From Thiotrichales bacterium (GTDB lineage: Bacteria > Pseudomonadota > Gammaproteobacteria > Thiomicrospirales > Thiomicrospiraceae), in the NCBI GenBank assembly GCA_022759035.1, contig JAEMQD010000066.1, forward strand, positions 1-43,248: a stretch of 43,248 bases of DNA, read 5' to 3'. Positions within the stretch are counted from its first letter, which is position 1. Every line of letters starts with the position of its first letter. Positions 1-43,248 of the stretch are shown here, piece after piece. The notes beneath the pieces are model-generated. The model made no database searches and was not told the origin of the DNA. It saw nothing but the letters and a program-made list of their open reading frames with translations. A program made the position numbers and the translations under genes.

Positions 1-69
1 GCGTTTTTCAAAACAAATTCGCAACAATTGGTGATTGCCTCGCCACAAACGCCAGTGTTGCTTACATAA
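1..69 (+). CDS. 3' end of an unidentified gene, cut by the window edge
   Basis: An open frame enters from the left edge and ends at TAA 67-69, giving 22 residues ending in SPQTPVLLT. The stop lies five bases before the stop codon of the convergent HIT gene. That tight tail-to-tail packing is typical of this genome, so a real gene end is plausible. The fragment is too short to assign a family, and an open frame of this length can occur by chance. Confidence 0.4.
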   Translation, partial: AFFKTNSQQLVIASPQTPVLLT

Positions 70-74
70 TCTAT

Positions 75-485
75 TTATTGATCAAATTGCGCAATCAGGC
101 GCGATTTGATCATGTTTATTTCGTCTTCTTGCCATGGCGCTGTCGGATTAAACCCCCACACAGGACGCGGCCAAGCATCATCATCTTTACGACGCCCTAC
201 GACATGCCAGTGTAATTGCGATACCACATTTCCAAGAGCGCCAACATTCATTTTATCGAGCGGAAAAAGGGTTAATAATGCGTGAGCACATTGGCTACTT
301 TCATTAAGTAGTTGTGCTTGTTGGTTGGCTGTTAATTGATGTACCTCGCTTAGGTTGGCAATACGTGGCACTAGGATGAGCCACGGGAAATTGCGCACGT
401 TCTCAAGCCTTACTTGGCATAGAGGCAAGTCGTAGATGAAGTGGCTGTCTTGCGCTAAGCGCGAGTCGAGCACAAAATTATGCAT
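75..485 (-). CDS. HIT-family (histidine triad) protein
   Basis: This 136-residue protein belongs to the HIT superfamily of nucleotide-binding hydrolases and transferases. The signature is QLHWHVVGR at residues 90-98, followed by AWPRPVWGF. Together these match the small HIT proteins of pseudomonads, in which the first histidine of the triad is glutamine (Q90) while H92 and H94 remain; H94 is the expected nucleophile. No signal peptide is seen, so it should be cytoplasmic. It is the last gene of the argA-rnt-HIT operon, starting six bases after the rnt stop. The substrate cannot be read from sequence; dinucleoside polyphosphates or nucleoside phosphoramidates are the usual possibilities. Confidence 0.85.
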   Translation of the reverse strand: MHNFVLDSRLAQDSHFIYDLPLCQVRLENVRNFPWLILVPRIANLSEVHQLTANQQAQLLNESSQCAHALLTLFPLDKMNVGALGNVVSQLHWHVVGRRKDDDAWPRPVWGFNPTAPWQEDEINMIKSRLIAQFDQ

Positions 486-491
486 GATAGA

Positions 492-1136
492 TTACTCTTT
501 TTCGTTACGATTTATGGCATCAATCACGGGCAGTGGATAACGATTGAAAATACTGCAAAAAAGTTCGGCCGTTTTTTGTGTGTCGTAGAGTGCGCCGTGC
601 GCTTGTTGATTATCCCATGCCATACCAGAGAACATCGCTGCTTTGGCTAGTACGGTTTGACCATAAACCAATGCACCTAACGTGACACTATCTAAGGTAC
701 TAAATTGATGAAAAGGACATTTTAATTTATGGCGTTCTGCGGCTGCTTTAACAAAAGATAGATCGAAAAAAGCATTGTGACCACATAAAATTGCGCGCGT
801 ACACCCCGTTTCTTTGATGCGTTTATGGATAGGGGCAAAAATCTGCTCTAGCGCTGTTTTTTCATCAATCGCGAGCCTGAGTGGGTTGTGTGGATCATAG
901 CCCAAAAAGTCTTTGGCAGCTTTTTCAATGTTTGCTCCAGGAAAAGGTTGCACATGGGCATGTACGGTTTCGCCAGGAACGAGTAGCCCATCATGATTAA
1001 TATCTAAAATAACGGCAGCGATTTCGAGTAACGCATCGGTTTGATGGTTAAAGCCGCCTGTTTCAACATCCACAACGACAGGTAGAAAGCCGCGAACGCG
1101 ACGAGCAAGCGGGTGTTTTGGAAGTTTAGAACTCAT
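492..1136 (-). CDS. rnt: Ribonuclease T
   Basis: RNase T is a 3'-to-5' exoribonuclease of the DEDDh family that trims the 3' ends of tRNAs and other stable RNAs and takes part in tRNA CCA-end turnover. All catalytic residues are visible: D23 and E25 in VDVETGG, D125 in AFFDLSF, and H180 and D185 in AHGALYDT. The length of 214 residues matches the family (about 215). The ATG at 1134-1136 overlaps the argA stop in an ATGA junction, so the two are almost certainly translationally coupled. RNase T is largely restricted to gammaproteobacteria, which supports the taxonomic reading. Confidence 0.96.
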   Translation of the reverse strand: MSSKLPKHPLARRVRGFLPVVVDVETGGFNHQTDALLEIAAVILDINHDGLLVPGETVHAHVQPFPGANIEKAAKDFLGYDPHNPLRLAIDEKTALEQIFAPIHKRIKETGCTRAILCGHNAFFDLSFVKAAAERHKLKCPFHQFSTLDSVTLGALVYGQTVLAKAAMFSGMAWDNQQAHGALYDTQKTAELFCSIFNRYPLPVIDAINRNEKE

Positions 1137-2443
1137 ACTAGTTTTTTACTAAATACGGCAGAGCGACGCTGAAAATTGTACAGTTGCGCGCGCGCCTGGG
1201 GCAGAGTAGACAGATCGGTTTGTACAAAACCGTGGCGAATAAACCAATGCATGGTTTGTGTCGTTAATAGAAACAAAGACTGAATGCCTTGCTGTTTAGC
1301 GCGACGCTCAATGTCTGCAAGTAACTTAGCACCACGACCACCTCGACGGTAATTGGGGTTAATGGCGAAGGCAGCAAGCTCGGCTGTGTGGTTGTCTGCA
1401 TAGGGGTAGAGTGCTGCACAGCCGATAATAGCGCCATCACGCTCTAAAACGGTGAAATGCTCTATTTCCATTTCAAGTTGTTCTCGGGGGCGTTTAACCA
1501 ATGCGCCTGCTGCTTCTAGGGGCTCAAGTAACGATAAAATGCCGCCGATATCTTCAATGCTTGCTTGACGCACGACGTCATAATCATTTTGATTAATCAT
1601 AATGCCGACACCATCGCGGGTGAACAGTTCGAGCAGCAGTGCGCCGTCTAGGGTGCGATCGAGTAAATGCACACGATCCACTTCTCTTGCCGCTTTAATG
1701 CTGGCATTAAGCAGTGCACGTGTTGCATCTGGCAAGTCAGCTTTGTCGAGCAGTTTCGGCATGTCGTTTGCTGAAAGCTCTGTTGGTAAAGCTGCGCGTG
1801 CGGCAATGAGGTGTTCTGGATCGGTCAGCCATAAAAGCTTGTCTGCTTGTAGCGCAATTGCTGCTTCTACAGCAAGATCAATGCTCGACAAATTAAAAAT
1901 ATCCCCCGTAATCGAGTAGGCTTGTGACGTTAGTAGTACGATATGCCCCATGTTTAACACAGCTTCGATGGGGTCTGTTTCAATGCGACGAACGGTACCT
2001 GTATGTTGAAAGTCGATACCATCAATAATACCTAGTGGTTTTGCCATCACCCAGTTGCCAGATGAGACAAATAGTGGGCGTACAGCGTAGCTTTGTTTAG
2101 CTTGACCACTAGAAAACCAAGATTCAATTTCGACACGCATTTGACCAACAGCTTGTGCAACCGCAGGAAGATGCTCTTTGCGCGTAATGCGTAATCCATT
2201 GTGATATTGACAGTCTAAGCCTTGTGCAGCGAGTTCGGCATCAATAAAAGGTCGAGCGCCTGCAACCAGTACAATGCGCACATCCAAGCTTTGTAAAAGT
2301 GCTAAATCTTGGATAAGTGGTAAGGCGGCATCACCATTTTGTAGTGCCGCGCCATCCAGATAAATAACCACGGTACTATCTCGATGCGCATTGAAATAAG
2401 GCGACGACTGACGAAAAGCGTGAACAAAATCTGGTGGTAACAT
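1133..2443 (-). CDS. argA: N-acetylglutamate synthase (amino-acid N-acetyltransferase)
   Basis: ArgA acetylates glutamate with acetyl-CoA, the first step of arginine synthesis. The 436-residue protein has the classical two-part form: an N-terminal amino-acid-kinase-like domain (about 20-285, with VIYLDGAAL and [14 protein letters not shown], the usual arginine-sensing part) and a C-terminal GNAT domain (about 290-430, with the acetyl-CoA loop [12 protein letters not shown] and the terminal HWFIRHGFV). The length is close to the E. coli enzyme. It leads the argA-rnt-HIT operon and is divergent from ilvD, with a 70-base spacer. No clear ArgR box was found in the spacer, so arginine control probably acts mainly on the enzyme (inference). 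Confidence 0.95.
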
Positions 2444-2481
2444 AGGAGCATCTTGTCTCGAAATGTGCGAAAATAGGTTTC

Positions 2482-2487
2482 ATTATA
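2482..2487 (-). promoter_or_regulatory. Candidate -10 box for argA-rnt-HIT
   Basis: The minus strand carries a perfect TATAAT here. A start site about seven bases downstream would leave a leader of roughly 30 bases before the argA ATG at 2443. No good -35 hexamer lies at the right distance, so the call rests on the -10 box and its position alone. Confidence 0.4.
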
Positions 2488-2513
2488 CCGTTTTTTGCTT
2501 TAAGGAACTTGCT

Positions 2514-4382
2514 ATGCCTCAATATCGTTCTCGTACTTCTACTCATGGTCGCAATATGGCTGGCGCGCGTGCATTATGGCGGGCAACTGGAATGGGCGAA
2601 CAAGACTTTGGTAAACCGATTATTGCCATTGCAAACTCATTCACGCAGTTTGTGCCTGGGCATGTGCATTTGAAAGACTTAGGCCAACTTGTGGCACGTG
2701 AAATCGAAGCGGCAGGTGGTGTTGCGAAAGAATTTAATACCATTGCTGTTGATGATGGCATCGCTATGGGACATGATGGCATGCTGTATTCGCTTCCAAG
2801 CCGTGATTTGATTGCAGACAGTATTGAGTATATGGTTAATGCGCATTGTGCGGATGCGCTAATTTGTATTTCTAATTGCGACAAAATCACACCAGGCATG
2901 TTGATGGCTTCGCTACGCTTGAATATTCCGACCATTTTTGTTTCAGGCGGTCCGATGGAAGCTGGCAAGGTTGTGTTGGGTGGTAAAAAAATAAGCATCG
3001 ACTTGGTGGATGCGATGGTTGCTGCTGCAAACAATACGGTATGCGATACCGATGTTGATGCCATTGAACGTTCTGCTTGTCCAACTTGTGGTTCTTGTTC
3101 TGGCATGTTTACCGCTAATTCGATGAACTGTTTAGCGGAAGCATTAGGGTTGGCATTGCCAGGTAATGGCTCGGTGTTAGCTACACACGCTGATCGTAAA
3201 GAACTATTTTTAGAAGCAGGTCGTCGTATTGTTGAGCTAGCACGACGTTATTATGAGCAAAACGATGAAACAGTCTTGCCGCGTAGCATTGCGACTTTTG
3301 ATGCTTTTGAAAATGCTGTTGCATTAGACGTTGCAATGGGCGGGTCGACCAATACAGTGTTGCATCTTTTGGCCGCAGCCCATGAAGCCAAGGTTGAATT
3401 CACTATGGCTGATATTGATCGTATGAGTCGTAAAGTTCCTTGTTTGTCGAAAGTAGCGCCGAATCATCCAGATTATCATATGGAAGATGTGCATCGCGCG
3501 GGTGGCATTATGCGTATTCTTGCCGAGTTAGCGCGCGGTGGGTTATTACACACTCATTGCCATACAGTACATACGCCAACGATGGCAGATGCGATTGCTC
3601 GTTGGGACATTCGCGGCACTAAGGTTGATGAGTCGGTAAAAACGTTTTATAAAGCAGCACCTGGTGGCATTCGCACAACAGAAGCGTTTAGTCAGTCAGC
3701 GCGTTGGCAAACACTGGATGACGATGCAGAAAAAGGGTGTATTCGCTCGGTTGAGCATGCCTATACACAAGATGGTGGGCTAGCTGTTTTGTCCGGTAAT
3801 ATTGCACAACATGGTTGTATTGTTAAAACTGCTGGCGTTGATGAAAGTAACTTCTTCTTTGAAGGTCCAGTTCGTATTTATGAAAGCCAAGATGCTGCAG
3901 TAAAAGGGATTTTGGGTGATGAAGTACAGTCAGGAGAAGTGGTTGTTATTCGTTACGAAGGTCCTAAAGGAGGGCCAGGTATGCAGGAAATGCTTTACCC
4001 AACCTCTTATCTAAAGTCAAAAGGGTTAGGTAAAGCTTGCGCACTTTTGACTGACGGTCGTTTCTCTGGCGGCACTTCTGGATTGTCCATTGGTCATGTA
4101 TCGCCGGAAGCAGCAGAGGGTGGCAATATCGGTTTAGTACAGAATGGTGATATTATTACGATTGATATTCCGAATCGTAGTATTAATGTTAACTTAACCG
4201 ATGCTCAGTTGCAGGCGCGTCGTGAAGCAATGGAAGCGAAAGGCATTCATGCATGGCAACCAGAACACGCGCGTGAACGCACGGTCTCTCCTGCATTACG
4301 TGCCTATGCGGCAATGGCAACAAGTGCTGCTTTTGGTGCGGTGCGTGATGTTAGTCAAATTGAAATGCGGAAAAAGTCTTAA
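2514..4382 (+). CDS. ilvD: Dihydroxy-acid dehydratase
   Basis: IlvD dehydrates 2,3-dihydroxy-3-methylbutanoate and its homologue in valine, leucine and isoleucine synthesis. The frame extends upstream, but I place the start at ATG 2514. The protein then begins [15 protein letters not shown], as in E. coli IlvD, and an AAGGAA ribosome site lies 6-12 bases upstream. The resulting 622 residues fit the family. Iron-sulfur and Mg-site signatures are present: C122-D123-K124 in [11 protein letters not shown] (the lysine is normally carbamylated) and C189/C192/C195 in [17 protein letters not shown]. The enzyme is cytoplasmic and oxygen-sensitive. It is followed 33 bases later by a TerB-like gene, with no terminator between. 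Confidence 0.97.
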
Positions 4383-4415
4383 TCGTACAGCTTCAACAGG
4401 GAGAGGATACTAGTT

Positions 4416-4871
4416 ATGCGTTTACATCAGTTTGCTGTATCGGGTTTCGCGTATAAATTAACACAGACGCAGCGTGAAGCATTGTTACAACTGCTCGTAC
4501 AAATGGCGGGTGTGGATTATGAAATTTCAGTAGAAGAAGAGGCGTTTTTGGTTGAGTGGGCAACAGAATGGCAATTGCCTTTAGACATAACCCCCGAGTC
4601 TCCTGTGGATGATGCAACGCTATTGGCACACTTTCAAGACTTTTCCGCTAAGATCATTGCCTTGCAAGAAATGGTGAAGTTGGGCTATCAGGATGGTCAT
4701 TTTGGTGATGAAGAACGTGCTAAAGTACAAGCGGCATCGCTACGTTTAGGTATTCATAATCCGCAAGTTGTTGGTGACATTAATCGCTGGGTAAGGAAGT
4801 GGTACGATTGGCATTATGCGGGCGAGCAAATGCTTGCCAATGAAAGCTGGACAATGGTTGCTAACGATTAA
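4416..4871 (+). CDS. TerB-like (tellurite-resistance TerB superfamily) protein
   Basis: This is a 151-residue, largely helical, acidic protein without signal peptide or membrane segment. The pattern LLVQMAGVDYEISVEEEAFL followed by about 65 residues and GYQDGHFGDEERAKVQA is the usual TerB-fold layout: two helical repeats with D/E-rich loops that may bind metal. Homologues occur widely as single-domain proteins of unknown role, so a tellurite phenotype should not be assumed. A GGAGAGGA ribosome site precedes ATG 4416. It probably shares the ilvD transcript and is closed by the terminator at 4892. Confidence 0.7.
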   Translation: MRLHQFAVSGFAYKLTQTQREALLQLLVQMAGVDYEISVEEEAFLVEWATEWQLPLDITPESPVDDATLLAHFQDFSAKIIALQEMVKLGYQDGHFGDEERAKVQAASLRLGIHNPQVVGDINRWVRKWYDWHYAGEQMLANESWTMVAND

Positions 4872-4891
4872 TTGTTTTTCAGCCAATAATA

Positions 4892-4918
4892 AAAAGCCAA
4901 ACGATTTGTTTGGCTTTT
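4892..4918. terminator. Bidirectional rho-independent terminator
   Basis: An 11-bp perfect stem (AAAAGCCAAAC / GTTTGGCTTTT) with a five-base loop is flanked by an A run on one side and a T run on the other. It therefore works in both directions. It sits between the convergent TerB-like gene (plus) and YjfB-like gene (minus) and can end both transcripts. Confidence 0.9.
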
Positions 4919-4930
4919 TTATTGCGCACG

Positions 4931-5137
4931 TTATGCGCTGACATCAATATTTTGTCCGAGATTAGGCGGATTGTTGACAGTTGTGCTGCTAGTTTCGGTT
5001 TGCGGTAATGCTGCGCCAATTAACGTTAACGCCGCCTGAGCATTCATATCGATTGCTTTCTTAAATAGACTAACCTGAATTTGCTGCATGGTTGCTGTTT
5101 GTTGTTGGTCTATCATGCTTGATGTATTGATTTCCAT
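4931..5137 (-). CDS. YjfB-like putative motility protein
   Basis: A 68-residue protein resembling the YjfB_motility family (named after B. subtilis YjfB). It has the short amphipathic middle QVSLFKKAIDMNAQAALTLI and the family-like tail NPPNLGQNIDVSA. I choose ATG 5135-5137 because an AAAGGGAG ribosome site lies eight bases upstream; the in-frame GTG nine bases earlier abuts that site and cannot use it. There is no signal peptide or membrane segment. The biochemical role is unknown in the family. A sequence matching a sigma-28 flagellar promoter lies just upstream (5184-5210), which supports expression with the flagellar/chemotaxis regulon. It stands alone, with terminators on both sides. Confidence 0.8.
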   Translation of the reverse strand: MEINTSSMIDQQQTATMQQIQVSLFKKAIDMNAQAALTLIGAALPQTETSSTTVNNPPNLGQNIDVSA

Positions 5138-5183
5138 CTCAGCCACTCCCTTTGATCATTGATATTATTAGTGTCTCTAAGTG

Positions 5184-5210
5184 GTATCGGCATCTTACTT
5201 ATTTTCTTGA
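5184..5210 (-). promoter_or_regulatory. Candidate sigma-28 (FliA) promoter of the YjfB-like gene
   Basis: Read on the minus strand, TCAA (5207-5210) is followed after exactly 15 bases by GCCGATAC (5184-5191). The enterobacterial sigma-28 consensus is TAAA-N15-GCCGATAA, so seven of eight -10 positions and three of four -35 positions match with correct spacing. The expected start near 5177 leaves a leader of about 40 bases to ATG 5137. Confidence 0.7.
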
Positions 5211-5220
5211 ATATTAGGCA

Positions 5221-5248
5221 TAAAAAAACCGCAGCATGACGCTGCGGT
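5221..5248 (-). terminator. Rho-independent terminator of the glycine-zipper lipoprotein gene
   Basis: On the minus strand an eight-bp stem ACCGCAGC / GCTGCGGT with a five-base loop is followed by seven T residues. It lies about 50 bases beyond the lipoprotein stop codon and insulates the YjfB-like gene from read-through. Confidence 0.9.
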
Positions 5249-5282
5249 ATATTGCACGATAGTTTTATTTATGCGAACAAGT

Positions 5283-5301
5283 GATCGTGTTTAGCACGAT
5301 C
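5283..5301 (-). other. Perfect 7-bp hairpin at the lipoprotein stop codon
   Basis: GATCGTG (5283-5289) and CACGATC (5295-5301) form a perfect inverted repeat with a five-base loop that includes two bases of the stop codon of the 5300-5752 gene. No T run follows, so it is not a terminator by itself; the real terminator is about 35 bases further on. It could stabilise the mRNA 3' end (inference). Confidence 0.5.
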
Positions 5302-5752
5302 AAGAGCGCACTTTCCATGCGCCGTTGCTTTGTTGACACGCAGCGCCCTTATCGTAAATGGTTTTTTGACCTTCTTGTAACGTAGTTTCAAAATCACGAC
5401 ATACCTGGTTATTTACTTTATAAGTATGTGTTGGTTTGACAACCAAATTAGAGTCTGGTTCAGCACGCATAAATTGATATGGCTGGTTATCTGGTGCTTT
5501 GTTTAGCGTATAGCTCACACGAGAGCGATCTGTGCTATCCAAGCCGCGACCAAAGTAGCTGCCGACAAAGGCACCCGCAGCACCACCGCCAGCGATCGTG
5601 TACCAAGCGCTATTGCCGAATACGACAGGAGCAATAGCAGCACCAACAAGCGCGCCGCCAACAATGCCCATATCTTGTTTTGTCATGTTGCAACCGCTTA
5701 GTGTTGATAAAGCCAAGCCAGCAGTTGCCACGAAAGTCGTTAATTTACGCAT
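5300..5752 (-). CDS. Glycine-zipper outer-membrane lipoprotein (17 kDa surface antigen-like)
   Basis: This 150-residue precursor has a lipoprotein signal peptide with the lipobox LSGC (C21 becomes the lipidated N-terminus). A glycine-rich double hydrophobic segment follows (about 28-66, IVGGALVGAAIAPVVFG then GGGAAGAFVGSYFGRGLD), typical of the glycine-zipper 2TM family. The C-terminal half (about 85-150) holds two cysteines, in NQVCRDFET and GAACQQ, that could pair in the periplasm. ATG 5752 is chosen because GAGGAG lies eight bases upstream; the earlier in-frame GTG falls inside that ribosome site. Lgt, encoded at 16242, would lipidate it. The precise role is unknown; proteins of this kind usually contribute to outer-membrane integrity. 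Confidence 0.8.
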   Translation of the reverse strand: MRKLTTFVATAGLALSTLSGCNMTKQDMGIVGGALVGAAIAPVVFGNSAWYTIAGGGAAGAFVGSYFGRGLDSTDRSRVSYTLNKAPDNQPYQFMRAEPDSNLVVKPTHTYKVNNQVCRDFETTLQEGQKTIYDKGAACQQSNGAWKVRS

Positions 5753-5769
5753 TATGTTTCTCCTCACAA

Positions 5770-5784
5770 AATGTAATTTACATT
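5770..5784. promoter_or_regulatory. Perfect palindrome upstream of the lipoprotein gene, candidate operator
   Basis: AATGTAA-T-TTACATT is a perfect 7-1-7 inverted repeat. It lies immediately upstream of the GAGGAG ribosome site of the 5300-5752 gene. It may be a protein-binding site or a short hairpin in the leader; AT-rich palindromes of this length also arise by chance. Confidence 0.35.
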
Positions 5785-5848
5785 AGTGTTAAAGCATAAT
5801 TCGTGCCATTTTTAATAGCTATCGTTTTTTCTGTGCGTGTTTTCTGGC

Positions 5849-6628
5849 TTAAATTTGATTCCAGCCTTTACGACGTGGTGCACGTGCAAAGCGACCAATC
5901 AACCAACCGATGAAAAGAATACCTGCACCCACCATAACCCATGCGCGCTGGTTTTTGCCTTCTACGTCGGCAGCTTCTTGTTCTAAAATGCTATTGCGTT
6001 GGCGTAGCGCTTCTACTTCAGATTTTAAACGGCGGTTATCTTCATTAATCATTAGCGTTTGTGTTGATACCGTTTTAACGTAGTCCAATTCTTGTTTTAG
6101 TTCATAATTGTCTTTACGGAGTGTTCCAACTTCTGCTTCTGCTGTGGTTGCTCTGTTTTTTAGTGTATCCATCTCTGTTTTTAGCGTTTGCGATGCTTGC
6201 ATCGCTTCGAGCGACTGGCGTTGCGCGCCCTCTAGTTGCTGGCTGGCTACAGGGGTATCTTGAATATAGCGCTTAGGTAAATATCCTTTTATTTCACCTG
6301 CTGTTACTAAGGCCCAGCCATCAGAGGTAACGCCAATTTGGGTAATCTCAAAACCTGGACGTACCACCTTAACCACACGACATTTTTCGCTTGGACAAGA
6401 GCGTAGCGGTGTTTCTAAGCGATCAGACACCCATTGTTTAGCGGCGGGTACTTCTTTGACATCCCAGGTTGTTTTTTTAGCATTGGCATTGTTTGTATTG
6501 GTAGTACTTGCTTCGGTTGTGCTTGTATCAACAGCAGCGCTCGTTGCTGATGTGTCATCTTGTGCGTAGGTGGTTAAGTTGACGCTAGCAACAAGGAGGG
6601 TTAATGGAATGAGTTTAGAGCGCTGCAT
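5849..6628 (-). CDS. YgiM-type SH3-domain/coiled-coil membrane protein (TIGR04211-like)
   Basis: This 259-residue envelope protein has a signal peptide (1-22, cleavage after TYA), a low-complexity Thr/Ala/Asn linker (23-52), a bacterial SH3-like domain (about 58-120, with [22 protein letters not shown] and [19 protein letters not shown]), a long coiled coil (about 130-225), a C-terminal membrane helix ([19 protein letters not shown]) and a short basic cytoplasmic tail. This order is that of E. coli YgiM. The function is not established; binding to cell-wall material is suggested by the SH3 fold only. Its ATG overlaps the valS end by 14 bases, so it is the distal gene of the pepA-holC-valS transcript. 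Confidence 0.85.
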
Positions 6629-9410
6629 GTTGTTTCTCCAAATTTGCTTTTGCTGTTTGTAGTTCAGTTAACCGTGCTTTTTCTTTTTCAACAAGCGCTG
6701 CTGGCGCCTTGTCGACAAAGGAAGCATTTGAAAGTTTGCTATCTAATTTTTCTATTTCGACTGAAATTTTGCCAATTTCTTTTTGTAGGCGTGCTTTTTC
6801 TGCTTCAAAGTCGATTAATCCAGCCATCGGTAAAAAGAGTTTTAGGTTGCCACCAACAATCGCCACAGCTGCTTGAGATGGGTCTTTATTTTCAATACTA
6901 ATCTGTTCCACCTTGGTTAGGAAGCGTAGGTAAGAAGCAAAGTCGTTCAGGCGTTGACGGTCTTGTTCTGTCGCATCAACAGCGATTAAGTTAATCGGTT
7001 TGCTTGGTGCAACGTTTAAGTCATTGCGCAGGCGACGTACTGCCAAAATGGTTTCTTTTAGCCACGCGATATTGCCGAGGGCAATTGGGCAAATGCCTGA
7101 AGCGCGAGGAACAGGGAATGCCTGATTGCTAATGCTGGCGCCAGTTTTACCAGCTAGCGGAGCGACACGTTGCCAAATTTCTTCGGTAATAAAAGGCATA
7201 ATGGGGTGCATAAGGCGTAAGGTTGCTTCCAGCACGCGCACTAATGTTTTGCGTGCGGCACGTTTTTGTGCTTCGCTACTATCGGCATTATTTAAGATGG
7301 GTTTAGTTAGTTCTAAATACCAGTCGCAATAGTCCGACCAGAAGAAGTCGTATACTTCTTGTGATAATAGGTCTAAACGGTACTGTTCAAAGTGACGAAT
7401 GACTTCGCTTTCTGTTTGTTGCAAGCGAGAAATAATCCATTTGTCAGCTTGACTATAGTCACAGTCCTCGTTATTTAAGCCCGTATCTTGCCCTTCGGTA
7501 TTCATCAATACGTAACGCGTTGCATTCCATAATTTGTTGCAAAAGTTACGGTAGCCTTCGCAGCGTTTTTGGTCGAAGCGGATATCACGTCCATTACTGG
7601 CCAATGAGGCGAAAGTAAAACGAAGTGCATCGGTACCATAAGCTGGGATGCCGCCTTCAAATTCTTTACGCGTTTTGGCTTCGATCTTTTTGGCCATTTC
7701 TGGTTGCATTAACCCCGTAGTACGTTTGGCAACCAATGCATCTAAGGTAATGCCGTCGATCAGATCAATTGGATCGAGGACATTGCCTTTTGACTTGGAC
7801 ATTTTTTGACCTTCAGCATCGCGTACCAAGCCGTGTACATAAACCGTTTTGAAAGGGACATCTTTGGCAAAATACAAGCCAAACATAACCATGCGGGCAA
7901 CCCAGAAGAAAATAATATCAAAGCCAGTTACTAAGGTGCTTGTCGGGTAAAAGTCTTTTAAGTCTGCGGTTTGGTTTGGCCAACCTAAGGTGCTAAATGG
8001 CCAAAGGGCAGAAGAGAACCAAGTGTCAAGGACATCGGTATCTTGGTGTAGTTCAAGATGTACGGGAAGGTTGTATTTGCTTCGGGCTTCTGTTTCTGTG
8101 CGCGCGACGTAAATATTGCCGTTGTCGTCATACCAGGCAGGGATGCGATGCCCCCACCAGATTTGACGAGAGATACACCAGTCTTGGATGTTATTTAGCC
8201 ATTGGTTGTAGGTGTTAGACCAGTTTTCTGGCACAAACTTAACGCGACCATCGGCAACACAGGCAAGTGCTGGATCGGTGATTGCTGCTTTACCACCGAT
8301 ACGACCATCAGCTTGGGTTTCGCGGGTTAGATCAACAAACCATTGGTCGGTGAGCATAGGCTCAATCACTGATTGTGTACGATCGCCTCGCGGTACCATG
8401 AGGGTGTGTGGTTTAATTTCAACCAATAAACCTAATGCATCAAGGTCGGCAACAATGCGCTTGCGTGCGTCAAAGCGATCTAATCCACGATAGGCATTTG
8501 GTGCATCGTCGCTAATGTGGGCGGTTGGTGTTAGTATGGTAATCATCGGTAAGCTATGTCGTTGCCCAATCGCATAGTCATTAAAGTCGTGTGCCGGGGT
8601 GATTTTTACACAGCCTGTACCAAAAGCTGGGTCGACATAACTATCAGCGATAATCGGAATTTCACGACCCACTAATGGTAAGGTAATGGTTTTACCAATA
8701 AAGTGCGCATAGCGTTCATCTTCTGGATTAACGGCAACGGCAGTATCACCAAGCATGGTTTCTGGGCGCGTTGTCGCAACAACCAAACTCCCCGAACCAT
8801 CCGTTAATGGATAGCGGAAGAGCCACATATTACCTTGTTCTTCCTCGCTAATGACTTCAAGGTCAGAAACAGCCGTTTGTAGGACAGGATCCCAGTTGAC
8901 TAGGCGCTTACCACGATAAATGAGTCCATCATCGTATAAGCGTACAAAAACTTCCTTAACAGCGTCGGATAGACCATCATCCATCGTAAAACGTTCGCGA
9001 GACCAATCGCAGCTGGCACCTAAGCGACGCATTTGACGCGTAATTGTGCCGCCAGATTCTGCTTTCCATTCCCAGACTTTTTCTAAAAAGGCTTCGCGTC
9101 CTAAGTCGTGACGGCTGGTTCCCGCAGCGGCAAGTTGGCGCTCAACGACCATTTGCGTTGCAATACCTGCATGATCCGTGCCTGGTTGCCATAAAGTGCG
9201 TTTTCCAGTCATGCGATGGTAGCGAATGAGTGCATCCATAATGGTATCTTGAAATGCATGGCCCATATGTAGGCTGCCCGTTACATTTGGCGGAGGCAAC
9301 ATGACACAATAGGTTTGGTCACCGTTTTGTGCAGCTTGAAAGTGGCCGTTGTTTTCCCAGATTGGGTACCATTTGCCTTCAATGGCGGTTGGGTCGTAAT
9401 GCTTGTCCAT
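6615..9410 (-). CDS. valS: Valine--tRNA ligase
   Basis: ValRS charges tRNA-Val and edits mischarged threonine. The class I signatures are both present: HMGH at 48-51 ([11 protein letters not shown]) and KMSKS at 536-540. The CP1 editing insertion spans about 190-340, with [10 protein letters not shown] and [15 protein letters not shown]. The anticodon-binding region follows, and the protein ends in the typical C-terminal tRNA-binding coiled coil (about 865-931). The length of 931 residues is normal (E. coli 951). It lies 87 bases after holC and has its own promoter-like sequence at 9445-9453, so it can be transcribed both with and independently of pepA-holC. Confidence 0.98.
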
Positions 9411-9444
9411 GCGTGTTCAAATTTGTAATTAGATAAATAGCGTC

Positions 9445-9453
9445 ATTATAACA
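9445..9453 (-). promoter_or_regulatory. Candidate extended -10 promoter of valS
   Basis: The minus strand reads TGTTATAAT, which is a perfect TATAAT with the TGn extension that reduces dependence on a -35 box. No good -35 is visible. The predicted start lies about 28 bases before the valS ATG at 9410. Confidence 0.55.
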
Positions 9454-9497
9454 TGGAGAAAGGCGCCTCTTGGTGCATTTGCTGCCTTGAATTGGCC

Positions 9498-9905
9498 TTA
9501 AATTGGTTTTAATTCTGGCGTTAGTCCGAGTTGCTGATAGTGTCGCCAACGATCGCGGCTTGCTTCTCTGTTTTCTGGGTTCACAATTTCGACAATACGC
9601 TGATAACCAGTGACCGTTAGGCGTTGAGCTGTTAAATTTAACAAAATGTCGCCTTCGTTAGGGAAGTCATCATAAATCAGCTGTAAAGGCGCGGTGCATT
9701 GATGATTAATGCTATGCGGGATAAAGCTTTCTGGTTTGCTTTCTTCCCAAATAGCATTATCTAACTGTGTGGCCTCTTGTGCGTTGTTGCAAAAAATAAC
9801 CGCCCGTCGTCCTCGACGATAAGCGGTTTCGCAGAACTTAACAATAAACGCTTGCTGCGTTTGTGCTGATGCGTCTGGCAAGAGATAAAACCAAACCTCG
9901 CTCAT
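9498..9905 (-). CDS. holC: DNA polymerase III subunit chi
   Basis: Chi links the clamp-loader complex to single-strand binding protein during replication. The 135-residue protein starts SEVWFYLL and has the family features TAYRRGRRAVIFCNN, LDNAIWEE, FIPHSI and the loop DILLNLT. Its ATG overlaps the pepA stop in an ATGA junction. The pepA-holC-valS gene order is the one found in E. coli and many other gammaproteobacteria and by itself supports the call. Confidence 0.92.
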   Translation of the reverse strand: MSEVWFYLLPDASAQTQQAFIVKFCETAYRRGRRAVIFCNNAQEATQLDNAIWEESKPESFIPHSINHQCTAPLQLIYDDFPNEGDILLNLTAQRLTVTGYQRIVEIVNPENREASRDRWRHYQQLGLTPELKPI

Positions 9906-11392
9906 GCGGTTGTCTGATCAACTAAATATTGCACGATTAATGGAACAGGACGACCAGAGGCACCTTTTTTGGCACCAGAAACCCAGGCCGTGCCAGCAAT
10001 ATCTAAGTGCGCCCAGGGTGTGTCGTTTTCAATAAATCGTTTTAAGAAACAACCAGCCGTAATGGTGCCTGCTTCTCGTCCACCGATGTTGCCCATATCA
10101 GCAAAGTTAGACTTTAGCTGTTCGTCGTACTCGTCCCAAAGCGGTAAGCGCCATACGCGGTCATAGCTGGTGTCGCCCGCTGTTTTGAGTGCTTTTTGTA
10201 AACTATCGTTATTGCCCATGAGGCCGCTTGTGTGATTGCCTAAGGCAATAATACAGGCACCTGTTAAGGTAGCCATATCGATAATTTGTTTGGGTTTAAA
10301 TTCGCGCTGTGTCCAAGTGAGCGCATCACATAGAATTAAACGACCTTCAGCATCTGTGTTGAGGACTTCGATTGTTTGCCCGCTCATGCTGGTCACAACA
10401 TCGCCAGGGCGAACAGCATTGCCAGCAGGCATATTTTCAACGGAAGGAATCACGCCAACTAAGTTAATGGGTAAGCCAAGTTCGGCAACGGTTTGCATTA
10501 CCCCTAAAACGGTTGCGGCACCGCACATGTCAAATTTCATCTCGTCCATGCCTGCACCAGGTTTTAGGCTGATACCACCCGAATCAAAGGTAACGCCTTT
10601 GCCTACTAGCGCAATAGGGGCGCCTTTGCCGCCTTTGTATTCAAGGGCAATGAGTCTGGGGGAAACCGCTGCCCCTTGGGCAACAGCGAGTAAGCTACCC
10701 ATTCCCAATTTTTCCATGTCGGCGCGTTTCAAAATGGTGCATTTCAATTTGTGTGTCTTAGCAAGTGTTTTCGCTTGCTCGGCCAAGCTTTCTGGATAGA
10801 GGATATTCGGTGGTAAGTTGCCTAAAGTACGTGTTAGTGCCATGCCAATAGCTGTTTCTTGGCCTTGTGCTACAGCCTTAACTGCCAGTTGGTTATCGAC
10901 TCCTTGGTCGAGTGGAAAGCTTAACTGACTTAGTACGGGCGCGCTTTCTTTTGCTGCTTTGCCTCGGCTGAGGTCTGTATAGCGGTAGAGGCTGTTCTGA
11001 AAAATTAGGCTAGCATGAACGAGCTTTTGTTCAGTAGTGGTATCGACGACATCGAGCGAGGTTAAGGCACAATGTGCGCTAGTGTGTTTGGTGTTTTGCG
11101 CTGCTTGAGCCGCAGCCTCCAAAATTTCGCGATAATTGCGTAATGTTATTGGTGTATCGCCAATGCCTACTAGCAATAAGTTAGCGCTGCGAACGCTGGC
11201 GCGCGGTAATAGGGTAGTGCTGCCTTTTTTACCGCTGATCATGCCTTCTTTTAGTAAGGCAGTTAATTGACCTTTGCGACTGGTGTTTTGTTCTTCAAAG
11301 GCTTTAGGTTGTTGTTCTGTGCTGCTGACTGGAATGATAAATAAATCATCAATGGTTGGTTTTTCAGAAAATTCGATATTAAGTTTATTCAT
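9902..11392 (-). CDS. pepA: Leucyl aminopeptidase (cytosol aminopeptidase A)
   Basis: PepA is a hexameric two-metal M17 aminopeptidase that removes N-terminal residues from peptides. The 496 residues include the signature NTDAEGRL (345-352). Metal ligands are at the expected places: K265 and D270 in GKGVTFDSGG, D288 in KFDMC, and D347 and E349 in the signature. R351 is the catalytic arginine. In E. coli the protein also binds DNA (Xer recombination, carAB control); whether that holds here is unknown. It is transcribed divergently from lptF across an 87-base spacer and leads pepA-holC-valS. Confidence 0.97.
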   Translation of the reverse strand: MNKLNIEFSEKPTIDDLFIIPVSSTEQQPKAFEEQNTSRKGQLTALLKEGMISGKKGSTTLLPRASVRSANLLLVGIGDTPITLRNYREILEAAAQAAQNTKHTSAHCALTSLDVVDTTTEQKLVHASLIFQNSLYRYTDLSRGKAAKESAPVLSQLSFPLDQGVDNQLAVKAVAQGQETAIGMALTRTLGNLPPNILYPESLAEQAKTLAKTHKLKCTILKRADMEKLGMGSLLAVAQGAAVSPRLIALEYKGGKGAPIALVGKGVTFDSGGISLKPGAGMDEMKFDMCGAATVLGVMQTVAELGLPINLVGVIPSVENMPAGNAVRPGDVVTSMSGQTIEVLNTDAEGRLILCDALTWTQREFKPKQIIDMATLTGACIIALGNHTSGLMGNNDSLQKALKTAGDTSYDRVWRLPLWDEYDEQLKSNFADMGNIGGREAGTITAGCFLKRFIENDTPWAHLDIAGTAWVSGAKKGASGRPVPLIVQYLVDQTTA

Positions 11393-11421
11393 TTTTTTAC
11401 TGGCCTATGCTGTTTTTACTT

Positions 11422-11450
11422 ACAATACTCATTTTTACTGCGATGCACAA
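11422..11450 (-). promoter_or_regulatory. Candidate promoter of pepA-holC-valS
   Basis: On the minus strand TTGTGC (11445-11450) is followed after 17 bases by TATTGT (11422-11427), about 30 bases before the pepA ATG. Both boxes are partial matches to the sigma-70 consensus (three and four of six), so this is only a suggestion. Confidence 0.3.
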
Positions 11451-11479
11451 GCATTGAATAGCGAGTTAATGAAAAGTTT

Positions 11480-12565
11480 ATGCGTTTGCTAACGGTTTAT
11501 ATCGGGCGAGAAATGGTGCTGTCTTTTATGGCGGTACTCGGCGTGCTTTTGTTGGTGATTTTAGGTGGCGAAGTTGCACGCTTATTAACGGAAGCGTTAG
11601 AAGGGCGTTTGAGTGCTGATTTGGTTGCCAAGTTAGTGTTGCTTAAAATTCCTGTTGCTATGGAAATTCTATTACCACTATCTACCTTGTTGGCGGTGAT
11701 GCTGACTTTTGGACGTTTGTACCATGATAGAGAAATGGAAGTTTTATCGGCGAGCGGTATTGGTGGTCGCTATTTTTTACGCATTGTGCTTAGTCTCGGT
11801 TTGATAGCGGCCTTAATGGCTGGTTTCTTTTCTGTATTTGCTTCTTCTTGGGCGATGCAGCAGGAGCGTACTATCATGGCAGAAGGACAAATGCGTACGC
11901 ATATTAAGTCGTTGGTGGGCGGGCGATTTACGCCGTTACCTTCTTCTAATGGCGTGTTTTATGCCGAGAAAGTCAGTGCTAATGGTCAGTTGACTGATGT
12001 TTTTATTCAATTGCGTCCTGTTGATAAGCCAGATAAGTTATTAAGTGCGCCCAAAGGTCATTTTGAAATAGCGGGAGATCGTACCAAGCTTATTTTAGAG
12101 CAAGGGCAGTTGGTTGATGGTGCGTTAGGTAATGACAAATTATTGGTAGAAAGCTTTGATCATTTAGCGGTGTGGTTGCCAGATTGGCAAGTTAAATTGT
12201 CTGAATTGGATATTGAAGCATTAGATACGTTAACCTTGTGGCAAAGACGGCATGAGCCTCGCGCCATGGCGCATTTGCAATGGCGATTTTTTGTTGCTGC
12301 AAGTGTGCTACTGATGGCGATTATGGGGTGGAGATTATCACGTGTTGGGCCAAGGAAGGGGCGATACTCTCGAATGGCTTTAGGGTTAGGTTTTTACTTG
12401 CTATTCACACAAATTGCGATTGCGTTGCGTTCGCAAATTCAAACGGGTGCTTTTCCTGTCATGCCAGGCATGCTAGTGATGTTGTTTTTGCCCATGTTAT
12501 TTTTATTGCCAGTGAGTCGATGGTGGCAGGCGATGCAGCGTCAATTTAGGGAGGCGCTGAGATGA
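11480..12565 (+). CDS. lptF: LPS export system permease LptF
   Basis: LptF is one of the two inner-membrane permeases of the LptB2FG transporter, which extracts lipopolysaccharide and feeds it to the LptC-LptA-LptD bridge. The 361 residues show the YjgP/YjgQ layout: three N-terminal membrane helices (about 10-33, 52-75, 98-120), a periplasmic beta-jellyroll region (about 125-260) and three C-terminal helices (about 272-350). The opening RLLTVYIGREMVLSF is typical. It overlaps lptG by four bases (ATGA), giving equimolar coupled translation. LptD, the outer-membrane end of the same route, is encoded at 25070. lptA, lptB and lptC are not in this window. Confidence 0.94.
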   Translation: MRLLTVYIGREMVLSFMAVLGVLLLVILGGEVARLLTEALEGRLSADLVAKLVLLKIPVAMEILLPLSTLLAVMLTFGRLYHDREMEVLSASGIGGRYFLRIVLSLGLIAALMAGFFSVFASSWAMQQERTIMAEGQMRTHIKSLVGGRFTPLPSSNGVFYAEKVSANGQLTDVFIQLRPVDKPDKLLSAPKGHFEIAGDRTKLILEQGQLVDGALGNDKLLVESFDHLAVWLPDWQVKLSELDIEALDTLTLWQRRHEPRAMAHLQWRFFVAASVLLMAIMGWRLSRVGPRKGRYSRMALGLGFYLLFTQIAIALRSQIQTGAFPVMPGMLVMLFLPMLFLLPVSRWWQAMQRQFREALR

Positions 12566-13668
12566 TTTTTGGCAAAATAGAAGCGTATTTAACACGCTCG
12601 GTTATTTGGGCGGTTTTTGCAGCAATGCTGCTGTTAACTGCTTTACTTGGGTTTTCTGAGTTGCTTTCTCAGTTAGGACGATTGTCCGACACTTATCCGA
12701 TGAGCAAGGCGCTTCTTTTTGCTGTACTAAAAATGCCTGCCTACGCTTACGATGTTTTTCCGATGGCGTTATTGATTGGTGTTTTGGCAGGGATGGGACA
12801 GTTGGCAACGCAAAGTGAGTTGACCATTATCCGTGCGAGTGGTTGGTCACCTTCAAGAATCCTGCTTGCTTTAGCTAAAGGCATGTTATTGCTCTGGATT
12901 TTTATGCTAATAGTAGGTGAAGGGTTAGCGCCTTGGGCGGAAAAAACTGCGATGCAATTACGATTAGCCAATGGTGCGCAGCATTTATCCTTAGCGGGCG
13001 ATTCGGGGTTTTGGACGAAAGACGCTTCGCGCTATATTAGTGCTCAAAATGTCGCTAAAGAAGATACGCTTTTAGATGTCACTATTTATACCTTTGATAA
13101 GCAAACGGCGCTGAAACAGATTTGGCAAGCTGAACGTGCTGAGTATGAGCCGACGACCAAGCTTTGGCAGTTGAGCAATGTGCGCGAACAAACGCTGTCG
13201 AATAAAGCAGTTGAAGGTGTTTTTCCTTTTGTGGGTTTAGACTGGCAAGAAGCAAAATATACACAGCTTGCTGTACAGTTGCCGTTTGAGCCAGCAGCGT
13301 TGGCGCTGATGGCGCAAGACAAAAAAAATTGGTCGTGGCGTGAGTTGCGTTCACAAATTAGTACGATGGAACAAAATGGCCTACAAACACAAACATTAGA
13401 GTTGGCTTTGTGGCGTAAGTTGGCGCATCCCATATCGCTGCTAGCGATGTTGGCCTTAGCGCTTACGCTATTATTGAGCGCAGGACGTAGTGCCAGTATG
13501 GGTGGTCGTGTCTTGTTGGGTATTATTATTGGTTTGATTTTCTTTTTGGTAAATCGTGTTGTTGGGGATATGGGTGCCTTGGCAGGGTTTCCTGCTATTG
13601 TGAATGCTTTTTTATTGCCGACACTTATTTTGGTGGTGAGTTTAATAACCTTGGCTAGGATGCGTTAA
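12562..13668 (+). CDS. lptG: LPS export system permease LptG
   Basis: LptG is the partner permease of LptF. The 368 residues have the same architecture: helices near 12-35, 55-80 and 100-122, a periplasmic domain (about 130-275) and three C-terminal helices (about 290-366). The N-terminal stretch YLTRSVIWAVFAAMLLLTALLG and the loop ELTIIRASGWSPSRIL agree with the family. The start overlaps lptF by four bases and the TAA overlaps the next ATG by one base, so the downstream ABC exporter is in the same tightly coupled operon. Confidence 0.94.
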   Translation: MIFGKIEAYLTRSVIWAVFAAMLLLTALLGFSELLSQLGRLSDTYPMSKALLFAVLKMPAYAYDVFPMALLIGVLAGMGQLATQSELTIIRASGWSPSRILLALAKGMLLLWIFMLIVGEGLAPWAEKTAMQLRLANGAQHLSLAGDSGFWTKDASRYISAQNVAKEDTLLDVTIYTFDKQTALKQIWQAERAEYEPTTKLWQLSNVREQTLSNKAVEGVFPFVGLDWQEAKYTQLAVQLPFEPAALALMAQDKKNWSWRELRSQISTMEQNGLQTQTLELALWRKLAHPISLLAMLALALTLLLSAGRSASMGGRVLLGIIIGLIFFLVNRVVGDMGALAGFPAIVNAFLLPTLILVVSLITLARMR

Positions 13669-15440
13669 TGATGTTAAGTTTTTCGGATTTGTGGCAGTCG
13701 GTAAAGCAGCATAAAAAGGCCTTAATGATTGGGCAGCTTCTCGCGCTTATTGGTGCGCTGGTGGCCGTGCCTGTTCCGCTGCTGATGCCTTTGTTGGTTG
13801 ATGAAGTCTTACTGCATAAGCCAGCAACCTTAACGCAAATTGTTACTTGGTTGGTTCCTGCCGATTGGCTTGGCCCCGTTGTGATTGTTCTGGTAGTCAT
13901 GCTGTTAACCATTACGTTACGCCTTAGCAGCTTACTGCTTGGTGTCGCAACAACGCGTATTTTTGTGTCGATTGCAAAAACAGTCACACTGGGTGTTCGT
14001 GAACGTTTACTCGATAAATTGTCACGTGTGAGTATGCAGGTGTATGAGTCATTAGGCTCTGGTCAAGTGACGGCACGTTTGTTAACAGATGTGGAAACGC
14101 TCGATAAGTTTCTGGGTGAAACGGTAGCGAAAGTATTGGTTGCCGTACTCAGTATTGTTGGTGTAGCTGGCGTTTTACTTTGGATGCATTGGCAATTGGC
14201 GCTTATTATTTTGTTCTTAAACCCTTTTGTCATTGGCTTAACCATGATTTTAGGTAAAAAAGTTAAGAACTGGAAACAGCGCGAAAATGGTGCTTTCGAG
14301 TTACTGTCGCAATCGGTAGCGGAAACACTCGATGCGATGCAGCAACTTCGTGCCGCTAATGCGGATAAGCGCTTTTTAGCACGTGCTAAGGCTGCCGCTG
14401 AAGAAGTGCGGTTGGCGGCGATTGCATCGGGTTGGAAAACCGACGCGTTATCACGTTTTTCTTTCGGTGTTTTTCTAGCTGGCTTTGAGGTATTTCGCGC
14501 TGTTGCCATGCTGACAGTGCTGTTTTCAGACCTAAGTATTGGTGAAATGATCGGGGTTTTTGGCTATTTGTGGTTTATGATGGGGCCAGTCCAAGAGTTG
14601 CTATCGGTGCAGTATGCATACTATGGTGCTAAAGCTGCGCTAGGGCGCATTAACAGCTTATTGGAGGCGGAGGAAGAGCCACAGTATGCACAGCAAACAG
14701 AACCATTAACCGCAAACACAGCATTGCCGATACGATTGGAAAATGTCAGTTTTGCTTACAAAGATGCCCCTCCGGTGTTGGATGCTGTTTCGTTAACTAT
14801 TGCAGCGGGCGAGCAGGTGGCTTTAGTCGGCGTATCTGGCGCAGGTAAGTCGACCTTGGTGCAGTTGTTACTGGGATTGTATACACCAAATAGCGGTCAA
14901 ATTTATTATGGTGACGTGCCTGTTACTCAGTTAGGTTTTGAACAGATTCGCGCCCATGTTGGTGTTGTATTGCAGCAACCGATGCTATTTAACGACAGTT
15001 TGCGCGCCAATTTAACCTTGGGCTTGCCTGCAACGGATGAGGCTTTGTGGCAAGTGTTGGCGGTTGCGCAATTAACGGAAACCGTAAAAGCGATGCCAAA
15101 TGGATTAGACACAGTATTAGGCCGTAATGGGGTGCGATTGTCTGGTGGGCAACGTCAACGATTGGCTATTGCACGCATGATGTTAGCTCAACCTCAGGTG
15201 GTTATTTTGGATGAGGCGACCTCGATGCTCGATACGCATACTGAAGCTAAGTTGCACGAAGCGATGCGTAGCTTTTTGCGTGGACGTACATTGCTGGTTA
15301 TTGCGCACCGTTTGTCGGCGGTGAAAGAGGCGGACCGTGTCTTGGTTTTCGATGGCGGAAAAATTATAGAGCAGGGCAGTCATGCCGAACTGGTCCAACT
15401 AGACGGTGGTATTTATCAGCGTTTGTATGGTGGGCAGTAA
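13668..15440 (+). CDS. ABC exporter with fused membrane and ATPase domains
   Basis: This 590-residue half-transporter has an exporter-type membrane domain (about 18-330, six helices) and a nucleotide-binding domain (about 355-588). Walker A is GVSGAGKS at 388-395, the signature LSGGQRQR starts at 491, Walker B VVILDE is at 511-516, and the switch histidine is H547. It should act as a homodimer exporting a lipid, drug or peptide. Position directly after lptF-lptG, with a TAATG junction, suggests a link with envelope lipids, and an MsbA-like role is possible. The N-terminal part does not closely recall E. coli MsbA, so I leave it without a symbol. Confidence 0.88.
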   Translation: MMLSFSDLWQSVKQHKKALMIGQLLALIGALVAVPVPLLMPLLVDEVLLHKPATLTQIVTWLVPADWLGPVVIVLVVMLLTITLRLSSLLLGVATTRIFVSIAKTVTLGVRERLLDKLSRVSMQVYESLGSGQVTARLLTDVETLDKFLGETVAKVLVAVLSIVGVAGVLLWMHWQLALIILFLNPFVIGLTMILGKKVKNWKQRENGAFELLSQSVAETLDAMQQLRAANADKRFLARAKAAAEEVRLAAIASGWKTDALSRFSFGVFLAGFEVFRAVAMLTVLFSDLSIGEMIGVFGYLWFMMGPVQELLSVQYAYYGAKAALGRINSLLEAEEEPQYAQQTEPLTANTALPIRLENVSFAYKDAPPVLDAVSLTIAAGEQVALVGVSGAGKSTLVQLLLGLYTPNSGQIYYGDVPVTQLGFEQIRAHVGVVLQQPMLFNDSLRANLTLGLPATDEALWQVLAVAQLTETVKAMPNGLDTVLGRNGVRLSGGQRQRLAIARMMLAQPQVVILDEATSMLDTHTEAKLHEAMRSFLRGRTLLVIAHRLSAVKEADRVLVFDGGKIIEQGSHAELVQLDGGIYQRLYGGQ

Positions 15441-15462
15441 CAAAGTAGCGAATGTAATTTCT

Positions 15463-16245
15463 ATGCGTAACCGATTTACTATGCCCACTGGCTTTATTTT
15501 AGCGATGACGTTTTTAACACGTTTACCTATGCCCAAGGTGGTTAATTTTCAACCCGAAGACATGGCAAAAGCAGTGGTGTGGTTTCCATTGGCAGGTATG
15601 GTTGTGGGATTGTTTGTTGCCAGCGCTTGGTGGTTGGGTGGTTTGGTGCATCCCGCCTTAGCAGGCTTGTTGGGTTTGCTTATGTGGGTGTGGGTTACTG
15701 GCGCTTTGCATTTAGATGGTTTGTCTGACTTAACCGATGCATTGGGGGCCGCGCATGGTAATCAAGCGCGTTTCCTTGCTGTTTTGTCTGATCCACATGT
15801 TGGCAGCTTCGGCGTCGTAGCCTTGGTGCTACAGCTTTTGGTGAAATGGGTGTTACTCAGTTTGGCCGCTTATGACACACTGAGTTTTGCGGTATTGGTT
15901 TTTATTCCTGCATGGGCACGCCTAGGCGCAGCTTGGTGGTCGTTAAGTTTACCCAGTATTAAACCCGGACTAGGTGAAACTTTTGCTTGGCAAGGTAAGA
16001 CGAGACAGTTAGTATGGACTTGCTGTTTTTTACTTGCTGTTTCCAGCTTGCAGCCCGTGCTATTTCTTGCCACGCTTCCCCTTATTTTTTGGCGTACTTG
16101 GTTGTCGATTAAGCTGGGTGGTCAAACGGGCGATGCCCTTGGCGCAGGCATTGAAGTAAACGAAAGCTTGAGCCTATTATTAATTTTATTAACCATTCAT
16201 GTGTTGCCTGCATGGGCTTTATTTGTAGGAAGTGCTTCATTATGA
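15463..16245 (+). CDS. cobS: Adenosylcobinamide-GDP ribazoletransferase (cobalamin synthase)
   Basis: CobS joins adenosylcobinamide-GDP to alpha-ribazole (phosphate) at the inner membrane, the last stage of cobalamin assembly. Visible signatures are FLTRLPMP near the N-terminus, the metal-binding HLDGLSDLTDALGA, then FLAVLSDPHVGSFGV, with several membrane helices. The frame is open further upstream into the ABC-exporter gene. I choose ATG 15463 (260 residues) because it begins a normal family N-terminus; ATG 15427 and 15481 are alternatives, and no strong ribosome site decides. No other cobalamin gene is in the window, so it may serve in salvage or the remaining genes lie elsewhere. Its stop overlaps the lgt start (ATGA). 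Confidence 0.9.
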   Translation: MRNRFTMPTGFILAMTFLTRLPMPKVVNFQPEDMAKAVVWFPLAGMVVGLFVASAWWLGGLVHPALAGLLGLLMWVWVTGALHLDGLSDLTDALGAAHGNQARFLAVLSDPHVGSFGVVALVLQLLVKWVLLSLAAYDTLSFAVLVFIPAWARLGAAWWSLSLPSIKPGLGETFAWQGKTRQLVWTCCFLLAVSSLQPVLFLATLPLIFWRTWLSIKLGGQTGDALGAGIEVNESLSLLLILLTIHVLPAWALFVGSASL

Positions 16246-17048
16246 TGACTTATCACCCGATTGATCCGATTGCATTAGATTTGGGGCTAGTCCAGGTGCG
16301 CTGGTATGGTTTGATGTATTTGGTTGGCTTTTTAGGCGGCTGGTATTATGGGGTTACGCGTTCTAAAGATGCATGGCGTGGCTGGCAAGCAGAACAAGTT
16401 GGTGATGCATTGTTTTATATCGCAATGGGCGTTATTTTAGGTGGTCGTATTGGTTACATTCTATTTTATGACTTTGCGCATTATCTTGCCTATCCCTTAG
16501 ATATGTTAAAAGTTTGGCAAGGGGGTATGTCATTCCATGGCGGCTTAATTGGGGTCATTACTGCGGTATGGTTGTATGGGCTTAAAGTTAATAAATCGAT
16601 GCTGGAAGTGACTGACTTTATTGCACCCTTTGTACCGATTGGTTTAGGCTTTGGCCGTATTGGCAATTATATTAATAGCGAGTTATGGGGCAAAACAGCA
16701 CCTGAAGATAGTCCTTGGGCAATGCTCGTATATGATCCTTATGTGCAAGCAACCGTAGCTAAATATCCTACGCAGCTACTCGAATCGTTATTAGAGGGTT
16801 TGGTGTTAGGGTTGATTTTATGGTGGTATTCGCGTAAGCAACGTGCGCTGGGCGCGGTTTCTGGTTTGTTTTTGCTGGGTTATGGCTGCTTCCGTTTCTT
16901 TGTTGAGTTTTGGCGTATGCCTGATGTTCAGCTCGGTTACTTAGCGTGGGGTTGGCTGACGATGGGACAGATTTTATGTATTCCTATGATTATTGGCGGT
17001 TTGTTTTTAATGTTTGTATGGGGTAAGCGTCATGCGTCAGTATCTTGA
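16242..17048 (+). CDS. lgt: Prolipoprotein diacylglyceryl transferase
   Basis: Lgt moves diacylglycerol from phosphatidylglycerol to the lipobox cysteine of prolipoproteins in the inner membrane. The 268-residue, seven-helix protein carries VRWYGLMYL, the loop MSFHGGLIG with the conserved His-Gly-Gly, and the signature [17 protein letters not shown] 16242 is preceded by AGGAAG nine bases upstream and is preferred to the adjacent in-frame ATG 16245. It overlaps the cobS end by four bases and the thyA start by 17. The lgt-thyA pairing is common in proteobacteria. Confidence 0.97.
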
Positions 17049-17865
17049 TTTATTGTCACTGATCCTTGAACAAGGCGCCGCAAAAGAAGATCGTACAGGA
17101 ACCGGGACAATAGGTGTTTTCGGTCATCAAATGCGCTTTAACCTGCAAGCAGGTTTTCCCCTGTTAACGACTAAAAAATTACATTGGAAATCGATTGCGG
17201 TTGAATTGCTGTGGTTTTTGCGTGGTGATACCAATTTAGCTTACTTAAAAGCGCATGGTGTACGCATTTGGGATGAATGGGCAACCGAAGATGGTGAGTT
17301 AGGGCCGCTATACGGTAAACAATGGACCAAATGGGCAACACCAGATGGCCGAGAAATTAATCAGATTGCTCAAGTTGTTGAGCAAATTAAAGCGCGTCCG
17401 AATAGTCGCCGCTTAATTGTATCGGCATGGAATCCTGCAGACTTGCCCGATGAAAGCATTTCGCCACAGGCGAACGTTCAATTGGGTCGAATGGCGTTAG
17501 CCGCCTGTCACGCTTTATTTCAGTTTCAAGTGAGTGAAGGTAAATTAAATTGTCAGTTGTATCAGCGTAGCGCTGACGTTTTTTTAGGCGTGCCTTTTAA
17601 TATTGCCAGTTATGCCTTGTTGATGCACATGATTGCGCAGCAATGCGATCTTGAGGTTGGTGACTTTGTTTGGACGGGTGGTGATGTGCATTTGTATCGC
17701 AACACGATTGAGCAAGCTAAGCAGCAATTAACGCGGGATGTCTATGCTTTGCCTAAATTGAAAATTTTACGTAAGCCAGCGAGTATTTTTGATTACACTT
17801 TAGATGACTTTGTCATAGAAGATTATCTTGCGCATCCACATATTTCGGCAAAGGTGGCTGTGTAA
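17032..17865 (+). CDS. thyA: Thymidylate synthase
   Basis: ThyA methylates dUMP to dTMP using 5,10-methylene-tetrahydrofolate, producing dihydrofolate. The frame opens at 17014, but [12 protein letters not shown] starting at ATG 17032 is the normal family N-terminus; this overlaps lgt by 17 bases. Of 277 residues, C159 in [10 protein letters not shown] is the catalytic cysteine. [26 protein letters not shown] and PFNIASYA are all present. The residue before the cysteine is alanine rather than the more usual proline. The next gene, folA, regenerates the folate cofactor and overlaps by one base (TAATG). Confidence 0.97.
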
Positions 17866-18368
17866 TGAAAATTGCATTAATTGCAGCAATGGACAGGCAG
17901 CGAGCTATCGGTTTTGATAATCAACTACCTTGGCATTTGCCCGACGATTTGAAGTTCTTCAAGGCGCAAACACAGGGCGGTGTCGTTGTGATGGGACGAA
18001 AAACGTTCGAGTCTCTTGGAAGTCGCCCTTTGCCCAATCGGCGGAATATTGTGCTGACGCATCAACAAGGTTGGCAACATGAAGGCGTTGAGGTTGCGCA
18101 GAACTGGTCAACACTAAAAGCTCAATTAATTGAGCAAGCAGTCGATACCCTATGGGTGATTGGTGGTGGAGAAATCTACGCTGCTTGTATTGCGGATGCT
18201 TCTGAATTAGTATTAACGCAGGTAGACGTCGTCTTAGAACAAGTTGATACCTGGTTTCCTTTGTGGGATGATCAGCAATGGCAGGTAGTCCATTCACAAC
18301 GTCACGAGCGCGATGCGCGTCACGACTATGCATTTGAATGGAAGACGTTAATCAAAAAAGAATCATAA
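17865..18368 (+). CDS. folA: Dihydrofolate reductase
   Basis: DHFR reduces dihydrofolate to tetrahydrofolate with NADPH, completing the cycle started by ThyA just upstream. The 167-residue protein has the family motifs IAAMDRQRAIGFDNQLPWHL, the catalytic acid D28 in LPDDLKFFK, VVMGRKTFESLG, LPNRRNIVLT and the glycine pair in WVIGGGEIYA. The start codon overlaps the thyA stop. Length is normal for a chromosomal enzyme, and no feature suggests an acquired trimethoprim-resistant type. Confidence 0.96.
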   Translation: MKIALIAAMDRQRAIGFDNQLPWHLPDDLKFFKAQTQGGVVVMGRKTFESLGSRPLPNRRNIVLTHQQGWQHEGVEVAQNWSTLKAQLIEQAVDTLWVIGGGEIYAACIADASELVLTQVDVVLEQVDTWFPLWDDQQWQVVHSQRHERDARHDYAFEWKTLIKKES

Positions 18369-18380
18369 TTAGGATCGCTC

Positions 18381-20483
18381 ATGAAGATTAAGGGTAAGTT
18401 TACAGCAGCATTTGCGAGTGTTTTTTTATTGGTGTTGATGGGATCTTCCATTACTTTATGGATGAACCATCAAATGGAAGCACAAATTACGAAGATGCTT
18501 AAGCAAGATAATATCAAGTATGATCTTGCGCGAAAAATGCAATATGAAGCTTCCTTGCGCGCTGAAATTCAGCGAAACCTTGTCATTATGACCGATCCAG
18601 AACAGCTTGCTAAAGAACGTGCGCGTATGCGCGAGTCATCAGAACGTCATGGTAATTATGTTAACCAAATTAGTGCGTTGCCTTTGACAGATAGTGAGCG
18701 GGTCATGATTGAAAAAATCAAGCAGAATAGCGGAGAAACGTTCAACGCACTCGGTGAGTTTTTGGGTGACTTAGATGCCGATATGAAAGACGAAGCTGTT
18801 GATGTGCTTTATGGTTCGATGCGAGAAATTCAATCACGTTTCTTTAAGTTGGTCGATGATTTTACTGCATTGCAGGAGCAGGCCGTTGCTGCATCAGAAA
18901 AAGCATTATATAAATCGATTGCGTTCGGTAGCTTTGTACAATATTTTTTGGCTGGCTTATTGGCGTTAATGGTTACTGTGATTGGGGTTGCTTTAACACG
19001 TTCTATTGCTTTTCCTTTAACTGCCTTGACGCAAAAAATGCGCGATATTGCCAATTCAGCAGACTTTAGTCAGCATGTTTCGTTAGGTAAACGTTCAGAC
19101 GAAATTGGTGATAGCGTGACAGCATTTAATTACTTGCTTTCTCAGGTAGATCAATCTTTGAAAGAAGTGAATAAGGTGGTCCATGCGCTGGCACTAGGTG
19201 ATTTTAGTTTGCGTGTTGAAGGACAACTTAACGGTGACTTGGCGCACTTAAAACAACGTGTTAATGAATCGGCCGATGCGATTTCTGGCAGTATGGATTG
19301 CCTTTCTAAAGTACTCACTTCTTTGCAGCAAGGACAATTTAATATAGAAGCTGGTAAAGGTAATCTATCTGGACGTTATCTTGATTTGGTTGAACTCAGT
19401 ATTACCACCGCATCAAGTTTAGATGCAGTCGTTTCCGATGTGAATCGGACGATGGATGCTTTGGTTGCAGGTAATTTTGATGTGCGTGTGCAGGCCACAG
19501 CACAAGGTGATATGCAAACTTTGTCGCGTAGTATTAATCAAATGGCTGACGGTCTGGCGCAAGCAGTGGCGGATATTTTACAGTTAGCGACAGCTTTGTC
19601 TCAGGGAAAAGTCGCTTCAAGGATGCAAGGACAGTATTTAGGTTCATTGAACCAAATTGCAGAGTCGATGAATGCCGGGATGGCCAAAGTGCAAACGAGT
19701 TTGCAAGAAATCACACAAGCGGCACATATTGTAGAGCAAGCAAGTAGTGAAGTATCTGTGGGTAATCAAGACTTTTCGGATCGCACGCATCAGCAAGCAG
19801 TTGATTTGCAGAATGCGTTAAATTTAATGCATCAGGTGTTATCTGTATTGCAAAGTAACGTTAAGGTGACAGAGGAAGGTCGTTCTTTGGCATCACAAAC
19901 CCTACGTGCCTCTGAAGTTGGGGTGGTGAAAATGAACCATACCGTACAAGCGATGCAAGATATTCGCGATGCAAATGAAAAAATTACAGGGATTGTTAGC
20001 TTAATCGACTCGATTGCCTTCCAAACCAATTTATTGGCATTAAATGCGGCAGTTGAAGCAGCACGTGCCGGTGAACATGGTCGTGGTTTTGCGGTGGTTG
20101 CGAGTGAAGTGCGGGCGCTTGCAGCTAAATCGGCAGATGCTGCACAGGAAATTAAGGCTGTTGTTGCGTTATCAATTGAAAAAACGTCAATTGGCGATAC
20201 GCTGGTCGCTGAAACGGTCACAGCGTTTAAAGAAATTGAATCGCGTTTAGTACAAACAGACGGCGCTATTGCCCGTATCGCAGATGGGATGTCTGAGCAA
20301 CGGACAGGTGTTGAAGAAATTGGTAACAAAATGAATGAGATGGATCAAAGAACGCAGCAAAATGCGGCCTTGATTGAAGAAATTTCAGCGACTGCAAGTA
20401 CCTTACGTGAACAGGCTGCTGAAATGTTAGCCAGGGTTCAAGTGTTCGATTTGGCTGCGCCAACGACAAAGCTGCTTAATTAA
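18381..20483 (+). CDS. Methyl-accepting chemotaxis protein with a HAMP array
   Basis: This 700-residue chemoreceptor has a first membrane helix at about 8-28, a helical periplasmic sensor (29-180), a second helix (about 186-207) and a canonical HAMP domain (about 208-262). Four more HAMP-like repeats of about 45 residues follow, with cores [33 protein letters not shown] and [11 protein letters not shown]. The signalling domain (about 445-690) has its hairpin tip in [20 protein letters not shown] and [10 protein letters not shown]. The C-terminus lacks a CheR-binding NWETF-like pentapeptide. The ligand is unknown. It starts 12 bases after folA at the end of a long operon, away from any che gene. 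Its stop overlaps that of the convergent next gene. Confidence 0.9.
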
Positions 20484-21031
20484 ACTACTGCATCCGTGGT
20501 GTTACTGTCATCTGGTTTGGTGGCAGTAGCGGGATAAAGTAGTGTTAATTGTTCTCTTAGTTTGGTTCTATCTTTTTCCAATAGCCGACGGAGTGCGCGC
20601 ACATAGTCGGTGATTTCTATTTGTCCGAGTTTGTTCAGCTTATAAAACATGACGTGGTAGCTTTTTTTAGCCAAAATTGGTTTGAACCAAGTAATAAAGC
20701 CATCGCTACCTTCAATATTATTAATGATATGAATGACGTTTTCGGTGGCTACTTGTTTCCATTGCAAATCCCACAAGTGATAGCCATACCCTACCAGTAG
20801 CGCGGTAAGTGCACCGCCAACAAACCCCCAAACCATGCTGCCTAGATTCAGGCCAATAGCAACGCCAGCAAAAAGTAACAGCACAGTAACCGGGATGGTA
20901 AAGAAATTCCAGTCTTTGCCTGCACGCAAGGCAATGAGTTGTTTCTGAACATCTAACTGATCTAAATCAATTTGATCGAGTTTATTCAGTAGCTCATCTA
21001 CTGTGGGTGGTGTAATCGCTTTTTTTATCAT
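20480..21031 (-). CDS. Unrecognised two-helix membrane protein
   Basis: I do not recognise this 183-residue protein. It has an N-terminal helix rich in Asp/Leu (about 12-40, [19 protein letters not shown]), two membrane helices separated by a short turn (about 45-62 and 66-85) and a C-terminal cytoplasmic domain (about 90-170) that is mixed alpha/beta and basic near the end. The translation start ATG 21029-21031 lies two bases before the apaH stop in transcript order, so it is the distal gene of the lptD-surA-pdxA-rsmA-apaG-apaH operon. Its stop overlaps that of the convergent chemoreceptor gene. Codon use looks like that of its neighbours. Confidence 0.75.
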
Positions 21032-21033
21032 GG

Positions 21034-21888
21034 TTATTCATTTCCAGGTTGTGCGTATTGCGGACATGAAATGCAAGTGAGTTGATTGTCTTCTAAACAG
21101 AGTGCGCTCAGCGCTCGCCCCCATAAACAACCAGAGTCTAAGCAAACGGCTGTTGCCTGTGGATCAATTGCTTGGTGATTAGTTAGGGTAGACCAATGCC
21201 CAAATAAAATACGTCCGCAACTGTCATCGATGCGTGCATAACTGAACCAAGGTGCAAACCCCGTTGGTGCTGAGCTTGGATCGAGTTTGTGTTTAAACTC
21301 AAGTTCGCCATCTTGGGTACAAAAACGCATGCGCGCAAAGCTATTAATGGCGTAACGTAGTTGCTCTGTTTTGGTTAGTTGCGTGCTAAATTGCGTTGGT
21401 TTATTGCCGTATAATTCGTTATGAATAAAGTCGTTCCAGTTTGCACTAGTCAGTTGCTTACTTATTTTATTTGCCATCTTTTGCGCTTGGGCGAGTGTCC
21501 ATTGCGGTGGAATGCCAGCATGGACAAGCGTGGTTTTGAAGCTAGGTAGATGGATAATTAGTGGGCAATGCCGTAGCCAAGTCAATAGCGTATCTTTATC
21601 GGGCGCGGTTAAAATATCGGTCAGCGTATCGCTGGGTTTGTGGTATCGCTCATTCCCTGTTGCTACAGCGAGTAGGTGAAAGTCATGATTGCCTAATACC
21701 GAGACGACATTGGGTGTTGTTGCTGCCCAACGCAAGCAGTCGAGTGATTCAGGTCCACGATTGACAATATCACCTAACAAATAAATATGGTCAATGCCTG
21801 GACGAAATGCGATTTTATTTAACAAGTGTTGTAGGCTAGTGAAACAGCCTTGTAAATCACCAATAACAAAATGCTTGGGCGCCGCCAT
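21034..21888 (-). CDS. apaH: Bis(5'-nucleosyl)-tetraphosphatase, symmetrical
   Basis: ApaH splits Ap4A and related dinucleotides into two nucleoside diphosphates and removes Np4 caps from bacterial RNA. The metallophosphatase motifs are GDLQG (10-14), GDIVNRGPESLD (39-50) and GNHDFHLL (66-73), with later histidines for the second metal. The first motif has Gln where E. coli has His (GDVHG); pseudomonad ApaH proteins share this, so it is not a defect. The 284 residues are normal. It follows apaG by one base in the conserved rsmA-apaG-apaH block. Confidence 0.95.
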   Translation of the reverse strand: MAAPKHFVIGDLQGCFTSLQHLLNKIAFRPGIDHIYLLGDIVNRGPESLDCLRWAATTPNVVSVLGNHDFHLLAVATGNERYHKPSDTLTDILTAPDKDTLLTWLRHCPLIIHLPSFKTTLVHAGIPPQWTLAQAQKMANKISKQLTSANWNDFIHNELYGNKPTQFSTQLTKTEQLRYAINSFARMRFCTQDGELEFKHKLDPSSAPTGFAPWFSYARIDDSCGRILFGHWSTLTNHQAIDPQATAVCLDSGCLWGRALSALCLEDNQLTCISCPQYAQPGNE

Positions 21889-21889
21889 T

Positions 21890-22285
21890 TCAATGTAATG
21901 TCCGAGGGATGCTTAGTAAGAAAGGCGCAATAGGCGCTTTATAAAAAATGCCCTGATTATCTTCAAAGAGATAATATCCTTCCATTTGCCCATAAGGGGT
22001 TTTAATTTGTGCGCCAGAGGTGTACACAAAAGATTCGCCTGGCTGCAATAATGGCTGTTGTCCTACAACGCCCTCACCAGAAACGGTTTCTTGAAGTTGA
22101 TTATCATCGGTTATTTTCCAATAACGGCGGCGCAAGGTTAGCGCTTGCGTACCTTCATTGGTGAGGGTGATTTGGTAAGCGAATGTATAGCGTTGCGTCA
22201 TGGGCAGTGACTGATCAGCCAGATATTGTGCGCTGACTTGAATGCGAATCGGCGCAATAGGATAGGTTAATTCGGCAATAGGCAT
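21890..22285 (-). CDS. apaG: ApaG protein (Co2+/Mg2+ efflux-associated)
   Basis: ApaG is a small beta-sandwich protein of fibronectin-III type. The 131 residues carry the expected pattern LRRRYWKITD, the glycine motif GEGVVGQQP and TPYGQMEGYY. It has been linked to divalent-metal sensitivity in Salmonella (CorD), but its biochemical role is still not settled. It is placed between rsmA and apaH with gaps of one or two bases, the arrangement conserved across gammaproteobacteria. Confidence 0.94.
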   Translation of the reverse strand: MPIAELTYPIAPIRIQVSAQYLADQSLPMTQRYTFAYQITLTNEGTQALTLRRRYWKITDDNQLQETVSGEGVVGQQPLLQPGESFVYTSGAQIKTPYGQMEGYYLFEDNQGIFYKAPIAPFLLSIPRTLH

Positions 22286-22287
22286 GG

Positions 22288-23070
22288 TTAGCGTGTCTCC
22301 ATATTGCTGACAGCATCGCTTAAGCGCACAAATTCAGCAACCGATAATACTTCGGCACGAACGCCAGGATTAATTTCACAAGCTTCGATTTGTTCGCTTG
22401 TTAGTAAGCCTTTTAAGTTGTTCCGCAGTGTTTTTCGGCGCATAGAAAAGCATTGTTTAACAGTTCTGGCAAAGGTAACTTCATCTTTTGCAATAAAGGG
22501 TAACTGCCTATAGGGCGTTAATCGCACCACTGCCGAGTCCACCTTTGGAGGCGGATCAAACGCTTCTGGTCCAATATGAAATAAGTCTTCTATGGCGCAA
22601 TAGTATTGTGCCATGACACTTAATCGGCCATAGTGCTCACCATCTGGTTCACTTGCCAATCGCTCAACGACTTCTTTTTGTAGCATAAAGTGCATATCTG
22701 TAATGGCATGACGACTTTCAAGTAATTTGAAGATAAGGGGAGTTGAGATGTTATAAGGGAGATTGCCGACAACGCGAAGACAATGATGAAATTGACCATA
22801 ATCAACGGTGAGTGCATCTTGATGCAAAATATGAAAGTGGGCACGACTGCCATAGCGTTTATTCAGTGTGGGGATGAGGTCGTTGTCAATTTCGACAACG
22901 GTGAACTTGCTTACTTGATCGATTAATCGCTCGGTTAGTGCGCCTTCACCTGGGCCAATTTCGAGCATGACATCGTTTGGCTGAGCGGCAATCGCTGCAC
23001 TCATCGCATCTAATACCGATTGATCTTGTAGAAAGTGTTGGCCAAAACGTTTTTTATGTTGATGACTCAT
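22288..23070 (-). CDS. rsmA: 16S rRNA dimethyladenosine transferase (KsgA)
   Basis: RsmA dimethylates the two adjacent adenosines near the 3' end of 16S rRNA as a late checkpoint of 30S assembly. The 260 residues start [11 protein letters not shown]. They contain the SAM-binding motif [13 protein letters not shown] (37-49), the acidic VVEID (58-62) and the catalytic motif NLPYNIST (103-110). The C-terminal helical domain includes [12 protein letters not shown]. The start codon overlaps the pdxA stop (ATGA). Loss of this gene confers kasugamycin resistance in E. coli; the copy here looks intact. Confidence 0.97.
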
Positions 23071-24074
23071 TGCCGCTGTTTTTTCCGTTGTGCTGCCATA
23101 GTAATTGCTGTTTCTATAGCATAAATAAAACTACCGACCTCTGCTTTTCCTGTGCCAGCAAGATCTAACGCAGTGCCATGATCGACACTGGTGCGAATAA
23201 AAGGAAGGCCTAGGGTGATGTTGACGGCATGACCAAAGCCAACATGTTTTAGTACTGTCAAACCTTGATCGTGATACATGCTTAGTACGGCATCTGCTTT
23301 GGCGAGATAGGGTGGGGTGAAAAGGGTGTCAGCAGGGAGTGGTAACGACACTTGCCAGCCCTGTTGTTGTGCCCAAACACAAACGGGGGCAATGGTTTCA
23401 ATTTCTTCTGTACCCAAGTGACCGCCCTCGCCAGCATGCGGATTAAGCCCTGAAACTAAGATGCGTGGTTGACGAATACCAAAGTCAGTTTGCAAACTAT
23501 GATGCAGGATGCTTAGGGTTGCTTTTAATGTCGTTTGCGTAATGGCATCACTGACTTGTTTAAGTGGTAAGTGTGTTGTTGCTAGTGCGACACGCAAACT
23601 AGGACAGGCAAGCATCATAACAACTGGAATATCGCCAGCTTTTTCAGCTAACCATTCGGTATGTCCTGTGAAAGGAATCCCCGCATCGTTAATAACACCT
23701 TTATGAACAGGCCCCGTTACTAAAGCATCGAAGTTATGTTCCGTTAGTCCATCAACAGCGATTTGTAATGTTTTTAATACGTAACTGGCATTTTGGCTAT
23801 TGAGTTGTCCTGTGACACAAGGCACAGTGAGTGGAATAGGGTAAACCCAAGCTTCGCCTGCTTTACTTGCTGATGGCGGTGTATGCGCTTCAAAAATGCG
23901 AATAACCAATGGCATGCCCAGTTGGTCGGCTCTCGTTTTTAGCAAGGTAGGATCGACTAACATAACCAGTTGTTGATCCCACCCTTGCTGTGCTAAGGCA
24001 ACGGCAAGATCAACCCCAATGCCTGCTGGTTCGCCAGGCGTGATGGCAATGCGTAACGGTGTTTTATTCGTCAC
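23067..24074 (-). CDS. pdxA: 4-hydroxythreonine-4-phosphate dehydrogenase
   Basis: PdxA oxidises and decarboxylates 4-phosphohydroxy-threonine in the deoxyxylulose-dependent route to pyridoxal phosphate. I choose the GTG at 24072-24074 (335 residues), which gives a lead of the usual length before [10 protein letters not shown]; an in-frame TTG at 24092 is possible but would add six residues and deepen the overlap with surA. The three metal-binding histidines are H168 in ATTHLPL, H213 in NPHAGEGG and H268 in [17 protein letters not shown] and [13 protein letters not shown] are also conserved. It overlaps surA by 11 bases and rsmA by four. Confidence 0.95.
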
Positions 24075-25056
24075 GTTTATATTCTGGCGCAAGAATATTC
24101 ACATAGGCTTCGTCACGGACGCGACGTAACCATTGTTCGTAAAGGTTGTTGCCTTTTTGTGTGCGTAAAACGCGCATCGCTTGCTGCTCAATATCATTTG
24201 GAATGGTTGCATCGTTTCCTTTTTCTTTACCTAGCAGCTTAATAATGTGAAAGCCCAAGCTACTTTGTATCGGTGCACTAATCTCACCTTCGGCAAGGTT
24301 AGTAACCGTTTCTTCTAAAAAAGTCGGCAGTTCACTGGCATCTAACCAACCTAAATCACCACCGTCTAATGCCTTTGAATCGGCAGAATAACGAATCGCC
24401 GCTTGAGCGAAATCATCACCATTCTTTAATCCTTGCCAAATGGTTTGTGCTTTATCGCGAACAGCAGCAATTTGGGCTGGGGAAGGTGAGTCTGGTAACG
24501 CAATTAACAAGTGCTGTACGTGGTAGCGTAGGTTGTCGGTCTTATTACCCAATTTGCGGTTAACGAAGTTTTTAACTTCTTCTTGTGTGACGCGGATACG
24601 TTGCACCACTTCTTGATTACGGAGTTCGTCGATGGCAAGTTCTTCTTTAACCGAGTCACGCAAACGAATGAAGCTACCTGCTTCTTGGCTTTCTAGGCGT
24701 TGCCGTAAGCCTTCGATATCCATGTTGTTTTGTTGGGCAATTGCGCCTAACCGTTGGTTTACTTCTTCATCACGAATGCGAATGCCGATTTGGTCGGCAA
24801 GGTCTTTTTGTGCTTGCTGAAGAATCATGCGTTCTAATACTTGTTTATATAACTCATTTAATGGCGGAAGATTAATGCCTTTGGCAGACAGTTGACGTGT
24901 GACATCGCGTGTTTCTGCAATCAGTTCAGATTCAGTAATCACTGTTTTATTCACAATGGCAATACTGCGATCGAGTAATTCATCCGCATAGCTGATAGAA
25001 GTGAATAAACTCGTTAATAAAAGTCCAGCGAAGGTAATAAAACGGGGGTAATTCAT
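24064..25056 (-). CDS. surA: Periplasmic chaperone SurA with a single parvulin domain
   Basis: SurA is the main periplasmic chaperone that escorts unfolded outer-membrane proteins to the Bam complex. ATG 25054-25056 is chosen because it starts a clear signal peptide (1-24, cleavage after SYA); the frame continues upstream but overlaps lptD and has no such feature. The mature protein has the helical N-domain (about 25-165), one PpiC/parvulin domain (about 176-275, with [27 protein letters not shown] and [11 protein letters not shown]) and the C-terminal helix. At 330 residues it is about 100 shorter than E. coli SurA, which has two parvulin domains. It follows lptD, whose product is a known client, by 13 bases. 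Confidence 0.94.
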
Positions 25057-25069
25057 GCAGTTTAAAGCC

Positions 25070-27256
25070 TCATTCAAAGTAGAGCCGAGAATCAACCTTA
25101 TCATCGGCCGTACTGCCGAATGTGGTGAGTCCCTTAAATATGAACGCAAGGCGAATAATATCATCCTGTACGCCGTTAATGTAGAGGTTGTGTTCCCAAA
25201 TAAGTTGACTAGCCCAACAACAACTGTCGTATTGTAAGGCATTTACTGCGCCGCGCAACTGATTCGCGCTTTGATTGTAGTTTACAAAGTGCAAACTACT
25301 TAAGATGCCGCTATAACGTACTTGTCCACCAACAGTATATTGTTCATCTTCTGCAGTTGTACCTTTGCTGCGTAAGCGGTGGCGAATGACAAAGCGGTTG
25401 GCTGCATCGCTCATATATTGTAGGCTGGCATCTTCTTGTACAAGTGCTTTAGTGTTGCGATCTAACTGTTGTGTTAGGCTGGCACGCCATTTGCCTTGAA
25501 TAATGGATGCGGTGGCAATAAAGTCGGAAAAATCGTTCGTATCGGCAGGCGTATTTGCAAGCTGTACATTACGATTTTGGAAGTAACTGATTTGTCCGAC
25601 ACCAAATTCTAAAAAGTCTCGACCATCATCGTGTAGCAAGCGGCTATATAAACCCGAAGTAATTTGATTGGTGTCGCCAATGCGATCTAAACCACTAAAA
25701 CGATTGTCCGAGAAAAGTTGCAAGTAATCGAAATTGCGTAACATGCTATCAAACACAGGAAATTGGGATTGATCTTGGTAAGGCACATAGAGGTATTTTA
25801 CTCTAGGTTCTAATGTGTGAATAAAATGATTGCCAAATAAAGCGACGGGTTTCTCAAAACTCATCCCCGCGTCTAAGCTGCTTACTGGTAATACACGGCT
25901 TAAGTTATTCTCTGTGTTATCTGCAAGAGAATATTGCGTCATTAATAGTTGTGTTTTCCCGCGTAAAAAGCCATAAGGTTTCCAGATGTCGAAGCCTACG
26001 ACAGGGGCTAGGTGCAATCGATCTCCTACGGGAAGGCTTGTTCGTGCTTCTGGGATTAAAAAATGGCTGAATTCGCTATTTAGGCCAGCATAGAAAATGC
26101 TATTTGGTGCGGCATGCTTCCAGTTGTAGGTGATGCGCGGTAACGCACCATAATAAGGTTGTCCGTAAAGCATTTGCTTAAAGTCGAGTAGCTGCATGCT
26201 GAACTGGCTATCACCAAAGTTTTTGCCGAGGTTAAGTGTTCGTGGCAAATAAAGCATACTGCGTAGGTAGTAGTCGGTAAGCTGCACTTCACGATAAAAG
26301 GCTGGATCGGAGGTGTCGTGCCATGACCAATTCAGTTGCCAGTTTTGTGGCAATTGTTGTTGCGCATTCCACCAAACACGATAACGGTCTTGATTGGTTG
26401 TTAAGTCGCGCAAAAAGGCGGTCGTTAAATCGCCTTTTTGTTTGGGTAACCAGTAGCGAAATTCATTATCAATTACTTGGCCGCGATCGGCCATTTGTGC
26501 CAAGGTTAAGGTGTCATCTAAATTCGGTGCGATGTTGAAATAATAGGGGATTTTAACGAGCGTTTTTGTTGTGCTTGTTGTTGATGTTTCGTTGTAATAA
26601 GTGGCAATCGTTGGCATTAAAAAGCCAGAGGCACGGTCGGCTGTACTAAACTGAAATTTAGGAAAGTAAAAGACAGGGACGTCGTGAAAACGCAGTACCG
26701 CATCATCTCCTGTGGCGAGTTTGCTTTTGTCATCGACGACTAGCTTATCAAAAGACATCCACCAGTCTTCTTTGCCAATAGGACAGCCAGTATAGCGTAG
26801 GTTGGTTAGGCTGATTTGTTCATTGTCTTGTGTAATCACTGCGGAATCGGCTGTACCCCAGGCGTTATTATCGCGGAGTTGATAGTTCAGTTGATTCAGT
26901 AAGGTGAGTTGCGTTTTTTCATCGTGTTCGGCCGTGTCTGCGGTAACGAGGTATTTTGGATCTTGAATATGGACATTGCCAAAAGCGAAGGCTTTTTCAG
27001 TATCTTGGTGATAGCGAATCAAATTGCCAGTAATTTTTTTGGCATTTTGTGTCACGCTGGCTTCCCCTTGCAGGGTAAATAAGTCTGTTTCTGGGTGTGT
27101 TAACTGAATACCTTCTAATTGCTTTTGTCCAGGTTCGTTGTGCCATGATTCTGGTGGAAATAGCCATGAATACTGACAGTCTGGCGCTGCCCAAACGGTT
27201 GGCAGTGTCAGGAGGTTGGTAATGATAATGGCTAGCGCACGCAAAAAGGGCAACAT
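25070..27256 (-). CDS. lptD: LPS assembly outer-membrane protein LptD
   Basis: LptD is the outer-membrane barrel that, with LptE, inserts LPS into the outer leaflet. ATG 27254-27256 starts a signal peptide (1-24); an in-frame TTG four codons earlier is less likely. The periplasmic OstA-like beta-jellyroll covers about 45-155 (EASVTQNAKKITGNLIRYH, AFGNVHIQDPKYLVTADTAE), and the remainder is the barrel. All four cysteines needed for the disulfide switch are present: C27, C158 and the pair C679-C680. Length is 728 residues. It heads the conserved lptD-surA-pdxA-rsmA-apaG-apaH run and is divergent from amgK. Confidence 0.96.
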   Translation of the reverse strand: MLPFLRALAIIITNLLTLPTVWAAPDCQYSWLFPPESWHNEPGQKQLEGIQLTHPETDLFTLQGEASVTQNAKKITGNLIRYHQDTEKAFAFGNVHIQDPKYLVTADTAEHDEKTQLTLLNQLNYQLRDNNAWGTADSAVITQDNEQISLTNLRYTGCPIGKEDWWMSFDKLVVDDKSKLATGDDAVLRFHDVPVFYFPKFQFSTADRASGFLMPTIATYYNETSTTSTTKTLVKIPYYFNIAPNLDDTLTLAQMADRGQVIDNEFRYWLPKQKGDLTTAFLRDLTTNQDRYRVWWNAQQQLPQNWQLNWSWHDTSDPAFYREVQLTDYYLRSMLYLPRTLNLGKNFGDSQFSMQLLDFKQMLYGQPYYGALPRITYNWKHAAPNSIFYAGLNSEFSHFLIPEARTSLPVGDRLHLAPVVGFDIWKPYGFLRGKTQLLMTQYSLADNTENNLSRVLPVSSLDAGMSFEKPVALFGNHFIHTLEPRVKYLYVPYQDQSQFPVFDSMLRNFDYLQLFSDNRFSGLDRIGDTNQITSGLYSRLLHDDGRDFLEFGVGQISYFQNRNVQLANTPADTNDFSDFIATASIIQGKWRASLTQQLDRNTKALVQEDASLQYMSDAANRFVIRHRLRSKGTTAEDEQYTVGGQVRYSGILSSLHFVNYNQSANQLRGAVNALQYDSCCWASQLIWEHNLYINGVQDDIIRLAFIFKGLTTFGSTADDKVDSRLYFE

Positions 27257-27261
27257 GAACC

Positions 27262-27291
27262 TTGTCAATTAGGTAACAAAACGGGTATTTT
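27262..27291 (+). promoter_or_regulatory. Candidate sigma-70 promoter of the amgK operon
   Basis: TTGTCA (27262-27267, five of six) and TATTTT (27286-27291, four of six) are separated by 18 bases. The predicted start leaves about 23 bases of leader before ATG 27321. The boxes lie inside the 64-base spacer shared with lptD, so the divergent promoters must overlap. Confidence 0.5.
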
Positions 27292-27320
27292 AACAGGCCA
27301 CGAGATAAACTGGAGACTTT

Positions 27321-29789
<2,469 letters not shown>

Positions 29790-29793
<4 letters not shown>

Positions 29794-30479
29794 GTGATAG
29801 TGTGACTAAAAAAACAAAAGAAAGTAAAGCGCCTAAGCAGTTTTTAGATGTGGATATTGCCCAATACTGCGAAGCACATTGCTCATCGGAATCGACTGAA
29901 TTAGCTGCCTTGGCGGCATTTACAGCAGAAAAGCGCGCGGATTACCAAGTGAATCTGTCTGGCCGTAGTGTTGGTCAGTTGTTGAAATTACTGGTTGCCT
30001 TGTCGGGCGCAAAGCGGATACTAGATATTGGCACCTTTACGGGCTATTCGGCATTGGCTATGGCAGAGGGGGCGCCGCAAGACGGCAAGGTGATTACGCT
30101 GGATGCTAATCCGCTCAGCGAAACCTTTGCAGCACCATTCTTGGCACAGAGTCCGCATGGGCATAAAGTGACTTGTGTCACCTGTTTTGCACATGAGTGG
30201 TTGCCAGAACAAGCAGCGTCGTCGTTTGATTTTATTTTTTTAGATGCAGATAAGCATAGATATCCAGCTTATTTAAGTGCTTGCTGGCGCTTGTTATCGC
30301 CTGGCGGCGTATTAGTCGCAGACAATGTTTTATGGGGCGGGCATGTTGTGAGTGAGCAGCCTTCTAGTCGTGCGCAAGCCGTTGATCAGTTTAATCAGTT
30401 GGCAGGTCGGCTGCCAGATGCGACTGCTGTTTGTTTACCCTTGCGTGATGGCGTGATGGTTCTGCGCAAAAATTGTTAG
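29790..30479 (+). CDS. SAM-dependent O-methyltransferase (Methyltransf_3 type)
   Basis: This 229-residue class I methyltransferase has the catechol/caffeoyl-CoA O-methyltransferase pattern. RSVGQLLKLL is followed by the SAM site ILDIGTFTGYSALAMAEG, then VITLDANP, the metal-binding FIFLDADKHRYPAY and GGVLVADNVLWGG. The frame is open from 29757, but ATG 29790 is preferred because it forms an ATGA overlap with the yaaA stop. A divalent metal is probably needed. The substrate is unknown; bacterial members methylate small phenols and other hydroxyl compounds. It ends the amgK-murU-yaaA run; the next gene is 51 bases away. Confidence 0.88.
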
Positions 30480-30530
30480 TTTGTTGTGCGATTGTTCGTT
30501 GTCATGCAAACTTCATAAAAATCCGTTAAG

Positions 30531-31868
30531 ATGAGCGTTATGGACTATATACACCCGCATTGGATCAGCTTAATCCAAATTATTGCTTTATTGGCAATCA
30601 ACGCTTTTTTTGTTGCCGCCGAATTTGCTTTAGTCAAAGCAAAACAGGTGCGCTTAGCGCAATACAAAGACGGTTTGGTGACGCGTTTATCTTTAGCAAT
30701 TCATCAAGATATTGAAGCTTATTTGGCCGCTTGTCAGCTAGGGATTACGATGGCTTCTCTGGGGTTGGGTTGGGTTGGTGAGCCGTTTGTTGCTGCATTA
30801 ATTGAACCCTTGTTTACCGCGATGCAATTGCCGCCAGAGCTTATGCATACGACTGCTTTTATGATCGGTTTTATCTCGTTTTCGGCTTTGCACATTGTCG
30901 TTGGTGAACAGGTGCCAAAAAACTTGGCGATTCGTGAACCAGAGCGCGTAGCACGCTGGGTGGTGTGGCCGTTACGAGGTTTTTTTATTTTGGTTTATCC
31001 GCTATCACGTTTATTGGATAAGACGGCGGGCGGCATGTTACGTAGTATGGGTGTTAAGCCAGCAAGCCATCTTGAAGTGTTTACCGATGAAGAAATTAAA
31101 GATTTAATTGATCAATCGCGTGCTAGTGGTGAAATGGGTCATCAAAAGGCAGATATGCTGACGAACTTGTTCGAATTGGAACATCGTACAGCGCGAGAGT
31201 TAATGACGCCACGTAATGACATTGATGCCCTAGATATTGAGCATCCACCAGAAGTATTGCTTTCGCTTATTTTGGATACTCAGCATTCGCGCTTTCCAGT
31301 TATTGAGGGTGGGTTAGCACAAGTGCATGGTGTCGTCATTGTAAAAGACTTGTACCGTGCGCTACTCGCGGGGGATCAGCAACCTTGGGCGCATTTGAAA
31401 GATTTTTGTCGTCCAGTGCTGATGTTGCCAGATAGTTTAAATGCAAGCCAATTATTTGAACAAATGCGCGGTAAACAGTCGCATATGGCAATGGTAATTG
31501 ATGAATATGGTGAAATTGTTGGGTTAATTACCCTAGAAGACGTGCTTGAAGAATTAGTTGGCGATATTGGAGATGAACTGGATGAAAGCGTCACCGAATA
31601 TCCGATTATCCAAACTGAACAAGGTTGGGAAGCGCACGGCTTATCTGAATTAGACGAAGTGAAAAAAATGACTGGTCTGTCGCTTGAACCGGAATTACAA
31701 GTGCAAACCCTTTCTGGTTTATTTATGGAGCGTTTAGGTCGTATGCCAGAGGTGGGCGATACGCTAGAGGAACAAGGCTTGACCCTGACAGTATTGAAGA
31801 TGAAAGACCGTCGCGTTGAATCGGTTGCCATCACTGCACGAGATCGCGAGGTGATCCATGCCAGCTGA
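30531..31868 (+). CDS. CNNM/CorC-family transporter (DUF21-CBS-CBS-CorC_HlyC)
   Basis: The 445 residues comprise a DUF21 membrane domain (about 8-185, with AFFVAAEFALVKAK, the acidic-helix motif and HIVVGEQVPKNLAI), two CBS domains (about 205-335) that usually sense ATP-Mg, and a C-terminal CorC_HlyC domain (about 345-435). Eukaryotic CNNM and bacterial CorC homologues export Mg2+; other relatives move different cations or polyamines, and old hemolysin labels are misleading. ATG 30531 is chosen, though ATG 30540 is also possible, and neither has a strong ribosome site. It overlaps mgtE by 11 bases, which supports a role in Mg2+ balance. Confidence 0.88.
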   Translation: MSVMDYIHPHWISLIQIIALLAINAFFVAAEFALVKAKQVRLAQYKDGLVTRLSLAIHQDIEAYLAACQLGITMASLGLGWVGEPFVAALIEPLFTAMQLPPELMHTTAFMIGFISFSALHIVVGEQVPKNLAIREPERVARWVVWPLRGFFILVYPLSRLLDKTAGGMLRSMGVKPASHLEVFTDEEIKDLIDQSRASGEMGHQKADMLTNLFELEHRTARELMTPRNDIDALDIEHPPEVLLSLILDTQHSRFPVIEGGLAQVHGVVIVKDLYRALLAGDQQPWAHLKDFCRPVLMLPDSLNASQLFEQMRGKQSHMAMVIDEYGEIVGLITLEDVLEELVGDIGDELDESVTEYPIIQTEQGWEAHGLSELDEVKKMTGLSLEPELQVQTLSGLFMERLGRMPEVGDTLEEQGLTLTVLKMKDRRVESVAITARDREVIHAS

Positions 31869-33231
31869 AGCACGTGTTATGTTTGAACCCTGGCGCGAGC
31901 GTGATGCCTCTTTATTGGCGCAAGTTGTGCCCTTGTTGGAGTCCGGTCACTTCGAAACTTTGGCTGATTTGTTGCAAAATCAGCATGAAACCGACATTGC
32001 TATTCTATTAGAGTCATTGCCGACGCATCAACGGCAACAAGTATGGGATTTAGTCCCCAGTGAGCAGCAGGGTAATGTGTTGCTCAACTTGCATGATGAA
32101 GTGCGTAATTCACTTATCGCTCAGATGCCGAACCAAGAACTGGCTGACGCGGTAGAGCATTTAGATGCGGATGATATTGCCTTTGTCTTAGAAGACGTGC
32201 CAGAGGCGAAGTCGGATGCGGTATTAGAACAGTTAGACCATGAAACACGCGCTGACGTCGAAGCCTCTTTGAGTTACCCTGAGGGAACTGCTGGGCGCTT
32301 GATGCGTTATGATGTGATCGAAGTTCGTGCAGATATTGATATCTATACAGTATTGCGTTACTTGCGTCGCCATAAAGTTTTGCCAGATCTAACAGACGGA
32401 CTCATGGTAGTTGATGAGGCAGGTTATTATTTAGGTAAGTTGCCCTTGTCTACTTTGGTTACTTTGCCGGGCAGTGCACGAGTAGAAAGCGTGATGGATG
32501 CCAGTGAAAAGGCAATTTCTGCATACATGGAAGAAGATGAAGTAGCACACTTGTTTGACCGTCGTGATTTAGTATCTGTTGCCGTTGTTGATGCTACAGG
32601 TAAGTTAATTGGTCGTATTACGGTCGATGATGTATTAGATGTTATTCGTGCGCAATCTGAACGTACTTTAATGGGTATGGCAGGTTTAGATGAAGAGGCC
32701 GATATTTTTGCTCCCGTACTGATCAGTGCGAAACGTCGCGCTTTATGGTTGGGTTTAAATTTATGTACCGCTTCGCTTGTTGCTTGGGTGATTGGTCAAT
32801 TTTCAGGGAGTATTTCCCAGTTGGTTTCTTTAGCAATTTTAATGCCCATCGTTGCCAGTATGGGCGGTGTTACAGGAAATCAGACGTTAACCCTAACGAT
32901 TCGGGGGTTGGCATTAGGCCAGGTCAGTTTATCGAATGTGCGCTGGCTTTTGCGGCGCGAGTTTGCTGTTGGTTTATTGAATGGGTTGCTTTGGGCGTCG
33001 GTTATGGGCGTTGCCGCCTGGCTTGTTTTTGAGCCTGGTGTGGGGTTGGTTATTGCTGCTGCATTAACGATTAATATGACCTTGGCCGTATCGGCTGGTG
33101 TTTTTATTCCCATTTTGCTCGATCGTCTTGGTATTGACCCAGCTTTATCGGCCTCAATGGTTTTAACGACTATTACCGATGTGATGGGTTTTGTAACCTT
33201 TTTAGGTTTGGCAACGATTTTCCTATTGTAA
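31858..33231 (+). CDS. mgtE: Magnesium transporter MgtE
   Basis: MgtE is a homodimeric, Mg2+-gated channel of the inner membrane. The 457-residue protein has the helical N-domain (about 20-130, with ADAVEHLDADDIAFVLED), a CBS pair (about 138-260) that closes the pore when Mg2+ is high, the plug helix and five membrane helices (about 295-457). Pore-region motifs are PIVASMGGVTGNQ and TTITDVMGF with the key acid D441. A GAGGTGA ribosome site precedes ATG 31858 inside the end of the CorC-type gene. Regulation by the CBS domains is known in the family. Confidence 0.96.
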   Translation: MPAEARVMFEPWRERDASLLAQVVPLLESGHFETLADLLQNQHETDIAILLESLPTHQRQQVWDLVPSEQQGNVLLNLHDEVRNSLIAQMPNQELADAVEHLDADDIAFVLEDVPEAKSDAVLEQLDHETRADVEASLSYPEGTAGRLMRYDVIEVRADIDIYTVLRYLRRHKVLPDLTDGLMVVDEAGYYLGKLPLSTLVTLPGSARVESVMDASEKAISAYMEEDEVAHLFDRRDLVSVAVVDATGKLIGRITVDDVLDVIRAQSERTLMGMAGLDEEADIFAPVLISAKRRALWLGLNLCTASLVAWVIGQFSGSISQLVSLAILMPIVASMGGVTGNQTLTLTIRGLALGQVSLSNVRWLLRREFAVGLLNGLLWASVMGVAAWLVFEPGVGLVIAAALTINMTLAVSAGVFIPILLDRLGIDPALSASMVLTTITDVMGFVTFLGLATIFLL

Positions 33232-33270
33232 TTGGGTGTACCGCCGTCACCAACCCAAACTAGTGGGAAT

Positions 33271-33302
33271 CTCTAAAAACTGCGCGTTGCGTGTTTTTAG
33301 AG
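33271..33302. repeat. Hairpin repeat, copy 1 (10-bp stem, 12-base loop)
   Basis: CTCTAAAAAC (33271-33280) and GTTTTTAGAG (33293-33302) form a perfect stem around a 12-base GC-rich loop with core CGC-G-TT-GC. A further GTTTTTAG lies at 33311-33318. It sits between the convergent mgtE and aroG genes. A second element with the same stem and loop lengths is at 43202-43233. It may also serve as a two-way terminator. Confidence 0.65.
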
Positions 33303-33331
33303 GCGCCCAAGTTTTTAGTGCTTAACTGACC

Positions 33332-34396
33332 TTATGACCAGACTTTACGTCGTGCTTGTACGCCTTCAGCGAGTTTTATTAATACATCAACGGTTGCATC
33401 CCACCCCAAGCAAGCGTCGGTGATACTTTGGCCGTAAGTTAATGCGCAACCTGCTTTTACGTCTTGACGACCTTCTTGTAAATGACTTTCAATCATTACG
33501 CCCATAATACTCTTACAGCCAGCAGCGAGTTGCTCAGCAATATTTTCGGCTACGATGGTTTGTTTGCGGAAATCTTTACTACTGTTCGCATGAGAGCAAT
33601 CGATCATTAATTTTTGGCGTAGATTTGTTTTTGTTAATTTGTCGACAGCATCGGCAACATAAGGCGCGCTATAGTTGGGCTCGCCATTACCACCGCGCAA
33701 AATGATATGACAGTCGTCATTCCCTTTGGTATGGAAAATTGCCGAGCGTCCCTCTTTCGTCAGAGACATGAAAATATGCGGACGTTCTGCAGCACGAATG
33801 GCATCAATGGCAATGTTAACACTACCATCAGTACCGTTTTTGAATCCGACAGGGCAAGAAAGCCCTGACGCAAGCTCACGGTGTCCTTGGCTTTCTGTTG
33901 TTCGTGCGCCGATTGCACCCCAGCTAACCAAGTCTGCAATGTATTGTGGCGAAATTAAATCTAAAAATTCCGTTGCAGCAGGCATGCCTATGCTGTTGAT
34001 ATCTAACAGCAGCCCGCGCGCTAATGCTAGTCCCTTATTAATTTGAAAAGATTCATCCAAATCAGGGTCGTTAATTAACCCTTTCCAGCCGACTGTGGTG
34101 CGTGGTTTTTCAAAATACACGCGCATAACAATTAACAAATCTTTTTCATGCTGCTTTTTAATATTGAGCAGACGCTGAGCATACTCACGCGCCGCTTCGG
34201 GATCATGAATGGAGCAAGGGCCAACGACGACTAAGACGCGGTCATCAGTACCAGTCAAAATATCGTGAATTTGTGTGCGTGTATCGTGAATGAGTTTAGA
34301 GGCGCGCTCGGTCATTGGATAGCGAATATGAAGTTCTTGCGGCGAAACTACTTCGGTCATGGTGCGAATGCGTAGGTCATCTGTTGCGTACTTCAT
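33332..34396 (-). CDS. 3-deoxy-7-phosphoheptulonate synthase (DAHP synthase, AroF/G/H class I)
   Basis: This enzyme condenses phosphoenolpyruvate and erythrose-4-phosphate, the entry step to the shikimate pathway. The 354 residues align throughout with E. coli AroG: VVGPCSIHDP with the metal cysteine, MRVYFEKPRTTVGWKGLINDP, SWGAIGARTTESQ, SCPVGFKNGTDG, DCHIILRGG and CSHANSSKD. Metal and PEP ligands are therefore complete. Which aromatic amino acid inhibits it cannot be settled from memory, so I do not choose among aroF, aroG and aroH. It is a single gene, divergent from argS; no leader peptide or clear TyrR/TrpR operator was seen in the 173-base spacer. Confidence 0.95.
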   Translation of the reverse strand: MKYATDDLRIRTMTEVVSPQELHIRYPMTERASKLIHDTRTQIHDILTGTDDRVLVVVGPCSIHDPEAAREYAQRLLNIKKQHEKDLLIVMRVYFEKPRTTVGWKGLINDPDLDESFQINKGLALARGLLLDINSIGMPAATEFLDLISPQYIADLVSWGAIGARTTESQGHRELASGLSCPVGFKNGTDGSVNIAIDAIRAAERPHIFMSLTKEGRSAIFHTKGNDDCHIILRGGNGEPNYSAPYVADAVDKLTKTNLRQKLMIDCSHANSSKDFRKQTIVAENIAEQLAAGCKSIMGVMIESHLQEGRQDVKAGCALTYGQSITDACLGWDATVDVLIKLAEGVQARRKVWS

Positions 34397-34569
34397 GGTG
34401 TGTGATCGCTATCAAAAGGTTAAAAACGGCCTATTATTATGCCATGTATGCGCTTGTCTTTCTAGCGTCTCCTATTAGGTAGTGATGGAGAAAACATGTC
34501 TTTAGTGGTGATTCGTGTGGAATTGGGCTAAAATTAGCGATTATTTTTCTCTTTGCTGTTGCCGTTATT

Positions 34570-36354
34570 ATGAAACAAGCCTTACATACCCTTATTGTCA
34601 CCACACTCCATACTTTGCAAGTGCGCGGAGAAATTGCGCCGTTTGATGAGGCGTCAATCAAAATAGAGCTGCCGCGTGATAAAAGTCATGGCGACTTTGC
34701 AAGCAATGTCGCCATGTTGTTAGCAAAACCCAATGCGCTCAATCCTAGAGTACTAGCGCAAAAGTTAATTGATGCTTTTCCGGTGACAGAATGGTTAGTT
34801 TCGGCTGAAATTGCAGGGCCAGGTTTCATTAATTTTCGTGTTGCCGCTGAAGCAAAATTTGCTGTGCTGGCGCAGGTGTTCCAAAAGCAATCCGATTATG
34901 GTCGTGTTAATTTAGGTGAAGGCAGATTGGTTCAGGTTGAGTTTGTTTCAGCCAATCCAACAGGCCCATTGCATGTTGGTCATGGGCGTGGCGCCGCTTA
35001 TGGTTCTGCTTTGGTATCGGTGTTGCGTCATGCGGGTTATCAGGTGGAAGCAGAATATTACGTTAATGATGCTGGGCGTCAGATGGATATTTTGACGGTA
35101 AGTGTCTGGCTACGTTACTTGGCGCTATGTGGTGAACAGGTTACTTTTCCAAGTAATGGTTACCAAGGGGATTATATTATTACAACAGCGCGTGCGCTGT
35201 TGACAGAGCAGGGCGATGGCTTGCGTGCGCAAGCGCAGGCCGTGTTTGCCAATGTGTCGGAAGATCAGGTATTAGATGACGCGGGTAATGTGCTGCGTGG
35301 TGATAAAGAGCAGCACATTGACGACATTATCGTGAATGCGCGTGCTTTGTTGGGTGCAGATAAATATCGTCTTATTTTAGATCGTGTTTTGCACGATATT
35401 CTATCGGATATCAAGGAAGACTTAAGCGAGTTTGGTGTTCACTTTGATAATTGGTTTAGTGAGCGTTCGTTAATGGACACGGGTGTCGTTGATGCCGCGT
35501 TGGAGAGATTACAGGCGAATGGTCAGTTGTACGAGCAGGGTGGGGCGATTTGGTTCCGTTCAACCGATTATGGTGATACTAAAGATCGCGTTGTGGTACG
35601 TGATAATGGCATTAAAACCTACTTCGCTTCAGATATCGCTTACCACTACAATAAATTAGCGCGTGGTTACGACAAAATTATTAACATCTGGGGTTCAGAC
35701 CACCACGGCTATATCCCACGTGTGCGCGGTGCGATTAAAGCAATGGGTGAAGACGATGCGCGTTTGATGGTATTGTTGGTACAGTTTGCTGTGCTCTATC
35801 GCGGAACAGAAAAAGCAGCGATGTCGACCCGTTCAGGGCAGTTTGTTACGTTGCGAGAGTTGCGTGAAGAAATTGGTACGGATGCAACTCGTTTCTTTTA
35901 TGTTATGCGCCGTTGTGATCAGCATATGGACTTTGATTTAGACCTGGCTAAATCGAAAAGCAATGAAAACCCCTTGTTCTACATTCAGTACGCGCATGCA
36001 CGCTGCTGTGGTGTGTTTGCGCAGCTCGCAGTTAAGGGTTATGCCCATTGGCAAGCTCAGGATGGCTTAGCGCAGTTAGCCTTGTTGACAGAAGAAAGTG
36101 AAGCGGAGCTGGCTCAGAAGCTGGCGCAGTTCCCAGAGGTGATTGCTGCCGCTGCTCGTGATAGTGAGCCGCATCAAGTTGCTTATTACTTAAAAGACTT
36201 GGCACACTTGTTACATAGTTACTATAACAACACGATGTTGCTTGTTGACGATGATGATGTTCGTACTGCAAGGTTAACTTTAATCGCGGCAACACGTATT
36301 GTGTTGGCCAATGGCCTGGCTGTATTAGGTGTTTCTGCACCAGAGCGCATGTAA
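34570..36354 (+). CDS. argS: Arginine--tRNA ligase
   Basis: ArgRS charges tRNA-Arg. The 594 residues start with the Arg-specific N-terminal additional domain (about 1-110, with ELPRDKSHGDFASNVAMLLAK). They carry the class I motif PLHVGHGRG (HVGH at 135-138), the loop AAMSTRSGQFVTL that takes the place of KMSKS as in other ArgRS enzymes, and the helical anticodon-binding domain ending in GVSAPERM. ATG 34570 gives a normal N-terminus. A SPOR-domain gene follows by 20 bases, an arrangement common in gammaproteobacteria. Confidence 0.97.
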   Translation: MKQALHTLIVTTLHTLQVRGEIAPFDEASIKIELPRDKSHGDFASNVAMLLAKPNALNPRVLAQKLIDAFPVTEWLVSAEIAGPGFINFRVAAEAKFAVLAQVFQKQSDYGRVNLGEGRLVQVEFVSANPTGPLHVGHGRGAAYGSALVSVLRHAGYQVEAEYYVNDAGRQMDILTVSVWLRYLALCGEQVTFPSNGYQGDYIITTARALLTEQGDGLRAQAQAVFANVSEDQVLDDAGNVLRGDKEQHIDDIIVNARALLGADKYRLILDRVLHDILSDIKEDLSEFGVHFDNWFSERSLMDTGVVDAALERLQANGQLYEQGGAIWFRSTDYGDTKDRVVVRDNGIKTYFASDIAYHYNKLARGYDKIINIWGSDHHGYIPRVRGAIKAMGEDDARLMVLLVQFAVLYRGTEKAAMSTRSGQFVTLRELREEIGTDATRFFYVMRRCDQHMDFDLDLAKSKSNENPLFYIQYAHARCCGVFAQLAVKGYAHWQAQDGLAQLALLTEESEAELAQKLAQFPEVIAAAARDSEPHQVAYYLKDLAHLLHSYYNNTMLLVDDDDVRTARLTLIAATRIVLANGLAVLGVSAPERM

Positions 36355-36374
36355 CGATAGATTGGGATGGGTGA

Positions 36375-37448
36375 ATGGCACGCGATTATCGTTACGGACA
36401 TAAGTCGTCACAACCGACACAGCGGCGAACACAGACTTCCGCTGTAGAGGAGGCAAAAGCGGATAAGTCGCCCTCAGTTGCAAAAACAGGGAAAGCGGCT
36501 GTACAGCAACCGATAGCACAGACTGTGGAGTCTGCATCAAGTCGTCGGCCATCAGACGTCGCGGCTAAGGTCCTAAGACGGCGAAAAATCGTTACAAGCC
36601 AAGTTGATCCAGACGATGTGCAAAAGAAAAAGAGCGAAGCTTGTCTCTCGGCATTGCCTAAGCAAGTGCGCCGGGAAATTGCAGAAAAAGAAGCGTTAGC
36701 CAAAGCACAAGCAGAAGCAGAAGCTCAATTGGCAGCACAGTTGGCTGTGCAGCAACAAGAGAAACGACGTGGACGCATGAGTAAAGGGATGTGGCTAACC
36801 ATGGGTTTGGCTACGTTGGCAAGTATCGCTTGGTTGCTATATGCGCCGTTCTTTTTAGCGTTTGCAGTAGAAATGGGGTGGCTAGATGATGCTACAAGAA
36901 ACCGCTTTGATCCAGCCGCGGCGATTCGAGGTGGTTTAGTTACACGTGCTATTGACGCAGAAAAAGATATTAGCAAAGCAGCGACGAATACGCCTGCAGC
37001 CGTTGCAACGCCTGCTGATCCGAATGTGATGACTTATAGTTTTTATAAAGAGCTGCCTAAAGAAAATGTCGACTTAGGGGTGCAGCCTTTGCCCGTTCGC
37101 ACACATGCGCCAACTTATTTGCAGTTGGCTTCCTTTGCTAATGAAAAAGAAGCACAAGCTGAACGTAAACGTATTGTACAGAAAGGCTATTTAGTCCAAG
37201 TGAATGGGCAAGCGAGTAAGTCAGGCATGGTTTATGTGTTGCGAATGGGGCCTTATGACGACCAAAGAACAATCAATCGCTTGAAGGTTGAGTTACAGCG
37301 TTTGGGTGTTGATGCGCATGAAATCAGTATGGCTTCAGTGATTAAAGCCTCGGAACCAGCAGCAACAGTCAATGCAACAGGCGCTCAAGCTGTAGGAAAA
37401 ATACAGGGGAATGCCGCAGCGATTAGTCGTGGCGCGGCGGTGCGCTAG
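36375..37448 (+). CDS. SPOR-domain, FtsN-like cell-division protein
   Basis: The 357-residue bitopic protein has an unusually long basic, coiled-coil-prone cytoplasmic part (1-137, including KEALAKAQAEAEAQLAAQL). One membrane helix follows (about 139-166), then a Pro/Ala linker and a short YSFYKELPKENVDL segment (220-234) like that found before SPOR in FtsN-type proteins. The C-terminal SPOR domain (about 245-318, with YLQLASFANEKEAQAER and VLRMGPYDDQ) normally binds denuded peptidoglycan at the septum. The argS-SPOR order matches loci annotated as ftsN in related bacteria, but FtsN usually has a short cytoplasmic tail, so I give no symbol. Its TAG overlaps the stop of the convergent GGDEF gene. 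Confidence 0.8.
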   Translation: MARDYRYGHKSSQPTQRRTQTSAVEEAKADKSPSVAKTGKAAVQQPIAQTVESASSRRPSDVAAKVLRRRKIVTSQVDPDDVQKKKSEACLSALPKQVRREIAEKEALAKAQAEAEAQLAAQLAVQQQEKRRGRMSKGMWLTMGLATLASIAWLLYAPFFLAFAVEMGWLDDATRNRFDPAAAIRGGLVTRAIDAEKDISKAATNTPAAVATPADPNVMTYSFYKELPKENVDLGVQPLPVRTHAPTYLQLASFANEKEAQAERKRIVQKGYLVQVNGQASKSGMVYVLRMGPYDDQRTINRLKVELQRLGVDAHEISMASVIKASEPAATVNATGAQAVGKIQGNAAAISRGAAVR

Positions 37449-38473
37449 ACTGCTGCAACTGTTGTACGGTTTCTGCCTTGTTTTTTTGATTGATAGAGTG
37501 CATCGTCAGCGCGTTGGTATAGACTATCCCATTCTTCATTTGGTCGGTAACTGGCAACCCCTAAAGAAATGTGGATATTGTTAATTGTTTCACCTGTGTC
37601 TTTGCGTTTTAATTGACTGCTAGCCACTTTGGTGCGAATTGTTTCCGCTAGTGTTGAAGCTTGCTCTATGCTAGCATGAGGAATTAAGATTGCAAACTCT
37701 TCACCGCCAATGCGCGCAATCAGTTGTGATGGCTCAACCACTTTTTGTACGATGCCTGCAATGAATCTGAGTACCGCATCGCCAATTAAATGACCGTAGG
37801 TATCGTTAAACTTTTTGAAGTGGTCAATGTCAAACAAAATAATCGATAAGTCATTCGATTGTTTTGTTGACGCCATGGCTTGTTCTAAGGCATCGGTAAA
37901 AGCGCGGCGATTTGGTAGTTGGGTCAGCGGATCGGTCATTGACTCGGCGCGAGCAATAAGTAATTCTTTTTGTAGTTCTTGAATTTTTAATGTTGCCACG
38001 ACCATCTCTTGTTGCAGCTCGGTTTGCGATGCCACAATAGAGCGCGTCGTTGAGAGGACGCTGCCCGTTAAGCTTTTCAGTGTTTCTGGATCGATATTAT
38101 CATTGTCCGATAACTGGTTAACATAAGTGTTCAGCGCGCTGGTGTGCTGTTCCATGCCTTTTGTCCAGTCCATCAGTTTAGAAATCATGCGTTCTAAGAA
38201 TTTTCTAAACGCTTGTTCTAGTTCAGAGGTGTTAACTTGTTGTTCTTTTAAAAAGGCTTCGTAAATTCTGACGCCAAGGGTGTTGGTATAACCATCTCGG
38301 TTAGCGATTGCGCTGTCGAGCATTTCCACCAGAGCGGTTTCTGTTCCTAGAAAGTATTCGTACCAGACGAGAAAGTTTAAGGGGGTTGGCACGACTTTGT
38401 ATTGTTCAAACGCCACAATTACCTTGCTTAAAATCGCATCGGCTTCATATTTGTTTTGCGTGTAAACTTTCAT
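37445..38473 (-). CDS. Soluble GGDEF-domain diguanylate cyclase
   Basis: ATG 38471-38473 (342 residues) is chosen because AGGGAA lies six bases upstream; an earlier in-frame start would add eight residues without a site. The N-terminal 150 residues are helical and not assigned to a sensor family by me; a coiled-coil linker runs about 150-178. The GGDEF domain (about 179-335) is complete: DPLTQLPNRRAF, the metal aspartate in LFDIDHFKKFNDTYGH and the active-site GGEEF at 256-260. There is no RxxD inhibitory site at the expected place (EPSQ instead), so product inhibition through that site is unlikely. No membrane helix is present. It would make cyclic di-GMP, plausibly affecting motility or adhesion. 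Confidence 0.9.
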   Translation of the reverse strand: MKVYTQNKYEADAILSKVIVAFEQYKVVPTPLNFLVWYEYFLGTETALVEMLDSAIANRDGYTNTLGVRIYEAFLKEQQVNTSELEQAFRKFLERMISKLMDWTKGMEQHTSALNTYVNQLSDNDNIDPETLKSLTGSVLSTTRSIVASQTELQQEMVVATLKIQELQKELLIARAESMTDPLTQLPNRRAFTDALEQAMASTKQSNDLSIILFDIDHFKKFNDTYGHLIGDAVLRFIAGIVQKVVEPSQLIARIGGEEFAILIPHASIEQASTLAETIRTKVASSQLKRKDTGETINNIHISLGVASYRPNEEWDSLYQRADDALYQSKKQGRNRTTVAAV

Positions 38474-38593
38474 CGTCGATTCCCTAACAGCTGGCATTAA
38501 AACTACGATCAGTCTATCACTTTGTTTATTTTATGTTAAGTGTTAGCATAGCGTTTTATTTGAATTTAATTTAACCTATTTGGGCGATTAACC

Positions 38594-38980
38594 ATGTTGC
38601 TAATTAAACTACACCTACTATTTGTATTGCTTTCTGGTTTTGGCTTTTTTATGCGCGGTATTGGGCATATCACTGGAAAATCGTGGGTACAACGCAAGTC
38701 GGTGCGTATTTTGCCGCATATTATTGACACTGGTTTATTAATTACCGCTATTGCGTTGCTGGTTACGCTAGAAATTAGCCCATTAACGGATTGGGTGCTG
38801 GCGAAGATTATTGCGTTAGTTGTCTACATTGTACTAGGGGTATTCGCTTTTAGAATTGCTAAAACACCAGCGCGCAAAGGTTTTTTTTGGCTCGCTGCAT
38901 TAGCGGTGTTTGCGTATATGTTTGCCGTTGCTAAAACGCATTTAGTTTTGCCGTGGTTAGCGGCAGTTGTAGCAAATTAA
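38594..38980 (+). CDS. SirB-family membrane protein
   Basis: A 128-residue protein with four membrane helices and the SirB (DUF) pattern: LIKLHLLFVLLSGFGFFMRG at the start, then RILPHIIDTGLLITAIAL and VYIVLGVFAF. The name comes from a Salmonella locus once tied to invasion regulation; a molecular function is not established. It precedes the Fur-like gene by seven bases and probably shares its transcript, though SirB genes are found in many contexts. Confidence 0.85.
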   Translation: MLLIKLHLLFVLLSGFGFFMRGIGHITGKSWVQRKSVRILPHIIDTGLLITAIALLVTLEISPLTDWVLAKIIALVVYIVLGVFAFRIAKTPARKGFFWLAALAVFAYMFAVAKTHLVLPWLAAVVAN

Positions 38981-38987
38981 GCTGGTT

Positions 38988-39392
38988 GTGATTGTGGCAA
39001 ATTTAGTCGCAGATGCAGAGCAGCAAATTCGTGCTTTAGGACACCGCGTGACAACAGGGCGTGTTCTGACGTTAGCGAAATTATTAGCGGCAGATAAACC
39101 CTTAACGCACGATATGTTATTGGCCGACTTCACCACACCAATGGATCGGGTGACGCTTTATCGTACTCTGGATTGGCTGGTTCATGTTGGTTTGGCGCAT
39201 CGCATTCGTGCTGAGGATCGTGTGTGGCGCTTCATCGCAGGGGGTGGTTCGCGTAAACATCCTCATTTTTATTGTGAAAATACAGGCAAACTGATTTGCT
39301 TAACCGATATAGAATTGCCAGATATTAAATTGCCAGCGCAATTTAAGGTCAGTCATGTAGAGGTTGTTTTCCATGGAGTATGCGAACGTTGA
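38988..39392 (+). CDS. Fur-family metal-responsive regulator lacking part of the zinc cysteine set
   Basis: The 134-residue protein (GTG start at 38988, seven bases after the SirB-type gene) has a Fur-type winged helix with DRVTLYRTLDWLVHVGLAHRI (53-73). A shortened C-terminal region follows with HPHFYCENTGKLICL and HVEVVFHGVCER. Family members of this shape usually have two CxxC pairs. Here C96 is followed by T99 instead of Cys, and C132 is followed by E, R and a TGA stop exactly where the last Cys is expected. H91, H93, H123 and H129 remain as possible sensing ligands. Zur, Fur or another metal role cannot be distinguished. The next gene is a TonB-dependent receptor with a repeated element over its promoter, so it is the likely target. 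Confidence 0.85.
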   Translation: MIVANLVADAEQQIRALGHRVTTGRVLTLAKLLAADKPLTHDMLLADFTTPMDRVTLYRTLDWLVHVGLAHRIRAEDRVWRFIAGGGSRKHPHFYCENTGKLICLTDIELPDIKLPAQFKVSHVEVVFHGVCER

Positions 39393-39407
39393 TTGTTTGC
39401 GTGTTGT

Positions 39408-39436
39408 AAAAAGGGTGCTTGTCAGCGCCTTTTTTT
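39408..39436 (+). terminator. Rho-independent terminator after the Fur-like gene
   Basis: AAAAAGGGTGC (39408-39418) pairs with GCGCCTTTTT after a six-base loop, with two G-T pairs, and runs into seven T residues ending at 39436. It separates the SirB/Fur transcript from the receptor gene. Confidence 0.85.
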
Positions 39437-39482
39437 AACGCTACTATATGCAACTAGTATATAAAAGCAACTTGTATAAAGG
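39435..39482 (+). promoter_or_regulatory. Receptor-gene promoter with tandem candidate operator repeats
   Basis: TTAACG (39435-39440) and TATATA (39458-39463) with a 17-base spacer form a plausible sigma-70 promoter. Two direct repeats, GCAACTAGTATA (39450-39461) and GCAACTTGTATA (39467-39478), differ at one base and start 17 bases apart. The first covers the -10 box and the second the start-site region, placing them where a repressor would block transcription. AAAGG (39478-39482) is the ribosome site for ATG 39488. Confidence 0.55.
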
Positions 39483-39487
39483 TTTCT

Positions 39488-41608
39488 ATGCTAAATCAAC
39501 GTATTTTGTCTATGGCAATTGCCTGTTTCTTTTCTAGTGGTTTGTTTGCACAAAGTGAGGTGCCGCTCACGACTTTGTCGGAAGTTACCATTAGTAATCA
39601 AGATAATCGAACACCAGAAGGTTGGTGTCAGTTGCGCGATGAGTTAGTAAAAACAGAAAGCGTTGACAGCAAGCAAATGGAGCAAACCAATGCAAGCAAT
39701 GTATTGGAAGCGGTAGACAATCGTCCAGGGGTTTCTGTGCAGACCGAGTGTTCAGTCTGTAATGCGCGCAATATTACGCTAAATAATTTGCCTGGGCGTT
39801 TTACAACGCTTTTAGTCGATGGCATTCCGCTTTATTCGTCAGTATCTTCTGCCTATGGTTTGGATGGTATTAGTGTGGATGGCTTGGAGCGTATTGACAT
39901 CGCTCGTGGTGCTGGTACAAGTTTAACGGCGCCAGAAGCGCTAGCAGGTACAGTAAATTTGATTACCAAACGCCCTAAGGTGGCTGAAACGATTATTCGT
40001 GGTCAGGTGGGTAGTTATGATGATTTTCGCTCTGGTGTGTATTTGGGTCAGCCTTTGGCTGGTGGGGCCTTAAGTGTTTCGTTAGATAGACGCACACAAA
40101 ATGCGGTCGATGGTGTTGGCTATGGGATTAGTCAATCTGCAGGATTTGAACGCAATAATTTAGGTGTTGCTTATTTTATTGATAAGTTGGCGGGTTTTCG
40201 TTGGCAAGGTAGGTTTGATGTTTTGCAAGAGGATCGCGGTGGTGGACCTTTAGGCAAAGATTATGCTGCGATTAAAGCCAATACCAGCGGTAATCCATTC
40301 AACTTTTCTGCTGGACCGAATGGGTCACCCATTGCTAATGGTTGGGTGAAGGCAGATGGTAGTGGTAATGCTTATTACACGAGCGGCTTGGCTGGCTTGG
40401 CGCAAATTATCCGTACTGAACGTCAGCAAGCGATGATACAGGGTGAAAGAAAATTGACCGATGGTAGTCTGCGCATTGCGGCTGCCATCGCACATAATTA
40501 CCAAGATTCTTTCTATGGCGGTGATGCGCTATATGCTGGAAATCAGGGACAGAGTTATTTGTCTGCAAGCTATCAGTTTTCATTGCAGGATAATTTGGTA
40601 ACGGTTGGTACCGATTATCGCGGTGAAGATTTGCGTAGCGAGGGGACATCGCTGACAACGGGACAGCGTAACTTAGGGATTGATAATTATAGCTATCGTA
40701 GTCAAGGTGCGTTTTTACAATTATATCGTGCCTTTTTAGGTGGCGACCTAGAAACGAATACGTCCGTTCGTGCTGACGCACATAACGTTTTTGGGACGAT
40801 TTTTAGTCCACGGTTTAATGCGTTATATCATCATAATCAAGCTTATAACAGTCGTTTTTCTGTTGGTCGTGGTTTTCGTGCGCCAACTTCTTTTTTTGAG
40901 CAAGAACACGGCATTTTGGCAGATAGCAAAATTGTTAGAACCATTAATAAAGCAGAAACCTCTGATAACGCCAGTTATGCACTGAGCTACGCAAGTGATC
41001 GTTTAAGTTGGGTTGCTTCGTTAAATTACAATAAAATTTATGATATGGCACGTTTAACACCAGGGTTAGATGATGGCAATGGTGGAACTTATACTTTATT
41101 TGATGCTGCGCCAGATCCAGTGACGATTAAAGGGATTGATTGGGTCGCCACTTATAAATGGACGAGTGCGATATCAACGACGTTCGGGGTTGAACATTTT
41201 GATTATGACTTCACGCCAGGCGCGCTTAAATTTGCGCGACCTAATGACCGTGCTTATTTGTTAGTAGATTATGATCGCGCTAATTGGGATGTTATGGGAC
41301 GTTTGACTTGGACTGGCCCTCAAGATTTGGCTAAGTTTTATGATTATGGTACGACCCAACAATATAACTTGGATGGTACGCCTAAGCGCAATACAAGCCC
41401 TGATTTCGTTGTGGTCGATTTACGCGCGGCATACCAATGGAGTAAAACCTATGCTGGTTTTGTTGGCGTCAATAATGTGTTCGATTATCAACAATCTCAA
41501 GTGGATAGTTACTTATGGGCCGATGCTGCTGGCAATTTAGATGTAACGCACATTTGGGGGCCTAATTTAGGGCGTCAGATTTATGCGGGAATAAAAATTA
41601 GTTTGTAA
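39488..41608 (+). CDS. TonB-dependent outer-membrane receptor, probably for metal or a metal complex
   Basis: The 706-residue precursor has a signal peptide (1-21, cleavage after LFA), a TonB box-like LSEVTIS (30-36), the plug domain (about 52-165, with NVLEAVDNRPGVSVQ, TTLLVDGIPLYSSV and IDIARGAGTSLTAPEALAGTVN) and a 22-strand-type barrel. The plug carries ECSVCNARNITL with C88 and C91 as a CxxC pair, plus C47 nearby. Receptors with cysteine-containing plugs can bind metal directly, as in the copper receptor OprC, but the substrate here is unknown. The C-terminus ends in Leu rather than the common Phe. Its promoter lies beside the Fur-like gene, which suggests metal-dependent repression. Confidence 0.9.
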   Translation: MLNQRILSMAIACFFSSGLFAQSEVPLTTLSEVTISNQDNRTPEGWCQLRDELVKTESVDSKQMEQTNASNVLEAVDNRPGVSVQTECSVCNARNITLNNLPGRFTTLLVDGIPLYSSVSSAYGLDGISVDGLERIDIARGAGTSLTAPEALAGTVNLITKRPKVAETIIRGQVGSYDDFRSGVYLGQPLAGGALSVSLDRRTQNAVDGVGYGISQSAGFERNNLGVAYFIDKLAGFRWQGRFDVLQEDRGGGPLGKDYAAIKANTSGNPFNFSAGPNGSPIANGWVKADGSGNAYYTSGLAGLAQIIRTERQQAMIQGERKLTDGSLRIAAAIAHNYQDSFYGGDALYAGNQGQSYLSASYQFSLQDNLVTVGTDYRGEDLRSEGTSLTTGQRNLGIDNYSYRSQGAFLQLYRAFLGGDLETNTSVRADAHNVFGTIFSPRFNALYHHNQAYNSRFSVGRGFRAPTSFFEQEHGILADSKIVRTINKAETSDNASYALSYASDRLSWVASLNYNKIYDMARLTPGLDDGNGGTYTLFDAAPDPVTIKGIDWVATYKWTSAISTTFGVEHFDYDFTPGALKFARPNDRAYLLVDYDRANWDVMGRLTWTGPQDLAKFYDYGTTQQYNLDGTPKRNTSPDFVVVDLRAAYQWSKTYAGFVGVNNVFDYQQSQVDSYLWADAAGNLDVTHIWGPNLGRQIYAGIKISL

Positions 41609-41673
41609 TGACGTTACCGTGTCGCTGAGTGGTAAACTAGCTGCTGCTTGAAATAATACGGAAATACTCAGCA

Positions 41674-43200
41674 ATGACACATGCTTTAGCACAAGTTTGG
41701 ACAAGGGCCGAGTTGGGATTAATTTCGCCACTTGTTAAGGTAGAAGTACACATTTCGAATGGTTTACCCAGTTTGACGCTGGTTGGCTTGCCTGAGTCGG
41801 CGGTACGAGAAAGTAAAGATCGGGTGCGAAGTGCGATATTGTCGGCACAAGCAGATTATCCTACACGTCGCGTTACCATTAATTTGGCGCCTGCTGACTT
41901 GCCTAAACAAGGTGGGCGTTATGATCTTCCTATCGCAATTGGCTTATTGGCGGCATCAGGACAAGTGTCGCGAGATAAGTTGGCAGATATTGAATGGGTA
42001 GGTGAACTGGGGCTTGATGGTCAACTTCGCCCCATTGCAGGTATTCTCCCTATTGCCATGGCAGCTAGTGAAAGTGGACGTACTTTGGTTGTGCCACAGG
42101 AGCAATTAGCCATTTGTGCTGTCGTGCCCAACTTGCGCGTACTCGGTGCAAGCCATCTTAGTCAAATTATTCGGTTTTTATCGGGTGAGGAAGCACTGAT
42201 TACGCCCGATGGTTTGGCTGTAACAGCGCCGCCCTTGGTACAGCCAGATTTGATCGATGTTCGTGGTCAGGCGATGGGTAAACGTGCGTTAGAAATCGCT
42301 GCAGCTGGCGGTCATAGTTTGCTGTTTGTTGGTCCACCAGGTAGTGGAAAAAGCATGTTAGCAAGTCGAATGGCAAGTATTTTGCCGCCTTTATCTGAAA
42401 CACAACGTTTAGCATCGGCAGCAATTCATTCTTTGGCGGCTTTACCTGTAGAGGCTATTTTAGCGGGTCAGTTGCCTTTTCAGGCGCCCCATCACTCTGC
42501 CTCGGCGGTTGCGTTGGTGGGAGGGGGAAGTAAGCCGCGTCCAGGAGCTATTTCCATTGCGACGCATGGTATTTTATTTTTAGATGAGTTGCCAGAATTC
42601 GATCGTCGTACTTTGGAAATGCTCAGAGAGCCATTAGAGTCGGGGGAAGTGCGTATTGCACGTGCGGCCTATCAGGCAACTTATCCTGCGCAGTTTATGT
42701 TGATTGCAGCAATGAACCCTAGCCCATCAGGATACTTTTCAGATGATCCAAAATGTCATTCAACGCCAGAACAAATAGCGCGCTATCTTGCAAAAATTTC
42801 TGGGCCTTTGCTAGATCGTATCGACTGTCAGGTCGAATTGCCCGCAGTTGAGGTTGCTGCATTACAACAGGCGCCAGATGGTGAAACCAGCGCTAAAGTG
42901 GCTGAACGTGTTGCTCAAGCGAGAGAGATTGCGGCACAGCGTGGTAAATTGAATGCGGCATTAACGGCACATGAATTAGATAAATTCGCTATACTAGATG
43001 CAGCAGGCAAGCAGTTATTAGCACAAGCGATGGAGCGTTTTGGCTTGTCGGCACGCTCTTATCATCGTATTTTACGTGTCGGGCGTAGTATTGCCGATCT
43101 TGCAGGGAGCGAGCGCGTGCAAACCAGTCATTTGGCAGAGGCACTCAGTTTGCGTGCGTTAGAGCGTCGGTTACATAAATTAGGTAATCAGAATAGGTAA
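41674..43200 (+). CDS. comM: ComM/YifB AAA+ helicase (Mg-chelatase-like)
   Basis: ComM is a hexameric branch-migration helicase that extends recombination tracts during natural transformation. The 508 residues comprise an N-terminal Lon-protease-like fold (about 1-175, VKVEVHISNGLPSLTLVGLP, INLAPADLPKQGGRYDLPIA), the AAA+ core with Walker A GPPGSGKS (220-227) and Walker B LFLDEL (301-306), and the C-terminal Mg-chelatase-type domain ending in the helical lid. The NPSPSGYF segment lacks the cysteines of the NPCPCG form, as in E. coli YifB, so this is normal for the class. It does not prove competence, since ComM also occurs in non-competent species. It is preceded by 65 bases without a strong promoter. 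Confidence 0.95.
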   Translation: MTHALAQVWTRAELGLISPLVKVEVHISNGLPSLTLVGLPESAVRESKDRVRSAILSAQADYPTRRVTINLAPADLPKQGGRYDLPIAIGLLAASGQVSRDKLADIEWVGELGLDGQLRPIAGILPIAMAASESGRTLVVPQEQLAICAVVPNLRVLGASHLSQIIRFLSGEEALITPDGLAVTAPPLVQPDLIDVRGQAMGKRALEIAAAGGHSLLFVGPPGSGKSMLASRMASILPPLSETQRLASAAIHSLAALPVEAILAGQLPFQAPHHSASAVALVGGGSKPRPGAISIATHGILFLDELPEFDRRTLEMLREPLESGEVRIARAAYQATYPAQFMLIAAMNPSPSGYFSDDPKCHSTPEQIARYLAKISGPLLDRIDCQVELPAVEVAALQQAPDGETSAKVAERVAQAREIAAQRGKLNAALTAHELDKFAILDAAGKQLLAQAMERFGLSARSYHRILRVGRSIADLAGSERVQTSHLAEALSLRALERRLHKLGNQNR

Positions 43201-43201
43201 C

Positions 43202-43233
43202 CGCTAAAAACCTCGCTTTGCTCGTTTTTAGCG
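43202..43233. repeat. Hairpin repeat, copy 2 (10-bp stem, 12-base loop)
   Basis: CGCTAAAAAC (43202-43211) and GTTTTTAGCG (43224-43233) enclose a 12-base loop with core CGC-T-TT-GC, directly after the comM stop. The inner eight stem bases and the loop core match copy 1 at 33271. The second stem pair changes from T-A to G-C with pairing kept. TTCCC follows, comparable to GCCC after copy 1. The window ends 15 bases later. Confidence 0.65.
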
Positions 43234-43248
43234 TTCCCGACTTTATTT

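Follow-up and report, generated by a model that had tools for sequence, protein, structure and literature searches.

In Bacillus subtilis, yjfB is assigned to the sigma-D regulon. The protein family concerned, PF14070, already carries the Pfam name 'Putative motility protein', and a Pfam search with it also picks up B. subtilis. In the flagellar superoperons of other phyla, YjfB is an uncharacterised small protein whose gene adjoins that of sigma-28, beside FapA and FlgV (Nat Commun 2024, PMC11607428). Given the Pfam name and this gene order, an association between YjfB and flagella was already known. A literature search of partial coverage found no paper on the function of YjfB and no report of FliA control of YjfB in proteobacteria. 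The class-III promoters recognized by FliA in enterobacteria follow the Escherichia coli sigma-28 consensus TAAAGTTT-n11-GCCGATAA (PMC2859248).

The gene considered here lies in a window of 43,248 nt (the whole stretch of DNA analysed), which corresponds to contig 12 in a genome of 2.25 Mb, estimated as 99.5 % complete. The named near relatives of the source organism are sulfur-oxidising gammaproteobacteria (a Thiotrichales MAG, a Thiomicrospira cyclica MAG and Thiomicrorhabdus). For searches of named genomes, the broad YjfB alignment offered too little conservation to serve as a profile, and a single protein was used as the query instead. The gene product belongs to the same small, sigma-28-linked protein family as the superoperon YjfB, but whereas the link there is one of gene order, here it is made by a promoter that accompanies the gene through changing neighbourhoods. 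In contrast to the described PF14070 and B. subtilis members, this is a stand-alone gammaproteobacterial gene with its own insulated promoter. We read the site ahead of it as a probable sigma-28 (FliA) class-III flagellar promoter, which would place yjfB in the FliA regulon. The probability of this promoter and regulon assignment, as distinct from any activity of YjfB, is put at roughly 0.92.

The yjfB gene and its surroundings

The predicted protein matched PF14070 above the curated cut-off and over most of the profile (E 1e-11; 45.1 bits, cut-off 27; profile positions 6–56 of 57). In its AlphaFold model, one long helix (residues 5–43) is followed by a disordered tail that ends in the conserved C-terminal motif NLGxxI(D/N); the pLDDT of 65 denotes low confidence. 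On this model, YjfB could plausibly be a small helical accessory factor.

The minus strand carries the 3' end of a 17-kDa-antigen-like lipoprotein gene, followed in order by a terminator, the promoter box, a Shine-Dalgarno sequence, yjfB and a hairpin (Table 1). A TerB-like gene and then ilvD lie convergent to yjfB. The upstream terminator consists of a 9-bp stem and then T7 (-14.7 kcal/mol, z -3.2), and the downstream hairpin is sufficiently palindromic to work for the convergent TerB-like gene too. Flanked by terminator hairpins on both sides, yjfB thus forms a one-gene unit.

Table 1. Positions of the yjfB gene, its putative promoter and adjacent signals in the window
Feature	Position	Strand	Basis
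-35 octamer TCAAGAAA of the putative sigma-28 promoter	5203..5210	-	sequence, motif search, flagellin box with TAAAGAAA
-10 octamer GCCGATAC of the putative sigma-28 promoter, 11 nt off the -35 octamer	5184..5191	-	sequence, genome scan, motif search
yjfB-like gene, 68 aa, PF14070 YjfB_motility	4931..5137	-	ORF, Pfam match; start backed by relatives
Shine-Dalgarno GGGAG, 8 nt from the ATG	5146..5150	-	read from sequence
Intrinsic terminator closing the lipoprotein gene 5' of yjfB, immediately before the promoter	5228..5248	-	folding
Hairpin and T run 3' of yjfB	4891..4919	-	folding (-14.8 kcal/mol, z -6.4)

The remaining genes are housekeeping or unrelated, save one chemoreceptor gene, and no flagellar structural genes were found in the 43-kb window. 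The sequence-only reading had placed yjfB far from any flagellar gene in the window; this holds for structural genes, but a methyl-accepting chemotaxis protein (MCP) gene is located 13 kb away (18381–20483, plus strand), directly after a DHFR gene. No sigma-28 box was seen just upstream of the MCP gene, which is therefore probably co-read with its neighbours.

Fit of the promoter box to the sigma-28 consensus

The box, TCAAGAAA-N11-GCCGATAC, extends over 5210..5184 of the minus strand, and its 3' end lies 46 nt before the yjfB ATG (5137). The same promoter bases can also be read as TCAA (5210–5207), 15 nt and GCCGATAC (5191–5184), the form in which the sequence-only reading had reported the promoter, with correct sequence and coordinates.

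Compared with the E. coli consensus, the yjfB box has the exact spacing and matches at 7/8 positions of the -10 octamer and 4/8 of the -35 octamer. The T.AAG core of the -35 octamer is shared with the enterobacterial class-III promoters, whereas position 2 is C and AAA replaces the expected TTT. This unmatched extension of the -35 octamer (GAAA) counts against a sigma-28 reading. The same genome's flagellin promoter carries TAAAGAAA, so AAA after TMAAG also occurs in the organism's own flagellin box.

Chance predicts 0.04 occurrences of TCAA-N14..16-GCCGATA per window, and two were found; the second match (1524–1550, N16) was rejected, having the wrong spacing and lying within coding sequence of the opposite strand. 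Across the whole genome, TMAAGWWW-N11-GCCGATA had two exact matches, the yjfB box being one, and allowing one mismatch gave 16 sites compared to 3 for a reversed-pattern control. A weighted score over 16 positions, more lenient than the short pattern, assigned the yjfB site a value of 22. Seven further sites within the 43 kb equalled or exceeded this value, making eight sites of at least 22 against 2.1 expected from shuffles. As this score fails to single out the yjfB box within the window, the argument must rest on position and comparison. The sequence by itself does not prove the box; its position plus its conservation does.

FliA, FlgM and matching boxes in the source genome

The source genome contains an intact fliA (278 bits, cut-off 190) with flhF just upstream, together with flgM, so that both the cognate sigma factor and its anti-sigma factor are present, and it also has fliD, flgK and three flagellin genes. 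The sequence-only reading had suggested a search for fliA and had concluded that the organism is or was flagellated; with this gene set, it is very probably flagellated now.

Matching boxes were found before known flagellar genes, namely flgM (two sites), the flagellin genes, fliD and flgK. The flagellin promoters have the form TAAAGAAA...GTCGATAA and are identical ahead of two genes. These are tandem flagellin genes on contig 66 (boxes at 585–610 and 1850–1875); the pair may have arisen by recent duplication or be an effect of the assembly.

Two further boxes were observed elsewhere in the genome. One, on contig 34 (approximately 3777–3802, minus strand), is sigma-28-like and lies 42 nt before the gene of a secreted FecR-like protein, making this gene, on sequence grounds, one more candidate for FliA control beyond the flagellar clusters; the FecR-like family was assigned by eye and the first 110 aa have no Pfam match. 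The other, on contig 7 (50083–50108, minus strand), is a perfect sigma-28 box between a flgT-like gene and flgB and antisense to both. It possibly marks an antisense transcript, or is due to chance, and in view of its orientation this exact match was not counted as support.

Conservation of the box within the family

YjfB was present in 43/63 genomes of the same family. The 142 nt upstream of each yjfB, excluding the ribosome-binding site, were searched by expectation-maximisation with no consensus given. The motif recovered, CTAAAGttT-N11-GCCGATA, was found in 34/43 genomes (log-likelihood 324, compared to 89–98 on shuffled sequences). All four genomes of the window's own genus have the box, so that the presence of the box in relatives, which the sequence-only reading had named as a check, was borne out in 4/4 genus and 34/43 family genomes, with no clear box directly upstream in the rest. 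Neither of the two refutations proposed in that reading, absence of fliA and flagellar genes or loss of the box in relatives, was upheld. Within the genus, the lipoprotein–yjfB–TerB–ilvD synteny is preserved, and so largely are the octamers, despite divergence of the spacer and flanks. The neighbours of yjfB vary from genus to genus, and the box is therefore not a by-product of conserved surroundings. In one genus (L051, L054 and L057), yjfB has a divergent SprA-related gene on one side and two HDOD-domain genes on the other.

Six more family genomes, all of one genus, have the box at the head of an operon rather than directly before yjfB, which is the last gene. Here yjfB directly follows a YidD-like gene (6/6), itself preceded by another gene in 4/6, and the best or joint-best upstream box is just ahead of the first gene in 6/6 genomes, at about -1370 relative to yjfB in four and at -470 and -502 in two. 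The scores of these operon-head boxes are 20–23, such that the weakest is not secure alone. The L048-type operon (also L043, L053 and L055) comprises a gene for a protein of ~310 aa without a Pfam match (about -1280 to -329 from yjfB), the YidD-like gene and yjfB, with the sigma-28-like box ahead. The gene heading it is a candidate new late flagellar gene. For the three other family genomes with yjfB (G047, G051 and G060), no clear box was found nearby, and no consensus box was seen for some beta-proteobacterial and clostridial YjfB homologues.

Co-occurrence of YjfB and sigma-28 across the class

Among 370 genomes drawn evenly from the class, YjfB was found in 47, FlgM in 206 and both in 42 (odds ratio 8, Fisher p 2e-7, a rough value given that related genomes are not independent samples). 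Four of the five YjfB genomes without an FlgM match have FliA over the cut-off. In the fifth (G350), fliA lies in two fragments with a stop, and yjfB is a pseudogene, its ATG lost and its reading frame interrupted by a TAG. The promoter box persists there; the two genes have decayed together. Among 143 nearer relatives, FliA exceeded the cut-off in 47/48 YjfB genomes, the exception being an 86 %-complete assembly. YjfB thus tracks sigma-28, and the one clear exception is a genome in which both fliA and yjfB are broken.

An independent motif search on 44 upstream regions from outside the family returned tTaAAgtt-N11-GCCGaTA (log-likelihood 194, compared to 92–100 for shuffled sequences). Across family and class, the box is mostly 25–90 nt from the yjfB start codon. 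Two candidate companions of YjfB were set aside: FapA, its companion in other phyla, is found in only 17/370 class genomes and is absent from the source genome, and FlhF, associated with polar flagella, occurs in 43/47 YjfB genomes but shows only a weak excess among flagellated genomes (p 0.055).

Discussion

The assignment of yjfB to the FliA regulon is based on the sequence, spacing and position of the box, its conservation, the presence of FliA and FlgM, the boxes before flagellar genes and the co-occurrence across genomes. Because the box precedes yjfB in most relatives wherever the gene has moved, yjfB is almost certainly part of the late flagellar programme. The FliA/FlgM checkpoint is established, and it underlies both the reading of yjfB as a FliA-dependent one-gene unit and the timing that we infer for its transcription. 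Upon completion of the hook, FlgM would exit the cell and free FliA, and FliA-RNA polymerase would initiate near 5177, some 7 nt beyond the -10 octamer. Transcription as a single-gene unit between the two terminators would yield a short mRNA and from it a mostly helical protein of 68 aa with the conserved C-terminal motif.

That the box is a chance resemblance, with yjfB transcribed via another sigma factor, would accord with a score that is not outstanding within the window. We nevertheless consider this very improbable, as the motif was recovered unguided before yjfB across family and class, mostly within the stated distance of the start codon, and the region upstream of yjfB yielded no sigma-70-like promoter. 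It is just as improbable that yjfB is mainly read from the transcript of the lipoprotein gene, with the box as a relic. That gene has the same orientation and is only 162 nt off, but a strong terminator separates the two, the box has outlasted its diverging flanks within the genus and fliA is intact.

A different possibility accepts FliA control but has the protein serving a non-flagellar late process, such as surface attachment or signalling, merely co-ordinated with motility. In the neighbourhoods that were read, yjfB lies apart from flagellar clusters, which points in this direction, as do the HDOD and SprA-related genes adjoining it in one genus and the fact that about one-third of same-family genomes are without yjfB, nearly all of these having FliA. 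The placement of YjfB by the sigma-28 gene in the flagellar superoperon of other phyla (PMC11607428) argues against it, and we regard a non-flagellar role as unlikely, if worth keeping in view. We lean instead towards YjfB as an accessory of the FliA regulon that is widespread in gammaproteobacteria, selected to stay under sigma-28 control despite relocation and acting as an unrecognised small late flagellar or chemotaxis factor. In one genus of sulfur-oxidisers its gene shares an operon and, on this view, the same control with the genes of an uncharacterised protein and a YidD-like protein. The least certain element is the role itself: YjfB may assist the filament or chemotaxis system at a late stage, as a small chaperone-like or regulatory accessory.

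The sequence-only reading had presented the box as independently linking the family to late flagellar expression. As evidence this stands; the link as such could already be drawn from the Pfam name and from gene order (PMC11607428). What is new, and firmly supported by the genome comparisons, is systematic evidence for probable FliA control of yjfB in gammaproteobacteria. The regulon assignment is well supported, expected and ordinary in kind, and its novelty is modest. Assigning YjfB to the proteobacterial late flagellar regulon indicates where and when to seek a phenotype, and the stand-alone, insulated gene described here is simple to delete and simple to fuse to a reporter. It also provides a worked case of a promoter accompanying its gene as the neighbourhood changes.
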